Of a stretch of 64,000 nt of DNA, positions 1 to 64,000 are shown in pieces. The first letter of the stretch is position 1. Each line of letters starts with the position of its first letter. Source of the DNA: Prochlorococcus sp. AG-355-P07 (GTDB lineage Bacteria > Cyanobacteriota > Cyanobacteriia > PCC-6307 > Cyanobiaceae); the NCBI GenBank assembly GCA_003280575.1, contig QCEN01000002.1, positions 1-64,000 on the forward strand. The letters run 5' to 3'. The position numbers and the translations under genes were made by a program. The notes beneath the pieces are model-generated. The model saw only the letters and a program-made list of their open reading frames with translations. It searched no databases and was not told the DNA's origin.

Positions 1-31
1 TAATTTTGTATAAGAGATAAGAAATCTAGTC

Positions 32-1648
32 TTGGAATTAATTTCAAAAAAATCGATATTGATTATTGCTCCAAGCTTAATAGCAGAGTCTTTATCGCTT
101 AAATTAACATCATTAGACCAAAATTTAGATATTAATTTTAATAATGGAACAGGTGATAAAACTCCGGACTTGGTTATATGGAATGTTCTTAATTTCCAAT
201 CAGAAGATCTTATAAGGTTAGAATTATTAAAATTAAGAGAAAGATATGATGAGTCAAAGTTTCTCATAATTCTTTCTGGCGAATTTGTTTATGAAGCAAA
301 TACTCCTCCATCATTAATTGCTGAAGGTTTTCTTTTAAATCCCAGTGCAGAAAAAGTACTTGAATCTATTGATACCATTTTAAATGGAGGAAGGGTATTT
401 GATATTGAAAATAATTCCAGAGTTCAATTAGACCAAAATAAGCCTCTCTCTTTTAGTCAAAAAATTCTAACTTCAGGTCTTAAACAAATAGATTCTGAAA
501 TTAACTATATATTCAAATATGTCAACTCTGATTCAACACCAGAATTTTATAAATTCATTTTAAAAGGAAGATTAAGAGAACTTATTACTGCAAAATCTTT
601 TCTAATTTTCTTATGGGGTAATTCACTAGAGCTTTATACAGAGGCAGTTTACACTGAAAATAAAATTAATCTTGAAAATAAGAATACTGTATTCATTAAA
701 GATAAAAACACTGCAGAAATATGGAATTTAATTTTAGATAGGCTAAAAGAAAAGTATAGCTCAACTAACCTACAGGTTGAATTTAATAATTCATCAATAA
801 TTCTCTCTGGGATAAAAAAAGAATTTATTTCACGACTAATTTGCAAAATGTTAGATGAGTTAGATAATTTAGTAAAAAATATTAAGGAAAACTATAAGGA
901 GAAAGATTTTCAAGATGATTTAAATTCTCTTATAAAAGAACTTAAAGTTAATACAATTTCAAATATCACAGACAGCTATTTTCGATTAAAAAAAGGAGGT
1001 GAATCTATTTCAATAAATGATTTTATTTATAGTGAGGTAAGTTGCGAAGAGATAGATAGAGAATCACATGAATCAATAATGTTTATTGATCCAATTATTA
1101 ATAATGAAGCTCTTGACTATAATGGGAAATTACTTCCTCTATATGAAACAGAATCGTTTTTGATCCTTGAAAATATAATTTCAAATTGGACAATAAGAAA
1201 CTGTAATTTATTAGCTTCTGAAATCTTTAATATTTGTTCTTCTTGGCCTGAATTAAGAACTGTACTTATAAATCCCGAAATACAATCTACAAGAAGTTTT
1301 GAAAGATTTAGAAATAATATTAATAACTACAATCGTTGGCATGACTACATTTATATGCCTATCTACTTGTATGAGAGTAAACGAGAATATATTGATATTA
1401 TCGATAAAAAATTTACCCGTTACTTCAAAAATGAAAATAGGGAGAAAGAATTAGAGAATCTAGAATGGCTACAAAAACAAGTTACATTGTTAGTTGAGAT
1501 AAGAGATGCCGTAGCACCGCAGTTAGAAGTTGCTGTAAAGTATATCGGTAATCTTTTCGTAACTTTCCTTACAAAGGTCGTTGGCAAAGCTATCGGTTTA
1601 GTGGGGAAAGGAATCCTTCAAGGATTAGGAAGATCAAGTTCAAAGTAA
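32..1648 (+). CDS. DUF3685 (Ycf55-like) protein with degenerate receiver-like N-terminus
   Basis: A 538-residue protein of the cyanobacterial/plastid DUF3685 (Ycf55-like) family; no biochemical role is established. Residues about 6-125 look like a response-regulator receiver fold: strand SILIIAPS, a strand PDLVIWNV where the phospho-acceptor Asp would sit (here Asn/Val, so probably not phosphorylated), strand FLIILSG, GFLLNP, and a closing helix ending in LNGG as in LuxR-type receivers. The C-terminal half is the family domain, ending in an amphipathic Gly/Lys-rich tail. The start is TTG at 32, because an in-frame stop lies at 11-13 and no other start codon intervenes. It heads a run of closely spaced plus-strand genes. 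Family call is recognition, receiver call is inference. Confidence 0.75.
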   Translation: MELISKKSILIIAPSLIAESLSLKLTSLDQNLDINFNNGTGDKTPDLVIWNVLNFQSEDLIRLELLKLRERYDESKFLIILSGEFVYEANTPPSLIAEGFLLNPSAEKVLESIDTILNGGRVFDIENNSRVQLDQNKPLSFSQKILTSGLKQIDSEINYIFKYVNSDSTPEFYKFILKGRLRELITAKSFLIFLWGNSLELYTEAVYTENKINLENKNTVFIKDKNTAEIWNLILDRLKEKYSSTNLQVEFNNSSIILSGIKKEFISRLICKMLDELDNLVKNIKENYKEKDFQDDLNSLIKELKVNTISNITDSYFRLKKGGESISINDFIYSEVSCEEIDRESHESIMFIDPIINNEALDYNGKLLPLYETESFLILENIISNWTIRNCNLLASEIFNICSSWPELRTVLINPEIQSTRSFERFRNNINNYNRWHDYIYMPIYLYESKREYIDIIDKKFTRYFKNENREKELENLEWLQKQVTLLVEIRDAVAPQLEVAVKYIGNLFVTFLTKVVGKAIGLVGKGILQGLGRSSSK

Positions 1649-1662
1649 GTTTTTAAACTTTA

Positions 1663-2214
1663 ATGAAAATAATTCAATGGATCCTAATAGCATTAATTTT
1701 CTTAAGTCCATATAAAGCAAATGCCTCTCGAGATTCTGATAGTTACGATGGCAACATCTTTCCTATATACGCTGGAAATGGAGCTATAGTTCCTCCCCAG
1801 ACAACTCTTCAGGAATCATTAAAAAATAAAAGAATCGCTGTTTTATTTTTTTATCTTGACGATAGCTCAGATAGTAAAGCTATGGCTCCAATAATATCTG
1901 GTTTAGATTTGATATGGAGAAATAATATAGATATCATTGCTCTAACTACTGATGAATTACAGGATAAAGAAAAGTCTGATCTTAGAAATGAACCTACTTA
2001 TTATTGGAACGGATTTATTCCACAAACCATTATTTTAAATAGTGATGGTGAAGTTAAATATGATCAAAATGGAATGATAAATATAGATGAATTAAACAAA
2101 GTTATAGGAGATCTAAAAGGAATTAATATAGAAGATACGACATTTTCTGTAGAAAGTTTTAATGAATACAACAGTATCATTTCTGAAAAAAAGATAAAAA
2201 CAAAAATTAAATAA
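1663..2214 (+). CDS. Thylakoid thioredoxin-fold protein without CxxC (photosystem I accumulation factor-like)
   Basis: A 183-residue exported or membrane-anchored protein. Residues 1-22 are a signal peptide ending in ANA. The rest resembles a thioredoxin fold: a central strand RIAVLFFYLDD, a segment that should carry the redox site but has DDSSDSKA instead of CxxC, and a GFIPQT segment like the cis-proline loop. It is therefore unlikely to be a disulfide oxidoreductase. Similar cyanobacterial proteins (Slr1796 group) are named thylakoid photosystem I accumulation factor; that identification is from memory and moderate. It lies 14 bp after the DUF3685 gene and its stop overlaps the next start by one base, so it is likely co-transcribed with both. 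Confidence 0.6.
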   Translation: MKIIQWILIALIFLSPYKANASRDSDSYDGNIFPIYAGNGAIVPPQTTLQESLKNKRIAVLFFYLDDSSDSKAMAPIISGLDLIWRNNIDIIALTTDELQDKEKSDLRNEPTYYWNGFIPQTIILNSDGEVKYDQNGMINIDELNKVIGDLKGINIEDTTFSVESFNEYNSIISEKKIKTKIK

Positions 2215-3380
2215 TGATATTAATAAATATCCTCCTAGTTCTTTTAATTTTTTTAATTCTTTCAGATTTATATATTAAAAACTCACCAAAATCAAAGTTA
2301 AATCTGGTGCCTATAAATTACAAAATCAAAAAAAAGGATGGTTTCAACGAATTAATTATTGATTTAAAAATAACTAATAAAAGTAAAACCAAAGAGACGA
2401 TGGTATCTAATATAAATTTTGAATTAGATTTTTTTAAAAATAAAGGTAACGAATATTGCCAAAATTTTAATTATCAAGAAGATATCTATATATGTGAAAA
2501 TAATAAAATTAAGATTTTAAATAATTACTGGCCAACAACAATTATCAAGTCTAATTCAGAATTATTTGTAAGAATCATATATAAATTTAGCAATAATAAT
2601 TTTAGGAAAAAAATTAAATATCTATGGTTAAAAGTATTGTGGGAGAACTATGGACATTTTGGTATTTCAAATAATAAGGATTGTTTTTTAATTAATTTAG
2701 ATGGTCAAAAAATAAGGCCGAAAGAAGTTTTTGAAATTCCTTTAAATAATAAATATAAAGCTTTTGCTATTAAAACTGATTTACTTGGTTGCTTTGATAA
2801 CCCAGTAAATACTGTGATTGAATATTGCAAAGGAATTGTAGAAGAAAATGATATTTTAACAATCGGTGAAAGTCCGCTTGCGATTATGCAAAATAGATAT
2901 ATTTCTCCTAAAAATTTAGAATATAGTTTATTTTCGCAAGCCTTATGTTATTTTTTTCATCCTACAAGCAGTCTCGCAACAGCTTGTGGCATGCAATTAT
3001 TAATAAATAGAATCGGAGTCACAAGAATAACCTTTGCATTATTTGTTGGATTTCTCTTCAAATTAGTTGGTATTAAAGGTATGTTTTATAGGTTAACTGG
3101 TTCAGAATCATCCCTCATTGATGATATAAGCGGCACAGTTACACCTTACGACAAGAGTATTGTTATGGGTCCTCTCAATGCGGATTTATTTTGTAAGGAG
3201 GTCTCGAACTACCTAAATATAGATGTTGCTGTTGTTGATGTAAATGATCTTGGAGGAGTAAAAGTCTTAGCTAGTTCAAATAAAAAAGTAAATAAAATAC
3301 TCAAAAGAAACTTAATATCTAATCCAGCTGGCAATGGAGATGAAAAAACCCCTATAGTATTAGTAAGAGAAATAAAGTAA
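2214..3380 (+). CDS. CofE-like (coenzyme F420-0:glutamate ligase family) membrane-anchored protein
   Basis: A 388-residue protein with an N-terminal membrane segment (residues about 2-20), a poorly conserved region to about residue 165, and a C-terminal part resembling the F420-0:gamma-glutamyl ligase family (IKTDLLGCFDN, DILTIGESPLAI, MGPLNADL, DVNDLGG). In archaea and actinobacteria CofE adds glutamate to coenzyme F420, but Prochlorococcus is not known to make F420 and no F420 gene is in this window, so the true substrate is unknown; another amide-forming ligase activity is possible. The ATG shares its A with the preceding stop codon, which suggests translational coupling, and the next gene starts directly after its stop. 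Confidence 0.65.
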   Translation: MILINILLVLLIFLILSDLYIKNSPKSKLNLVPINYKIKKKDGFNELIIDLKITNKSKTKETMVSNINFELDFFKNKGNEYCQNFNYQEDIYICENNKIKILNNYWPTTIIKSNSELFVRIIYKFSNNNFRKKIKYLWLKVLWENYGHFGISNNKDCFLINLDGQKIRPKEVFEIPLNNKYKAFAIKTDLLGCFDNPVNTVIEYCKGIVEENDILTIGESPLAIMQNRYISPKNLEYSLFSQALCYFFHPTSSLATACGMQLLINRIGVTRITFALFVGFLFKLVGIKGMFYRLTGSESSLIDDISGTVTPYDKSIVMGPLNADLFCKEVSNYLNIDVAVVDVNDLGGVKVLASSNKKVNKILKRNLISNPAGNGDEKTPIVLVREIK

Positions 3381-4436
3381 ATGAAAAAAGATACCTCTTA
3401 TTCTTATCAATCTAAAAAAGGAATGGAAGTAACTTTTGAAGAACTTCATATACGGCACATTAACCTTTTAATAGATATTAAAAATAAGGAATTGAATAAT
3501 TGGTTTATAAAGATGGCAATTATAAATACCTTTGATGACTTAAAAATTTTTTTAAATAACCTTAAGAAAAATAAAAATAAATGCATAATTGCTATATTTG
3601 GAAACGAAATTATTGGTTATTTGAATATTTTTCCTTTAAACAAAAAAGAGACCTGCTTAAAAATATCTAAGCCTAAGTTGATTAATAGCAAGTGTTCTTT
3701 AACAGATAAACAATTAACATTAGGATTGATAAAAAAATCTATCTCAATAAAAGACATCAAAACTTCAAGTTGGATAATTAATTCTGATATAAATAATATT
3801 GACCTCATATCAACCTCAAGAGAACTAGGATTTCAACCTTCTGGGGAGATAATCCTTTGGGATGGTTCTTATCTAAATAAATCTATAAATCAAAATACCA
3901 ATGCCTATGCATCAATTAATGAATTCCAAAACATTAATAAACAAAATATATTAAAAATAGTTAATTTCATAAGATCAAATCAATCCCCCTTAATAAGAAA
4001 TATTTTAGATTTTGATCAAGACGACATTCTTAAAAGAAATAATTCTAAAAGTGGTGCCTTAATATATGAAAATTCAGTTTTATGTACAATTTTAAAAGAT
4101 ATTAATTATCAAAATGATGAAATTTATACTTTAACTATAAGTAGATATTGGGATAAGAGATTCGATTCTATTTTAAAAGAGTTTATAAAAAGATTTTTTG
4201 AAAAATCACCTGTTTCGTATTTAAAAACCTATAAAGAAAATTCTCAATTAAATCTTTTTCTCGAAGAATGTAATCTCAAAGAAAAAAATCAAGAAATAAT
4301 TCTTATTAGGAACACAATAGTTAAGAATGAAGCCAAACAAGTAAATATAATAAATCAATCTTTGGAATCAATCTTTGAAAAATTAAATCCACAAGGTAAT
4401 CCATATCCATCTCCTTTTCCATTAAAAACAAAGTGA
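3381..4436 (+). CDS. GNAT-family N-acetyltransferase-like protein
   Basis: A 351-residue protein that I place in the GNAT superfamily with moderate confidence. The first half shows the order expected of the fold: a strand [16 protein letters not shown], a region where acetyl-CoA would bind, and a segment [23 protein letters not shown] followed by a strand, which resembles the usual end of a GNAT domain. The second half (from about residue 195) may be a second, degenerate GNAT copy ([40 protein letters not shown]). The substrate cannot be told. ATG lies immediately after the stop of the CofE-like gene and ruvX begins 4 bp downstream, so the four genes form one operon-like block. Confidence 0.55.
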
Positions 4437-4440
4437 AATA

Positions 4441-4902
4441 GTGAAATTTTGCAAACCCAAACCAAAGTCAATTTTAAGTTTGGATATAGGTACCAAAAGA
4501 ATAGGATTAGCTTATTGTGATCCCCTCTGCATAACATCAAATATACTTCCAGCAGTAAAACGGTTTGAAAATAATCAAGAGATTAAAATCATTAGAAATT
4601 ATATAAATGAATTTAACTTGACTGGTTTTATTATCGGTATTCCACTAGATGAGAAAGGTCAAATGACCATTCAAGCTCTTGACTGTAAAAATTACGGTCA
4701 ATTACTTTCAAATGAATTAAAGCTTCCTTTTTCTTACGTCAATGAACATAGTTCAACTTGGGAATCTTCAGAAAGATTTGGAATAAAAAAAGATAAATCC
4801 GGATTGATTGATAGTTTTTCAGCAAAAATAATACTTGAACAATGGATCGAAGAAGGTCCTGAATTAGAAGAAATAGCTGGTAAACGTCAGATAAAATATT
4901 AG
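4441..4902 (+). CDS. ruvX: RuvX/YqgF-type Holliday junction resolvase-like nuclease
   Basis: A 153-residue RNase H-fold protein of the YqgF/RuvX family. The catalytic acidic triad expected of the family is visible: Asp15 in LDIGTKRIG, Glu102 in VNEHSST and Asp124 in GLIDSFSA, plus the GIPLDEKG motif. Family members resolve Holliday junctions or process pre-16S rRNA (E. coli YqgF); which of these applies here cannot be read from sequence. GTG is the start (4441-4443), four bases after the preceding stop. It precedes DUF3727 and yqeG, an order frequent in picocyanobacteria. Confidence 0.85.
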
Positions 4903-4928
4903 TATTAAAAAGGATAGATAATTTTTAA

Positions 4929-5465
4929 ATGAAAGAAGCCAATTCAAATGATAATTATGATGCACAGACTCTTTTATTAAATGACTCAAATGGAAACGAG
5001 CTATTTTGTTATCTTGAACAATTAGTAAGTGTTGAAGGCCAAGAATATGCTTTGTTAACGCCAGTAGACACTCCAGTAAGTCTTTTTAAGATAAATGAAA
5101 AAGATGAACCTGAACTAATTGAGAAAATAGATAAAAATGAACAAATACTAAAAAATGCTGAAGCAGTTCTTCAAGAACATGATTTAAGGCTTATCAGATC
5201 AGCAGTCACATTAACAGTATCAGGAGAACTTGAAGAACCAATTTACGATGAATTAGAAGAAGATTACGTTGATGATGATAGTGAGAGTTATGAATTGCTC
5301 GTTAACTTTAATCTTTTTGACCAAGAATATGGCTTATATATACCACTAGATCCTTTTTTTATTGTGGGTAAATTAAAAGACAAAGGTGTCTTATTAGTTG
5401 AAGATGATGAGTTTGATAAAATTCAACCTTTGATTGAAAATGAGCTCGAAAAAAGTAGTTCTTAA
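4929..5465 (+). CDS. DUF3727 (DUF1292-like) acidic protein
   Basis: A 178-residue acidic cytosolic protein. It belongs to the cyanobacterial/plant DUF3727 family, whose N-terminal part resembles DUF1292 (LLNDSNGNELFCYLEQLVSVEGQEYALLTPVD); the C-terminal half repeats a similar strand pattern (ELLVNFNLFDQEYGLYIPLDPFF). No enzymatic motif is apparent and the function is unknown. It sits between ruvX and yqeG with gaps of 26 and 5 bp, in agreement with one transcription unit. Confidence 0.75.
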   Translation: MKEANSNDNYDAQTLLLNDSNGNELFCYLEQLVSVEGQEYALLTPVDTPVSLFKINEKDEPELIEKIDKNEQILKNAEAVLQEHDLRLIRSAVTLTVSGELEEPIYDELEEDYVDDDSESYELLVNFNLFDQEYGLYIPLDPFFIVGKLKDKGVLLVEDDEFDKIQPLIENELEKSSS

Positions 5466-5470
5466 AATAA

Positions 5471-5965
5471 ATGAGATCTATCCTAAAAGTCAATTGGGAT
5501 TCAGGCTTACCAATATATAATATCTCTCAATCTGAGTTGCAAAAAAAAGGAATTAATTCTTTATTGATAGACGTGGATGGTACTCTAGTAAATAGGAAAT
5601 CAAATGTGATCCCAAAAGCTGTAAAAAATTGGATAATAGAATCTAAAAAACTTTTCTCCTTATATCTAATAAGTAATAATCCATCAAAAAAAAGAATCGC
5701 AAAAATAGCAAAAGAATTAAATTTAAGGTATAAATACAATGCATCAAAACCAAGAAAAAAAGTAACTTTGTCCGCTATCAAAGAAATTGGCAGAGAGCCA
5801 AACAATATAGCCATTATTGGCGACAGAATTTTTACAGATATTATTGTTGGGAATCGATGTGATATAAAAACAATATTAGTTAAGCGATTAAATAGAGATG
5901 GCTTGCCTATAAAATTTAATTTAACTTTGACAATAGAAAAATTAATTTCTCATTTTATAAAATGA
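5471..5965 (+). CDS. YqeG-family HAD IIIA phosphatase
   Basis: A 164-residue HAD-superfamily phosphatase of the YqeG group. Motif I is [10 protein letters not shown] with nucleophile Asp34 and acid/base Asp36; motif II is LISNN; the Lys of motif III lies in the SKPRKK segment; motif IV is IGDRIFTDI, typical of YqeG. The physiological substrate is not certain; yeast and plant relatives include phosphatidylglycerophosphate phosphatases (Gep4/PTPMT-like role), which would fit thylakoid phosphatidylglycerol synthesis, but this is inference. The stop overlaps the proB start by 4 bp. Confidence 0.85.
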
Positions 5966-7044
5966 AAACTTGGGTTATAAAAATTGGTACTAGTATTTTA
6001 AGAGGAACTGAGGAAACATCTACAGAAGAAGTTATTGAAAACCTTTCTAGATCCTTTACAAGTTTTCTTTCAAAAGGAAACAAATTAATTTTAGTAACTA
6101 GTGGAGCCGTTGGATTAGGTTGCCAAAAATTAAATATTAAAACAAGACCAAATGATTTAAGTACCCTTCAAGCTACTGCTGCAGTAGGTCAAGTTAATTT
6201 AATGTCCTTATACGATAAAGTATTTAATAAATTAGGTCATAATATTGCGCAAATTTTAATAACTAAAGCTGATTTCAATTCGCGAGAATCCTTTAATAAC
6301 GCTTCTAAAACTTTAAAAAAATTAATCGATTTGAATGTTATTCCAATAGTAAATGAAAATGACACCGTAGCAAATGAAGAACTTAAATATGGAGATAATG
6401 ATACCCTCTCTGCTTTAGTTGCCTTGGCTATAAATGCTAACAAGCTTATTTTATTAACCGATATTGAAAATCTATACTCAAAAGATCCACGTAATAATAA
6501 AGATGCGCAACCTATTAAAGAAGTTCATAATAGTGAATTAAAGGAAATTAGAGATAAAAATATTCAAAACTCAAATAATCAATGGGGAACAGGTGGAATT
6601 TCTACAAAATTAATTTCTGCAGAAATAGCAACAAAAGGAGGAGTGGAAGTCCAATTAGTTGATGGAACTAATAAAAAAAACCTAATTGAAATTTTTAATG
6701 ATAATAAAATTGGAACCTTATTCTATCCAGTAAAAAAACCTATAGGAAACAAAAAAAGTTGGCTTTCACATGCAATTCAAACAGTAGGGAAAATTACTTT
6801 AGATGACGGAGCTTCTTTTGCAATTAAAAAAAAAGGTGCCTCACTTTTAGCGGTTGGTGTTAAGAATGTAGAAGGAAACTTTACTATTAATCAGGCAGTT
6901 AAAATCGTAAATACAAATGATAAAGAAGTTGCAAAAGGTTTAGTATCAATAAGTAGCGACAAATTAAGAAGTATCTTAAATAATAAAGAAGATAACAACT
7001 CCTCGATAATTGTCGTACACAGAGATGTTCTTGCTCTCTCTTAG
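5962..7044 (+). CDS. proB: Glutamate 5-kinase
   Basis: ProB phosphorylates L-glutamate to gamma-glutamyl phosphate, the first step of proline synthesis. The 360 residues match the two-domain form: an amino-acid kinase domain ([10 protein letters not shown] at residues 3-12, [42 protein letters not shown]) and a C-terminal PUA domain from about residue 270. The ATG overlaps the yqeG stop by 4 bp, so translation is probably coupled. proA is not in this window. Confidence 0.95.
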
Positions 7045-7064
7045 AAAAAAATTAAAACTGAAAA

Positions 7065-8099
7065 ATGCTTTTAAGTGATTTAGTTGATCTAATAAAAAAT
7101 GGAAATTCAAATTTTATTAGTTCCAATATTTTCGAAGATTTAAATATAGATGATGCTGCCTCATTAGATGCAGCAGTTAAACATCAAATATCTTTTTTAG
7201 AAGAAAATAATATCCTTAAAGAAAAATTAGATCAAACTAAAGCATCAGCAATAATAACTAATGACAACCATGAAATCGTTAATGCCCTAAAGAAACTCAA
7301 TATATCTAACATAATCGTCAAAAATCCAAGAATTGCATTTGCAGAAGTATTGGATTGTTTATATAAAACTATCAATTTCAAACCAGGAATTCACGCTTCA
7401 GCAGTTATTGATAAAACAGCAATAATTGGATCAGATTGTCATATTGGACCTAATGTCTATATAGGAGAAAATACTACAATAGGAGACAATAATCATATTT
7501 TTACTGGATCATCAATTTTAGGTAATGTTCAAATAGGAAATAATAATATAATTCATCCTAATTGTGTCATTTACGAAAATACCACTCTAAAAGATAATTG
7601 TGTAATTAATTCAAATTCTGTTATTGGATCAGAGGGATTTGGTTTTATTCCTAAAAATGGCAAATGGGTCAAGATGCCTCAAAAAGGTGGTGTAAAAATA
7701 ATGAGTTTTGTAGAAATTGGAACGAATTGTTGTATTGATAGACCAGCAGTTGGATTTACTTTTATTGATGAGGGAACAAAGTTGGATAATTTAATACAAA
7801 TAGGCCATGGTGTTAAAATTGGAAAGAATTGTGCATTTGCAGCTCAAGTTGGTATCGCTGGAGGAGCAAATATTGGAGATGGTGTTATTTTGGCAGGGCA
7901 AGTAGGAGTCAATAATAGAGTAAAAGTTGGAAATAATGTCATAGCGAGTTCAAAATGCGGAATCCATTGTGACATAGCAGATGGCAAGGTAATTAGTGGT
8001 TTCCCTGCGATGGAAAATAAATCATGGCTAAGGAGTTCAAGTATTTTTAAAAAATTACCAGAATTGGCAAAAAAACTTAGACAATTAGACAAGCAATAA
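7065..8099 (+). CDS. lpxD: UDP-3-O-acylglucosamine N-acyltransferase
   Basis: LpxD transfers a 3-hydroxyacyl chain from ACP to UDP-3-O-acylglucosamine in lipid A synthesis. The 344 residues show a uridine-binding N-terminal domain (to about residue 100) and a left-handed beta-helix built of hexapeptide repeats (IGSDCHIGPNVYIGENTTIG and onward), with the active-site His in LIQIGHGVKIG, and a C-terminal helix. It supports an outer membrane with lipid A-like glycolipid. It lies 20 bp after proB and 28 bp before leuB. Confidence 0.94.
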   Translation: MLLSDLVDLIKNGNSNFISSNIFEDLNIDDAASLDAAVKHQISFLEENNILKEKLDQTKASAIITNDNHEIVNALKKLNISNIIVKNPRIAFAEVLDCLYKTINFKPGIHASAVIDKTAIIGSDCHIGPNVYIGENTTIGDNNHIFTGSSILGNVQIGNNNIIHPNCVIYENTTLKDNCVINSNSVIGSEGFGFIPKNGKWVKMPQKGGVKIMSFVEIGTNCCIDRPAVGFTFIDEGTKLDNLIQIGHGVKIGKNCAFAAQVGIAGGANIGDGVILAGQVGVNNRVKVGNNVIASSKCGIHCDIADGKVISGFPAMENKSWLRSSSIFKKLPELAKKLRQLDKQ

Positions 8100-8127
8100 T
8101 TTATTGTTCTATTAAACAAAAATTTAA

Positions 8128-9201
8128 ATGAAGAAATATAAGATTGTTTTATTGTCAGGTGACGGAATTGGGCCAGAGATTTCAGAAGTTTCAAAAAAAG
8201 TTTTAAAAAAGCTTTCGAAAAATCATAATTTCGATATTGAGATTATTGAAAAATTATTTGGAGGGATAGCTTATGAAAAATATGGGACTCCTGCTCCAGA
8301 TGAGACACTAAATCAATGCAAAAAAAGTGATGCTGTACTTTTAGCCTGTGTTGGAGATATTAAATATGATTCTCTTGCAAGAGAATTAAGGCCAGAAAGT
8401 GGGTTACTAAAGTTAAGAGCCGCACTAAACCTTTTCGCAAATATCAGGCCTGTCAAAATAAGAAAATCTCTACTAGATGCAAGTACATTAAAAAAAGAAA
8501 TTGTTGAGCATGTAGATCTTATTGTTGTAAGAGAATTAATAGGGGGAATTTATTTTGGAAAACCAAGAGGACACATAACAAATACAAAAATTCCAAAAGC
8601 TTTTAATACGATGGTTTATGATTCGGCCGAAATAGAGAGAATAACTGAAATAGCAATAAAAATTGCTACCCAAAGAAATAAAAAAATATGTTCTGTTGAT
8701 AAATCAAACGTCCTTGAGGTTAGTCAATTGTGGAGAGATACAGTTTTAAATATCACCTCAAAAGATAAAAATATATCTCTAAGCAATATGTACGTTGATA
8801 ATGCCGCAATGCAATTAATTAGAGATCCTGGTCAATTTGATGTAATTTTAACTAGTAATTTATTTGGAGATATTTTAAGCGATTTAGCCGCAATGTTAAC
8901 TGGTTCTATTGGTATGCTTCCATCTGCTTCTCTAAACAATTGTGGGCCTGGTGTTTTTGAACCTGTTCATGGTTCGGCTCCTGATATTGCTGGTAAAAAT
9001 ATAGCGAATCCTATAGCAATGCTTTTATCTGCTTCCATGATGTTAAAAATTGGATTAAGTGAAGAAGAGGCTGCAGAAAATTTAGAAACTGCCATTGATA
9101 AAGTTTTGTCAAAAGGATTTAGAACAGCAGATTTAGCTGATGGGTCTTCTGAAGTTTTATCTTGCAGTGAAATCGGAAATAAAATAATGGATGAAATTTA
9201 A
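8128..9201 (+). CDS. leuB: 3-isopropylmalate dehydrogenase
   Basis: LeuB oxidises and decarboxylates 3-isopropylmalate with NAD+ to 2-ketoisocaproate in leucine synthesis. The 357 residues are of normal length. Visible signatures are LLSGDGIGPEIS at the N-terminus, RELIGGIYFGKPRG, SNLFGDILSDLAAML (Mg/substrate aspartates) and FEPVHGSAPDIAGKNIANP (NAD pocket). The ATG at 8128 fits the family start. It is the last gene of the first plus-strand block; an 89 bp gap with room for a promoter follows. Confidence 0.95.
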   Translation: MKKYKIVLLSGDGIGPEISEVSKKVLKKLSKNHNFDIEIIEKLFGGIAYEKYGTPAPDETLNQCKKSDAVLLACVGDIKYDSLARELRPESGLLKLRAALNLFANIRPVKIRKSLLDASTLKKEIVEHVDLIVVRELIGGIYFGKPRGHITNTKIPKAFNTMVYDSAEIERITEIAIKIATQRNKKICSVDKSNVLEVSQLWRDTVLNITSKDKNISLSNMYVDNAAMQLIRDPGQFDVILTSNLFGDILSDLAAMLTGSIGMLPSASLNNCGPGVFEPVHGSAPDIAGKNIANPIAMLLSASMMLKIGLSEEEAAENLETAIDKVLSKGFRTADLADGSSEVLSCSEIGNKIMDEI

Positions 9202-9290
9202 AAAAAAATTAATAAATAAAAAAATATTTCTTAGTTCAACATAAAGTTGGCATATGACCTGTCAGAATCATTAGATATTGTTTTTAAAAA

Positions 9291-10187
9291 ATGTCAAAAC
9301 GTCATCCAGTAGTTGCTGTAACAGGATCTTCAGGAGCAGGAACAAGTACAGTAAAAAGAGCCTTTGAGCATATTTTTGCCAGAGAAGATATTGTTCCAGC
9401 AGTTGTAGAAGGTGATAGTTACCACAGATTTGAGAGAATGCCTATGAAAAAAGCGATGGCAGACGCTCTTTCAAAAGGCGAAAATTTCTCTCATTTTGGT
9501 CCAGAGGCTAATCTTTTTGACAAGCTAGAAGAACTTTTTAAAATCTATGGTGAAACTGGAGGAGGGAAGAAAAGATATTATCTACATAGTCTTGAAGAAG
9601 CAGAAGAGCATAATACAAGACTTGGTACATCCTTGGAACCTGGACAATTTACTCCATGGGAAGATATACCTGAGGGAACAGACGTACTTTTTTATGAAGG
9701 TTTGCATGGCGGGGTAGAAGGTGATGGATACAATGTGGCATCTTATGCTGATTTACTTGTTGGTGTTGTTCCAATAACAAATTTAGAGTGGATTCAAAAA
9801 ATCCATAGAGATAACGCGGAAAGAGGTTACTCAGCGGAAACCATTGTGGATACTATATTGAGAAGAATGCCTGATTATATAAATCACATTTGCCCCCAAT
9901 TCAGCAAAACTGATATAAATTTCCAAAGAATTCCCACAATTGACACTTCTAATCCTTTCATATGCAGGAATATCCCAACTCCTGATGAGAGCTTCGTGAT
10001 CATACATTTCAGAAAAGGGGCGAGAGAGAAATGGGGGATTGATTTTCAATACTTGCTTGGAATGATTAACGATTCATTTATGTCAAGTCCAACAAGTATC
10101 GTTGTAAATGGTGGGAAAATGGGTTTCGCAATGGAACTAATTCTCACTCCAATAATTCATAAAATGATTGAGGAGAAAAATAAATAA
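9291..10187 (+). CDS. prk: Phosphoribulokinase, class I (bacterial) type
   Basis: The protein (298 residues) phosphorylates ribulose 5-phosphate to RuBP if the family call is right. It matches the proteobacterial class I form rather than the plant/cyanobacterial class II form: the P-loop reads GSSGAGTST, followed by EGDSYHRFERMPMK, LFYEGLHGG, INLEWIQKIHRD, TDINFQRIPTIDTSNPF and a C-terminal LILTPIIHK. The two N-terminal cysteines used for thioredoxin/CP12 control in class II enzymes are absent; the only cysteines are near residues 204 and 225. It stands alone between 89 and about 140 bp gaps. A second, class II enzyme could exist outside this window. A uridine-kinase-like use is less likely. 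Confidence 0.85.
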   Translation: MSKRHPVVAVTGSSGAGTSTVKRAFEHIFAREDIVPAVVEGDSYHRFERMPMKKAMADALSKGENFSHFGPEANLFDKLEELFKIYGETGGGKKRYYLHSLEEAEEHNTRLGTSLEPGQFTPWEDIPEGTDVLFYEGLHGGVEGDGYNVASYADLLVGVVPITNLEWIQKIHRDNAERGYSAETIVDTILRRMPDYINHICPQFSKTDINFQRIPTIDTSNPFICRNIPTPDESFVIIHFRKGAREKWGIDFQYLLGMINDSFMSSPTSIVVNGGKMGFAMELILTPIIHKMIEEKNK

Positions 10188-10327
10188 TAATTTATTTTCG
10201 ATTATCAACTCAAATCATTATATTTTTTTACTTTAAGGAATTTTTTATTTAGAGGATCTCAAATTTTTATATATCTTTCTTGATAAAAGTACCTTCTTTA
10301 GATTTAAATAGAAAAAAAGGAAACATT

Positions 10328-11209
10328 GTGTCATTAATCGACTGGTTTGCCGCAAGGCGTAAAGATCAATTTGTTGGGAAAGTTTCGCAAGATACTGATG
10401 AGGGAGATGGTTTGTGGGTTAAATGTTCAGAATGTTCGCAAGTAGCCTATAGAAAAGACCTAATTTCAAATTTCAATGTTTGTAATAATTGTGGACACCA
10501 CAATAGGATAAATAGCGATGAAAGGATAAATATAATTGCTGATAAAAATTCATTCGAAGAGTTTGATAGTTCACTGAGTCCTACAGATCCTTTAGGTTTT
10601 AAAGATAGAAGATCATATGCTGATCGAATTAAAGAAAGTCAAGCAGGTACAGGTTTAAGAGATGGAGTCATAACAGGTATATGTTCTGTAAATTCAATGC
10701 CTTTAGCATTAGCTGTTATGGATTTTAGATTCATGGGAGGATCCATGGGTTCAGTAGTGGGTGAAAAAATTACAAGGATAATTGAAAGAGCTACTTTAGA
10801 AAATTTTCCAATTCTTATTGTTTGTGCATCGGGAGGAGCAAGGATGCAAGAAGGCATGTTAAGTCTCATGCAAATGGCAAAAATATCTGGTGCACTAAAA
10901 AAACATAAAGAAAAAAATCTTCTTTATATGCCCTTATTAACTCATCCAACTACTGGGGGGGTAACAGCAAGCTTTGCAATGTTAGGTGATTTAATTTTGG
11001 CAGAACCTAAAGCTCTTATTGGATTTGCTGGAAGAAGGGTTATAGAACAAACATTAAGAGAAAAATTGCCCGATAATTTTCAAACAGCTGAATATCTGCT
11101 TGAGCATGGTTTTGTTGATGTAATAGTTAAAAGGAAAGATCTCAAGGATACATTGACTAAAATTTTAAAAATTCATGGTGTAAAAAAACTTGCAAAAGCA
11201 AATATATAA
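10328..11209 (+). CDS. accD: Acetyl-CoA carboxylase carboxyltransferase subunit beta
   Basis: AccD, with AccA, transfers CO2 from biotin to acetyl-CoA to give malonyl-CoA for fatty acids. It carries an N-terminal C4 zinc ribbon (Cys33, Cys36, Cys52, Cys55) and the crotonase-like carboxyltransferase core ([55 protein letters not shown]). I chose the GTG at 10328 because the family begins [14 protein letters not shown] right there and a purine-rich AAAGGAAA stands 6-7 bases upstream; a TTG at 10280 would add 16 residues not seen in the family. Confidence 0.93.
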
Positions 11210-11210
11210 T

Positions 11211-11603
11211 ATGAGAATTATTTCAAATTTCTTTTATTTTTCTTTTAGTCTTTTATTTTTTATTTTAAATTTTGCCCCATATTCTTATGGAATAGGGAAT
11301 GTTGACTGGGTCCTACTAAAAGAGAATAATGAAGGGAAAGAATGGCTTGATAAAGGGAGTATTAAGCAGCTTCCAAACAATGAAATAAGTGTTTTAACAA
11401 AGTTCTTTAAAAACCCAACTAATTCTGATGATGATGGAGAGTTATCACTTTATGTAATGAGAATTAATTGCGATGAAAAAAAGTTCAAAGATACTTCAAT
11501 AAACGGAATCCCGCAATTTAATTCAAAATGGCGAACTTCTAATAATGATGAATTAATAGACATTGTTATTGAAAATAGTTGTTCAGAATTTATTAATGGA
11601 TAA
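11211..11603 (+). CDS. Small exported protein, resembles surface-adhesin E-like domain
   Basis: A 130-residue secreted or periplasmic protein with a long hydrophobic signal peptide (residues 1-27, ending near YSYG). The mature part has the pattern WVLLKE...GKEWLDKGSIKQL...ISVLTKFF...SLYVMRINCDEKKFKDTS, which recalls small bacterial surface-adhesin E-like domains (DW...yyD..si..; y.iDC), with two cysteines (INCDE and NSCSEF) that could pair. This likeness is weak. I start at the ATG one base after the accD stop rather than at an in-frame TTG inside accD. The oxidoreductase gene follows after 2 bp. Confidence 0.7.
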   Translation: MRIISNFFYFSFSLLFFILNFAPYSYGIGNVDWVLLKENNEGKEWLDKGSIKQLPNNEISVLTKFFKNPTNSDDDGELSLYVMRINCDEKKFKDTSINGIPQFNSKWRTSNNDELIDIVIENSCSEFING

Positions 11604-11605
11604 TA

Positions 11606-12697
11606 ATGAATTCTAAAAAATTAAAAATAGCAATCGCAGGACTAGGGTTTGGTAAAAAAGTTCATTTAGAGGCATTAAAAGAGTCTAATTACTTAACTCC
11701 TGTAGCTATTTATCATTACGAGAAAAAGCAAAAATCGATATTAGAAAAAGAGACGGGTCTAGATTTTTTTCATAATTGGGATGACTTAATCAAATCTCCA
11801 GAAATTGATGGGATCATTATTGCTACCCCTCCTGAATCAAGATTTAAATTAGCAAAAAGCGCTCTTGAGAATAAGAAAAATTTGCTATTAGAAAAACCTG
11901 TTTCAATATCCTCCTCAGAAATTGAAGAGCTTCAGAGAATATCTTTAATTAATAATTTAAGCGTATGTGTTGATTTTGAATATAGAGCAGTACCTCTTTT
12001 CCTTCAGACAAAAAAACTTATTGATGAAAATATCATAGGAGATATATATTTAGTCAAATTAGATTGGTTAATGGGCAGTAGATCCGACCCCAAAAGATCC
12101 TGGAATTGGTATTCATTGGAAGAAAAAGGTGGAGGAGTTATTGGCGCCTTAGGTACTCATGCATTCGATATGTTGAATTGGTTTTTTGGAGAAGCAATAA
12201 ACGTGTCTGGCAAATTAGCAACATCAATAAAAAAAAGACCTTTACTTAATTCATCTGATTTAAATGATGTTACTAGTGAAGATGTATGCTTAGCCAATAT
12301 AGAAATATCAAACTACAGCTCGAATCTAATTCCATGTCAGGTATCTTTATCATCGATTTCTAAAAATGGTAGAGGATTTAGTTTAGAAATATATGGAAGC
12401 GAAGGTTCACTTATTCTTAAAAGCGAAAACCAAAAAGATTATGTACATGGTTTTAATTTGAAATATTCAAACAACGAAAATAAAATACAAAATCAAACTG
12501 CAGATTCAAGTTTTAATTTTGAAAAAACATGGACTGATGGGAGAATAGCTCCAGTTTTGAGAATTCAAAATTTATGGGCTCAGAGTATAGTTAATGGAAC
12601 ACCTGTAATCCCAGGCTTATGTGAGGGAATTGCTAGTCATAAAGTTTGCGAAGCTATAAGAGAATCTTCGAAAAGTGGATTAAGTATCAAAATTTAA
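11606..12697 (+). CDS. Gfo/Idh/MocA-family oxidoreductase
   Basis: A 363-residue NAD(P)-dependent sugar-type oxidoreductase. The N-terminal Rossmann fold has the GxGxxxK loop (IAGLGFGKKVHLEAL) and the family's EKP motif (LLEKPVSISSSE near residue 97); the C-terminal alpha/beta domain contains GGGVIGALGTHAFDML, which supplies the usual active-site His. The substrate is unknown; related enzymes act on inositol, glucose, UDP-sugars or biliverdin. It follows the small exported protein by 2 bp. Confidence 0.88.
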   Translation: MNSKKLKIAIAGLGFGKKVHLEALKESNYLTPVAIYHYEKKQKSILEKETGLDFFHNWDDLIKSPEIDGIIIATPPESRFKLAKSALENKKNLLLEKPVSISSSEIEELQRISLINNLSVCVDFEYRAVPLFLQTKKLIDENIIGDIYLVKLDWLMGSRSDPKRSWNWYSLEEKGGGVIGALGTHAFDMLNWFFGEAINVSGKLATSIKKRPLLNSSDLNDVTSEDVCLANIEISNYSSNLIPCQVSLSSISKNGRGFSLEIYGSEGSLILKSENQKDYVHGFNLKYSNNENKIQNQTADSSFNFEKTWTDGRIAPVLRIQNLWAQSIVNGTPVIPGLCEGIASHKVCEAIRESSKSGLSIKI

Positions 12698-12742
12698 GGT
12701 TATACATTTGTAAGTAGCAATTATCACCCGATAAAGTATTGG

Positions 12743-12781
12743 ATTGATTTTATTTTTTTTTCATATTCTGGAAAAATCAAT
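12743..12781 (+). promoter_or_regulatory. 9-bp inverted repeat in the 5' leader of the class I aldolase gene
   Basis: ATTGATTTT at 12743-12751 is matched by AAAATCAAT at 12773-12781, separated by 21 bases with a T run. It ends 19 bases before the aldolase ATG. In an AT-rich genome it may be chance; if real it would be a hairpin near the ribosome-entry region. Confidence 0.3.
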
Positions 12782-12800
12782 TGAACTGAATTATTAAAGA

Positions 12801-13871
12801 ATGGCTTTAAATTATTACAAAAATGAGCTTAAAGAAAATGCTCAATTACTAGCTTCTAAAGGAAAAGGGATATTAGCGGTAGATGAATCCACTAAAACAG
12901 TAGGTAAAAGACTCGCTGGAATTGGCGTTGAAAATACTGAAGACAATAGGAAGGCATATAGAGGAATGCTTTTTACTACAGAAGGTCTTGGTAAATATAT
13001 ATCTGGAGCGATTCTCTTCGAAGAAACTCTTTATCAGAATCACCAAGATGGTGAGTCAATGTTCAAGAAACTAAATGATTTAGGTATCATTCCAGGTATA
13101 AAGGTCGATAAAGGCCTAAATCCACTTCCAGGAGGAGGAGGAGGTGTAGAAACTTTTTGCTCTGGACTGGATGGGTTAGTTGAAAGAGCAGCAAAATATT
13201 ATGCGCAAGGTGCCAGATTTGCAAAGTGGAGAGCAGTTTTGCAAATTACAAATGATGGTTGTCCTTCAAAACTATCAATTCAAGAGAATGCTTGGGGACT
13301 AGCAAGGTATGCAAGATCAGTTCAAGAATCTGGGTTGGTACCAATTATTGAACCTGAAATCTTAATGGACGGCGACCATACTATTGAAAAAACTGCTGAA
13401 GTTCAAGAAGAGGTAATAAAGCAGGTTTATATTGCCTGTCAGGCAAATGGGGTTTTTCTAGAAGGCACTCTATTAAAACCTTCTATGACTGTTAATGGAG
13501 CAGATTGTCCAACAAAGGCTGATCCTATGAAAGTGGCTGAAATGACAATAAGAACTATGGAAAGATGCTTTCCTGCATCTGTTCCTGGAATAGTTTTCTT
13601 ATCAGGGGGGTTAAGCGAAGAGGCTGCTTCTGTTTATTTAAATAATATGAACACTCTTTACAGAAAAGCTTTATGGAATGTTTCATTCTCCTATGGAAGA
13701 GCATTACAACACTCATGCTTAAAGGCCTGGAAAGGAAGCGACGTTGAAGGAGGTCAAAAAGCATTAATAGCAAGAGCTCAAGCAAACTCTGAAGCTTCAA
13801 AAGGTGCTTATGTAGCAGGATCTCAACCTTCATCTGATGAGCAATTGTTTGTAACAGGCTACACTTATTAA
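12801..13871 (+). CDS. fda: Class I fructose-bisphosphate aldolase
   Basis: A Schiff-base (class I, plant/animal type) aldolase of 356 residues that interconverts fructose 1,6-bisphosphate with DHAP and glyceraldehyde 3-phosphate. Family signatures are GILAVDESTKTVGKRL near residue 22, GARFAKWRAVLQI, PIIEPEILMDG, LEGTLLKPSMT with the Schiff-base lysine, and SGGLSEEAAS. The C-terminus ends in Tyr (TGYTY), as in classical class I enzymes. It stands next to the unrelated class II enzyme that catalyses the same reaction. Confidence 0.93.
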   Translation: MALNYYKNELKENAQLLASKGKGILAVDESTKTVGKRLAGIGVENTEDNRKAYRGMLFTTEGLGKYISGAILFEETLYQNHQDGESMFKKLNDLGIIPGIKVDKGLNPLPGGGGGVETFCSGLDGLVERAAKYYAQGARFAKWRAVLQITNDGCPSKLSIQENAWGLARYARSVQESGLVPIIEPEILMDGDHTIEKTAEVQEEVIKQVYIACQANGVFLEGTLLKPSMTVNGADCPTKADPMKVAEMTIRTMERCFPASVPGIVFLSGGLSEEAASVYLNNMNTLYRKALWNVSFSYGRALQHSCLKAWKGSDVEGGQKALIARAQANSEASKGAYVAGSQPSSDEQLFVTGYTY

Positions 13872-13986
13872 CTAAAAAACCTTAGAAATATACTCAAGGT
13901 CATAAAATTAGTTTCTCGAATTTAGTATTTTGTATATCTAATGACGTGACATTTGATACCTCTTTATACTAAACTCTCGGAAACAT

Positions 13987-14002
13987 ATGCTTTACATAGC
14001 AT
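13987..14002 (+). promoter_or_regulatory. Short hairpin in the leader of the class II aldolase gene
   Basis: ATGCT at 13987-13991 and AGCAT at 13998-14002 form a 5-bp stem with a 6-base loop, 16 bases upstream of the ATG at 14019. A TATACT hexamer upstream, near 13966, could be the -10 box. The 147 bp between the two aldolase genes holds no ORF that I can support. Both sites are tentative. Confidence 0.25.
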
Positions 14003-14018
14003 TTAACTTATTTTAATT

Positions 14019-15092
14019 ATGGCCCTCGTTCCACTAAGACTACTTTTAGATCATGCTGCTGAGAATGGTTACGGTATTCCAGCTTTCAATGTTAATAACC
14101 TTGAGCAAGTTCAAGCAATTATGGAAGCAGCATATGAAACGGATAGTCCTGTAATCCTCCAAGCTTCAAGAGGGGCAAGAAATTATGCAGGAGAAATTTT
14201 CCTACGTCATCTAATACTTGCTGCCACAGAAACATATCCTAATATCCCAGTAGTAATGCACCAAGACCATGGTAATGAGCCATCAACATGCTATTCAGCA
14301 GCAATAAATGGTTTCACATCAGTTATGATGGATGGTTCTCTAGAAGCAGATGCAAAAACACCCGCTAGTTACGAATATAATGTTGCAGTTACTAAAAAAG
14401 TAGTAGATTTTGCTCATTCAGTTGGAGTTAGTGTTGAAGGAGAGTTGGGTTGCTTAGGTTCATTAGAAACAGGAAAAGGTGAGGCAGAAGATGGTCATGG
14501 ATTTGAAGGCGAGCTTTCTACAGACATGCTTTTGACTGATCCTGAAGAAGCGGCAGATTTTGTTGCTAAAACAAAAGTTGATGCATTAGCAATTGCTATA
14601 GGTACAAGTCATGGTGCATATAAATTCACAAGGAAGCCTACAGGAGAAGTTCTTGCAATTAGCAGAATTGCTGAAATCCATAAAGCACTTCCAAATACAC
14701 ATCTTGTAATGCACGGATCTAGTTCAGTTCCTCAGGAATGGTTGGATATCATTAACAAATATGGTGGTGAAATCCCTCAAACATATGGTGTACCTGTTGA
14801 AGAGATTCAAGAGGGAATAAGAAATGGAGTTAGGAAAGTCAACATTGATACCGATAACAGACTTGCTTTCACTGCCGCAGTTAGAGAGGCAGCATTTGCT
14901 GACAAGGCAAACTTTGACCCAAGACATTTCAACAAACCTGCTAGAAAATACATGAAGCAAGTTTGTCTTGACAGATACAAGCAGTTCTGGTGTGAAGGTC
15001 AAGCAAGTAAGATCAAGCAAAACAGCACAAATTACTTTGCTGATCTTTACGCTAAAGGTGATTTAGATCCCAAAGTAAAAGCTACTGTTTAA
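14019..15092 (+). CDS. fbaA: Class II fructose-bisphosphate aldolase (Calvin cycle type)
   Basis: A zinc-dependent aldolase of 357 residues; in cyanobacteria the class II enzyme also makes sedoheptulose 1,7-bisphosphate in the Calvin cycle. Zinc ligands and catalytic residues are visible: [13 protein letters not shown] with His81, Asp83 and His84; [15 protein letters not shown] (Glu ligand); [11 protein letters not shown] (His); [10 protein letters not shown] (His); and [12 protein letters not shown] for phosphate binding. The N-terminus [13 protein letters not shown] is the family start. A strong terminator follows 20 bp after the stop. Confidence 0.95.
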
Positions 15093-15112
15093 TTAATTAA
15101 GGGATCAAACAT

Positions 15113-15144
15113 AAAAAAGACCTCCAAAATTGGAGGTCTTTTTT
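15113..15144. terminator. Bidirectional intrinsic terminator between fbaA and purQ
   Basis: An 8-bp GC-containing stem GACCTCCA / TGGAGGTC (15119-15126 with 15131-15138, loop AAAT) is flanked by six A on the left and six T on the right. It gives a U-tract on both strands, so it can end fbaA transcription from the left and purQ transcription from the right. Its right arm T-tract contains the first base pairs of the purQ stop codon. It is the clearest terminator in the window. Confidence 0.93.
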
Positions 15145-15808
15145 ATGTCAAAATTAATGATTTTAATGTAAAAAGACCATCAGTCCCACCAATTAACTCG
15201 TCACATGCACGCTCTGGATGAGGCATTAAACCTAGAACATTTCCCTTTTCATTCGTTATGCCTGCAATATCGAATGAGGATCCATTAGGATTATTTTTAT
15301 ATCTCAAAGCGATCAATTCATTATCTACAAGTTTTTTTAAAGTATCAGAATCACAATGATATCTTCCTTCCCCATGCGCTATTGGCAACTTAATAGTTTG
15401 TTTTTCACCTCCATTATTAAACCAACCACCTTTTGAAGAAATAATATCAAGTTCAACATCATCACATATGAAATTAAGGTTTTTATTTGCAGTAAGGGCA
15501 CCAGGCAAAAAGCCTGATTCTGTTAAAATTTGAAACCCATTACAAATTCCTAAAACTCTTTTTCCGCTTTTAACAAACTCATCCAAGGCATTTATTAATG
15601 GAGAGAATCTAGCAATTGCTCCGCATCTTAAATAATCACCATAGCTAAATCCTCCAGGTATAACTATTGCATCTACATCGTTTAAATCTGATGACTCATG
15701 CCACAAGTATTTTGTTCTTATATTTAAACAACCTTCAAGTGCCCATGAAACATCACGATCACAATTAGAACCAGGGAAGACAACAACTCCTACAGTAAAA
15801 TTATCCAT
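15143..15808 (-). CDS. purQ: Phosphoribosylformylglycinamidine synthase, glutaminase subunit
   Basis: PurQ hydrolyses glutamine and channels ammonia to PurL for FGAM formation in purine synthesis. The 221 residues are a class I glutamine amidotransferase domain: [27 protein letters not shown], nucleophile Cys89 in [10 protein letters not shown], and the His/Glu pair in LMPHPERA. It directly follows purS (1 base gap). The stop codon lies inside the shared terminator. purL is not in the window. Confidence 0.95.
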
Positions 15809-15809
15809 C

Positions 15810-16064
15810 TTATAATTTTTCTAGTGAATACTCATAATCTTCAATAACAGTATTTGCGAATAACCTATCACACAATAAATCAATTTTTTCTCTTACTTCG
15901 TTTTCACCATTACCTTCTATTTTAACTTCAATCATTTTTCCTATACGTAATGATTTTATTCCATCGCCTCCAAGTTTTAAAGAAGCAGATTTGGTAGCTT
16001 CCCCTGCTGGATCTAAAACTGAAGGTCTGAGTCTTACAAAAACTTTTACAGCAAATTGGTCCAA
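15810..16064 (-). CDS. purS: Phosphoribosylformylglycinamidine synthase subunit PurS
   Basis: An 84-residue protein of the PurS family, the small structural subunit that bridges PurL and PurQ in the three-part FGAM synthase. It shows the family's [16 protein letters not shown] start region and the closing DYEYSLEKL. It is upstream of purQ in the same orientation with one base between, so the two are co-translated. Confidence 0.93.
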
Positions 16065-16161
16065 TTAAAAAATAATTTCTAATAGAAGATTAGTTTAATT
16101 TCTAATAAAAAGTACTATTGATTAATAAACAAATATTTTTGCCTCAAGGTTTTCTGAATTT

Positions 16162-16326
16162 TTAAATGTTTATATAGCCTTTACCAAAACAAACTAGGCA
16201 AGTTTTTCTTGAATTTTCAGGTGTTTTAAAATTTCCTGCCCCTCCGCATTTGGAGCATTTGATTTTATCAATTGATGTTACATGGTCAGAGATTATTTTT
16301 TTTATAACAATTTTTGGATTTTTCAT
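16162..16326 (-). CDS. Small DnaJ-type zinc-finger protein (BSD2-like)
   Basis: A 54-residue protein that I read directly from the reverse strand. It holds two CxxCxGxG motifs, CSKCGGAG at residues 24-31 and CLVCFGKG at residues 43-50, the arrangement of one zinc module of DnaJ and of plant BSD2, a Rubisco assembly chaperone. The N-terminal 20 residues are basic. There is no J domain. It lies 97 bp upstream of purS and 46 bp downstream of the CobW-type gene on the same strand. A role as a chaperone is inference from the motif; a simple metal-binding role is also possible. Confidence 0.8.
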   Translation of the reverse strand: MKNPKIVIKKIISDHVTSIDKIKCSKCGGAGNFKTPENSRKTCLVCFGKGYINI

Positions 16327-16372
16327 TTAGGACTTTCTACTGTAGTAAGTTTCCCGGCAGTTAACTATAAAG

Positions 16373-17437
16373 TCAAATTGCTATTTTTGGATCACTTAAA
16401 ATCTTAAATTTCTCTTTAATTTTTTTATTAAAAATTTTTATCGATTTTTCTTCGAAAGAAATAATAGCTAATTCAAGACCCGCATTATCTTTTGGTCTCC
16501 AACAATTGTCTGGAGCTTCTTCAAACCAAGTATTAATTTTTTTTCCGACTATTTGTATTTGCAAAGGCAATGATTTATTTGGTATCCAAATACGTCCTTT
16601 TATTCGAAGAATGTTTAATTCATCCAAGATCTTTGACATCTCTTTTTCAAAGTCATTTTTTTCAAGGAAATAATTTAATTTAATTGAATCTGATACAAGC
16701 TCAACATGATTGTGGTCATGTTCTTCCGTTAAAAATTTTCTATAAGTCTCTTTTTTAAAATTAAAATCAAAAATATAACTTAAATCAATTCTGCCATTCT
16801 TGGATTTAAGGACTGGTGTAGATGAGTTTAGACTTCCTTGAATCTTATTTTTTACAACGTCAAACTGATCATCATTTAAGATATCTGATCTAGAGACTAA
16901 AACAATATCAGAGACTTCAAGTTGTTCCTTAAAAAGTTCTTCAATAGATGCGTTGTGATCAATTTTATCTGTATCATTATATTGTTTTGTTATTTTATTC
17001 AGATCATTAATTGGTGCACCATTAAGCATTGATTCTCCATTAACGATACCAACAACAACATCAAGGTAGATGAAAGACCTAATCTCAGGCCACTTAAGTG
17101 CTTGAATTAAGGGAATTGGTAGTGCCAAGCCACTTGTTTCGATAATTATTGATTCGATAGGGGGATTAAATTCTAGGAGAGCTTTTATTGATGGGACAAA
17201 ATCATCTTGAACAGTACAACACAAACATCCATTATTTAATTCGATTACGCATTTTTCTTCAGTTTCATCACATCTATCGCAATTTTTAATCAAATCACCG
17301 TCAATTCCAACATCACCAAATTCATTGATTATTAAACCAAATTTTTTATTACTCTCCTTTAACAAGTATCTAAGAAAAGTTGTTTTTCCTGAGCCTAGAA
17401 AACCCGAAACAACTATTACTGGTATTTTTTTTTTCAT
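16373..17437 (-). CDS. CobW/COG0523-type G3E GTPase (metallochaperone)
   Basis: A 354-residue GTPase of the CobW group of G3E GTPases. It has the Walker A loop SGFLGSGKTT (residues 11-20), the metal-binding CxCC motif CLCC at 71-74, the Mg/switch region ETSGLALP, and the guanine-base motif near LVSRSDIL. Extra cysteines (CDRCDETEEKC) precede the CxCC. The C-terminal CobW_C domain (from about residue 265) has a WFEEAPDNCW segment. Members deliver zinc or help insert cobalt; which metal is handled here is unknown. The zinc-finger gene follows, which may be coincidental. Confidence 0.88.
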   Translation of the reverse strand: MKKKIPVIVVSGFLGSGKTTFLRYLLKESNKKFGLIINEFGDVGIDGDLIKNCDRCDETEEKCVIELNNGCLCCTVQDDFVPSIKALLEFNPPIESIIIETSGLALPIPLIQALKWPEIRSFIYLDVVVGIVNGESMLNGAPINDLNKITKQYNDTDKIDHNASIEELFKEQLEVSDIVLVSRSDILNDDQFDVVKNKIQGSLNSSTPVLKSKNGRIDLSYIFDFNFKKETYRKFLTEEHDHNHVELVSDSIKLNYFLEKNDFEKEMSKILDELNILRIKGRIWIPNKSLPLQIQIVGKKINTWFEEAPDNCWRPKDNAGLELAIISFEEKSIKIFNKKIKEKFKILSDPKIAI

Positions 17438-17446
17438 CCTTAATAA

Positions 17447-17959
17447 TTAACAACCTAGGCTATATTCTGTACTCTCTCCTGTAGAACTATTTGTGCCATT
17501 TGCAATCGCACATAATTGTTTTTGTTGTGAACGACTAAGAACAGCATCAGTAAAATCAGCACCATCTATTTTTGCTCCCTCAAAATTACTCTCCATTAAT
17601 AAAGCATTTGTAAAATTAACATCCGAAAGATCTGCATCTGTAAAGTCTGTTGCATAAGCTAGTGCATCTCTTAAATTGGCTCCAGTAAACTTTGAGTGTT
17701 GCAATTTACTATTATTGAATACCGCGCCTTCTAAATTACTTTCACTGAAATTAAACCCATTTAAATCAAACTTAACGTATTCGTTACCGCTTAAATCTTG
17801 ACCATGCATATCCGGCTCTAAATTAAGGTCTTGTTGGTTTCTAATCTCAGGAGGTCTTTTAGCCCATGCAGAATTAACAGAATTAAAAAATAAAATTCCA
17901 ACGAATAACAAAGTAATTAATGCATTCTTTAGTGAGGGGAAAACAATTGATTTAATCAT
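17447..17959 (-). CDS. Exported pentapeptide-repeat protein
   Basis: A 170-residue protein with a signal peptide (residues 1-33, ending SAWA) followed by pentapeptide repeats of the A(D/N)LxX type (FNGFNFSESNLEGAVFNNS..., ANLRDALAYATDFTDADLSDVNFTNALL) forming a right-handed beta-helix, probably in the thylakoid lumen or periplasm. A conserved tail with two cysteines (KQLCAIANG and YSLGC) could form a disulfide. Cyanobacteria hold many such lumenal proteins of unknown function. It lies 9 bp upstream of the CobW-type gene and diverges from the UPRTase-like gene. Confidence 0.85.
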   Translation of the reverse strand: MIKSIVFPSLKNALITLLFVGILFFNSVNSAWAKRPPEIRNQQDLNLEPDMHGQDLSGNEYVKFDLNGFNFSESNLEGAVFNNSKLQHSKFTGANLRDALAYATDFTDADLSDVNFTNALLMESNFEGAKIDGADFTDAVLSRSQQKQLCAIANGTNSSTGESTEYSLGC

Positions 17960-18022
17960 AATAAGACTGTATTTTAGAACTTAGGTATTTAAAGATTGTA
18001 AGGTTATTTTATAGGAAAATAT

Positions 18023-18640
18023 ATGGCAATGTCACTAAAGGTTATTGTTCCTCCTCATCCACTAATAAAACATTGGCTTTCAATATTGCGAGAAAAAAAT
18101 ACTCCAAATATTTTGTACTCAACAGGATATGAACAATTAGGAAAATGGCTTACATATGAAGCATTACGTAATTGGCTGCCATATAAAAAAGAAATAGTAA
18201 ATACTGATAATGGGGACGCAGATGGATTTTTTATTAATAATGATTATCCAATAAAGGTTATCGCAATGTTGCCCGAAGGGCTATCGCTTTGGTTTGGATC
18301 TAAAGAAGTAATTCCTAATTCAACCCTCTCATTAGGTGAACTTCCAAAAACTATTGATTCAAATGAAGGAATTATATTTTATTCGGAACAAATAACGACA
18401 AAATCAACAACATTAGAAGCTTTAATTAAATTAAAGGAATTAGGAGTTGATTCCAATAGGATTTTGTTAATAACTGCTATTAGCTCAAATAAAGGGTTAA
18501 ATGAAATTGCGAAAATATTCCCTAATCAAGTAATCTACACCTCTTGCATAGATGAAGAAGATGAAAACACAAAATTATTGGTACCGGGTATTGGGAATCC
18601 TTTATTGCGTTTGAGTACTATATTTCAAGATAAGAACTAA
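18023..18640 (+). CDS. Uracil phosphoribosyltransferase-like protein with degenerate PRPP site
   Basis: A 205-residue protein of the UPRTase fold: the N-terminus HPLIKHWLSILRE and LTYEAL match the family closely. However, the family's catalytic motifs are lost. The PRAGL segment is replaced by MLPEGLSLWFG, the PRPP loop DPMLATGGS by YSEQITTKST, and the uracil-binding GLGDAGDR by GIGNPLLRL. It is therefore unlikely to make UMP and may be a regulatory or structural relative. Databases usually call this gene upp; I leave the symbol empty for this reason. It diverges from the pentapeptide gene. Confidence 0.8.
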   Translation: MAMSLKVIVPPHPLIKHWLSILREKNTPNILYSTGYEQLGKWLTYEALRNWLPYKKEIVNTDNGDADGFFINNDYPIKVIAMLPEGLSLWFGSKEVIPNSTLSLGELPKTIDSNEGIIFYSEQITTKSTTLEALIKLKELGVDSNRILLITAISSNKGLNEIAKIFPNQVIYTSCIDEEDENTKLLVPGIGNPLLRLSTIFQDKN

Positions 18641-18669
18641 TATAGAATATAGGAGTAAATATTTTACCA

Positions 18670-18960
18670 ATGTCTGAATACAGAGATTCGTCTTCAAATA
18701 ATCTTTTATCATTAATTAGCGGCGCTTTTATTGGAGCTGCAGGTCTAGCTTGGTGGTTAATATCTGAAGCAGACAAAAGAAAGGAGGAAAAAAAACAAAA
18801 AGCAATGATGTATTCCTCAAGAATTCAAGACGGCTCTGAAGCGATTGATTCAAATGAAAATATAAATGAAGTTGAAGGAGAGAATTTGGAGAAGAAAGTT
18901 GAGCAACTAAATTCTGCAATTGCTGATGTGAGGAAGCAACTTGAAGAGTTGGGGCAATAG
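18670..18960 (+). CDS. Small membrane protein with C-terminal coiled coil
   Basis: A 96-residue protein that I do not recognise. Residues about 12-30 form one membrane segment (LLSLISGAFIGAAGLAWWLI), followed by a charged, acidic stretch and a C-terminal amphipathic helix (EKKVEQLNSAIADVRKQLEEL) likely to be coiled coil. The layout resembles small YtxH-like or thylakoid-associated proteins. It sits 29 bp after the UPRTase-like gene and 23 bp before ilvD, probably in one transcript. Confidence 0.7.
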   Translation: MSEYRDSSSNNLLSLISGAFIGAAGLAWWLISEADKRKEEKKQKAMMYSSRIQDGSEAIDSNENINEVEGENLEKKVEQLNSAIADVRKQLEELGQ

Positions 18961-18983
18961 AATAAATAAGGTTCTCAAATAAT

Positions 18984-20657
18984 ATGAATAAACTCAGATC
19001 ATCTGCAATAACCCAAGGTGTGCAAAGATCCCCTAACAGATCGATGTTAAGAGCCGTTGGATTTAATGATGACGATTTTAATAAACCTATTATTGGAGTT
19101 GCGAATGGATACAGCACTATTACACCATGCAATATAGGTTTAAATAAGCTAGCTCTCAAAGCTGAAGAGTCAATAAAAAGATCAGGTGGAATGCCTCAGA
19201 TGTTTGGAACTATCACAGTAAGTGATGGCATTTCTATGGGAACAGAGGGCATGAAATATTCCCTTGTTTCAAGAGAAGTTATTGCTGATTCAATTGAAAC
19301 AGCATGCAATGCGCAGAGTATGGATGGAGTGCTTGCTATTGGTGGATGTGACAAAAATATGCCGGGTGCCATGATAGCGATTGCAAGAATGAATATTCCC
19401 TCAATTTTCATTTATGGAGGGACAATAAAACCTGGAAAGTTGCATGGAGAAGATCTTACTGTTGTTAGTGCATTTGAAGCTGTAGGACAATTAACATCAG
19501 GCAAAATTAATGAAGAAAGGCTAATCCAAGTTGAGAAAAATTGTATTCCTGGTGCTGGTAGTTGTGGAGGGATGTTTACAGCTAATACAATGTCTGCAGT
19601 TATTGAAGTATTAGGGTTAAGTCTTCCTCACAGTTCCACTATGGCTGCTGAAGATCTTGAAAAAGAACTAAGTGCAGATAAAAGTGCTGAGATATTAGTC
19701 TCTGCAATAGAAAAAGATATAAGACCTCTAGACCTAATGACAAAGAAAGCATTTGAAAATGCCATATCAGTAATTATGGCAATTGGAGGATCAACAAATG
19801 CGGTATTGCATATTTTAGCCATTGCAAATACTGCAGGAATAGATATAAACATTAATGATTTTGAGAGAATCAGACAAAAAGTACCCGTTATTTGTGACCT
19901 TAAACCGAGTGGTAAATATGTGACTGTGGATCTTCATAATGCAGGTGGGATTCCACAAGTTATGAAAATACTTTTGAATGCAGGATTAATTCATGGCGAT
20001 TGCAAAAATATTGAAGGAAAAACCATCTTAGAATACTTACAGAATATTCCAGATAAGCCTCCAACAAATCAAAATGTCATAAGAGATATAGATAACCCTC
20101 TTTATAAAAAGGGACACCTAGCGATATTAAAAGGTAACTTAGCGAGTGAGGGTTCCGTAGCTAAAATTAGCGGAGTAAAAAACCCTGTATTAAAAGGTCC
20201 AGCAAAGATTTTTGAAAGTGAAGAGGATTGTTTAAAATCGATATTGAATAATGATATCAAAGCTGGTGATGTTGTTGTTATTAGAAACGAAGGGCCTGTA
20301 GGAGGCCCAGGTATGAGAGAGATGTTAGCTCCAACATCTGCGATTGTTGGTCAAGGACTCGGAGAGAAGGTAGCTTTAATTACCGATGGCAGATTTAGCG
20401 GGGGTACTTATGGTCTTGTTGTGGGTCATATAGCCCCAGAGGCGGCTGTTGGCGGAAATATTGCTCTAATAAAACAAGGTGATTTAATTACAGTAGATGC
20501 TGTAAATCAACTTATTGAAGTTGATTTATCTGACGAAGAATTAGAAAAAAGAAAAAAAGATTGGGCAAAGCCGGCACCAAAATACAAAAGAGGGATACTT
20601 TCAAAATATTCAAAAATTGTAAGTACATCAAGTTTAGGAGCTGTTACTGATTTATAG
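18984..20657 (+). CDS. ilvD: Dihydroxy-acid dehydratase
   Basis: IlvD dehydrates dihydroxy-acids to 2-keto acids in valine, leucine and isoleucine synthesis. The 557 residues include [14 protein letters not shown] (first cluster Cys), [13 protein letters not shown] (second Cys, and the substrate/Mg Lys-Asn region), [14 protein letters not shown] (third Cys) and the C-terminal swivelling domain with [15 protein letters not shown] and [10 protein letters not shown]. The three cysteines indicate a [2Fe-2S] or [4Fe-4S] cluster. It is convergent with the next gene. Confidence 0.95.
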
Positions 20658-20678
20658 ATCAGCTCAAAATTTATTTTC

Positions 20679-21065
20679 TTAATCAATAAAGCTTTTTATC
20701 CTATTTGCTAGGTTTTCCAATTTAACGCTGTATTTTGGTGAGTTGCATTTTTTTCCATTATTGCTATCCATCCATAATGTTTTAACTCCACACCATAATA
20801 TTGGCTCATCAGGGAAATTAAGCTTAGAGATTACTAAAACCAACTCTTTATTTGATTTAAAAAGTTCTAATTCAAGATCATAAATTTCTAATCTTTTGCC
20901 TTCTTTATCTCGACATAAAATATTAACTGTTAAATCAATATCTTCCTCTTCGAATTCGTATTCACCGTTTATTTTAACGACAGAATGAACAAAAGGTTTA
21001 TTTGTTAAATCTGCTGACTTAGCGATTAAGTTCTCTATATTTTTAGGTGGATTTTTAAATAACAC
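20679..21065 (-). CDS. Conserved picocyanobacterial protein, unknown function
   Basis: A 128-residue soluble protein, mixed alpha/beta by eye, with no signal peptide and no motif I recognise. A segment WCGVKTLWMDSNNGKKC carries two cysteines. Its start overlaps the stop of the CIA30-family gene by 11 bp, so it is probably the last gene of the glpX-to-CIA30 run. Confidence 0.65.
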   Translation of the reverse strand: MLFKNPPKNIENLIAKSADLTNKPFVHSVVKINGEYEFEEEDIDLTVNILCRDKEGKRLEIYDLELELFKSNKELVLVISKLNFPDEPILWCGVKTLWMDSNNGKKCNSPKYSVKLENLANRIKSFID

Positions 21066-21603
21066 TTATTGATTTAATTAAAACTTTTATGGAACCCTGT
21101 TGAAACTCATCATTAAGTAATCCATCATCACCGAACTTAGAGTGTAGTAGTTGCAATCTTTTAATTTTAGATGGCTTGAATTTAAATGGAAAACGTACTT
21201 TATTAGCTCTCACTGAAGGTTTTAGCTCACTAAAAGGAATTTGAACATTTGTTGTCCCGAATTTTTTTGTTGGGAATGATTTAATCCATCTAAGTCCACC
21301 CGGAATAAATTCGGTTAGTCCTAGTAGATCATCTTCACAAGCGACAGCAAATTTAAAAGTTCTTCCTTGTCCATCAATATTTAATTGAAAGGATGAATAC
21401 TCAGATACATTTAAAGAAGGTTTATATATAGACGATCTACAACTAACAAATCCTCCTGCTTTCTCGACAATATTACCCTTTAATATCAAACCCGAATTTG
21501 AAATTTCACAAAAAGCTGAACTTGATCCGCCCATAACAGTATCATTTAATGTTTTCCAACCATCGAACTCCTTTTTCTGGAATAAAAATTTTTTCTTACT
21601 CAT
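21055..21603 (-). CDS. CIA30-family protein (NADH dehydrogenase assembly-like)
   Basis: A 182-residue protein of the CIA30 family (complex I intermediate-associated protein 30), a galactose-binding-like beta-sandwich. Family features are the opening FDGWKTLNDTVMGGSSSAFCEI, GFVSCRSS, and QIPFSELKPSVRA near the end. Mitochondrial CIA30 helps assemble complex I; in cyanobacteria and plants the relatives have unclear roles, possibly with NDH-1 or other thylakoid complexes. It is 30 bp downstream of pgl. Confidence 0.8.
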   Translation of the reverse strand: MSKKKFLFQKKEFDGWKTLNDTVMGGSSSAFCEISNSGLILKGNIVEKAGGFVSCRSSIYKPSLNVSEYSSFQLNIDGQGRTFKFAVACEDDLLGLTEFIPGGLRWIKSFPTKKFGTTNVQIPFSELKPSVRANKVRFPFKFKPSKIKRLQLLHSKFGDDGLLNDEFQQGSIKVLIKSISVI

Positions 21604-21633
21604 TAAATAATTTAAATTACAAATAGACTTTAA

Positions 21634-22371
21634 CTAAATTTCTAATTCTTTTGCTGATTCCTGATCACAAAATATTGAAATTTGATTAATAGATTTTATT
21701 AATTTTGAGGGTGTTCTATCTGGTGGCTCTTTTTCATCTAATAACCTCTTCAGAGCAATTCTTTTAGAAGCTCCACTAACTAAATATATTATCTTTGAAG
21801 AGGCTGAAAGAACCTTTGGCGTTAATGAAATTCTTTTTAAACCTTTACCTTCATTAAAAATAACAAAATCATCTACATTATTATTTTTTTGATAAGGGAA
21901 TAGTGAGGCTGTATGACCATCGTCTCCAAGACCTAATAATGTTAAATCAAAAGTTGGAGGGTTTGATCCGCATTTTTCAAATAATTTAGAAATAAATTGA
22001 TTTTTTGAAGCTTCATCATCAGCACTTAAATCATTGAAAATTTCATAAAAAAAAGCTTTAGATCCAAAATTAGTTAACAATGAATTCTTCAACATTAATG
22101 AGTTACTCAATTCTGAATTTGGATCAACACATCTTTCATCTCCTAAAAAGACATCAACCATATCCCATCTAAGATCACTTTTTGATAAAAGCTTATAGAC
22201 AGATTTAGGAGTAGAACCTCCACTTACACAAAATTTGAATCTTTCTTTATTCTTTAATGTATGAACAATTTGGCTTTCAATAAACTTAAAGACTTCTGAG
22301 GATAGTTCTAACTTGTCTTTGTAAATGTAGAGTGTATATCCATTCTTAACCTTTTCAATCATCTCATCCAT
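21634..22371 (-). CDS. pgl: 6-phosphogluconolactonase
   Basis: Pgl hydrolyses 6-phosphogluconolactone in the oxidative pentose phosphate pathway. The 245 residues show the NagB/Pgl fold signatures CVSGGSTPKSVYKLL, DVFLGDERCV and LLGLGDDGHTASLFP, the last holding the catalytic His. The start overlaps the end of gnd by 13 bp, so the two successive pathway enzymes are translationally coupled. Confidence 0.93.
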   Translation of the reverse strand: MDEMIEKVKNGYTLYIYKDKLELSSEVFKFIESQIVHTLKNKERFKFCVSGGSTPKSVYKLLSKSDLRWDMVDVFLGDERCVDPNSELSNSLMLKNSLLTNFGSKAFFYEIFNDLSADDEASKNQFISKLFEKCGSNPPTFDLTLLGLGDDGHTASLFPYQKNNNVDDFVIFNEGKGLKRISLTPKVLSASSKIIYLVSGASKRIALKRLLDEKEPPDRTPSKLIKSINQISIFCDQESAKELEI

Positions 22372-23777
22372 TCAGTATGGAAACTACCTTCCCTATCAAT
22401 TCTTTCATATGTATGGGAGCCAAAACAATCTCTCATTGCCTGAACAAGATTCTGAGGAAGTCTATTGGTTCTATAACTATTCAAATAATCTAAAGTACTG
22501 GATAAACATGGGACTGGTATACCTGCCTTTGTGGATAGAGACACTATGTTAGCTAAGTTATCTAATCTTGTCGCAATTTCATTATTAAACCAATCATCAA
22601 AAATTAAATTTTTTAGATTAGGGTCTTTGTTATAAGCATCTTGAATTTTACTTAATAATTTTGATCTAATTATGCAACCACCTTTCCATATTTGAGCAAT
22701 TGACGGCATATTCAAACCATAGTTATATACTGCAGATGCTTCTCTTAAAATATCCATACCTTGGGCATAGCTAGCAATTGTGGCAAGGACTACAGCATCA
22801 AATAAAGGTTTCATTCCATCTGATATATTGCCTAAATCAAAATCCTCTATCTCTTTAAATGGAATAGTTTTTTCAATCTCACTACGTTGCTCTTTTAAAG
22901 AACTCATTACTCTTGCATTTAAAGATGCATAAATAGTTGGGACTGATACTCCCAGTTCTAGAGCACTTACAACAGTCCATAACCCTGTCCCTTTCTGGCC
23001 AGCTTTATCTAATATTTTTTCCACGACATCATCTCCAGTTATCTCATCTTTTGTATTTAGACAAATCTCTGTTATCTCAACAAGATAAGAAGCTAATTCA
23101 TCAGTATTATTCCAAATACCAAATACCTCTGACATCTGCTGTCCATTCATACCTTTGACTCTCTTCATAAGGTCATAAGCTTCTGCAAGTATTTGTTCAA
23201 TTCCATATTCAATTCCGTTGTGAACAGTTTTTACAAAATGACCTGAGCCTCCTGGTCCAACATATGCAACACATGGTCCGTCTACAACTTTGGCAGCCAT
23301 TTTTGTTAATAAGCTTTCTATTGCATCATATGAAGCCTTAGTACCACCGGGCATCATACTTGGACCCTCTAGAGCTCCTTTGGCACCTCCAGAGACACCC
23401 ATCCCAATGTATCCAAAACTTTTACTTTCAAGAGTATTCACCCTTCTTTCTGTATCTTTAAATTGAGAGTTGCCGCCATCTATTAATAAATCTCCTTCCT
23501 CGAGATATTCAGAAATATTATCAATGACAGCATCTGTTGCAGGCCCAGCTTTTACCATCATTAGAATTCTTCTAGGTCTCTCTAGCTTATTAACAAATTC
23601 TTGAAGAGTTTCAGCCCCTTCTATATTCTTCCCAAGGCCACGACCTTGTAAAAATTCTTCTGTTTTTGAGTAAGTCCTATTAAAAACTACACTAGAAAAT
23701 CCATTTCTCTCTGCGTTAAGAACTAAATTTTCGCCCATAACACCAAGACCTATTAAACCAAAATGTGCCTTGGACAT
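22359..23777 (-). CDS. gnd: 6-phosphogluconate dehydrogenase (decarboxylating)
   Basis: Gnd oxidatively decarboxylates 6-phosphogluconate to ribulose 5-phosphate with NADP+, the main NADPH source in the dark. It has 472 residues. Signatures are the Rossmann loop GLIGLGVMGENL, GGNSQFKDTERR, GVSGGAKGALEGPSMMPGG, GSGHFVKTVHNGIEYG with the catalytic Lys/His, and the C-terminal swap region GSHTYERIDREG. It lies 96 bp downstream of glgC. Confidence 0.95.
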   Translation of the reverse strand: MSKAHFGLIGLGVMGENLVLNAERNGFSSVVFNRTYSKTEEFLQGRGLGKNIEGAETLQEFVNKLERPRRILMMVKAGPATDAVIDNISEYLEEGDLLIDGGNSQFKDTERRVNTLESKSFGYIGMGVSGGAKGALEGPSMMPGGTKASYDAIESLLTKMAAKVVDGPCVAYVGPGGSGHFVKTVHNGIEYGIEQILAEAYDLMKRVKGMNGQQMSEVFGIWNNTDELASYLVEITEICLNTKDEITGDDVVEKILDKAGQKGTGLWTVVSALELGVSVPTIYASLNARVMSSLKEQRSEIEKTIPFKEIEDFDLGNISDGMKPLFDAVVLATIASYAQGMDILREASAVYNYGLNMPSIAQIWKGGCIIRSKLLSKIQDAYNKDPNLKNLIFDDWFNNEIATRLDNLANIVSLSTKAGIPVPCLSSTLDYLNSYRTNRLPQNLVQAMRDCFGSHTYERIDREGSFHTEWMR

Positions 23778-23873
23778 AAAAAATTAAAAAACTCAATAAT
23801 TATAGTGTGCCTTCAACTCAACAAAATTGCTCAAAAAAAAATACTTATGTCAGCGAAAAATGATGGAAAATAT

Positions 23874-25169
23874 TTAAATAACAGTACCGTTTGCAATAGT
23901 TGCATTTTTAACTACTACAACAATTCCATTTCTGATATAGAAGCCTAATTCTGGCTTATCTGCTTCTTCTACTCGATCTTTATTAATGATTACGACATTA
24001 TCACCAATTCTTGTATTTTTATCAAGAATTGCTCTTTTTACAGTAGTCCCTTCACCTACCCCAAGAGGCGTTCCGCCCCCTTTTCTTAATTCAATCCTCT
24101 CTTCGGGGGATTCAAAGAAATCGGCACCCATAACAAGAGTATCCTCTAGAACCGAGTCACTTTCAATCCTGCTTCTTACTCCTAAAACGCAATGTAAAAT
24201 ACTGCATGACTTCAAGATTGTACCTTCACAAACAATTGAATCAGTAATTTGAGCATCTACAAGTTTAGAAGGGGGTAAAAATCTAGGTCTAGTATAAATT
24301 GGAAATTTCTCATCATAAAAACTAAATGGAGGTTTTGGTTGCTCAGTCAATGCAAGGTTTGACTCAAAGAATGCCCCAATGGTGCCGATATCTTCCCAAT
24401 AATCATCGAATACATAACTTTTAAGAGTGTCGCCTCTATTGAGAGCTTCTGGAATTATGTCCTTACCAAAATCCGTATAATCAGGGAATTTATTTAAAAG
24501 ATCGAAAAGAGTATTTCTGCTAAAAACGTAAATACCCATAGAGGCTAGATATGGTTTTTCTGCAGCTGACTCCTTACTTAATCCAAATTTTGAAGTATCT
24601 ACTGCCATAACCTTCAACTTCTCTCCAGTAGGCTTTTCACTAAATTCTTTTATATTTCCTACATCATCGGTTCTCATTAGACCAAAACCTTCTGCTTGAG
24701 CTTCATCAACAGGCAAAGCTGCAACAGTTAAATCAGCACCATTATCTCTATGATGTTGAACAAATAAACTGTAGTCCATTCTGTACAGTTGATCACCTGA
24801 CAATATTAAATATTCATCAACATCCCATTCTTGAAATAACCATTGGTATTTTCTTACAGCATCAGCAGTACCTTCAAACCACTTCGGACTATCAGGAGTC
24901 TGTTGTGCCGCTAAAACCTCCACAAATCCTTGACCGAAAGGGCCATTTAAATTATATGTTCTTCCTATATGTCTATTTAGAGATGCACTATTGAACTGGG
25001 TCAATACGTACATTTTTTCAATGCCTGAATTTATACAATTACTAATCGGAATATCTATCAAACGATACTTACCTGCCAATGGAACAGCAGGTTTAGCCCT
25101 CATTTTAGTTAGAGGGTAAAGTCTAGAGCCTTTTCCTCCTCCGAGGATTATGGCCAACACACGCTTCAT
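23874..25169 (-). CDS. glgC: Glucose-1-phosphate adenylyltransferase (ADP-glucose pyrophosphorylase)
   Basis: GlgC makes ADP-glucose for glycogen, the committed step of carbon storage. The 431 residues match the cyanobacterial/plant form: [29 protein letters not shown] split over the nucleotide site, [14 protein letters not shown], the glucose-1-phosphate site EKPTGEKLK, and a C-terminal left-handed beta-helix with the activator Lys region. 3-phosphoglycerate activation and phosphate inhibition are known for the family. A 130 bp region upstream carries an imperfect inverted repeat. Confidence 0.95.
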
Positions 25170-25204
25170 TCAATCAAATGGAGGTAGATATACAACTACT
25201 TAAA

Positions 25205-25249
25205 GTAACTGATTATGGGCATATTTAGAAATACAAATGGTCAGTTTAC
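25205..25249 (-). promoter_or_regulatory. Imperfect inverted repeat upstream of glgC
   Basis: GTAACTGA at 25205-25212 and TCAGTTTAC at 25241-25249 pair over 8 bp with one bulged base and a 28-base spacer. It lies 36-80 bases upstream of the glgC start (25169) and could be an operator or part of the leader. Evidence is limited to the symmetry. Confidence 0.25.
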
Positions 25250-25299
25250 AAAGGTATTTCGATAAATCACTGGAAAAACTTAATATAAATCGAAAAAAA

Positions 25300-26610
25300 T
25301 TAGTTATTTTTATCCTCTTCTACCAAAGAAAACAATTTTTCAACGATTTTCAAAGAAACTTGTCTTTCTTCTCTTGATTGAGGACTTCTCAAATTAGTGA
25401 CTGGCGTATGAAGTATTTTATTAATTATTCCCTTAGTCAGAGCTTCCACAACTTTTCTTTCTCGAGCCGAAAAATCTGGTCCCATTCTGCTAAGTGCTTT
25501 TTGTAATTCCTCTTTTCTAATTAACTCCAAATCAGATCTAAGTTTATTAATTACTGGAACGGCCTCTAAACTTGCCCACCATTCTAGAAAAATGATCCTT
25601 TCTTCTTCTACTAAAGATTCCGCTTCCTTTGCTATTTTTTGTCTAAATTCTTGATTTCTTGAAACGACCTCTTGTAAGTCATCAACATCAAATGATTTTA
25701 CAAATTCATGTTGTTTGACATCATTAGATATATTTCTCGGTACACCAATATCAATAAATTTAAGTCTATTACTCAAATTTATTTTTTCAATTTTTGAGAG
25801 ATCAATAATTGGCTCTTCAGAAGCAGTACTCGTGAAAACAAGCGAAGATAATGATATGTTTTCTTCCAATTCGTTTAACCCTCTACAAACAATCTCCAAA
25901 TCAGGGAAGTCTTGAGCAAGATTTAATGCTCTATCAATATTTCTATTTAAAAGGATAAGTTTATGACAACCTTTTGATTTTAAATGAGTTATTAAAAGCC
26001 TACTCATTCTTCCTGCGCCAACAACAAGAACTTTCTCTGATTCCAAACTTACAAGAGTATCAAAACCCCTTTCTTGTCCAATTTTTAATTGAGCTAGTTC
26101 TACCGCTGCTGAACTGATTGACACAGCTCCAGTTCCTAAATTTGTTTCGGATCTTACTTTTTTACCTGTACTAACTGATTGAGTTAATAATCTATTAAGA
26201 ATTGGTCCAGTAGATTGATTCTCTTGACCTAATCTCATCATTTTTTTTACCTGCGAAAGGATTTGTCCTTCCCCTAAAACGAGGCTATCGAGTCCTGCAG
26301 AGACTTTCATCAAATGCAAAACTGCTTCTTCCTGTCTAAAGCAAAAAAGATGTGGATTTAAATCTTCAAACATAATTCCAGAATATTCTGATATAAATTC
26401 TTTAATAGATGAAATTCCAGTATTTTTATCCTTTACTAGCGCATATATTTCCAACCTATTACAGGTACTTAGAATTGACACCTCTAATACATCAGAGAAA
26501 GCTTTTAATGCTTTCAATGACTCTGTTATGGATTGGTCAGGAATACTTAGCTTCTCACGCACTTCGACAGGTGCCGTGCGATGACTCAGTCCGACGACAA
26601 CAATATGCAT
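25300..26610 (-). CDS. hemA: Glutamyl-tRNA reductase
   Basis: HemA reduces glutamyl-tRNA(Glu) to glutamate-1-semialdehyde, the first committed step of haem, chlorophyll and bilin synthesis. The 436 residues include the catalytic Cys50 in ILSTCNRLEIYA, GEGQILSQVK, the NADPH-binding VLVVGAGRMSRL, and the C-terminal dimerisation helix region. It is 18 bp downstream of glpX and thus linked with a Calvin cycle gene, in agreement with light-driven co-expression. Confidence 0.95.
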   Translation of the reverse strand: MHIVVVGLSHRTAPVEVREKLSIPDQSITESLKALKAFSDVLEVSILSTCNRLEIYALVKDKNTGISSIKEFISEYSGIMFEDLNPHLFCFRQEEAVLHLMKVSAGLDSLVLGEGQILSQVKKMMRLGQENQSTGPILNRLLTQSVSTGKKVRSETNLGTGAVSISSAAVELAQLKIGQERGFDTLVSLESEKVLVVGAGRMSRLLITHLKSKGCHKLILLNRNIDRALNLAQDFPDLEIVCRGLNELEENISLSSLVFTSTASEEPIIDLSKIEKINLSNRLKFIDIGVPRNISNDVKQHEFVKSFDVDDLQEVVSRNQEFRQKIAKEAESLVEEERIIFLEWWASLEAVPVINKLRSDLELIRKEELQKALSRMGPDFSARERKVVEALTKGIINKILHTPVTNLRSPQSREERQVSLKIVEKLFSLVEEDKNN

Positions 26611-26628
26611 AAAATCAAAAGTGAATTT

Positions 26629-27630
26629 TTAAAGGCTGATACTCTTAGCACCATCTTTTATATGGACAGTATTTGTGAATCTTGCAGTACTATCTAATGT
26701 ACTAATAACTAGACTACTCGTTCTAACACAATCCCTTTCAAATTTAACTCCGTCAAATAATAATCCATCAGTTATTCCACTTCCAGCGAAAACAACATTT
26801 TCTCCAGATGCCAATTCATTCGCTTCATAGATTTTATCTATTTCTGTTATGCCCATTTCATTGAGACGTTTTATATTTCCTTCTTTTGTGTAATCAGCCC
26901 ATTCAGAAGTTTGAGCGATTGCTGGATCATAAACTAGTTGTCCTTGAAAGTGTCCGCCGAGTGCTCGCATTGCAGCTGCTGAAATAACACCCTCTGGAGC
27001 TGCACCTATACCCATCAAGCAATGTGTTCCAGTACCTGCAAAACCACATGCAATCGCCGCTTGAACATCACCATCAGAAATCGGTTGTACTTTTGCACCA
27101 CATCCTCGAATCTCTTTAATTAAATCTTTATGCCTAGTTCTATCCATTACAACTACAGTAAGCTCATCAATAGAAAGGCCCAAGCAATCACTTAGTATCT
27201 TCAAGTTTTCAGTAGCTGAATTTCTAATATCTACTTTACCTTTGGCCGCAGGAGGCGCTGCTAATTTGTTCATGTAAAAATCAGGCGCATTGAAAAGACC
27301 ACCTGTATCAGAGGCAGCTAAAACCGCCATAGAACCTCTTTGATTATTCGCACAAAGATTTGTTCCTTCACAAGGATCTACTGCAAAGTCAACCCCTGCG
27401 CCATTTCCACTACCAACCTCTTCACCTATATAAAGCATAGGTGCTTCATCTCTTTCACCTTCTCCAATAACAATTTTCCCTTTCATTTCGATTTTGCCCA
27501 TTCGCAATCTCATTGCCTCTACTGCTGCAGCATCAGCTTCATCTTTTTGACCAAGTCCTGTTAGTTTTGCTGAGGCAATAGCTGCTTGCTCGACAACTTC
27601 GAGAATTTCTTGAATTAGAGTTTGATTCAC
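26629..27630 (-). CDS. glpX: Class II fructose-1,6-/sedoheptulose-1,7-bisphosphatase
   Basis: A 333-residue GlpX-type bisphosphatase; in cyanobacteria this enzyme dephosphorylates both FBP and SBP in the Calvin cycle. Visible motifs are [13 protein letters not shown] (metal ligands), [13 protein letters not shown] (lithium-sensitive phosphatase motif), [12 protein letters not shown], and [20 protein letters not shown]. It is transcribed away from rpe across a 186 bp divergent region and leads into hemA. Confidence 0.94.
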
Positions 27631-27816
27631 AATTAAATTTTAAGGATTTTCTAAAAGGTTTTGAGTATGTTCTCATATAAAGTGTCATTTTTTATGAGAA
27701 TTATTATGCTAATAAGCTTTTTTTAACTCTTTACAGCTGTTACTTTATCAGGCCGTGACTTGAAATTAGGAATAAACAACTAAATATAGTATCTTTATTA
27801 AATATTTAAAAATTAA
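27631..27816. promoter_or_regulatory. Divergent glpX/rpe intergenic region
   Basis: This 186 bp gap separates two divergent Calvin cycle genes. On the rpe side a TATAGT hexamer near 27785 can serve as -10, with TTGAAA 19 bases further upstream. An inverted repeat TTCTCAT (27670-27676) / ATGAGAA (27694-27700) lies nearer glpX. No small ORF is convincing. A shared regulator for both genes is possible but not shown. Confidence 0.35.
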
Positions 27817-28575
27817 ATGACTGAGTCAAATCAAACAAATTTAGCTGGTGTTAATAGACCAATTCAAATAATTCCTTCTGTTTTACCAGCAGATTGGGCA
27901 AATATGGGTAAATGTGTGAAAGAACTCGAAGAAGCTGGAGTAGATAGAATTCAATTTGATGTGATGGATGGAAATTTCGTACCTAACCTTACATTCGGTC
28001 CCGAGATGATTGCTGCATGCAGAAAATATTGCAATGTCCCTTTTGAAACACAATTAATGGTGAGCCAATATAATTGTGAAACCATGCTTGAATCTTATGT
28101 AAAAGCTACAAAAGGTGCAAATGGCGAACCAGGGGTAGTAATAGTTCATTCTGAAGCAAATATTCATCTACATAGAGTTCTTGGAAGAATACGAGATTTA
28201 GGCGGATCTCCTTCAGTCGCGCTAAATCCACATACTCCTTTTGAAATGATTGAAAACATTATGGATATGGTTGATCATGTTTTGGTTATGACAGTTAATC
28301 CAGGTTTTGGTGGACAAGCTTATATCCCAACAATGCTCAATAAAATTAGAAAAATAAGAAACTTTGTTATCGAAAAAAACTTAAATGTCGATATTGAAGT
28401 TGATGGAGGAATAAAAGCAAATTGGACTATTTCTCAGTGCGCTAATGCCGGTGCAAATTGTTTTATTGCAGGTAGTGGAATGTTTGCATATCCAACTTTA
28501 AAAGAGGGATGTGATGACCTTAGAAAGGTTGCTCAAGAAGCACAAAATGGGAAGGTTCTTTCAGAACCTCAATAA
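27817..28575 (+). CDS. rpe: Ribulose-phosphate 3-epimerase
   Basis: Rpe interconverts ribulose 5-phosphate and xylulose 5-phosphate in the Calvin and pentose phosphate pathways. It is a 252-residue TIM barrel with IIPSVLPADWANMG, RIQFDVMDGNFVPNLTFGP (metal ligands), VLVMTVNPGFGGQ, and VDGGIKANWT. It has a short N-terminal extension. It is convergent with ccsA, 21 bp apart. Confidence 0.94.
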   Translation: MTESNQTNLAGVNRPIQIIPSVLPADWANMGKCVKELEEAGVDRIQFDVMDGNFVPNLTFGPEMIAACRKYCNVPFETQLMVSQYNCETMLESYVKATKGANGEPGVVIVHSEANIHLHRVLGRIRDLGGSPSVALNPHTPFEMIENIMDMVDHVLVMTVNPGFGGQAYIPTMLNKIRKIRNFVIEKNLNVDIEVDGGIKANWTISQCANAGANCFIAGSGMFAYPTLKEGCDDLRKVAQEAQNGKVLSEPQ

Positions 28576-28596
28576 ATATATTTAAAGATTAAAAAA

Positions 28597-29526
28597 TCAA
28601 CTAAATACCCAGCCATAACTATGTAAACCTATTCCTAAAAAATTAACTCCTAAGTAACATACTAAAACCACCAGGAAACCTGTCGTCGCTAATAATGCTG
28701 GTCTTCTTCCTTGCCAACCTTTACTTATTCTCATGTGCAGATAAGCAGCATAAAACAACCATGAGATAAATGCCCACGTTTCTTTTGGATCCCAACTCCA
28801 CCAAGTACCCCAAGCTTCATTAGCCCAAACTGCTCCTGAAATTAAACCTAGAGTCAAAAGAACAAAACCGATTAATATAGAACGGTAACTTAATGTGTCT
28901 AATTCTTCTGAATGAGAAAATTCAATAGGATCAACTAAATCGTTAAAAGAATAGTTATTTGACATTTTGAACCCTCCTATACCTGTAGAACTACTTCTAA
29001 TTTGAAGCGGTTTATTTTTATTAAGGAACAAGACAGAAGCTGAAAGTAAAGAACCTATTATTAGTGCCGCGTAACTAAGCATTACGACGCTAACATGCAT
29101 AACTAACCAACTAGATCTTAAGGCAGGAACCAAGTTGGATGATAATTTCAAATCTTCAGGCAAAACAAAACAAGCAAAAGCCACAGTAAGTAACTCAATA
29201 GGTATGGCAATCGAGGGGATGATTGGAGATTGATATTCCCTCTCAATTAATAGTTGTCCAATGGTGATCCCCCAAGTAAGAAAATAAAGAGATTCATACA
29301 AATTGCTGATAGGGAAGTGTCCAGAAATAGACCACCTAAAAAGTAATTGTAATGTTATTAATAAATTCACTAGAATCGTAAGTATCCTCAAAGTAAAAGA
29401 GGACTTTTTTTTAAAAACTGCGACTAAACTTATTGGTAAATTAACCAATAAAATATAAAAAACTAAAAGACCTAAAATTGAAACAGGGTCATATATTAAA
29501 TTTTTTAAAATATTATCTAATATCAT
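28597..29526 (-). CDS. ccsA: c-type cytochrome biogenesis protein CcsA
   Basis: CcsA, with Ccs1/CcsB, exports haem and attaches it to apocytochromes c on the thylakoid lumen side (system II). The 309 residues contain about eight hydrophobic segments and the tryptophan-rich WWD signature WGTWWSWDPKETWAF (about residues 244-258), plus conserved His residues (HVSVVMLSYAAL, GLHSYGW). It lies downstream of lptB by 113 bp. Confidence 0.93.
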   Translation of the reverse strand: MILDNILKNLIYDPVSILGLLVFYILLVNLPISLVAVFKKKSSFTLRILTILVNLLITLQLLFRWSISGHFPISNLYESLYFLTWGITIGQLLIEREYQSPIIPSIAIPIELLTVAFACFVLPEDLKLSSNLVPALRSSWLVMHVSVVMLSYAALIIGSLLSASVLFLNKNKPLQIRSSSTGIGGFKMSNNYSFNDLVDPIEFSHSEELDTLSYRSILIGFVLLTLGLISGAVWANEAWGTWWSWDPKETWAFISWLFYAAYLHMRISKGWQGRRPALLATTGFLVVLVCYLGVNFLGIGLHSYGWVFS

Positions 29527-29639
29527 TTCATGAAATCTATACAGTTTTGATATTTAATGACAATCAAATAATAATTTAAATCATATTTAAATGAGTAAAT
29601 CTTTAATAATTAAGTTTATATTCCTTATGTAAAAGGATT

Positions 29640-30368
29640 TCAAAGCCTGAAATTATCTCCAAGATAATACTTTTTAACTATTGAATTATCTGCTAATTCA
29701 CTTGATGATCCATAGGCTAAAATTTTTCCTTCACTTAGCACATATGATTTGTTGGTAATTAAAAGCGTCTCCCTTACATTATGGTCTGTAATAAGAACTC
29801 CTACCCCTTCACCACTTAATTTGAGAATTAGTTTCTTTAAATCATTTACAGCTAGAGGATCTATTCCAGCGAAAGGTTCGTCTAACAATAAATATTTAGG
29901 GCCTTTTCTTCCTACAGAAAGAGCTCTAGCTATCTCACACCTTCTTCTCTCTCCTCCTGAAAGTTGATAACCATAATTATCTACAAAATTATTCAAATTA
30001 AATTCATTAATTAATTGTTCTCTTCTATTTCTAATTGCAGCTCGACTATAAGATGAATTCTGTAAAGCCAAATCTATATTGTCCTTAACAGTGAGGTTTC
30101 TAAATATACTAGCCTCCTGGGTTAAATAACCTAAACCAAGTCTTGATCTAATCGGCAATGGAAGATTAGTGATATTTTTACCATTCATTAAAACTTCACC
30201 TTTATCAGGTTTTATGTTCCCAACTGCAAGATTAAAAGTGGTAGTTTTCCCTGCCCCATTAGGTCCCATTAAACCAACAACTTCTCCTGGATTTACAATT
30301 ATGGAAACATCATTGACGATAAATCTTCCTTTAATTGAAAGGGATACATTATGAATATTTAGGTTCAT
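29640..30368 (-). CDS. lptB: LPS export ABC transporter ATPase
   Basis: LptB powers transport of lipopolysaccharide from the inner to the outer membrane with LptFG. The 242 residues show Walker A GPNGAGKTT, the Q-loop in LGYLTQEASIF, signature LSGGERRRCEIARAL, Walker B YLLLDEPFAGIDP and the switch His in LITDHNVRETL, which match the LptB subgroup. It complements lpxD elsewhere in the window. Confidence 0.92.
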   Translation of the reverse strand: MNLNIHNVSLSIKGRFIVNDVSIIVNPGEVVGLMGPNGAGKTTTFNLAVGNIKPDKGEVLMNGKNITNLPLPIRSRLGLGYLTQEASIFRNLTVKDNIDLALQNSSYSRAAIRNRREQLINEFNLNNFVDNYGYQLSGGERRRCEIARALSVGRKGPKYLLLDEPFAGIDPLAVNDLKKLILKLSGEGVGVLITDHNVRETLLITNKSYVLSEGKILAYGSSSELADNSIVKKYYLGDNFRL

Positions 30369-30455
30369 TTTCCATGAGTTAGATTAGTTTTCTTATTTTG
30401 TTGAAAAAAAATTAAATACATAATAATAATTTAATTGAAGATAAAGATATATTCA

Positions 30456-30824
30456 TCAAAGAGGTTTCAAAAAAGGCTTATCGTTTTCGTTTAATAGTTC
30501 TCTATATTGTAATTTCTTTAATAAATCTTCCAAACATTGACAGAAGGATTCAAGATCAATCCCTAAATCAATCTTGGTTCTAGTTTTTATTCTGCCTAAA
30601 CCCTCTCCAAGCAAAATAGTAGCTCCATTTAAATTACCTTTACTTAAGTGAAACTGAGAAACAGATACTTGTAAAATTCCTTGGATAACTTGTCTTTCGT
30701 CACCATCTAGAGAATTCCATATTTCTTCAAAAGCATCATGAGCCTCGTACCATTTATGATTGTTAAAAAGATTTAAAGCTATAAAAAGGGAATCTTGAAA
30801 ACTTTTTGCACTTTCTTCGTTCAT
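30456..30824 (-). CDS. DUF309 domain protein
   Basis: A 122-residue helical protein of the DUF309 family, recognised by FNNHKWYEAHDAFEEIWNSLDGDERQVIQGILQVSVSQFHLSKGN in pattern, with the conserved H-x-x-x-E and E-x-x-W residues. The function is unknown; the HxxxE arrangement could bind metal. It lies 11 bp downstream of typA and 87 bp upstream of lptB. Confidence 0.85.
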   Translation of the reverse strand: MNEESAKSFQDSLFIALNLFNNHKWYEAHDAFEEIWNSLDGDERQVIQGILQVSVSQFHLSKGNLNGATILLGEGLGRIKTRTKIDLGIDLESFCQCLEDLLKKLQYRELLNENDKPFLKPL

Positions 30825-30835
30825 TAAAGCAATTA

Positions 30836-32632
30836 CTAATTTTTTTTCTTTTTATTTATTTTTCTCATTCTTATTGAATCCGGTGTTACCTCTAGCATTT
30901 CATCTGGACCAATATATTCGAGTGCTCGTTCAAGGGTAATATCCACAGGCGACTGCAACGTATCAAGTTCTTCTGCCCCTGCAGATCTCATATTAGTCAA
31001 CTGCTTAGTTTTACATATATTTAACTCAAGATCTTGAGGTCGATTATTCTCACCAATTATCATTCCTTTATAAACTTTAACTCCAGGTTTAATGAAATAT
31101 ACTCCCCTATCTTCAGCATTCTTTAAAGCATAAAATGTGGCTACACCTTCCTCAAAAGCTATAAGAACGCCATTCCTTCTGGTTTCAAAGTCTCCTGTTT
31201 TAGGTTTGTATTCATAAAACGAATGGCTCATGATGCCTTCACCTCTGGTTATCCTTACAAACTCCCCGCGAAATCCAATTAATCCTCTTGATGGAACAAG
31301 AAATTCTAATTGAGTTCTACCATCTGAACTTGTCTGCATGTTTTTCATCTCTGCCTTTCTAGATCCAAGTTTTTCGATGCAAGAACCAACAGATACTTCA
31401 GGAACATCTAAAACCAAAGTCTCTATAGGCTCACATTCAACATTATCAATTTCTCTGAAAATTACTTGAGGTTGTGAGATTTGAAACTCAAAACCCTCTC
31501 TTCTCATAGTTTCAATCAATATCCCTAGATGTAATTCTCCTCTTCCTGAAACTGAGAACCTGTCAGGAGAATCAGTTTCTTCTACTCTCAGGGCAACATT
31601 TGTTAAAAGTTCCCTCTCCAATCTATTTTTTAATTGTCTACTAGTGACAAATTTCCCTTCCTTACCCGCGAATGGTGAATCATTGACAACAAAAGTCATA
31701 TTTAAGGTAGGTTCATCAACTTTGATTAATGGGAGAGGATGAGGAGAATCGGGACATGCTATGGTCTCACCAATATTGACGTCATCGAAACCAGAAACAG
31801 CAACAATATCACCTGCAAATGCTTCATTTATATCAATTCTTTGTAATCCTTCAAATCCTAAAAGCTTACTAACCTTACCTTTAATATTTTTTCCGTTTTC
31901 TTTAATTAAACTAGCCTGTTGGCCATTTTTTATAGTTCCATTGTGGATCTTCCCAATTACTATTCTGCCTAAGAAATCAGAATAGTCCAAAGTAGTTATT
32001 TGTAGCTGAAGAGGCTTATTAGAATCACCTACTGGAGGAGGAACGTGTCTAATAATAGCTTCAAAAAGAGGCATCATATTGTCACTATTAGATTCCATCT
32101 CTTCTTTTGCGAAACCAGATAAGCCACTCCCAAAAAGATAAGGGAAATCACATTGATCATCATCAGCACCTAACTCCAAAAACAAATCAAGGACCTTATC
32201 AATTGCTATTTCTGGTACTACTCGTGGTCTATCAATTTTATTCACAAAGACTATAGGCCTAAGTCCTTTTTCTAATGCTTTTTTTAAAACAAATCTTGTT
32301 TGAGGCATAGGACCCTCATTTGCATCAACAATAAGCAGACAACCATCAACCATTCCCAAAACCCTTTCAACTTCTCCTCCAAAATCAGCATGTCCAGGTG
32401 TATCTATAATATTTATTCTGGTATCTTTGTAGTTAACTGCAGTATTTTTTGAAAGAATTGTTATCCCCCTTTCTCTTTCAAGATCATTTGAATCCATTAC
32501 ACATGTAGGGATAACTTCATTGTCTCTAAATATTCCTGATTGAGATAACAATGCATCTACAAGTGTTGTCTTCCCATGATCTACGTGAGCAATAATTGCA
32601 ACATTTCTAATTTCTTTTATCGAAGATGACAT
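30836..32632 (-). CDS. typA: Ribosome-associated translational GTPase TypA/BipA
   Basis: A 598-residue EF-G-like GTPase that associates with ribosomes under stress and aids 50S assembly in other bacteria. GTPase motifs are [10 protein letters not shown] (G1), [14 protein letters not shown] (G3) and FVNKIDRP (G4); the [11 protein letters not shown] switch and the BipA-specific C-terminal domain (from about residue 480, with FKNAED-like and [14 protein letters not shown]) follow. It is preceded by a 128 bp gap with no supported gene. Confidence 0.95.
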
Positions 32633-32760
32633 TTATAGAATTTATATAAATATTAGGTTGACTTTATTAAGGCTAACTCAAAGTATGCTTATTATGAAAA
32701 TTTTCTCTTTAAGACTTTGAAAAATATTATTTATTGAATAATTAAATTAATCAATTAGAT

Positions 32761-33474
32761 TTATAATTTTCTATTTGAGCTTTCAAAAACTTTTAATGCT
32801 TCAATTGACCCCTCATATCTCCAATGCCAGGGTTCGTAATCTATATATTTATTATCTTTGTTGAACGATAACTTAAAGTGAAACTTAGCTGCATTTTTTA
32901 TTAACCAACTAAAGGCGTCAGTATTTTCGAAGACGGTTTCAAAGTCTGTCTCTCTTTGAGTAGCATCACCAATGTCGATTGCGAATCCTGTACTATGTTC
33001 GGAATAACCTGGAGGGGCTGAAACTCTAGCTCTTTCTGCCGCTTCTTGATTTCTAAAAGATTTTAAAGAATAAAAGATATCGTTTTGCAAATTTATTGAT
33101 CTATAACCACTCAAGAAGACTAAATATATCCCATCCTTTTTGGCTTCTTCTCTCATCTTTAGTAGAGAATCGCGCATATCAATATGAACTTCAATATTAG
33201 GCTCAATTAAAACTAGTTTCTCCTTTGAAATTTCCGCATAGGGTAAATGACCTAAAATTCTACGGTCGTGATTTATCTGAGCCTGAAAATTGAGATTATC
33301 AAGAGATCCTATTTCTATATTTTTAATTAATCGCAATGCAACGACAGAAAAGATAAGAAAAAGAAATGGAGAAAATATTAATAATTTTTTTAATAATGTT
33401 GAATTTGGATTATTTAGGTAAGTTCTTTTGGCAAGTGGTATATCAAATTGATCGATATCTTTGTTTAGTTCCAA
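32761..33474 (-). CDS. Membrane-anchored M15B D,D-carboxypeptidase (VanY-type)
   Basis: A 237-residue peptidase anchored by one membrane segment (about residues 32-51). Zinc and catalytic residues of the M15B family are seen in SGYRS, SEHSTGFAIDIGD (His and Asp ligands) and EPWHWRYEG (catalytic Glu and His ligand). It would trim D-Ala-D-Ala ends of peptidoglycan in the periplasm. It is not a resistance gene cluster: no vanHAX or regulator is near. Confidence 0.88.
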   Translation of the reverse strand: MELNKDIDQFDIPLAKRTYLNNPNSTLLKKLLIFSPFLFLIFSVVALRLIKNIEIGSLDNLNFQAQINHDRRILGHLPYAEISKEKLVLIEPNIEVHIDMRDSLLKMREEAKKDGIYLVFLSGYRSINLQNDIFYSLKSFRNQEAAERARVSAPPGYSEHSTGFAIDIGDATQRETDFETVFENTDAFSWLIKNAAKFHFKLSFNKDNKYIDYEPWHWRYEGSIEALKVFESSNRKL

Positions 33475-33586
33475 TATTTAGAAGTGAATTTGGAAAAGAT
33501 ATTTCGATATTAACTATTATTTTAAGAAATGCACTTTTATAAGCAAAAAAGATGTAGTTTTTATATACAGTATTATTTTTTTTCAT

Positions 33587-34927
33587 ATGTTGAGGGTAGC
33601 TGTTATTGGTGGAGGTCCAAGTGGTTCATGTGCGGCAGAAATACTTGCTAAAGCTGGAATAAAAACTTGGCTCTTCGAGAGAAAATTAGATAATGCGAAA
33701 CCATGTGGAGGAGCAATTCCACTTTGCATGGTCGAAGAATTTGATTTACCTGAGTCAATTATTGATAGAAAAGTAAGGCATATGAGAATGATATCTCCAT
33801 CAAATAGAGAAGTAGACATAAGTTTAGATAGAGTTTATGGGAAAAGTGATAATGAGTTTATTGGGATGTGTAGAAGAGAAGTTATGGATGCCTTTATGCG
33901 CAACAGAGCATCAGATCTTGGTGCTACATTAATAAATGGATTAGTTACTACTATTGATACTGGCGATAATAATCAAGGGCCATATAAGCTTTCCTACTCA
34001 GATTTTACGAATGGAGATAAAAAAGGGGAATTAAAAGAGATTACTGTTGACCTTTTGATCGGAGCTGATGGAGCCAATAGCAGAGTAGCAAAAGCAATGG
34101 ATGCAGGTGATTACAAAGTTGCTATAGCATTTCAGGAAAGAATTAAATTGCCTAAAGAAGAAATGAGTTACTACGAAGATCTTGCTGAAATGTATGTTGG
34201 AACTGATGTTTCTCCTGATTTTTATGGGTGGGTATTTCCTAAATATGATCATGTTGCAGTGGGCACAGGAACCATGCAAAAGAATCAGTCATTAATTAAA
34301 GGACTTCAAGAGGGTGTAAGAAATAGGGCAAAGAAAAGACTTGTTAATGGTGAAGTAATAAAGGTAGAAGCTCACCCTATTCCAGAGCATCCAAGGCCTA
34401 GAAGGGTTGTTGGGAGAATGGCATTGGTTGGTGATGCAGCTGGATATGTTACAAAAAGTTCTGGAGAGGGTATCTATTTTGCAGCAAAAAGCGGAAGAAT
34501 GTGTGCTGAAGAAATTGTTGAAGCATCAAAAAATGGTCAAGTAATTCCATCAGAAAAAGATTTAAAAAACTATCTTAAAAAATGGGATAAAAAATATGGC
34601 ACAACTTATAAGGTGCTAGAAATCCTTCAAAATATTTTCTATAGAAATGATTCTGCTAGAGAAGCCTTTGTTGAGATGTGTGATGACATGGATGTTCAAA
34701 GACTTACTTTTGATAGTTATTTATACAAAAGAGTTGTCTCTATGAAACCATTACAGCAACTTAAAATTACGATGCTTACACTTGGTTCGATTTTAAGAGG
34801 GAAAGCCCTAGCGCCACTAAAATATAAACCCGTTGATAGTGCTGTTAGGGAAAATAAAGAGGTAGAAAAAATGCTAGAAAATTATTCAATAAAGGGAGGA
34901 ATTAAAGTTAAGAGTTCAAAAGTGTAA
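33587..34927 (+). CDS. chlP: Geranylgeranyl reductase
   Basis: ChlP reduces the geranylgeranyl group to phytyl for chlorophyll, tocopherol and phylloquinone. The 446 residues start with the FAD-binding GGGPSGSCAAEILAKAG, continue with ERKLDNAKPCGGAIP, RREVMDAFM, the second FAD motif ALVGDAAGYVTKSSGEGIYFA, and a plant-like C-terminus. A TATACA hexamer about 20 bases upstream of the ATG may be part of its promoter. Its 3' end overlaps the end of glyS by 20 bp tail to tail. Confidence 0.95.
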   Translation: MLRVAVIGGGPSGSCAAEILAKAGIKTWLFERKLDNAKPCGGAIPLCMVEEFDLPESIIDRKVRHMRMISPSNREVDISLDRVYGKSDNEFIGMCRREVMDAFMRNRASDLGATLINGLVTTIDTGDNNQGPYKLSYSDFTNGDKKGELKEITVDLLIGADGANSRVAKAMDAGDYKVAIAFQERIKLPKEEMSYYEDLAEMYVGTDVSPDFYGWVFPKYDHVAVGTGTMQKNQSLIKGLQEGVRNRAKKRLVNGEVIKVEAHPIPEHPRPRRVVGRMALVGDAAGYVTKSSGEGIYFAAKSGRMCAEEIVEASKNGQVIPSEKDLKNYLKKWDKKYGTTYKVLEILQNIFYRNDSAREAFVEMCDDMDVQRLTFDSYLYKRVVSMKPLQQLKITMLTLGSILRGKALAPLKYKPVDSAVRENKEVEKMLENYSIKGGIKVKSSKV

Positions 34928-37070
34928 AGTCGGCAATTTTTAGAGAATAATTTCTAATTAAGCTCAACAAATTGAGTCTATTATTTCTTATTTTTAAATC
35001 CTCTGACATTATTAGAACTCCCTTTTCATTATCAAATAAATCCTCGATAGTGTTTACATTAATCTCAAACAAATTTAGAAGTTCCAAATAATTGCAATAA
35101 CCTTCTGAAAAAGGTTTTTCTAATTCTCCAATAAATTCAAAAACTTTAAATTCACAATCTTTTTCAAAAAGTTTTGTGTTTATATAATCTCTTGTTGAGA
35201 GAACGTCTCTTGAAATATCACTTTTATTTGCTAATTTGCTTACCCTAGTAATTACCTTCAGGATTTCAACAAAATTATCCTTTTCGTTAAAATTGATAAT
35301 AGAATTAATCCTATTTTTAAGATCAAGAATATTCAATACTCTTTTTTGAGATAATTCATCAGAAGAGCAAACGGCCTTTATTAATTCTTTACTTAGTGAT
35401 ATTTCTTCTAGATGACTAACAATTCTTTGAAATAAAAATTCATATAAATCATTAGATACTGTTTCTTTTGAGAAGTTTAAATTCGGAAATACGATTTTCC
35501 AAAAATCAATAAGTTCGTTGAATAATTTATCTAAAGGTAAATCAAGTTCATAATCCCAAATTATTTTAATCACTCCATTCAAATTCCTTCTTAAAGCATA
35601 TGGATCAGATGATCCACTAGGACGTTTACCAGAAATAAATATACTTATTAAATTTTCGATCTTATCTGATATGGAAACTATTGCACCATATTTTGTGGAG
35701 GGCAAAGCATCTTTATAAAAAGCAGGTAAATAATGTTCAGCGACAGCCAAACAAACATCCTCACTAAATCCCTCATATTTAAGATATTTACCACCCATTA
35801 TTCCTTGCAGCTCAGGGAATTCGAAAACAATTTCGCTACATAAGTCGTTTTTACAGTATTTAGCAGCTTCTATTATTTTTTTTTCTTCTAAAGACTTATC
35901 ATTTAAAAATTTAAGAATTTTTTTAGTAACTTCCTCTATCCTTTCTACCCTCTGAAATATATTTCCAAGTCCTTTTAAATATGAAACAGATTTGAGCTTT
36001 TCATTTCTTTCGATTGAAGCAACTTTTTTGTCACTTTCTACGAAAAACTTTGCATCTGAAAACCTCGCCCTTAATACTTTCTCATTACCTTTGGCAATAT
36101 TATTATTTGATTTTTCAAGACCATTTGAAATAACGCAGAAAGTTGTACTAATATTTTTTTCAGAGCTTAAATCTAGTTTAGAAAAACTTTCGTTTTTAAA
36201 TAAAAGAGGAACGTATCTCTGATGAATTTTCATGACTGTTGAGAGAACTTCAACCGGAAGATCAAGAAATTCATTACTAAACTTGCCAATAATTAAGTCT
36301 GGCCATTCAACTAAATCAGTTAGTTCATTTAGTAATCCTTCTGAAAGGTCAGGTTTCAGATTTAAAGATTTAGATGCCTGATTTATTAAACTTTCAATTT
36401 TTTCTTTTCTTTCTTTTCGAATAGCTATTACTCTATTTCGTTTCAATAATTCAAAAAAATCATCAGGATTCTGAACTTCTAAAACTTCATTGATTAACCT
36501 ATGACTTTTTGTTTTATTACTTATCTTGATTTTTGGATCACATTCATCAAATTCAAAATCAAGAATTTCATCATTATAAATAGAGGCAATCCACCTAATA
36601 GGTCTTGAAAATTTTATGTTCCCACCCCCCCATTTCATAAATCGAGGACCTTGAATACTCTTTACTAATTTTGGGATAATCGAAGACAAAGAAATTTTTG
36701 TTGATAGTCCTTTCTCAATTTTCTTTCCAAATACAAAATCACCCTTTCCCGTTTTTTTTATTTCTAGCTTACCTACATCTATATCTAAGCTATTAGCAAA
36801 TCCTAAAGCAGCATTAGTAGGACATCCATTTAAATAAGCTAAATTTGCTTTAGGCCCTTTTCTTTCTATTATCTTATCTTCTGCGTAATCAACTAAACCT
36901 TCGAGAAGTAGAACTATCCTCCTTGGTGTGGAGGTAACAACTATTTGTTCGAATTTGATTAACTTTTTATCTAATTCAAATTCTATTAGAGATTTAAATT
37001 GCTCTAGAACAGAATGAGAAAATTTTGCGGGCAACTCTTCTGTTCCTATCTCAAGTAAATATTTAGACAA
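34908..37070 (-). CDS. glyS: Glycyl-tRNA synthetase beta subunit
   Basis: The beta subunit (720 residues) of the alpha2beta2 glycyl-tRNA synthetase; it binds and recognises tRNA(Gly). The family start LLEIGTEELPAKF and the segments TPRRIVLLLEGL, GNGR-like region and FSRPIRWI are present, followed by an HD-like part and the C-terminal anticodon-binding DALR region. The alpha subunit (glyQ) is elsewhere. It ends inside the last 20 bp of chlP on the other strand. Confidence 0.94.
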   Translation of the reverse strand: MSKYLLEIGTEELPAKFSHSVLEQFKSLIEFELDKKLIKFEQIVVTSTPRRIVLLLEGLVDYAEDKIIERKGPKANLAYLNGCPTNAALGFANSLDIDVGKLEIKKTGKGDFVFGKKIEKGLSTKISLSSIIPKLVKSIQGPRFMKWGGGNIKFSRPIRWIASIYNDEILDFEFDECDPKIKISNKTKSHRLINEVLEVQNPDDFFELLKRNRVIAIRKERKEKIESLINQASKSLNLKPDLSEGLLNELTDLVEWPDLIIGKFSNEFLDLPVEVLSTVMKIHQRYVPLLFKNESFSKLDLSSEKNISTTFCVISNGLEKSNNNIAKGNEKVLRARFSDAKFFVESDKKVASIERNEKLKSVSYLKGLGNIFQRVERIEEVTKKILKFLNDKSLEEKKIIEAAKYCKNDLCSEIVFEFPELQGIMGGKYLKYEGFSEDVCLAVAEHYLPAFYKDALPSTKYGAIVSISDKIENLISIFISGKRPSGSSDPYALRRNLNGVIKIIWDYELDLPLDKLFNELIDFWKIVFPNLNFSKETVSNDLYEFLFQRIVSHLEEISLSKELIKAVCSSDELSQKRVLNILDLKNRINSIINFNEKDNFVEILKVITRVSKLANKSDISRDVLSTRDYINTKLFEKDCEFKVFEFIGELEKPFSEGYCNYLELLNLFEINVNTIEDLFDNEKGVLIMSEDLKIRNNRLNLLSLIRNYSLKIADFTLLNS

Positions 37071-37158
37071 GAAAAAAAATATAACTTCACTTACTATAAT
37101 TTACTACCAGTTAAATAAGCTTTTCGCTAATGTATAAAAAGAGATATGTTTTGGTCCT

Positions 37159-38946
37159 TTGATCAAGGTTGAGAAAGTAAAAAAGAAAAAAGATTCTGCA
37201 AATGAAGAGACTGTTTGTTTAGCAAATGGCCTAGAAGTCTCTAAATTTGAAAATTTTAAGAAAAGTAGCCAATTTCTTAAGGAACCACTTGCTACAGAAT
37301 TAGTCAATGAAAGTGATCATTTTACTAATGATGCGGTTCAGTTATTAAAATTTCATGGTAGTTATCAACAAGATAACAGGGAAAATAGAAGGCCTGGCAA
37401 AAGTAAAGATTGGCAAATGATGCTTAGGTTAAGAAATCCGGGCGGTGAAGTCCCTGGGAAATTATTTTTAGCATTAGATGAATTATCTGACAAATTAGGT
37501 AATGGAACACTTAGGGCCACTACAAGACAAGCCTTTCAAATGCATGGAATCAGAAAGGAGAACCTAAAGGAAGTAATTCAAACAATAGTAAATTCAATGG
37601 GCTCCACATTAGCAGCATGTGGAGACATTAATAGAAATGTTATGGCCCCTGCGGCTCCATTTGATTTGCCAGACTATAATATTGCAAGAGCATTGGCAAA
37701 AAGAGTTGCAGATCTTCTTACCCCAATGGCTGGCCAAGGAACTTTTTTAGAGCTTTGGGCTGATGGAGATTTAGAGTACACCATAAAGCCTGATAAAGAT
37801 ATTGAAGCAATTAGGAAGCTCCAATTCAAAGATAATGTTTTTAGTGGAATAAAAGATGAGCCTCTTTATGGTTCAACTTATCTACCGAGAAAATTCAAAT
37901 GTGCCGTGACAGTTCCTGGGGACAATTCTGTGGATCTTCTTACCAATGACATAGGAATAGTTGCCTTTACTTCTAATGATGGGAACTTAGAAGGATGCAA
38001 CTTCTATGTTGGAGGTGGTATGGGTCGTACACATAATAATGAGGAGACCTTTGCCAGAATTGCAGATCCACTTGGATATGTTGAAGAACCTGATGTTTAT
38101 GAATTAATTCAAAGTATTGTGGCTATACAAAGAGATTATGGTGATAGAAAATCAAGAAAAAATTCGAGAATGAAATATCTTCTTCATAGAAAAGGTATTA
38201 AATGGTTCAAAAAGATACTCTCTGATAAGTATTTCAAAAAAGAAATTAAAAAAATTAGAAAAGAACCTGATAAGGTTCTTATTGATTACCTAGGTTGGCA
38301 TAAACAAAACAAAACCTCTCATTTCGTAGGTTTACCATTATTATCAGGAAGATTATCTGGAGAGAAGAAGAATACCATCACAAGTATTGTTAAAAAATAT
38401 AATTTAGATTTAAGACTCACACCTAATCAAGATATTTTACTTTGTAATATCCCCAATAAAAACAAAGGTGAAATTCAAAAATCTCTATCAAAAATTGGAT
38501 ACGAAAATTTAGAAAATATTAATGAAATACAAAGACATGCTTTAGCTTGTCCTGCTTTACCACTTTGTGGTCTTGCAATGACTGAAGCTGAAAGAATATT
38601 ACCTGATGTACTAAAAAGGATTGAAAATTTACTACTAGATTTAAAAATACAAAAAACAATATTATTCAGAATGACAGGATGTCCGAATGGATGTACCAGA
38701 CCTTACATGGCCGAATTAGCACTTGTTGGAAGTGGGCAAAACAAATACCAATTATGGTTGGGGGGGAGCAAAAATCTACAAAGGCTTGCTAAACCTTTTT
38801 TACAAAGAATGGAACTTAACGATTTAGAAAAAACTCTTCAACCATTATTTGATCTATGGAAAAACAGTTCGGATTTAGATTTTGGAGACTTTATAAATAC
38901 CCAAGATGAAAGTTCAATTTTAAATTTACTAAATGAGATTCAATAG
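37159..38946 (+). CDS. sir: Ferredoxin-sulfite reductase
   Basis: A 595-residue sirohaem/[4Fe-4S] reductase that turns sulfite into sulfide with ferredoxin for cysteine synthesis. It has two ferrodoxin-like/sirohaem half repeats (TLRATTRQAFQMHGI, CGDINRNVMAP, and the second half after residue 345) and the cluster cysteines in LACPALPLCG and TGCPNGCTRPYMAEL. The spacing and the MAEL ending fit sulfite rather than nitrite reductase, although a nitrite reductase homologue cannot be fully excluded. The start is TTG at 37159, since no nearer ATG is in frame. Confidence 0.88.
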   Translation: MIKVEKVKKKKDSANEETVCLANGLEVSKFENFKKSSQFLKEPLATELVNESDHFTNDAVQLLKFHGSYQQDNRENRRPGKSKDWQMMLRLRNPGGEVPGKLFLALDELSDKLGNGTLRATTRQAFQMHGIRKENLKEVIQTIVNSMGSTLAACGDINRNVMAPAAPFDLPDYNIARALAKRVADLLTPMAGQGTFLELWADGDLEYTIKPDKDIEAIRKLQFKDNVFSGIKDEPLYGSTYLPRKFKCAVTVPGDNSVDLLTNDIGIVAFTSNDGNLEGCNFYVGGGMGRTHNNEETFARIADPLGYVEEPDVYELIQSIVAIQRDYGDRKSRKNSRMKYLLHRKGIKWFKKILSDKYFKKEIKKIRKEPDKVLIDYLGWHKQNKTSHFVGLPLLSGRLSGEKKNTITSIVKKYNLDLRLTPNQDILLCNIPNKNKGEIQKSLSKIGYENLENINEIQRHALACPALPLCGLAMTEAERILPDVLKRIENLLLDLKIQKTILFRMTGCPNGCTRPYMAELALVGSGQNKYQLWLGGSKNLQRLAKPFLQRMELNDLEKTLQPLFDLWKNSSDLDFGDFINTQDESSILNLLNEIQ

Positions 38947-38949
38947 AAT

Positions 38950-39633
38950 CTAAATTTTTCCATAAATGGCATTTTCTTTTTTATTTTTCCAAGCCCATAA
39001 TTGATCACCGTAACTAAAATGCCACCATTCATTTGGATGTTGAGCAAAACCAAATTTAGTCATAATTTCACTTAAAAAATTTCTTCTATTATTCCAAATA
39101 ATTGCTTCTTCATTCTTTATGTTTGCATAAAAATAAGGATTCGAGGTCTCATCCATCTGATCAACCTTACTTCCCATTTCAATAATATTTCCGTCTTTAT
39201 CTGATAAACAAACATCCAGTGCACCCCCTGTTGAATGAGGAGGAGGACACATAGAGTTATAAGAAGGATATGCCCAAAATTTTTCAACTTTTTTCAAAAT
39301 AGATGGATAAGACTTTATATTTCCATAAGAAGTAACAATATCGGATTTTTTACACTCTAATAAAAATGCTCTTTTAAACATAAATTCCTGGACCTCTAAA
39401 GGTCGCCAACTGTCATAAATTAAGAGGTAAAAACTACTCTTTGATATCAAATAATCATTTACTTTTACTAATCTATTTACGACCTCCTCTCTTAATTTCC
39501 AAATAGAAGTTTTATCTTTATAAGGTGCTCCTAAATGATAGTAAGGGTGCGGATCTAAAAATTTAAAGTAGCGAGGTATAGCTATTAATTTATCTCCATT
39601 ATCTTTAATTGGTATTTTATTCCAAATTTTCAA
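38950..39633 (-). CDS. M15D D-alanyl-D-alanine dipeptidase (VanX-type)
   Basis: A 227-residue M15-family dipeptidase. Family residues are in IYDSWRP, STGGALDVCLSD (His and Asp zinc ligands in HSTGGALD) and PNEWWHFSYGDQLW (catalytic Glu and His). It would cleave D-Ala-D-Ala for cell-wall recycling or as nutrient. No signal peptide is visible, so it is probably cytoplasmic. It is convergent with sir with only 3 bp between the stops and is 57 bp downstream of recG. Confidence 0.88.
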   Translation of the reverse strand: MKIWNKIPIKDNGDKLIAIPRYFKFLDPHPYYHLGAPYKDKTSIWKLREEVVNRLVKVNDYLISKSSFYLLIYDSWRPLEVQEFMFKRAFLLECKKSDIVTSYGNIKSYPSILKKVEKFWAYPSYNSMCPPPHSTGGALDVCLSDKDGNIIEMGSKVDQMDETSNPYFYANIKNEEAIIWNNRRNFLSEIMTKFGFAQHPNEWWHFSYGDQLWAWKNKKENAIYGKI

Positions 39634-39690
39634 TTGAAATTTGCAATTGATTTATGGTGGCATATATATCAAAGATTACAATGATAATTT

Positions 39691-42147
39691 TCAATTCAAG
39701 AAATCATGAATGAATTTATTTTCAGAGTTATCAATAAGTATATTTCTTAAAACAATATTTTGTTTTAAATCAGGATCATCACTAATAATCTTAATAGCCT
39801 CTTCACGAGCCTTATCAATAAGAAATTTATTGTTAGGTAAATTGTCCAGTACAAAATCAGGCAATCCGGATTGTTTATATCCTAAAATCTGTCCTGGTCC
39901 TCTAAGCTCCAAGTCTTTTTCAGCAATATAAAAGCCATCATTAGATTTTTGCAAAACACAAAGTCTTTTATTTTCTAATCCATTTTTATCGGATGTTACA
40001 AGATAACAAAAAGATTTTGCTGATCCTCTACCAACTCTCCCCCTTAATTGATGTAGCTGGGACAATCCAAATCTGTCCGAATTATAAATAATCATAATTG
40101 TGGCGTTAGGCACATCAATGCCAACCTCAATTACAGTGGTTGAAACCAATATATTAATTTCATTCTTTAAAAAAGAATTAATCACTTCATTCTTTTCTTG
40201 TGAACTTAATTTGCCATGTAATAATCCAACTTTTTTGTTAAAAAAGATCTCTTCAGATAAATGTTTGAATATTTTCTTTGCGGAGCTTAAATTCATTTTT
40301 TCTGAATCTTCTATAAGTGGCAAAATCACATAAGCTTGCCTTCCCTTATTAATCTCATCTTCAACAATCTTGAACAAGTTAGTTAAATCATCTTCTGAAA
40401 TTATTTTTGTTGTAATAGGAACTCTCCCAGGAGGGAGTTCTTTAATTTGACTCACATCTAAATCACCATAAATGGAAAGCGCAAGAGTTCTTGGAATTGG
40501 TGTTGCTGTCATTGATAACAAGTTAGTATTTTCTCCTTTATTTAGTAATCTATTTCTTTGAGTAACTCCAAATCTATGTTGTTCATCAATTACGACCATC
40601 CCTAATGCATTAAAGATGACTTTATCCTCAAATAATGCATGAGTACCTACGAGGATATCAACTAATCCATTGTTCAAATTAGAGAAAATTTCTTTTCTCT
40701 TTTTTTGAGGAGTATTCCCAGTAAGTAGTTCAACAGAAACTAATAGAGGGCTCAAATATTTTAATAGATTTTTATAATGTTGTTCTGCCAATACCTCAGT
40801 TGGGACCATAAATGCACCTTGCAGGTTTTTTTCAATGACAAGTAAAAGAGACGCTATTGCAATTATGGTTTTACCGCTTCCCACATCTCCCTGAAGCAAT
40901 CTAGACATTGGTACGGGATTAGATAAATCTTTCTTAATTTCATTTAAAACATTTTCTTGAGATTTTGTTAATTCAAAAGGAAAAGTATTTAAAAATTCTT
41001 TTAATAAAGATTTCTTTTGAGGTAATTGTTGGGAAGTTACATTTTTGTTAGTCTTTCTTTTTCTGAGAAGGAACTTTATTTGCAGTAAGAATAACTCATC
41101 AAAAACCAAACGTTTTTTTGACTCAATAAGTGCCTCTTGAGTTAGTGGGAAATGAATATTAATCAACGACTCTCCTTTTGATAATAAAGATAATGAATCA
41201 AGTTGCTTTTTATTTAAAATTTCTGGATATTGCTTTGCATAAATTAGTACCTTTTTCATAAGTTTTATAAAACTCATATTTGATAGAGCTTCACCTAATG
41301 AATACAAGGGTAATATTTTGCCTGAGAAATTAAAATTATCATTTTTATCCTTAAGAATTTCAATCTGCGGATCTACAAAAGTTTTGCCATACTCAGTCAA
41401 TTTAACCTTACCGGAAATTGCTAATTTGGTTCCAGGAATATACAAAGATTTTTGAGATGTTAAGAAGGAGTAAGATCTAAATCTTCTACCTAAAAAAAAT
41501 TTTGTAACCTTTATTGAAGACGTTTCATCAGAAACTACAATATTCATTATTGATAAATTACTATTTTTTTTACTCTTATGAATATAAAATCTTTTAACGT
41601 TTGCGATGCACGTGTATAAATTCTCTGGTTTTAAATTTATTATCTTGACTCTATTAGTATAGTCTAGATATGTTCGTGGGAAATAATTAATTAGATCTTT
41701 TATATAAAATATCCCTAATTCATTAAGCTTATTTTTATAAACTTTTCCTACATTTTTTATTAATGAAATATCTGAATCAAAAGACAAACTTGAATCAGCT
41801 TTATTCAGAAAAACATTATTATTAATATTATTAGAACTTTCTATTTCTAGAGTTTTACCTAGTTTATAAAGATTTTTTCTTGTATCTATAATTAACCTTT
41901 TTCTTTGATTTTCATCTAATTTATTATATTCATTATATTTTTGAGAAAATTCATAAAATATCCTTAAATATTCGTCTGAGAGATTTAGATTATCAAGTTT
42001 TTTTAATGATTCATGCAAATAATCATTAAAATATTTTTCTCTTCCTAAAGTATTAATAAATTTATTTTCAGTTTCAATAGTAAGAGATTTTTGAAGAGGT
42101 CTTATCCAATCTTTAATTAATTTATTATTATTATTGCTAATAGTCAC
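39691..42147 (-). CDS. recG: ATP-dependent DNA helicase RecG
   Basis: RecG (818 residues) remodels stalled forks and branched DNA. It has a long N-terminal extension of about 120 residues, common in cyanobacteria and plants, a wedge/OB domain (about 150-290), and the helicase core: Walker A QGDVGSGKTI, DEQHRFGV (motif II), SMTATPIPRTLAL (III), TTVIEVGIDVPNAT (V) and QLRGRVGRG (VI). It lies 22 bp downstream of the next minus-strand gene and belongs to the rpsB-tsf run. Confidence 0.94.
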   Translation of the reverse strand: MTISNNNNKLIKDWIRPLQKSLTIETENKFINTLGREKYFNDYLHESLKKLDNLNLSDEYLRIFYEFSQKYNEYNKLDENQRKRLIIDTRKNLYKLGKTLEIESSNNINNNVFLNKADSSLSFDSDISLIKNVGKVYKNKLNELGIFYIKDLINYFPRTYLDYTNRVKIINLKPENLYTCIANVKRFYIHKSKKNSNLSIMNIVVSDETSSIKVTKFFLGRRFRSYSFLTSQKSLYIPGTKLAISGKVKLTEYGKTFVDPQIEILKDKNDNFNFSGKILPLYSLGEALSNMSFIKLMKKVLIYAKQYPEILNKKQLDSLSLLSKGESLINIHFPLTQEALIESKKRLVFDELFLLQIKFLLRKRKTNKNVTSQQLPQKKSLLKEFLNTFPFELTKSQENVLNEIKKDLSNPVPMSRLLQGDVGSGKTIIAIASLLLVIEKNLQGAFMVPTEVLAEQHYKNLLKYLSPLLVSVELLTGNTPQKKRKEIFSNLNNGLVDILVGTHALFEDKVIFNALGMVVIDEQHRFGVTQRNRLLNKGENTNLLSMTATPIPRTLALSIYGDLDVSQIKELPPGRVPITTKIISEDDLTNLFKIVEDEINKGRQAYVILPLIEDSEKMNLSSAKKIFKHLSEEIFFNKKVGLLHGKLSSQEKNEVINSFLKNEINILVSTTVIEVGIDVPNATIMIIYNSDRFGLSQLHQLRGRVGRGSAKSFCYLVTSDKNGLENKRLCVLQKSNDGFYIAEKDLELRGPGQILGYKQSGLPDFVLDNLPNNKFLIDKAREEAIKIISDDPDLKQNIVLRNILIDNSENKFIHDFLN

Positions 42148-42169
42148 ATTTGAAAAAAGAGTTATTTTT

Positions 42170-43255
42170 TCAACGTATCTTATTCAAAGTTATTTCTTTT
42201 TGCCTCCAATATGTCTCTTTTTTAATCAAACGCTGAAATTGATTTTTTAGCTCATTTATTTTGTCCCTTTGAATGGAAAGATTTAAATTTTTAAACTCTA
42301 ACTCAACAGTAGATATATTGAAGAAAATAATTCTTGGCAAATTATTGCCGATTAATGATGACCGATTTAAGTTTAATTCGAAATTAATAACAAAAGGATA
42401 TGGATGTTTTATCATAAAATTTTTGCCTACTAAGTAATCAAAGGTATCTTTAGTTAGCATCTTTTTTATTAGATTTGCCTTGAATAATTCTTGGTTAATA
42501 TTATATGAAAGATTCAATAGTAAATTTTCCAATGACTTGTCTATTAAATCAAAATCATTAAAAATCTGATTTTTTGGTAAATTATCCATTTTATTGATAT
42601 TGTCTTTTTCTTGACATCTTGGTTTTTCCTCCTTTTCTTCTCCTATTAATTCAAGTAAGGAGGAAAGAAATTGTTTTTCAACTCCTAAATTTTCAAAAAT
42701 ATTGTTTTTAGATAAATAATTATTATTTTGATTATTATCTAAATCAAGTGACACGAATCTCTCATAATTATGAGCTTGATAATATTCAGACGTATTTGAT
42801 AAGTCTTCCGTAATCTCGAACTGAATTGGTTCCTTTAATTGATAACCATCATCATATTGAAAATTTTCTTTTTGATCATCCTTTATTTTTGTGGAACTAT
42901 CAAAAATAGTAAAATTAATTTCCTTATTTACATTTTTTTCAATTTCATTTATCTTTAATTGTTCTACTGTTAAAAAGGGCAAATTTGTCAATATTAATTT
43001 ACTTATTTTTTTTTCAAAAAAACTATAGAATTCATTTTCATTTAAGAAATTATCATTAATTGATGGATAACTATATATTTGATTGAGGCCTTTTTCTACA
43101 GAGATAAAAAGTAGATCTCTTACTAGATTAAGATAAAGTTCATATCCCCTATAGATATTTCTAGTTAATATTCTTTTTTGTAATTCTGCTCTCTCTAATT
43201 GAGAATTAATTTTATCTAAATCTATGTAATTATTAAAATTATTCAAATCATTCAA
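42170..43255 (-). CDS. Lineage-specific acidic protein downstream of tsf, unknown function
   Basis: A protein of about 361 residues that I do not recognise. It is rich in Asn, Lys and Glu, with no membrane segment and no clear motif; the N-terminal and C-terminal parts look folded and helical, and the middle (about 110-240) looks low-complexity. The start is uncertain. TTG at 43255 lies 5 bases after the tsf stop; an in-frame ATG at 43324 would add 23 basic residues but overlap tsf by 65 bp. I prefer the TTG because long same-strand overlaps are rare. It lies between tsf and recG. Confidence 0.6.
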   Translation of the reverse strand: MNDLNNFNNYIDLDKINSQLERAELQKRILTRNIYRGYELYLNLVRDLLFISVEKGLNQIYSYPSINDNFLNENEFYSFFEKKISKLILTNLPFLTVEQLKINEIEKNVNKEINFTIFDSSTKIKDDQKENFQYDDGYQLKEPIQFEITEDLSNTSEYYQAHNYERFVSLDLDNNQNNNYLSKNNIFENLGVEKQFLSSLLELIGEEKEEKPRCQEKDNINKMDNLPKNQIFNDFDLIDKSLENLLLNLSYNINQELFKANLIKKMLTKDTFDYLVGKNFMIKHPYPFVINFELNLNRSSLIGNNLPRIIFFNISTVELEFKNLNLSIQRDKINELKNQFQRLIKKETYWRQKEITLNKIR

Positions 43256-43259
43256 GTGA

Positions 43260-43916
43260 CTATTTTGTTTGCATTGATGCAACCTCTTCAGCAAAGTCCA
43301 TCTGATTTTTTTCGATGCCTTCACCCAATGTATATCTGGTAAAGCGTCTTACTTTGATATTTTCCCCAATTTTTGCAGCTGCTTGTTTAACAAGATCCTC
43401 AACTGTTAGAGAACTATCTTTAATGTAAGGTTGTGAAAGCAAAACAAGCTCATTAAGTCTTTTTGCTATTCTACCTTCAACTATTTTTTCTTTAATCTGT
43501 TCTGGTTTCCCTGATAAATCATCCCTACCCATTTCAATCTGCTTTTCTTTTTCCACAACATCTTCGGGTATTTCATCAATTGATACATATTCAACATTTG
43601 GGCATGCTGCTACTTGCATTGAGACATCCTTCAACAGAGATTGGAATATATCACCTCTAGCAACAAAATCAGTTTCACAATTTAACTCAAGTAAAACTCC
43701 GACTCTTGATCCAGTATGTATGTAACTACCGATTGACCCTTCGGCCGCTACTCTTCCCGATTTCTTTTCAGCACTAGCTATTCCTTTCTTTCTTAACCAT
43801 TCCAAAGCCTTATCTAGATTTCCTTCAGTTTCATAAAGGGCTTTTTTGCAGTCCATCATTCCTGCACCAGTTTTGTCTCTAAGATCTTTTACAAGTTTTG
43901 CTGTAATGTTTCCCAT
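43260..43916 (-). CDS. tsf: Translation elongation factor Ts
   Basis: EF-Ts (218 residues) is the nucleotide-exchange factor for EF-Tu. It shows the N-terminal UBA-like part, the classic signature [29 protein letters not shown], and [15 protein letters not shown]. It follows rpsB by 44 bp in the conserved rpsB-tsf order and is probably under control of the rpsB leader. Confidence 0.96.
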
Positions 43917-43960
43917 TTGAAGTAATAAAAAATAGTTAATAATAAGTTTTAAATTGAAAT

Positions 43961-44665
43961 TTAATTTTTTCTTTCGGCATTAGAGCCCTTTCTGCCCTCA
44001 TTTATGGCATCTGCTAGTCTTCCTAAAATAAGTTGCACAGATCTAACGGCATCATCGTTACAAGGAATTGGGACTTCACACAAATCCGGATCGCAATTTG
44101 TATCTAACATTGATACGAGGGAGATATCTAATTTTCTAGCTTCTAATACTGCATTAGATTCTCTTCTCTGATCAACCAATACAACTACATCTGGTAATCT
44201 TCTCATACCCTTAAGTCCACCTAAGTATTTTTGTAATCTTTCAAGTTCTCTCCTTAATACCGCTGCTTCTTTTTTAGGCCTCATTGCTATTGAACCACTA
44301 CTTTCCATTCTTTCTAGATCCTTTAATCTTTCAATCCTAGCTTTCATTGTTGTCCAATTAGTCAACATCCCCCCAAGCCATCTTTGATTTACATATGCAG
44401 CTCCACAGCGTGTAGCTTCCTGAGCTACTACATCTGATGCTTGTTTTTTTGTACCGACAAACAGGAAACGTTTACCACTTTTTGCAGCATTTCTCGTCCA
44501 TTTATACGCATTGTTCATGCACAATGCTGTTTTTACAAGATCAATGATATGAACTCCATTCCTCGCGCAATATATATACTTAGACATCTTAGGATTCCAA
44601 CGTCTAGTTTGATGCCCAAAATGAGCACCAGCTTCCATCATTTCTGATAGTGATACAACAGCCAT
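43961..44665 (-). CDS. rpsB: 30S ribosomal protein S2
   Basis: RpsB (234 residues) is the S2 protein of the small subunit. Signatures are [54 protein letters not shown] and VPIPCNDDA. It begins the rpsB-tsf transcription unit. Its 5' leader carries a pseudoknot-forming element; the only good Shine-Dalgarno-like sequence, GGAGG, is 23 bases upstream of the ATG, which is too far for ordinary initiation unless structure shortens the path. Confidence 0.96.
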
Positions 44666-44676
44666 AATTTAAAAAG

Positions 44677-44740
44677 GTTTCGGGTTAGCCTCCATCTGAC
44701 GGGGAATTAATATTAATAATTCACCCGAAACTGTCAGATG
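44677..44740 (-). promoter_or_regulatory. Structured 5' leader of rpsB: candidate pseudoknot cis-regulator
   Basis: In mRNA sense the order is CATCTGAC (44740-44733), GTTTCGGGT (44731-44723), GTCAGATG (44700-44693), ACCCGAAAC (44685-44677). The first pairs with the third (8 bp) and the second with the fourth (9 bp), all perfect and interleaved, which defines an H-type pseudoknot. Between them GAATTA/TAATTC (44722-44717 with 44709-44704) forms a hairpin that can extend with GGG/CCC and then competes with the 9-bp helix. GGAGG (44693-44689) touches the 8-bp helix. This fits autoregulation by S2, as known for the gammaproteobacterial rpsB leader, but that function is inference. Confidence 0.75.
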
Positions 44741-44759
44741 TGTGGATTTAATTTCAATG

Positions 44760-44788
44760 ATTCTAGCAAGCGATGTGTATTTCTAAAA
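44760..44788 (-). promoter_or_regulatory. Candidate extended -10 promoter of rpsB-tsf
   Basis: Read on the minus strand, TTTTAG (44788-44783) and TAGAAT (44765-44760) are separated by exactly 17 bases, and TGC stands directly before the -10 hexamer, giving an extended -10. Transcription would begin near 44753, about 12 bases before the first arm of the leader structure. The -35 match is weak. Confidence 0.55.
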
Positions 44789-44793
44789 GTTTT

Positions 44794-45705
44794 TTATATT
44801 GATTTAGTTAACTGTTTAATGTAAATCATATTTAGAGGGATCCTAAGTATCTCAAGTGCGAGTCTATTTCTTCTTATATTTACAAGGAACCTTAATAAAG
44901 GAAGGATTCTATCAACGCTGATTATTCCTCCCAAGCAAAGAATTTGCCACAATAAATTATGAAGAGGAGTTAATTGAATCATAAATCTAACTCTTAAATT
45001 TGGATGTTTCTTATAAAACACTAAAGCCATTTTTGCTCTCTCTTTTTCTTGAGATATTAATGAATCTATTTGTTCGCAATTAAATGGAGGATGCCAATGA
45101 AAACCTACTGCATTTGGACATTTAATTAATTTTGTCCCAATTTTTTTTAATCTTTCTCCAAGTTCTAAATCCTCCCAACCATAAAGACTAAAAGAAGTAT
45201 CAAATAATCCCACACTTAAAATCAATTCTTTTGATATCGCAACATTCCCAGTAGCAAAGTAAGCAAATGAAGTATCCATTATTTTATGTTTTTCACTTTG
45301 AGGATTTAGAAAATTAGATGTATTTACTACCGAGCCATAAGTAAAACATTTTTTATCATTTTTTCTCCAAGAAGCAAGTAATTTTTCTACGTGGCAATTT
45401 ATAAAATTATTTAAAACAATAAGATCACTATCAATGAATATAATAATTTCATATTTTGATTTAATTACTCCCAGATTTCTTCCAAGTGCAGGCCCTCCAT
45501 GTTCTTGTTGAAAAAGAATAACGTGTGGGAGATTAGCTTTATTTTTATTTATCCATGAGGTTGTCCCATCAGTTGATCCATCATCAACTACTATTACTTC
45601 ATAATTACTGATATTTGTATTTAATTTTTGATTCTCAAGCGCAAAGAGACATTTCTCTAAAATAGGCAATCTATTGTAAGTCGGTATAACAATACTTACA
45701 TTCAT
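44794..45705 (-). CDS. Family 2 glycosyltransferase
   Basis: A 303-residue GT-A fold glycosyltransferase. The nucleotide-sugar and metal-binding motifs are VSIVIPTYNR, VVDDGSTDGT, the DxD-like FIDSDLIVLNN, and a later catalytic GWEDLELGERLKK. The C-terminal part is hydrophobic and basic and may lie on the membrane. It probably builds surface polysaccharide or glycolipid; the acceptor is unknown. It lies 61 bp downstream of a small basic protein gene. Confidence 0.88.
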   Translation of the reverse strand: MNVSIVIPTYNRLPILEKCLFALENQKLNTNISNYEVIVVDDGSTDGTTSWINKNKANLPHVILFQQEHGGPALGRNLGVIKSKYEIIIFIDSDLIVLNNFINCHVEKLLASWRKNDKKCFTYGSVVNTSNFLNPQSEKHKIMDTSFAYFATGNVAISKELILSVGLFDTSFSLYGWEDLELGERLKKIGTKLIKCPNAVGFHWHPPFNCEQIDSLISQEKERAKMALVFYKKHPNLRVRFMIQLTPLHNLLWQILCLGGIISVDRILPLLRFLVNIRRNRLALEILRIPLNMIYIKQLTKSI

Positions 45706-45766
45706 GATTATGTCTTAAATATGCATAATATATTGAACTCCAAAAGATAAAAAATAAAAATATTAC

Positions 45767-45916
45767 CTAATCAGCAGCACCGCCATTATTTGCAGTACCT
45801 GTAACGTTTCCACCATCAGGTCTTCCATCAGTTCTTAATTTTCTTTTTTTGAATTTTCTAGCATAGGCTCGATTACGTTCCTGCTTTTCTTTTTTTAGAT
45901 TCCTTCTCTTAGACAT
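45767..45916 (-). CDS. Small basic protein, unknown function
   Basis: A 49-residue ORF read from the reverse strand. The first 31 residues are extremely basic (MSKRRNLKKEKQERNRAY and a run of KFKKRKLR), and the tail is glycine and asparagine rich (GRPDGGNVTGTANNGGAAD). It resembles small ribosome- or nucleic acid-binding proteins by composition only. The ATG is 18 bases after the devA stop on the same strand. I judge it real because of its length, composition and tight placement. Confidence 0.65.
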   Translation of the reverse strand: MSKRRNLKKEKQERNRAYARKFKKRKLRTDGRPDGGNVTGTANNGGAAD

Positions 45917-45934
45917 GAAATTTTGAACTTTTAA

Positions 45935-46663
45935 TTATATTAGCTCACTATGGGCACTATATATTTCACCATCTTCCATATTTAATATCCTATCAGCCAT
46001 ATCGGAAATTCTTGGATCATGCGTCACCATTAGTACAGAACAATTTTGCTCTTTTGCTAGTTTTCTTAAAAGGGTTACAATTTCTCTTCCTGTAACGCTA
46101 TCTAAAGCAGAAGTGGGCTCATCAGCTAATAAAAGTTTTGGGTTAGCAGATAAAGCACGAGCAATCGCTACTCTCTGTTTCTGCCCACCAGATAAGTCAT
46201 TTGGCAACTTTTTATGATGTTCTTCTAATCCTACTGCTGACAACCAATTCCGTGATATTTCACGTCTTTGCAAATATGTTAAACCTTTTATTAAATCGGC
46301 TCCCATCTGGACATTTTGTTCTGCTGTTAAACATCTCAGAAGATTGTGACCTTGAAAAATCATTCCAATACTTCTTCTGAGAATTTGACGTGTTTTCCTT
46401 GATGCTCCATTTAACTGATTACTTAATACAGTTAAATCTCCACTTTGACAGGTTCTTAAGGCACCAATTAATGTTAAAAGAGTCGTTTTACCACATCCAG
46501 AAGGTCCTTTTAAAAGAACCAACTCTCCTTTATCAATATTTAAATTAACGTTATTAAGAACTTGTTTTTTATTCTCATTTTTTCCATAAAAGTGACTCAA
46601 ATTATTTATTGATACTGTTTTAAGGTTTTTAACATTATTTTTTGATTTATTAGCTTTAACCAT
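45935..46663 (-). CDS. devA: DevA-type ABC exporter ATPase
   Basis: A 242-residue MacB/DevA-type ATPase. Walker A is GPSGCGKTT, the signature is LSGGQKQRVAIARAL, Walker B is LLLADEPTSALD, with the switch His in MVTHDPRI. With DevC and DevB directly upstream it forms a tripartite exporter. In Anabaena DevBCA exports heterocyst glycolipids; in this non-heterocystous organism the substrate must differ and is unknown. Confidence 0.9.
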   Translation of the reverse strand: MVKANKSKNNVKNLKTVSINNLSHFYGKNENKKQVLNNVNLNIDKGELVLLKGPSGCGKTTLLTLIGALRTCQSGDLTVLSNQLNGASRKTRQILRRSIGMIFQGHNLLRCLTAEQNVQMGADLIKGLTYLQRREISRNWLSAVGLEEHHKKLPNDLSGGQKQRVAIARALSANPKLLLADEPTSALDSVTGREIVTLLRKLAKEQNCSVLMVTHDPRISDMADRILNMEDGEIYSAHSELI

Positions 46664-46675
46664 TTATTTTAATTA

Positions 46676-47848
46676 TTAAAAAATTTCGGCAGGATCAGCG
46701 TCAACTAATTTACGCATCGCAACAGCAGCGGACCCCATACACATAACTAAAACTAATACGAAAATTAAAATGGTTTTATCTGCGTCCATTATTATTGGGA
46801 GTTTAGTAGAACTTCTTATAACTGAGTAAAGTATTTGACCAGAGAAATAAGCAGGTAAATAACCAAACAGTGCCAATAAAAACCCCTCTCTAGCTACTAC
46901 GAAGAAAAGGGACTTAAGTCTATACCCCATTGCCAATAAGGTTGCGTACTCTGGGAGGTGATCTGTAACGTCACTATAAAGAATTTGATAAACGACCACA
47001 CACCCTACAACAAAACCCATCAAGGCTCCCAAACTAAATATAAAACCAATTGCAGTACTATTTTTCCAATAATTCTTTTCAAATTCTATAAATTGTTTTT
47101 TTGTAAGAACCCTAACATCATTTGGGAGTGAGTTATTTAATATCCTTGAAACCAATTCAGGATCAGATCCTTTTTTTAGCTTTACCAAACCAATTTCTAT
47201 ACTTCCAGGAGGATTAGCAGGAAAGAGTCTTAAGAAGGTTTCTCGACTAGTTATCAAATTACCATCTGCTCCAAAAGATGGTCCCAACTCCACAAGGCCC
47301 TCAACAATTACTCTTTTCCCAGCGACCTCAGTTTCAACTTTTTTTTCAGATAAGAACCATTCTTCAATCGGTCCAAATTCAGGTCTAGATAGTTTGTCAA
47401 AAAGAACTCTTGATGGATTTCTCAATTTATAAGCTTTCTTTGAGAATCCCTCATCTAAAAGGAGTGAATCGGAGGGATTAAAACCTAATGCAAGTATAGA
47501 TCTAGTTTTAAGATTTTCAGGATTTCGCCAAAGTAAATAATTTAGATTAACGGGAGCAGTTTTTTCAACATCCTCTACTGCGAGAGTTTGAATTAACCTT
47601 CTTTTTGGGAATCCACTCATGCTTATAGAACTTTTTGATCTGGGACTTATCAAAACAAGATCGGCATCTAGGAGTTTATGAATAGTTACGCTCGTATCAA
47701 ATAAACCATCCCTAAATCCTAATTGCATAAACATCAAAATCCCTGCAAAACTTATTCCAGCTATTGCAACTGCGAGCCTTAATGGTTGCCTAGTCAATAA
47801 CAACCAAGCCAACGGTATTTTTCTAAATTTTAAAAAAGAAAAACTCAT
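46676..47848 (-). CDS. devC: DevC-type ABC exporter permease
   Basis: A 390-residue permease of the FtsX/MacB type. It has one N-terminal membrane segment (about residues 22-42), a large periplasmic domain, and three C-terminal membrane segments beginning near residue 268 (IGFIFSLGALMGFVVGCVVVYQ), then near 315 and 360. It matches the DevC family in length and start (RKIPLAWLLLTRQPLRLAVAIAGI). It lies 12 bp upstream of devA and its start touches the devB stop. Confidence 0.9.
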   Translation of the reverse strand: MSFSFLKFRKIPLAWLLLTRQPLRLAVAIAGISFAGILMFMQLGFRDGLFDTSVTIHKLLDADLVLISPRSKSSISMSGFPKRRLIQTLAVEDVEKTAPVNLNYLLWRNPENLKTRSILALGFNPSDSLLLDEGFSKKAYKLRNPSRVLFDKLSRPEFGPIEEWFLSEKKVETEVAGKRVIVEGLVELGPSFGADGNLITSRETFLRLFPANPPGSIEIGLVKLKKGSDPELVSRILNNSLPNDVRVLTKKQFIEFEKNYWKNSTAIGFIFSLGALMGFVVGCVVVYQILYSDVTDHLPEYATLLAMGYRLKSLFFVVAREGFLLALFGYLPAYFSGQILYSVIRSSTKLPIIMDADKTILIFVLVLVMCMGSAAVAMRKLVDADPAEIF

Positions 47849-48761
47849 TAGGGAATAAACTTTGCAATAACTTTCATTCCTGCATAGTTTTGAACGATAT
47901 CTATAGAATCTTGATCTAGTTTTACTAGTACCTCGATAATTCGCGAATCAGCATCCCCTGTTGGATCAGTTGATAAAACTTTTCTTTGTTTTACTTGAGG
48001 ACTAATCCTAATCACCTTTCCCTTAAGATTTTTTTGGAATCCGCCATTCTCACTACTCAATTCAACATCCTGAGAGATAAAGACTCTATCGATGTCAGAT
48101 TCATAAACCTCTATCAAAGCTTCCATTTTTTGGCTAGAACCAATATTCAAAATCCCTTCATTTTGCGGCCTCTCCCCAACTCTTGTATTAATTCCAAGGA
48201 TAAAACCATCAATTGGACTCCTTAGTTTTGAATTAAATAGATCTATCTTGATTTTTTTTTGATCTCCAATAAGGTTTATTTTCTGTTTTTGCAATTTTAA
48301 TAATTCATCTTTTCTCTGTGAAAACTCTACAAAAGAATAAGCATCTTTGCTCAAAGCTAGCTCGTACCTATTAATTTGATCTTTCTTTAGGGTAATTTCT
48401 TCGTTAATAGTATTAATTAGATTTTCATTTCTTTCAAGATCAGCAATTAATTTTTCTTCATTTTCAAAGGTTGCGAGTATGTCACCTTTTTTTACGAAAT
48501 CTCCTTCATTTACTAAAATTTCGACAATTCGGGGTGAAGAGCCAAACTGACTTATTGGAGCTGCCAATTGTCTAATCTCTCCCGAAGGAGAAAGTTGACC
48601 TAATGCGGCAACTGCTGTAATGGGAGGTATGAAATCTGAAGTTGTTTCCTCTTTAAATTTTGAACTAGATTTATTATTTCCAGAACAGGAAATAACCCCA
48701 AGAGATATTGGTGTAAATAATAATAAATAAATAAATAAATTTTTTAATATTTTTAATTTCA

Positions 48762-48762
<1 letters not shown>
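47848..48762 (-). CDS. devB: DevB-type membrane fusion protein
   Basis: A 304-residue HlyD-family adaptor with an N-terminal signal/lipoprotein region (LGVISCSGN, so a lipidated Cys26 is possible), a biotinyl-lipoyl-like part (ILVNEGDFVKKGDILATFENEEKL), a coiled-coil hairpin (about 108-180) and a beta-barrel. It links the DevC permease to the outer membrane. It overlaps pcyA by one base and devC by one base, so pcyA-devB-devC-devA is a single operon. Confidence 0.9.
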
Positions 48763-49511
<749 letters not shown>

Positions 49512-49528
49512 TTAAAGAGAGAACCGAA

Positions 49529-50779
49529 ATGAAAGTAGGAGATGTAAATTACTACACCCATTCAAGCAAAACTAGATGTGTGTTTGTGGATAATAAAGAA
49601 TTGCCGCTTATAAGCATTGATATTTGGTGCAAAGCAGGTTCTTCATTTGAGGATGTTGATAAAAACGGAACTGCTCATTTTCTAGAGCATATGATTTTTA
49701 AAGGATCTAACAAAATAATGCCAGGTGAGTTTGACCATAAAATTGAATCACTAGGCGGATTAAGTAACGCTTCAACTGGTTATGATGATGTACATTACCA
49801 TGTCTTAGTTCCACCAAGTAACTTTAGAGAATCACTTGCTCTTTTGACAAATATTGTCGTTGCTCCAGATTTTAATCCTGATGAATTTATAAAAGAAAAA
49901 GGGGTAGTTATTGATGAAATAAAACAACAAAATGATCAGCCTGAAGAAAGGTTATTTAATTATTTTTTGAAAAGGGTTTGGTTAAGTCCGAATTATGCTA
50001 ATTCGATTCTGGGAACTGAAAATAGCATTAAGAACTTGGAGATTAATGATCTTGTGAAATTTCATAGCAAACATTACACTAGCGAAAAAGTTTGTATTGC
50101 AATTGCTGGTAATCTGTCAGAAGAAATTTATAAAATTTTTGAAAAAAGTGATCTATCTGGTATAAAAAAAAGTCCAAATTATATAAATCTAAAAAATAAA
50201 CCTTCTTTAAAAATTAGGAATGGTAGAGAGTCAGTTAAATTTAATAATTTGGAGTTTTCAAGAATATTTATGGCTTGGTTTATTCCAAACCTAAATGATC
50301 AAAAAAATATTATTGGACTAGAGTTATTAGCTTCAATACTCTCTGTTGGAAGAAACAGCAGATTAGTTAAAATTTTAAAAGAAGATAGTAATCTTGTTGA
50401 ATCGATATATGTAGATGTAAATGCTGGAGAATTAGGCGGATTATTTATAATAGAAGCAAGCTGTGAGTCAAAAGATATTGATTTAGTAGAAAAGCAAATT
50501 AATAAAACAATAGATGAGATCTCAAATTCTAAAGCCTTGGCTTTGGATGAAATAAATAAAGCAATAAATATTGTGAAAAGTAATTATATTTTTAATTTGG
50601 AGACATCTACACAACTCTCTTCATTCTTTGGAAATGAACTTCTTTGGGGGAGAAAATCTTCAATCAATAATTTAGAGAGTCATTTAAAATATTGGAATGA
50701 CTTGGATAACTTCAAAGAGATCACAAAATATATTCGTGGCGAAAAATTCACTTTAGTCGCATCCCCTTACAAATGTTAA
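49529..50779 (+). CDS. M16-family zinc metallopeptidase, catalytic subunit
   Basis: A 416-residue peptidase of the M16B family. The inverted zinc motif HxxEH is HFLEH at residues 50-54, followed by the downstream Glu in EKGVVIDEIKQQ. Length fits one half of the two-subunit M16 type. Together with the next gene it should form a clam-shell heterodimer that degrades peptides. It overlaps the next gene by 7 bp. Confidence 0.92.
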   Translation: MKVGDVNYYTHSSKTRCVFVDNKELPLISIDIWCKAGSSFEDVDKNGTAHFLEHMIFKGSNKIMPGEFDHKIESLGGLSNASTGYDDVHYHVLVPPSNFRESLALLTNIVVAPDFNPDEFIKEKGVVIDEIKQQNDQPEERLFNYFLKRVWLSPNYANSILGTENSIKNLEINDLVKFHSKHYTSEKVCIAIAGNLSEEIYKIFEKSDLSGIKKSPNYINLKNKPSLKIRNGRESVKFNNLEFSRIFMAWFIPNLNDQKNIIGLELLASILSVGRNSRLVKILKEDSNLVESIYVDVNAGELGGLFIIEASCESKDIDLVEKQINKTIDEISNSKALALDEINKAINIVKSNYIFNLETSTQLSSFFGNELLWGRKSSINNLESHLKYWNDLDNFKEITKYIRGEKFTLVASPYKC

Positions 50780-51990
50780 AAAAGTATTTTTTAAATAATA
50801 AAAAAAGGAATTTTTCAACTGCTTCAATTTGGATTAAGGGAGGCAGTAATGTTGATAGTATTGGCAAAAAAGGTATAAACAAGATCCTAAGTTCACTACT
50901 TACCAGAGGATGTGAGGGTTTTAATAATTTTACACTTTCGGAATATATTGAGTCCTATGGAGCAGAATTAAATCAAGAAGTATTTGAAGATGGTATTTCA
51001 ATAAGCATTAAGTCCCTAAATGAACATTTCAGCAAATTATTTCCTTTATTAGATTTAATAATTAGTAAGCCAACTCTCTTAGAAATTGAATTTCAAAAAG
51101 TAAAAAAATCCTCAATTAATTTTATAAAAAAAGATAAAGAAAATCCATTTAATATCTGTTTTGAAAACTGGAGAAGAATTGTTTACTTAAATCATCCTTA
51201 TGCATTTAATACTAATGGTAATAAAAATGATGTCTCAAAGATTACCTATGAAGATGTTTTGCTTGAGTTTAAAAATTTCAAAAGTCGTGATAAGTATTTA
51301 ATTTCAAATAATTTAGAAGTAAATGGTTTAAGTATAGAAAAATTTAAAAAAAAACCCTTAGAAGAAAAATCAAGAACTATAAATCAAGATTTAAGTCTAA
51401 ACAATAGATTTGATTTCAATAATAATGATTCAAATCAAACAATAATAATGATGGGGAACCAAACTTGCTCGCGAAAAAGTAGTGAATATTTGCCACTTAA
51501 GGTTTTGGAGTCATATTTATCTTATGGAATGAGCGCCGCTTTATTTAAACTTTTTAGAGAAAAACATGGTATCACTTACGATTTAGGTGTTTATTATCCT
51601 ATTAGGAGTGGGAATGCCCCATTTTTAATTTATTTATCAGTATCTAATAAGAAAGCACTTTTTGCTTTTGAACTTTTATCAACACTTTGGAAAAATTTAC
51701 TTTTTAATCCGTTGAATGATGCTGAAATATTTTTAGCTAAAGAAAAACTAAAAGGTTCTTTTCTATTAGGTAATCAATCACTAGATGAAATTCTACAAAG
51801 AAAGATACAATTAATAAGTTATGGTATTTCACCAATCTCTGAGCTTGATTTAAATTTAAAAATAGAAGAAATATCTTCGTTAGATATTCTTAAATTAACT
51901 AAAAAATATTTTTCAAAACCTTTTCTAAGTATTTCTGGAAATAAAAAAATATGTTTAGAAATTTCTAATATGTGGAAGAAAAACTTTTAA
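50773..51990 (+). CDS. M16-family peptidase, non-catalytic subunit
   Basis: A 405-residue M16 paralogue without the HxxEH motif; at the matching place it reads GINKILSSLLTRG. It keeps the substrate-binding partner signature FREKHGITYDLGVYYP, in which Arg and Tyr of the second half complete the active site of the first. This is the usual catalytic/non-catalytic pair. Its ATG overlaps the end of the catalytic subunit gene by 7 bp, so equal synthesis is likely. It ends 1 bp before sipA on the other strand. Confidence 0.9.
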   Translation: MLKKYFLNNKKRNFSTASIWIKGGSNVDSIGKKGINKILSSLLTRGCEGFNNFTLSEYIESYGAELNQEVFEDGISISIKSLNEHFSKLFPLLDLIISKPTLLEIEFQKVKKSSINFIKKDKENPFNICFENWRRIVYLNHPYAFNTNGNKNDVSKITYEDVLLEFKNFKSRDKYLISNNLEVNGLSIEKFKKKPLEEKSRTINQDLSLNNRFDFNNNDSNQTIIMMGNQTCSRKSSEYLPLKVLESYLSYGMSAALFKLFREKHGITYDLGVYYPIRSGNAPFLIYLSVSNKKALFAFELLSTLWKNLLFNPLNDAEIFLAKEKLKGSFLLGNQSLDEILQRKIQLISYGISPISELDLNLKIEEISSLDILKLTKKYFSKPFLSISGNKKICLEISNMWKKNF

Positions 51991-51991
51991 G

Positions 51992-52201
51992 TTAGTTTTT
52001 CTCAATCTTATCAATATCGATTAAAAACGAACCTCTTCTAAACTTTACTTCAACAGTATCTGGGGATTTGATTGATATGATTTTCCCAATTTCATCAATT
52101 GCTACTAGATCAGGGGGCCTTAACATAGGCATATTATCTGAAGTCTTCAAATAAGAGACTGGCGCAATCAACTTAACCTTATCGTTGATCTCAAATTTCA
52201 T
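51992..52201 (-). CDS. sipA: SipA-like (DUF3148) regulator of the NblS/Hik33 kinase
   Basis: A 69-residue SH3-like beta-barrel protein of the SipA (NblS-interacting protein A) family; I recognise PVSYLKTSDNMPMLRPPDLV and the closing VKFRRGSFLIDIDKIE. In Synechococcus SipA binds the stress histidine kinase NblS and raises its activity. A similar small SH3-like NDH-1 subunit exists (NdhS), but the MPMLRPPD motif favours SipA. It diverges from ftsH, with 105 bp between. Confidence 0.75.
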   Translation of the reverse strand: MKFEINDKVKLIAPVSYLKTSDNMPMLRPPDLVAIDEIGKIISIKSPDTVEVKFRRGSFLIDIDKIEKN

Positions 52202-52306
52202 TTATATTTGGATACATTAAAAAGTAGTATAAGCATAAAGTTGGAGTAATTATCAACGAAATGCACTGATTCATCCTACAATCTTTAAATAACTTTCTAC
52301 AAATTA

Positions 52307-54220
52307 ATGAATCAAAAATTTAAAACATTAATTTTATGGGCTTTACCTATACTTTTAGTAATAGCACTTTCTTACCAATTTTTATCCTCTAGTAATGTTG
52401 ATTCGCTTAAATCTAATGGGACTACTGTTGCACCAAGAAATACTGCGGTAGCAAGAGTTAGTTATGGCAGATTTTTAGATTATATTAATTCAGGAAGAGT
52501 TACATCAGTTGATATTTTTGAGGGAGGCAGAAATGCAGTTATAGAGACCATAGATTCAGATTTAGATAATAAAGTACAAAGATTAAGGGTAGACTTACCA
52601 GGTTTAACACCTGAACTTATTAATAATTTAAAAAATGAAGGTATTAGTTTCGATATACACCCTACAAAGACAGCCCCACCTGCATTAGGAATTTTAGGTA
52701 ATTTACTTTTTCCAGCTATTTTAATTGGAGGTTTAATTTTATTAGCCAGAAGATCCAATGGTATGCCTGGAGGTCCTGGCCAAGCAATGCAATTTGGTAA
52801 GACAAAAGCAAGATTTGCAATGGAGGCTGAAACAGGAGTTGTTTTCGACGATGTAGCAGGTGTAAATGAAGCTAAACAAGATTTACAAGAAGTTGTCACT
52901 TTTCTTAAAAAGCCAGAAAAATTTACTTCTGTTGGTGCAAGGATACCTAAGGGTGTTTTGTTGGTAGGCCCACCTGGCACTGGTAAAACTCTTTTGGCAA
53001 AAGCAATTGCAGGTGAAGCAGGTGTACCATTTTTCTCATTATCAGGTTCTGAATTTGTTGAGATGTTTGTAGGTGTAGGTGCAAGTAGAGTTAGAGACCT
53101 CTTTAAAAGAGCCAAAGAAAATAGCCCTTGTCTAATATTTATTGATGAAATTGATGCTGTCGGTAGACAAAGAGGAGCCGGTATTGGTGGAGGTAATGAT
53201 GAGAGAGAACAAACTCTCAACCAATTGCTAACTGAGATGGACGGTTTTGAAGGTAACAGCGGCATAATAATAATCGCTGCGACAAACAGGCCTGATGTTT
53301 TAGATTCAGCTCTTATGAGGCCAGGAAGATTTGATAGGCAAGTAACTGTAGATGCACCTGACATAAAAGGCAGATTATCGATATTGGAAGTGCATGCCAG
53401 AAATAAGAAACTTCAAGAGGATTTAACACTTGAAAGTATCGCTAGAAGAACACCAGGTTTTACTGGAGCAGATTTAGCAAATTTATTAAATGAGGCTGCT
53501 ATTTTAACTGCCAGGAGGAGAAAAGAATCTATAAGCATTTCGGAAATTGACGATTCTGTAGATAGAATTGTTGCAGGAATGGAAGGCTCTCCATTAACAG
53601 ATGGGAGAAGCAAAAGATTAATTGCTTATCATGAAGTTGGTCATGCTCTAATAGGTTCATTAGTGAAAGCCCATGATCCAGTACAAAAAGTAACCGTTAT
53701 CCCTAGGGGACAAGCTAAAGGATTAACTTGGTTTACTCCAGATGATGAACAAACCCTCGTTAGCAGAGCCCAATTAAAAGCGAGAATTATGGGCGCCTTA
53801 GGAGGAAGAGCTGCTGAGGATGTAGTTTTTGGAAAAGGTGAAATTACAACAGGAGCGGGAGGTGATTTCCAACAAGTTGCATCAATGGCTCGCCAAATGG
53901 TTACTAGATTTGGAATGAGTAATTTAGGACCGATAGCTTTAGAAAGTGGTAATCAAGAAGTATTTGTTGGTAGAGATTTAATGACGAGAAGTGAAGTTTC
54001 CGATTCAATCTCTAAACAAATAGATGAAAGTGTAAGGGTAATGGTAAAGGAATGTTATAAAGAAACCTACGATTTAGTAAGCAATAATAGAGAAGCAATG
54101 GATAAGATTGTCGACCTGTTAATAGAAAGAGAAACATTAGACGGTGAAGAATTTGTAAGTATTCTTTCCGAATTCACTAAAATTCCTGAAAAAGAAAGAA
54201 CACCTCAATTACTAATTTAA
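52307..54220 (+). CDS. ftsH: ATP-dependent zinc metalloprotease FtsH
   Basis: FtsH (637 residues) is a thylakoid/plasma membrane AAA+ protease; cyanobacterial FtsH removes photodamaged D1. Two membrane segments (about 8-27 and 126-146) flank a lumenal domain. The AAA core has Walker A GPPGTGKT (about 221), Walker [10 protein letters not shown] and the second region of homology [19 protein letters not shown]. The zinc site is HEVGH at about 442-446, with the common HEAGH Ala replaced by Val, and the third ligand Asp further on. Its stop overlaps the end of clpP by 4 bp. Confidence 0.95.
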
Positions 54221-54804
54221 ACCTTTAGAGGTTTTTTATCTAAAACTAAATCTATTAATCCATAATCAACAGCTTCTTTAGGAGACATATAAAAGTCCCT
54301 ATCAGTATCCTCTTTAATCGTTTCATAATCCTTACCAGTTCTTTCTGATAATTCGGTATTAAGACGTTCTTTTAAAAACAAAATTTCATCAGCTTGAATT
54401 CTTATGTCACTGGCTTGCCCTCTTGCCCCTCCAAGTGGTTGATGGATCATTATCCTTGAATGTCTAAGGCTGCTTCTTTTACCTTTAGTACCTGCTGCTA
54501 ACAAAAAAGCACCCATACTAGCAGCTAAACCTACACAGACTGTATGAATATCAGGCTTAACATGCTGCATTGTGTCAAAAATCCCTAAGCCATCATAGAC
54601 AGATCCTCCAGGTGAATTTATGTACATGTAGATATCTTTCTCGGGATCTTCTGCTTCCAGAAATAATAATTGAGCAACAATTCTATTAGCAGTTTCACTA
54701 GTGACTTGTTCACCCAAAAAGATTATTCTCTCTCTTAATAATCTTGAATAAATATCAAAGACTCTTTCACTACCACCAGATTCTTCTAAAACTAAAGGGA
54801 TCAT
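54217..54804 (-). CDS. clpP: ATP-dependent Clp protease proteolytic subunit
   Basis: A 195-residue ClpP serine protease subunit with the full catalytic triad: Ser96 in GLAASMGAF, His121 in [10 protein letters not shown] and Asp170 in DTDRDFYMS. Cyanobacteria have several ClpP/ClpR paralogues; this one is active-type. It stands between ftsH and psb29, divergent from psb29 across 35 bp and tail to tail with ftsH. Confidence 0.94.
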
Positions 54805-54839
54805 AATAATATTTATCTGTTTATTAGATATTAACTATA

Positions 54840-55496
54840 TTGAGTCAACATACGCTAACCTTATTAAGGTTTACATATAAAAAATTGAAAGAAAAATTGA
54901 CTGTTTCAGATAGCAAAAAGTTATTTCATGAACAATTCCCTTACGTTATTCCAGGTTTATATAAAAGAATAGTTGATGAAATGCTTGTGGAACTTAATCT
55001 TTTAAACCATCAAAATGAATTTACCCAAGAAAATCTCTTTTGTGTTGGATTCACAGAAACATTCAAAGAATTAATGAAGGGATACAAACCTGAAAAACAT
55101 TTGGATCTTCTTTTTGAATCTTTATGCAACTCTACAAATTTTGAAGCGAAGGAAATCAAGATAATTTCTCAAAAATCCCAAAAAGAATTTAAGGATAAAT
55201 CATCTAATGATATATTGAAAATGTTAAAAGAAAAAGGCACTTCCAAACTTTACCCTTCAAGAATATTGAACTTAGGAATTTATAAAATAATTACAAAATC
55301 TTCTGATTTCATAGTAGAAAAAGAATTAGAGACAAATAAAAGAATCTCTGATATTTTTGAAAAATTAAACTTATCCAGTAATAAAGCAGAAAAAGACATA
55401 GGAATATATAAAAGTACTCTATCCAAAATGGAACAGGCAAAAGAATTAATTGAAGAACTAAAAATAAAGGATAAGAAAAAAGATAAAAAACAATAG
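54840..55496 (+). CDS. psb29: Photosystem II biogenesis protein Psb29/Thf1
   Basis: A 218-residue helical protein of the Thf1/Psb29 family, needed for PSII repair and for stability of the FtsH complex in Synechocystis and plants. The family core begins at TVSDSKKLFHEQFPYVI and continues IVDEMLVELNLL, GFTETFKELMKGYKPE and a coiled C-terminal helix with a lysine tail. The start is uncertain: TTG at 54840 gives a 20-residue lead, and a TTG at 54897 would place the start just before TVSDSKK, as in most family members. No Shine-Dalgarno decides between them. Confidence 0.88.
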   Translation: MSQHTLTLLRFTYKKLKEKLTVSDSKKLFHEQFPYVIPGLYKRIVDEMLVELNLLNHQNEFTQENLFCVGFTETFKELMKGYKPEKHLDLLFESLCNSTNFEAKEIKIISQKSQKEFKDKSSNDILKMLKEKGTSKLYPSRILNLGIYKIITKSSDFIVEKELETNKRISDIFEKLNLSSNKAEKDIGIYKSTLSKMEQAKELIEELKIKDKKKDKKQ

Positions 55497-55499
55497 TAT

Positions 55500-55640
55500 T
55501 TAATTTTTTAATCTTTTTTTATCTTTCCAAGAAATATAAGAAATATAAATTACGGCGAACGTTATAAAAATTAGTAATACGAAAGATGTAATAATAAGAA
55601 ATTTGTTCAAATATATATCAAAAGTTAAAAATGTAATCAT
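55500..55640 (-). CDS. Small membrane protein translationally coupled to petN
   Basis: A 46-residue ORF read from the reverse strand. It has a single membrane segment ([20 protein letters not shown], about residues 14-33) and a basic tail ([10 protein letters not shown]). Its ATG overlaps the petN stop as ATGA, a classic coupling arrangement, so it is probably made at a fixed ratio to PetN. It has no recognised homologue that I can name. It could be a subunit or assembly partner of the cytochrome b6f complex, but only the placement suggests this. Confidence 0.65.
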
Positions 55641-55738
55641 ACATCGATAGAACCATCACCATTTCGACCCCAAACTACCATTGCAATTGAAAAAGTAAAA
55701 ATCGCAGCTAATGCAGCCCATCCAATCTGAAAAATCAT
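55637..55738 (-). CDS. petN: Cytochrome b6f complex subunit PetN
   Basis: A 33-residue ORF on the reverse strand, with the family start [20 protein letters not shown], then [13 protein letters not shown]. PetN is a single-span subunit at the edge of the cytochrome b6f complex and is essential for its stability. The ATG at 55738 is chosen although an in-frame ATG lies 17 codons upstream, because all PetN proteins begin near MxxxxxWA. Confidence 0.92.
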
Positions 55739-55850
55739 TAGATTTAAATCACTAACATTAATATAACAGAACTTCAAAAAATTTTTCATTATCTAAGCTA
55801 AATTTAATTTCTCGAAAACAAAAATTTGTAAATAGAATAAGTAAAAAAAA

Positions 55851-56129
55851 TTGGGCAGATTAGTCATAAATCATAGTACGAATATAGAGGGTCTAATTCC
55901 AATACTCCAAAAGTTAGCTCTTAATGCAAATATCAAAACAATAACGCCGGCTGTAATATCAAGAGCAAGAGGGAAATCTTCTAAATTAATAATAAGATTA
56001 TCGGTAAAAACTATAAACGGATATAAAGCCATTGCAAGAAAAGGAAAAACTGCACAAGAAGTTTTTATTTCAACAGACTTAGGGAAAGATGAATTAAAAC
56101 AGATTATAGATATATATAGCAAAAAGTAG
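55851..56129 (+). CDS. DUF2103 putative metal-binding protein
   Basis: A 92-residue protein of the cyanobacterial DUF2103 family, recognised by GRLVINHSTNIEGLIPILQKLA and TPAVISRARG. It is basic, with a beta/alpha pattern and a C-terminal strand AQEVFIST. The family is annotated as metal-binding on weak grounds; here there is one His (INHST) and no cysteine pair. The start is TTG at 55851. It is divergent from petN. Confidence 0.75.
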   Translation: MGRLVINHSTNIEGLIPILQKLALNANIKTITPAVISRARGKSSKLIIRLSVKTINGYKAIARKGKTAQEVFISTDLGKDELKQIIDIYSKK

Positions 56130-56168
56130 TTTAATAAATGAGAGTTAAAAGTTTTCAGTAGAAAATCA

Positions 56169-56375
56169 ATGAAATTACCATTAAATTTATTTTTAACTAT
56201 ATTTGTTTTTTTTATTTTCGGAGAAAAATCATTATCACTTACTGATTACCAGATAAAAAATATTTGCAAAAAGGAGCAAAGAAAATCAACATGTATAAAA
56301 TTTTTGAAAGAGAAAAGATCTAATCTCCAAAAAGGAAACCTAATCGAAATACCTGTATTACCTTATAAAAGGTAA
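56169..56375 (+). CDS. Small exported protein, unknown
   Basis: A 68-residue protein with a signal peptide (residues 1-23: a hydrophobic LFLTIFVFFIFGE stretch). The mature part is basic, with two cysteines (ICKKEQRKSTC) ten residues apart that could form a disulfide, and ends in IEIPVLPYKR. It is not recognised. It opens a cluster of small orphan genes and is convergent with the next one. Confidence 0.55.
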   Translation: MKLPLNLFLTIFVFFIFGEKSLSLTDYQIKNICKKEQRKSTCIKFLKEKRSNLQKGNLIEIPVLPYKR

Positions 56376-56384
56376 CTAAAAAAT

Positions 56385-56654
56385 TTAAATTTCAAATTCT
56401 GATTCGAAAAGGTTAAATGCATTTTTATAATTCAATAGAAGGTCATCTGAATTATCATCAAATCCTTTTTGTTGATAATTTTCTTTTAATTCATCATATA
56501 AGTAAACAACCTCATTAAAAGCGCTCATATATTCCTTCTGAATATCTTCATCATCGATATCATAAATTTTTGCCAAAACTAATTCTACATTTTTTTTTGA
56601 TGAATATATTTTCTTCTCATATTCCTTATTTAACTTTCTTCTTTTTTTTGCCAT
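56385..56654 (-). CDS. Small hypothetical protein, helical and charged
   Basis: An 89-residue soluble protein with a basic start (MAKKRRKLNKEYEKKIYSSKK) and an acidic C-terminal half (DIDDEDIQKEYMSAFNEVVYLYDELKENY). It looks wholly helical. No family is recognised. It is flanked by a 133 bp AT-rich gap on its 5' side with no visible gene or hairpin. Confidence 0.55.
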   Translation of the reverse strand: MAKKRRKLNKEYEKKIYSSKKNVELVLAKIYDIDDEDIQKEYMSAFNEVVYLYDELKENYQQKGFDDNSDDLLLNYKNAFNLFESEFEI

Positions 56655-56787
56655 TTATCAATTTTTTTTTAAATACAAATTTACAATACTCAAAATCATA
56701 GATAAATTAAATTAAAACTTATAAAATAAAAATATAGTTTCCAAATCAAAATAAAACCTCTATATTCCAAATAAATTATTCGATGAT

Positions 56788-57225
56788 ATGAATAAAAAAG
56801 AAAAAAGTAATCCCAAAGAATTTAGAAATCAAAATTTTGAAGCTAAAAAAATGAATACATCCGCAAACTTAAATAAGAAGAAAGATAAAAATCTTCCATG
56901 GTGGGTGGAGCTTTTATTTGTTCAAATAGGATTGCCAGATAAATTTCTAATAAAAATATTAAATGCTAAAAAGAAATCCAAGGAATTAATCAAAAACGAT
57001 AAAAAAGTATTGCTAACATTTATTTTTATAATCACTCCGCTAGCATATTTTTATCCAGTCATCAAACATGCAAAAAGTAAATTAGATTGCGAAGCAATTG
57101 CTAAAGATTATATTATTAAAAATAAAAATGTAACTGGATTTAATAAAAGGGAGTTAAAAATGTTATCAACAAATTTTTGTTATGGTGGTGAAGAAATTTA
57201 TGAAATTAAAAATTTAAAAAATTAA
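56788..57225 (+). CDS. Hypothetical single-span membrane protein
   Basis: A 145-residue protein with a basic, Asn/Lys-rich N-terminus, a segment LPWWVELLFVQIGLPDKFL that looks membrane-surface active, one membrane span (VLLTFIFIITPLAYFYPVI, about residues 74-92) and a C-terminal part with two cysteines (LDCEAIA and NFCYGGEE). The C-terminal domain may face the periplasm with a disulfide. It is not a family I can name. Confidence 0.6.
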   Translation: MNKKEKSNPKEFRNQNFEAKKMNTSANLNKKKDKNLPWWVELLFVQIGLPDKFLIKILNAKKKSKELIKNDKKVLLTFIFIITPLAYFYPVIKHAKSKLDCEAIAKDYIIKNKNVTGFNKRELKMLSTNFCYGGEEIYEIKNLKN

Positions 57226-57304
57226 AAATTTAATCATTTGCTATTAATTACCAACAAATTTTATAATAATTAATTTAAGTTAATTAAATTTATATTTCAA
57301 TACT

Positions 57305-57481
57305 ATGACTGATATAAAACAAAAAAAAGAAAACGTAAAGATGCATTTAAAAGATTTAAGACAAAACTTAAAAAAAATGCATTTATCAGTTACTGAAGAA
57401 TTAATATTACCCCAGCCAGATGAAGTAAAAACATTAATGAAAAAAATGGATCAACTATTGAAATTAATAGAATCAAAATAA
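57305..57481 (+). CDS. Small helical protein, unknown
   Basis: A 58-residue ORF too short for common gene cut-offs. It starts MTDIKQKKENVKMHLKDL and runs on in two amphipathic helices separated by LILPQPDE. The heptad-like spacing of Leu/Met suggests self-association. The start has an AT-rich upstream region without clear ribosome site. It is placed in register with the small gene cluster, 41 bp before a lipoprotein gene. Confidence 0.5.
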   Translation: MTDIKQKKENVKMHLKDLRQNLKKMHLSVTEELILPQPDEVKTLMKKMDQLLKLIESK

Positions 57482-57522
57482 ACTATAATTTAACTAGCTT
57501 AGAATTATCAAAAGATTAAAAA

Positions 57523-57879
57523 ATGAAAATAATAAAGAAATTATCACAAATATTTTTAATTTTAATTTTCTTGACTTCCTGTAATACATCATTAAAAAAA
57601 GACTCCCCTATAATTAATTCAGAAGAAAATATTAATTCAAATACTGACTCTGAAAAGAAAAGAATGGAAATAAAATTTTCCTGTGGAGAAGATGGGGTTG
57701 TAGATTATTTAAATGATGGATGGATTATCTTAAAAGAAGATTCTCAAGAAAAAATTTGCACTTGGAAATCTATTCCTGCAACAAAAGATTGTGATATGGA
57801 AAAAGATAAAGGCTGTAAAATAACAACACCAGACAAAATTGGTGAAGAGAAAATTTATTTGTTAGAAAAACAATTTTAA
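57523..57879 (+). CDS. Small putative lipoprotein
   Basis: A 118-residue lipoprotein precursor: hydrophobic signal then lipobox FLTSC with Cys20. The mature part is charged at first, then holds KFSCGEDGVVDYLNDGWIILKED with four further cysteines (SCGED, ICTWK, DCDMEK, GCKITT), likely two disulfides in the periplasm. No family recognised. Confidence 0.65.
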   Translation: MKIIKKLSQIFLILIFLTSCNTSLKKDSPIINSEENINSNTDSEKKRMEIKFSCGEDGVVDYLNDGWIILKEDSQEKICTWKSIPATKDCDMEKDKGCKITTPDKIGEEKIYLLEKQF

Positions 57880-57883
57880 TATT

Positions 57884-58012
57884 ATGAGTCCAAAATCTGA
57901 ATATTTAATAGACTTGATATTTAAGAAATTAAAAAACTATGAGGCTAAAGAAATCTTTTTAGAAAAAGAAAATTTTCAGGAATTTATTTCTTCACTTTTA
58001 AAGGAAGATTGA
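57884..58012 (+). CDS. Small hypothetical protein (42 aa)
   Basis: A 42-residue ORF that begins 4 bp after the lipoprotein stop: MSPKSEYLIDLIFKKLKNYE, then a helical acidic part ending in SSLLKED. Its only support is the tight spacing and reasonable amphipathic composition. An antisense 36-codon ORF overlaps its end and is less likely. Confidence 0.4.
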   Translation: MSPKSEYLIDLIFKKLKNYEAKEIFLEKENFQEFISSLLKED

Positions 58013-58072
58013 ATTCCTTTGATAATATAATCAATCTCGTTATAGTAAGAAAAGTTTGTAGGAATAATCTTG

Positions 58073-58186
58073 TATAATTTTTCCCCTTTAACATATATCC
58101 TAATGATTACATTTATATTAAGCCTATATTTTTTATATAAGGTTACTTCTAACGGAAATAAATAAGAATAGGAGTTCTATTCTTTT
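58073..58186 (+). ncRNA. Candidate small RNA in the gap between two small genes
   Basis: A perfect TATAAT (58073-58078), preceded by TG, is followed about 50 bases on by a stem-loop (58123-58142, 7 bp with one bulge, T-rich loop) and then by a perfect 8-bp hairpin AAGAATAG/CTATTCTT (58164-58171 with 58177-58184) with a GAGTT loop and further T residues. The span would give an RNA of about 100 nt. It contains no ORF longer than 20 codons. No -35 box is evident. The hairpin may only be a terminator for the convergent genes on both sides. Confidence 0.35.
58164..58184. terminator. Weak hairpin terminator between convergent small genes
   Basis: AAGAATAG and CTATTCTT form a perfect 8-bp stem with a 5-base loop. 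It is AT-rich and the following T run is short (TT on the plus strand; ATTTATTT on the minus strand), so efficiency may be low. It lies directly after the stop of the 58185-58367 gene. Confidence 0.5.
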
Positions 58187-58367
58187 AGATAATTGGGTCT
58201 TCTCTAAGTAATAAAACTGTATGATTACTTAAACCATCCTTAATCCATTCCTTGTATTCTTCTAAAACACACTTTTTATCAGAATTATCTAATAAAGATA
58301 TTCTGTTTTTGGCGTTATCTAGAGCTAATTTAATACAGAATTCGTAATCTTTAGATTTTTCTTGCAT
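58185..58367 (-). CDS. Small hypothetical protein (60 aa)
   Basis: A 60-residue soluble protein starting MQEKSKDYEFCIKLALDNAK and continuing with a helical, Asp/Lys-rich stretch (LEEYKEWIKDGLSNHTVLLL). I start at the ATG at 58367; an open frame extends 29 codons upstream to an ATG at 58454, but that part is Leu/Lys-rich and looks non-coding. Not recognised. Confidence 0.5.
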   Translation of the reverse strand: MQEKSKDYEFCIKLALDNAKNRISLLDNSDKKCVLEEYKEWIKDGLSNHTVLLLREDPII

Positions 58368-58508
58368 TAGTTTTTTTTTAAATTTTAGTAAAAATAATCG
58401 CCTATTATGTATTAGAAATAACATTAATAAGCTTTCATTTGGTATGAGTATCAAGCAATACGGAACAATTTTTTATATATTAGTGATAATAAGATTTTTC
58501 TTATAATT

Positions 58509-58703
58509 ATGTCATACGAAGCAGGTAGTAAAGAATGTAGACATTTGATTGAAGCGAAGGAAAGCCTTCTTTCAGCAATGGAAGCATTAAGCAATATTAG
58601 TTCAACTGATCTATTACAAATTCAAATTAAAGAAATTTATAATAAATTAGAGCAGATGCATGACAATAGAAAAAAAATAGAATCGGCTACTAATTACTTA
58701 TAA
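58509..58703 (+). CDS. Small helical protein (64 aa), unknown
   Basis: A 64-residue protein, two predicted amphipathic helices (CRHLIEAKESLLSAMEALSNI and LLQIQIKEIYNKLEQM) joined by SSTD. Its length and helix pattern recall small helical hairpin proteins. It is convergent with the next gene, 13 bp apart, which also encodes a helical hairpin of similar size. Confidence 0.55.
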   Translation: MSYEAGSKECRHLIEAKESLLSAMEALSNISSTDLLQIQIKEIYNKLEQMHDNRKKIESATNYL

Positions 58704-58716
58704 TTTATTCAAAATA

Positions 58717-58923
58717 TTAAAATTTTCCTAGTTGACCTTTCATATTTTTCACTCTTTTATCTGATAATAAATCTAGTAAAGCATCTAGTTGTGCATGTAC
58801 TTCCTTTGCTTCACTAAGATCCGGCAACAAATCATCCTTTATAAGCATTTGATGCATCTCTCTAAGCTCTAACCTTATATATCTTAGGTGAGAACTAACT
58901 TCTTCTCTCTTAGTTGCACTCAT
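58717..58923 (-). CDS. Small conserved helical protein (68 aa)
   Basis: A 68-residue protein with strong helical pattern: SSHLRYIRLELREMHQMLI, then DLLPDLSEAKEVHAQLDALLDLL and a basic tail. The regular Leu spacing suggests a dimeric helical hairpin. I have a vague sense that it recurs in Prochlorococcus but cannot name a family. A 136 bp AT-rich gap lies on its 5' side. Confidence 0.6.
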   Translation of the reverse strand: MSATKREEVSSHLRYIRLELREMHQMLIKDDLLPDLSEAKEVHAQLDALLDLLSDKRVKNMKGQLGKF

Positions 58924-59059
58924 ATTAGCTTTTAATATTTCTAATTATACATTATTGCGTTTTATTGTCCCTTAGTAAATTTGACTAAATTAGTAAATAT
59001 AAGGATATAAAACACATCAAAAAATTTTTTTTAAGTTTCGATGTAGTAATATACCACTC

Positions 59060-59233
59060 ATGAAAAACAAAAAAACTAAAAAATTACAATCTAAGTCAAA
59101 TAAGAAAAATCAAGAATTGGGTCAAACAAAAAATTCTGCAAAATTAGTTCTTTTTATTTTTGGAATAGGTCCAATAATTGGTATAACATTATTTTTATAT
59201 AGCAAGGGTTTTTTTAATTCACCAAATATGTAA
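59060..59233 (+). CDS. Small single-span membrane protein (57 aa)
   Basis: A 57-residue ORF: a basic first half (MKNKKTKKLQSKSNKKNQEL) and one membrane span (LVLFIFGIGPIIGITLFLY, about residues 31-49) with a short tail. By the positive-inside rule the N-terminus is cytoplasmic. It is not recognised; the composition suits a real small membrane protein. Confidence 0.55.
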   Translation: MKNKKTKKLQSKSNKKNQELGQTKNSAKLVLFIFGIGPIIGITLFLYSKGFFNSPNM

Positions 59234-59285
59234 ATCTTGTGTTTTGAATATTAAACATAGATAAGTTACTTTAATAAAAAAATAA

Positions 59286-59489
59286 TTATTTAAATTTTTT
59301 TAATGAAAATACCCTAAATTCAGCCATTTTTCTTGCATTTTCTGGATTAGAAACTAGAAAAGGATGGTCAGATAAAAGTTCAAATACTTTATCTATCTTT
59401 AAGCACAAATCCTCACAATCAATATTTTTCCATTCTTCGTCAAATGACATTGCAAAACTATCAGCATTGTCATAAAGTTTATTTCTCAT
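59286..59489 (-). CDS. Small hypothetical protein (67 aa)
   Basis: A 67-residue soluble protein, MRNKLYDNADSFAMSFDEEW followed by a helical stretch with LCLKIDKVFELLSDHPFLV and a basic, Phe-rich end. No family recognised. Its upstream gap (59490-59710) is shared with the next plus-strand gene. Confidence 0.5.
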   Translation of the reverse strand: MRNKLYDNADSFAMSFDEEWKNIDCEDLCLKIDKVFELLSDHPFLVSNPENARKMAEFRVFSLKKFK

Positions 59490-59710
59490 AAGATTAAGAA
59501 TTTTAAATGAGAAAGATATTAAAATCTTGACCTAATCTAAAAGAATAATTAGAGAACATAGAAAAACTCTAATAATAATCAAGAGATAACTTTCTAAAAA
59601 GTACATTAATACTATACTTTCTTTTATTACTTAACTTTACACTATGTACTATCAATAAAATCTGAACAAATTTGACAGAAGTGTTACAATAATGGCATAT
59701 ACAAAATTTT
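59490..59710. other. Divergent intergenic region, no gene seen
   Basis: This 221 bp gap lies between divergent small genes. It contains a perfect 7-bp inverted repeat ATTAGAG (59548-59554) / CTCTAAT (59567-59573) with a 12-base loop, a TATACT hexamer near 59612, and a TTGACA at 59671-59676 just upstream of the RHH-like gene. The TTGACA has no -10 at normal spacing. No ORF is supported. Confidence 0.4.
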
Positions 59711-60079
59711 ATGGAAAATAAAGTTAAAAGAATCGGATATCTTCCTAGAAAAAGGGTACTTGAAATTATTGATGAAATATCTAAGAGCGAATCAATAAGT
59801 AGATCTAAAGTTGTTGGAATATTAGTTGAGGAAGCATTAGATTCCAGAGGAATTGCAAATTTTGGATATAGCAATATTAAAAAATCGAAAATATACAAAT
59901 CTGATAATTTCAGAGATGTTCAAAATGACAATATGCAATCAAAAGAAGCAGAAGATGAATTTGTTGATGATAGTGGTTACACAGTTTCTTCTCACAAAAC
60001 CTTAGATCGCTCAATATCTTCTGCTGATATAGAATTAGCTAATAAAATTAATATTCTTAAGGAATCTGGATTAATATAG
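59711..60079 (+). CDS. Putative ribbon-helix-helix-like protein
   Basis: A 122-residue protein. Its first 50 residues resemble a ribbon-helix-helix DNA-binding domain: a strand VKRIGYLPR, helix KRVLEIIDEISKSE, a turn SISRSK and helix VVGILVEEALDSRG. The remaining 70 residues are acidic and probably unstructured, with a final helix DIELANKINILKESGLI. It may be a transcription regulator or partner; targets are unknown. It stands 131 bp before the DUF2130 gene. Confidence 0.5.
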   Translation: MENKVKRIGYLPRKRVLEIIDEISKSESISRSKVVGILVEEALDSRGIANFGYSNIKKSKIYKSDNFRDVQNDNMQSKEAEDEFVDDSGYTVSSHKTLDRSISSADIELANKINILKESGLI

Positions 60080-60113
60080 CTTCCATTAAATATTTATATT
60101 TTTTTTAATGCAT

Positions 60114-60130
60114 AACAATGAATCATTGTT
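60114..60130 (+). terminator. Short hairpin after the RHH-like gene
   Basis: AACAATG (60114-60120) and CATTGTT (60124-60130) form a 7-bp stem with a 3-base loop, 35 bases after the stop, followed by TATTCTTAG rather than a clean T run. A weak terminator is the simplest reading. Confidence 0.35.
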
Positions 60131-60209
60131 TATTCTTAGTCAAGATTAATATTCTTTTTACATAATTCGAATATTAAATCCTTTCTAAAGTAAATTTTGT
60201 AATTTAAAA

Positions 60210-61529
60210 ATGAAAGATATTAAATGTCCCTCATGCGGAAAAACTTTCAGAATTGATCCAAGCAGTTTTGAAGAAATACTTCTTCAAATAAAAGACGAAG
60301 AATTCAATAAACAAATAAAAGAAAGACTTCTATTAGCTGAAGAAGATAATAAAAAATCTTTAAAAATTTTAAAGCGTGAATTAGAAATCAAGTTAATAGA
60401 GCAAAACCGCATTAAAGAGAACGAGATCAAAGTTCTTGAATCTAAATTAAATATTGCTGAAGAGAAGAAAATACGTGCCCTAAATGATTTAAAAAATCAA
60501 TCAATAAATAAAATTAATTCTCTTAATAATGAATTAGAGAATTTAAAAACCGAAATCAAAAGTCAATCTTTAATTTCAGAATTATCTTTAAAAAATAAGG
60601 TCAATGAAGCAGTAGCTAATTTAGAAAAAGAAAACTCATCTCTAACAAATTCCCTTGAAAAGATGAGACTTGAATATTCAATTAATGAAAAATCAATTGA
60701 AGAAAAGTTTAAAAGCAAAATTAGTGAAAGGGACCTGACTATTAGGGAGCTAAGAGAAATGAAATCTAGATTATCTACAAAAATGGTTGGGGAAACCTTA
60801 GAAATCCATTGCGAAACCCAATTTAATCTTAATCGTGCTACTGCATTTAAAAACTCATATTTCGAAAAGGATAATGATGCCACTTCTGGAAGTAAAGGTG
60901 ACTATATATTTAGGGAATTTGATGAAAATAAAACTGAAGTAGTATCTATAATGTTCGAGATGAAGAATGAAAGTTTAAATGGAACTAATAAAAGAAAAAA
61001 TGAAGATTTTTTAAAAGAATTAGATAAAGATAGAAGACAAAAATCTTGTGAGTATGCAGTACTCGTATCCCTTCTAGAACCAGATAGTGAACTTTATAAC
61101 GCAGGAATAGTAGATGTGTCACATAGGTTTCCAAAAATGTATGTCATAAGACCTCAATTTTTCTTACCTATTATTTCTCTACTAAGAAATGCGTCTATGG
61201 AATCTTTAAAATACAAATTACAAATTGATTTAATGAAACGAGAGAATTATGACGTAACTAATTTTGAAAGTACTCTTGAACAATTTAAGAATGCAGTTGG
61301 TAAAAATGTTTCACTTGCCCAAGATAGATTTAATGATGCAATTTCAGAAATTGATAAATCAATAACCCATTTACAAAAAACTAAGGAGGCTTTAATTCTT
61401 TCAAAAAAACATCTTTTATCCGCAGACAGCAAATCTCAAGATTTAACAGTAAAGAAATTAACTAGAAATAACCCAACCATGAAAAAAAAGTTTAATGATT
61501 TAAATAACCTCGAAGATCAAGTCGCCTAA
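60210..61529 (+). CDS. DUF2130 protein: zinc knuckle, coiled coil and nuclease-like domain
   Basis: A 439-residue protein of the DUF2130 family. It opens with a CPSCGKTF zinc-ribbon-like start (Cys6, Cys9), continues with a long charged coiled coil (about 25-190), then the family domain. In that domain GDYIF (Asp231) and, after a strand, FEMK (Glu250, Lys252) have the spacing of a PD-(D/E)xK nuclease site, preceded by GETLEIH with Glu residues. A nuclease activity is inference. The C-terminus is helical. It is followed by a 99 bp AT-rich gap. Confidence 0.8.
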   Translation: MKDIKCPSCGKTFRIDPSSFEEILLQIKDEEFNKQIKERLLLAEEDNKKSLKILKRELEIKLIEQNRIKENEIKVLESKLNIAEEKKIRALNDLKNQSINKINSLNNELENLKTEIKSQSLISELSLKNKVNEAVANLEKENSSLTNSLEKMRLEYSINEKSIEEKFKSKISERDLTIRELREMKSRLSTKMVGETLEIHCETQFNLNRATAFKNSYFEKDNDATSGSKGDYIFREFDENKTEVVSIMFEMKNESLNGTNKRKNEDFLKELDKDRRQKSCEYAVLVSLLEPDSELYNAGIVDVSHRFPKMYVIRPQFFLPIISLLRNASMESLKYKLQIDLMKRENYDVTNFESTLEQFKNAVGKNVSLAQDRFNDAISEIDKSITHLQKTKEALILSKKHLLSADSKSQDLTVKKLTRNNPTMKKKFNDLNNLEDQVA

Positions 61530-61628
61530 TAAAGCAATAATTTTTGAAATTAATAATAGTTAAAAATATATTTCATTTCTAATTTATAAATATATTATTA
61601 TTAATGAATTCCACAGTAAAAAAAAATA

Positions 61629-61910
61629 ATGTCTAGCAACACTCCAATATTTACTATTGCCAAAGATCTTAATGTTGAAAGTAATAGAATATTATTAGCC
61701 TGCCAGAAACTTGGAATCAAAGCAAAAGGTGCCACAAAAAGATTAAATAAAGAAGAATTAGAAAAAATTCAAAGTTATTTTGAAACGGGGAAAAATGTAT
61801 CAGATGAAGTAATTAATTTGAATAAAGTCAAAGCTAAAAGCAGTTCAAGAAAAATTGCAGAAAAAGTAAAAATAAACTATTTTGCAAACAGACTTATCCG
61901 CAAATCTTAA
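61629..61910 (+). CDS. Stand-alone IF2_N-domain mini-protein
   Basis: A 93-residue protein whose first 55 residues look like the IF2_N domain of translation initiation factor IF-2: TIAKDLNVESNRILLACQKLGIKAKG, then ATKRLNKEELEKIQSYF. The rest is basic and short. No GTPase domain follows, so it cannot act as IF-2. It may bind RNA or the ribosome, or be a fragment derived from infB by partial duplication. Function is unknown. Confidence 0.7.
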   Translation: MSSNTPIFTIAKDLNVESNRILLACQKLGIKAKGATKRLNKEELEKIQSYFETGKNVSDEVINLNKVKAKSSSRKIAEKVKINYFANRLIRKS

Positions 61911-61994
61911 ATAAAACTTATTTTTACTAATTACTTAAAGGAATAATCCACAGAAGAAAAAAATAATAATTTATCATAAGTAAAAATACTTAAA

Positions 61995-62408
61995 ATGAGC
62001 TTAATTCAAATTCTAAAAACTCTAGAAAAATCTTGGGAAAGAGAAGATATTCTTCTAAAAATAAAGAATGGATTAGGTACTGACGAGATAGTTGATGAAT
62101 TTCTTTTAAACAACGAACTAAAAATTAAAAAATTAAATTCTTTATTAAAACAAGAAGACATTGACTTATTAAATCAAGTAGAAAAACTATCTACTTGTGA
62201 ATCTAAATTAATAAATAAGATTAAATATGCAAATCACTTAGAAAAAAATGAAAGTCAAGAAATAATAAATCAGAAAAAAACTTCGCCAACTAAAAAAGTT
62301 CCTTCTAACAGAATTAGTTCATTCATGATTAATTGGAGTAACAAATTTGTAGTTATTGCTTTACTAACAATTTCAGCCATAGCTTTATCAAAACAAGCGT
62401 GGGCATAA
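61995..62408 (+). CDS. Hypothetical protein with C-terminal membrane segment
   Basis: A 137-residue protein. The first 80 residues are helical and charged (LIQILKTLEKSWEREDILLKI and KIKKLNSLLKQEDIDLL); residues about 117-134 form a hydrophobic segment (KFVVIALLTISAIALSKQAWA) at the very end, as in tail-anchored proteins. Not recognised. It precedes the exonuclease gene by 35 bp. Confidence 0.6.
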   Translation: MSLIQILKTLEKSWEREDILLKIKNGLGTDEIVDEFLLNNELKIKKLNSLLKQEDIDLLNQVEKLSTCESKLINKIKYANHLEKNESQEIINQKKTSPTKKVPSNRISSFMINWSNKFVVIALLTISAIALSKQAWA

Positions 62409-62443
62409 TTAGCTAAATTAACTTCATTGTAAGAAGTGTAGTT

Positions 62444-63430
62444 TTGAGAACTAAACAAGAATATTTAATTAGATATAAAGATGGAAATCTTTATTGTGAA
62501 CTTGCTGATATTTGGATTGATCCAAGCAAGCCAGTAAAAAAAGCATTAATAACTCATGCTCATTTTGATCACTTTACATTTGGCTGTGAAGAATACATTT
62601 CTACTAGGGAAACTGCGATACTTCTTAAAGAAAGAGTTGGAGATAATATCAAAATTAAGACTTTTGAATATGGCGAAGAATTTAAGATAAATGGCATTAA
62701 TATTTCCTTTCATCCTTCTGGTCACATCCTTGGATCTTGTCAAATAAGGTTTATTTTTGCTGAGGAAAAATGGCTAATCTCTGGTGACTTTAAGCTTCAA
62801 AAAGATGATACGTGCAAACAATATGAAATAGTCAAAACTGATTATTTAATAAGCGAATGTACTTTTGGTTTGCCAATATTTAAGTGGGATGAATCAAAGA
62901 AGATAGCAAATGATATTTCAAAATGGATAACTAATTCACCAGAAAAAACTTCTTTACTTTTCTGCTATTCACTTGGAAAAGCTCAGAGATTGTTAAACGA
63001 AATTAGTCAAACAAATTTTAAAGGCAATATTTATTCCCATGACAGTATTCATAAAATGAACAATAGTTATAAAAAACTTGGAATTGATATTAAAGATACT
63101 ATAAAAATCGAAAATAAAAAAAAGATTGATGAACTTAAAGGAAGTCTAATATTATTACCACCATCTTTAAGTAAGGGCTCTTATCTAAAAAATTTCAAAA
63201 ATATTCAAACAGCTTTTGCGAGTGGATGGATGTCAATAAGAGCTTTAAGAAAAAGATCAGGATATGACAAGGGATTCCCAATCTCTGATCATGCAGATTG
63301 GGATGGAATTCTGGAAGTAGTAAAAAAGTCTGAAGCAAAAAATGTATTTTTTCATCATGGAGATAGTGAAGCTATAAGTAAATTTTTGGTTGAAAAGGAA
63401 TCAATAAATGTTCTTTTCTTTGGTAATTAA
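62444..63430 (+). CDS. Ligase-associated DNA exonuclease (metallo-beta-lactamase fold)
   Basis: A 328-residue MBL-fold nuclease of the group found beside ATP-dependent DNA ligases. The metal motif HxHxDH is THAHFDHF, with further ligands in HPSGHILGSC, WLISGDFK and SDHADWDG. Related enzymes act in DNA end processing. The start is TTG at 62444, in agreement with the RTKQEYLIRYKDG beginning. The ligase gene follows 2 bp after its stop, so the two are one operon. Confidence 0.88.
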   Translation: MRTKQEYLIRYKDGNLYCELADIWIDPSKPVKKALITHAHFDHFTFGCEEYISTRETAILLKERVGDNIKIKTFEYGEEFKINGINISFHPSGHILGSCQIRFIFAEEKWLISGDFKLQKDDTCKQYEIVKTDYLISECTFGLPIFKWDESKKIANDISKWITNSPEKTSLLFCYSLGKAQRLLNEISQTNFKGNIYSHDSIHKMNNSYKKLGIDIKDTIKIENKKKIDELKGSLILLPPSLSKGSYLKNFKNIQTAFASGWMSIRALRKRSGYDKGFPISDHADWDGILEVVKKSEAKNVFFHHGDSEAISKFLVEKESINVLFFGN

Positions 63431-63432
63431 AT

Positions 63433-64000
63433 ATGAGCTTAAAAAATTTTTCAGAATTATTTGTAGATTTAGATTCAAGTAACAGTACAAATAATAAAAT
63501 TGAAGTTTTAAAGAATTATTTTTTATCTAATGATCCAATAGAAAATTCATGGGCGATATATTTACTGACTGGGAAAAGTAATAAGAGATTTATTAGTGGA
63601 AGATATTTAAAAAATCTTTTTTGTCAAATATATGAATACCCTGAATGGTTAATTGACACATGTTATCTAAAAGTTGGTGATTCTGCTGAGGTAATAACCT
63701 TATTACTTAAAAATAAAAGTACTTCCAGAAAAAAGAAATTATCAAATATAAGTCTCAATGAATTACTAAGCAAAACAATCCCTGATTTATCAAAACTTAA
63801 GGAAGAGGAGAAAAATTTACAAATTAAAAATATTTGGGAAACATTACCTGAAGAAAACCATCTAATTTTCAATAAAATTCTTACAGGAACTTTTAGAGTA
63901 GGAGTTTCTATCGGATTAATCACAAAATCAATATCAAAACTAATTAATATTGATGAAGAGATTATTTCCCATAGGTTGATGGGCAATTTTGAACCTTCAA
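63433..64000 (+). CDS. ligB: ATP-dependent DNA ligase, N-terminal part (cut by window edge)
   Basis: The first 189 codons of an ATP-dependent DNA ligase that runs off the right end. Visible are the N-terminal helical DNA-binding domain (FSELFVDLDSS, ENSWAIYLLTGK, DSAEVITLL) and the conserved LTGTFRVGVSIGLITKSISKL segment. The adenylated lysine and the catalytic domains lie beyond the window. It is linked to the exonuclease gene with 2 bp between, the standard ligase/exonuclease pair; a large helicase gene often follows in such loci. Confidence 0.85.
   Translation, partial: MSLKNFSELFVDLDSSNSTNNKIEVLKNYFLSNDPIENSWAIYLLTGKSNKRFISGRYLKNLFCQIYEYPEWLIDTCYLKVGDSAEVITLLLKNKSTSRKKKLSNISLNELLSKTIPDLSKLKEEEKNLQIKNIWETLPEENHLIFNKILTGTFRVGVSIGLITKSISKLINIDEEIISHRLMGNFEPS

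Follow-up and report, generated by a model that had tools for sequence, protein, structure and literature searches.

A conserved pseudoknotted rpsB-tsf leader in Prochlorococcus and its probable role in S2 control

What is the compact RNA structure in front of rpsB-tsf in Prochlorococcus, and what does it do? The question arises from a 64,000-nt stretch of Prochlorococcus sp. AG-355-P07 DNA (the window), in which two perfect inverted repeats of 9 bp and 8 bp are interleaved on the minus strand upstream of rpsB, exactly as the first-pass annotation had claimed. Sequence comparison gives good support for a pseudoknotted rpsB leader under selection. The leader is real and conserved, and it is already known: both its family and the occurrence of that family in Cyanobacteria have been described. 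We consider it probable that it is a cyanobacterial version of the widespread rpsB leader and mediates control by ribosomal protein S2.

Architecture of the leader

The elements of the locus are collected in Table 1. Both genes were named by recognition: we take the first to be rpsB, which is supported by the Prochlorococcus relatives and by the comparison with t44 and E. coli, and the second to be tsf, which is supported by the annotated rpsB-tsf order in E. coli. A single base separates the 5' arm of P1 from the 5' arm of the pseudoknot helix, and 11 bases lie between the 3' arm of the pseudoknot and the ATG.

Table 1. Elements of the rpsB-tsf locus in the window
Element	Sequence	Positions	Strand	Remark
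Extended -10 promoter-like site	TGCTAGAAT	44760..44768	-	TGnTAnnnT; start predicted at about 44753
Conserved CACA	CACA	44741..44744	-	immediately 5' of P1; mostly kept in cyanobacterial alignments
P1, 5' arm	CATCTGAC	44733..44740	-	8 bp with GTCAGATG
Pseudoknot helix, 5' arm	GTTTCGGGT	44723..44731	-	9 bp with ACCCGAAAC
GGG within the pseudoknot 5' arm	GGG	44724..44726	-	can pair with CCC, extending P3
P3 hairpin, 5' arm	GAATTA	44717..44722	-	compatible with the pseudoknot
P3 hairpin, 3' arm	TAATTC	44704..44709	-	pairs with GAATTA
CCC	CCC	44701..44703	-	competing partner of the pseudoknot GGG
P1, 3' arm	GTCAGATG	44693..44700	-	8 bp with CATCTGAC
Last G of P1 and loop 3	GGAGGCTA	44686..44693	-	conserved loop; loop 3 is GAGGCTA, 44692-44686
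Pseudoknot helix, 3' arm	ACCCGAAAC	44677..44685	-	9 bp with GTTTCGGGT
rpsB, ribosomal protein S2		43961..44665	-	ORF; ATG at 44665
tsf, elongation factor Ts		43260..43916	-	ORF; second gene of the operon

When the 123-nt leader was dinucleotide-shuffled 20,000 times, interleaved repeats of at least 9 and at least 8 bp arose in 20 of the shuffles; in another 20,000, interleaved repeats of at least 8 bp each arose in 40. The energy of the nested fold was unremarkable (z = -0.97, with 35 of 200 shuffles equally good) in a folding program that does not represent pseudoknots. The evidence for the structure is comparative.

The third hairpin, P3, had been described as using bases of the 9-bp helix and hence as an alternative to the pseudoknot. 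Its six pairs share no base with that helix; they abut it, and the two can coexist. We therefore rejected the alternative-state reading for the six pairs and kept it only for the GGG/CCC extension, which does compete with the pseudoknot.

Conservation across the class

We compared 159 cyanobacterial rpsB leaders, comprising the window, 78 of 80 loci of relatives (L052 and L060 were dropped, as their contigs lack the upstream region) and 80 leaders from genomes. A search with S2 gave a match in 237 of 242 genomes and none in the other five; the 80 genome leaders were hand-picked among the matches listed, which are the more similar part of the 237 genomes, and comprise 4 from the same genus, 16 of 17 from the same family and 60 from other families. 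A further 18 divergent leaders were hand-picked from genomes with a less similar S2. The term "window's family" covers the leaders of the window's own genome and of same-genus and same-family genomes, together with loci titled Prochlorococcus or Synechococcaceae (n = 99); "other families" denotes the remainder of the window's class (n = 60, or 78 with the divergent leaders). The 159 leaders were positioned by the sequence anchors GGGTG and AACCC and not by pairing, and these anchors pre-set part of the pseudoknot core; nine leaders that a stricter pattern missed were retained in the final set. Counts over the 159 leaders are not independent, because 83 are near relatives (the HLpro group), and the pairing statistics are to be taken as indications rather than probabilities, because letter shuffles leave relatedness in.

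The first-pass annotation had proposed a search of upstream alignments for compensatory changes in both helices. Such changes were found, strongly in P1 and, once the divergent leaders were added, in the pseudoknot. Seven or eight of the eight P1 pairs can form in 159/159 leaders. Over 76 distinct stem sets, the paired fraction of P1 cells was 0.977 against 0.811 in shuffles, and 131 cells were changed on both sides against a shuffle mean of 32.4; neither value was reached by any of 1000 shuffles. In a subset of 34 other-family leaders, 98.2% of P1 cells were paired, with two-sided changes at 7 of 8 pairs, and 85% of P3 cells were paired, with two-sided changes at 5 of 6 pairs. The whole structure was 93.1% paired in these 34 leaders, a value that dropped to 28.6-57.2% when the arms were slid by 1-3 columns.

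For the pseudoknot helix, all nine standard pairs are present in 99/99 leaders of the window's family, within which they hardly vary. Among the 60 other-family leaders, 8 of 8 pairs form in 35, seven in 24 and five in one. Over the 76 stem sets, which lack the divergent leaders, the paired fraction was 0.898 against 0.867 in shuffles (reached by 0/1000), and the two-sided signal was weak (20 cells against 11.4; 1/1000 reached it). With the 18 divergent leaders included, the 24 distinct other-family sequences paired in 171 of 192 cells, and 13 cells were changed on both sides against a shuffle mean of 3.8; 0/2000 shuffles reached either value. The inner seven pairs of the same 24 sequences were paired in 154 of 168 cells, five of them with two-sided changes, and again 0/2000 shuffles reached either count. 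The four innermost pairs are invariant in the 78 other-family leaders and are thus uninformative either way; the outermost of the eight pairs is unpaired in 27 of the 78. In four leaders with divergent pseudoknots (L153, L183, L188 and L189), full pairing of the helix appears by eye to need a bulged base, as in L153, where CCTGGGGT would pair with ACCCaCAGG.

The spacing of the elements differs in constancy. The gap between P1 and the pseudoknot arm is 1 nt in 157 of 159 leaders and 2 nt in the other two, with the arm length set at 9 nt for the window's family and at 8 nt for the other families. The loop from the pseudoknot arm to the 3' arm of P1 spans 16-57 nt among leaders of the window's family and 11-120 nt among the others.

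These data bear on the reading that the inverted repeats arose by chance and have no function. The ordinary stability of the nested fold is what such repeats would give; the rarity of the interleaved pair among shuffles speaks against it, as do the conservation of the element in the class and its two-sided changes there. On the comparative data we rejected chance, to which we assign a negligible probability.

Relation to known rpsB leaders

We built a covariance model, R1, from the 34 other-family leaders only, with the window's family held out; the mixed alignment A1 did not enter it, since its arms had been displaced where loop lengths shifted by one base. In the window's 1.5-Mb genome, R1 found this leader as its sole significant match (49.9 bits, E 3.4e-12; R1 E-values are rough throughout), and the other matches there (17.6, 16.1 and 11.8 bits) look like chance. 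It also matched 41/41 further leaders supplied to it (L086-L161 include 42 that did not enter the model, and all but L124 were supplied), 18/18 divergent leaders (the weakest at 15.9 bits, E 0.001) and the rpsB leader of E. coli (19.2 bits, with E 0.001 for the 66 kb searched). Searched across the phylum, R1 gave matches in 83 of 194 genomes, all listed match rows being from the window's class. This is an undercount, because 24 candidates were scored per genome and the genome G055 was missed; its leader (L099) matches R1 at 29 bits when supplied directly.

In the opposite direction, the Rfam model RF00127 (t44) scored 27.5 bits on the window leader (E 3e-4 in 161 bases), against 83.5 bits on the leader from E. 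coli. The Rfam search suggested by the first-pass annotation thus brought up a relative, one that lies under the 44-bit cut-off; the scan of the window returned no match at gathering level, and a match to SNORD12 (17.9 bits, E 0.41 and 0.26) was taken as chance. Matches in both directions support homology between the window leader and the rpsB leader of E. coli. By eye, CACA, P1, GGGTG, the GTGGAGGC loop and AACCC occur in the same order in t44, the CACA of the E. coli leader is at the same place as in the window, and the core of the E. coli pseudoknot (GGGGT/ACCCC) differs from the cyanobacterial one (CGGGT/ACCCG) by a two-sided change across phyla. Unlike the t44 model, the window leader has no long inner stem. 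We regard the family resemblance to t44 as real on these sequence grounds, and t44 as too narrow for annotating the cyanobacterial leader. Under strict filters (E <= 0.001), t44 matched 0/116 cyanobacterial genomes, the window's own included; Rfam-based annotation would therefore miss the leader, which a dedicated cyanobacterial model would mend.

A structure of this kind has been described. Meyer et al. 2009 (PMC2704228) reported an "rpsB motif" with a pseudoknot and listed Cyanobacteria among its carriers, so that the earlier statement that no cyanobacterial equivalent had been described fails. As in that motif, the window leader lies upstream of rpsB, has a P1 with compensatory changes and a variable P3, has no P2 or a very short one, as given for Cyanobacteria, and joins the junction to the 3' extension of P1 through the pseudoknot (PMC2704228). 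For groups other than Firmicutes, the text of Meyer et al. 2009 gives five pseudoknot pairs, compared with the nine in 99/99 leaders of the window's family and the seven or eight of eight in 59/60 other-family leaders; this difference rests on their text, and their cyanobacterial alignment rows may show the same pairs (PMC2704228). Axmann et al. 2005 (PMC1242208) predicted ribosomal protein leaders in Prochlorococcus and Synechococcus (S10-type, rplJ and L11-type), a likeness in that these too are proposed as autogenous leaders in marine cyanobacteria, and their Table 1, unlike the present locus, does not include rpsB. The main text of Weinberg 2010 (PMC2864571) does not contain "rpsB", and Steglich 2008 (PMC2518516) has no word starting with "rps". 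Among the literature matches listed, we found no test of S2 control in any cyanobacterium. What the present analysis adds is small: the lineage details (nine pairs, a lost Shine-Dalgarno and GGG/CCC) were not found in the consulted parts of the literature.

Outside the class, we collected 11 rpsB leaders from sister classes of the phylum (L171-L181; 11 of 14 such genomes listed). R1 matched one of them (L171, 24.4 bits), and 0/11 had an Rfam match with E allowed up to 1. A CACAC/CACGC...GGCGGAGG pattern can be made out by eye in L172, L173 and L180, and nothing obvious is seen in the remaining seven. The rpsB leader may have been lost or altered in some of these relatives. Among the control genomes, t44 gave matches in E. 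coli and in Thermotoga maritima, one of them above the cut-off, a hint that the rpsB leader is old and widely distributed.

Proposed function and alternatives

The GGAGG at 44693-44689 is separated from the ATG by 23 nt. This position agrees with the first-pass annotation, which had seen in it the only strong Shine-Dalgarno-like box; the Shine-Dalgarno role itself does not hold up. GGAG, AGGA or GAGG is found between the pseudoknot and the ATG in 60/60 other-family leaders and in 0/99 leaders of the window's family, and a looser Shine-Dalgarno pattern follows the pseudoknot in 18/18 divergent leaders. With GGAGG as the sole such box left in the window's family, one could envisage a remote Shine-Dalgarno that the pseudoknot carries close to the ATG. 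However, loop 3 starts with GAGG not only in 99/99 leaders of the window's family but also in 53/60 other-family leaders, where a proper Shine-Dalgarno follows the pseudoknot; in E. coli, too, the rpsB leader has GTGGAGGC. Moreover, an absent Shine-Dalgarno is common in the window: an SD-like box (GGAG, GAGG or AGGA between -20 and -4 relative to the first ATG) accompanies 2 of 47 ORFs of at least 150 aa, and an rpsB without one is therefore usual here. We rejected the distant Shine-Dalgarno, given that GAGG is kept beside a proper one and in E. coli, and regard it as very unlikely. Because the GAGG of loop 3 is kept alongside a separate Shine-Dalgarno elsewhere, GGAGG is best read, from its sequence context, as a structural or recognition element. 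Several of the 18 divergent leaders have a different loop 3.

In E. coli, S2 acts through the rpsB leader, with the help of S1, to repress translation of its own mRNA, and the operator excludes the ribosome binding site (PMC10931766). In our reading, P1 forms in the 5' leader of the cyanobacterial rpsB-tsf mRNA, with the P3 hairpin inside it. The stretch between P1 and P3 pairs with the 3' extension of P1, giving the pseudoknot, and the conserved GAGG loop links P1 to the pseudoknot helix. Free S2, probably together with S1 as in E. coli, would bind the pseudoknot and block translation initiation just downstream of it; rpsB would then be translated only as long as 16S rRNA takes up all the S2, and tsf likewise by coupling. 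In the other families sampled, the Shine-Dalgarno lies beside the end of the pseudoknot; in the window's family, which has none, initiation would depend on the few unpaired bases ahead of the ATG. S2 autocontrol is the likeliest function, and our best guess because the leader is homologous to that of E. coli rpsB. That homology would extend S2 feedback, for which the experimental reports come from E. coli, to ocean phototrophs. Phototrophs of the Prochlorococcus type are very abundant in the ocean.

The same conserved leader might instead answer to something other than free S2, serving as a constitutive platform for loading S1 and the 30S subunit or as a stabiliser of the mRNA. Pseudoknots have been named as high-affinity targets of S1 (PMC10931766), and a landing platform would be useful to the family that lacks a Shine-Dalgarno. 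Nevertheless, the related E. coli leader responds to S2, and the element precedes rpsB in each genome of the class sampled, which fits feedback by the gene's own product; we therefore consider a platform or stabiliser unlikely. Compatible with S2 autocontrol, and a refinement of it rather than a competitor, would be a two-state switch in the window's family, in which S2 chooses between the GGG/CCC extension of P3 and the pseudoknot. In ViennaRNA, P1 plus P3 amounts to -11.7 kcal/mol in the window and to -19.2 with the extension, so that freeing the pseudoknot arm would cost 7.5 kcal/mol. The median cost is also 7.5 kcal/mol in the 99 leaders of the window's family, as against 4.1 in the 60 of other families, and the competition exceeds the mean of the leader's own loop shuffles in 93/99 and 19/60, respectively. 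Likewise, CCC is found in the last 5 nt ahead of the 3' arm of P1 in 92/99 as against 3/60. On the other side, 83 of the 99 leaders form one close group (HLpro), and for the 16 members outside it 15 to 74 per 100 loop shuffles compete equally strongly. In addition, the pseudoknot duplex (-13.0 kcal/mol) is calculated with its loop cost excluded and so cannot be ranked against the extended P3. A lineage-specific GGG/CCC switch is possible on this sequence evidence, and we rate it as rather doubtful. Similarly speculative is a broader picture in which the Prochlorococcus family rebuilt an ancient S2 operator, losing the Shine-Dalgarno, extending the pseudoknot to nine pairs and acquiring a two-state GGG/CCC RNA whose balance S2 and S1 would set on an mRNA without a Shine-Dalgarno. 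S2 autocontrol itself remains the favoured reading, and the leaders of the window's family suggest that an operator can persist after the neighbouring Shine-Dalgarno has been lost.

Transcription of the leader had been attributed to an extended -10 promoter with a spacing of 17. Judged by eye, the hexamer 17 nt upstream of the -10 looks like a poor one. The extended -10 is present, and the 60 nt ahead of P1 contain TGnTAnnnT in 99/99 leaders of the window's family, the window included, in a count that uses a loose pattern on mostly near relatives. Its 3' end lies 16-24 nt ahead of P1 in these leaders, and a predicted transcription start about 12-13 nt ahead of P1 in the window is plausible.
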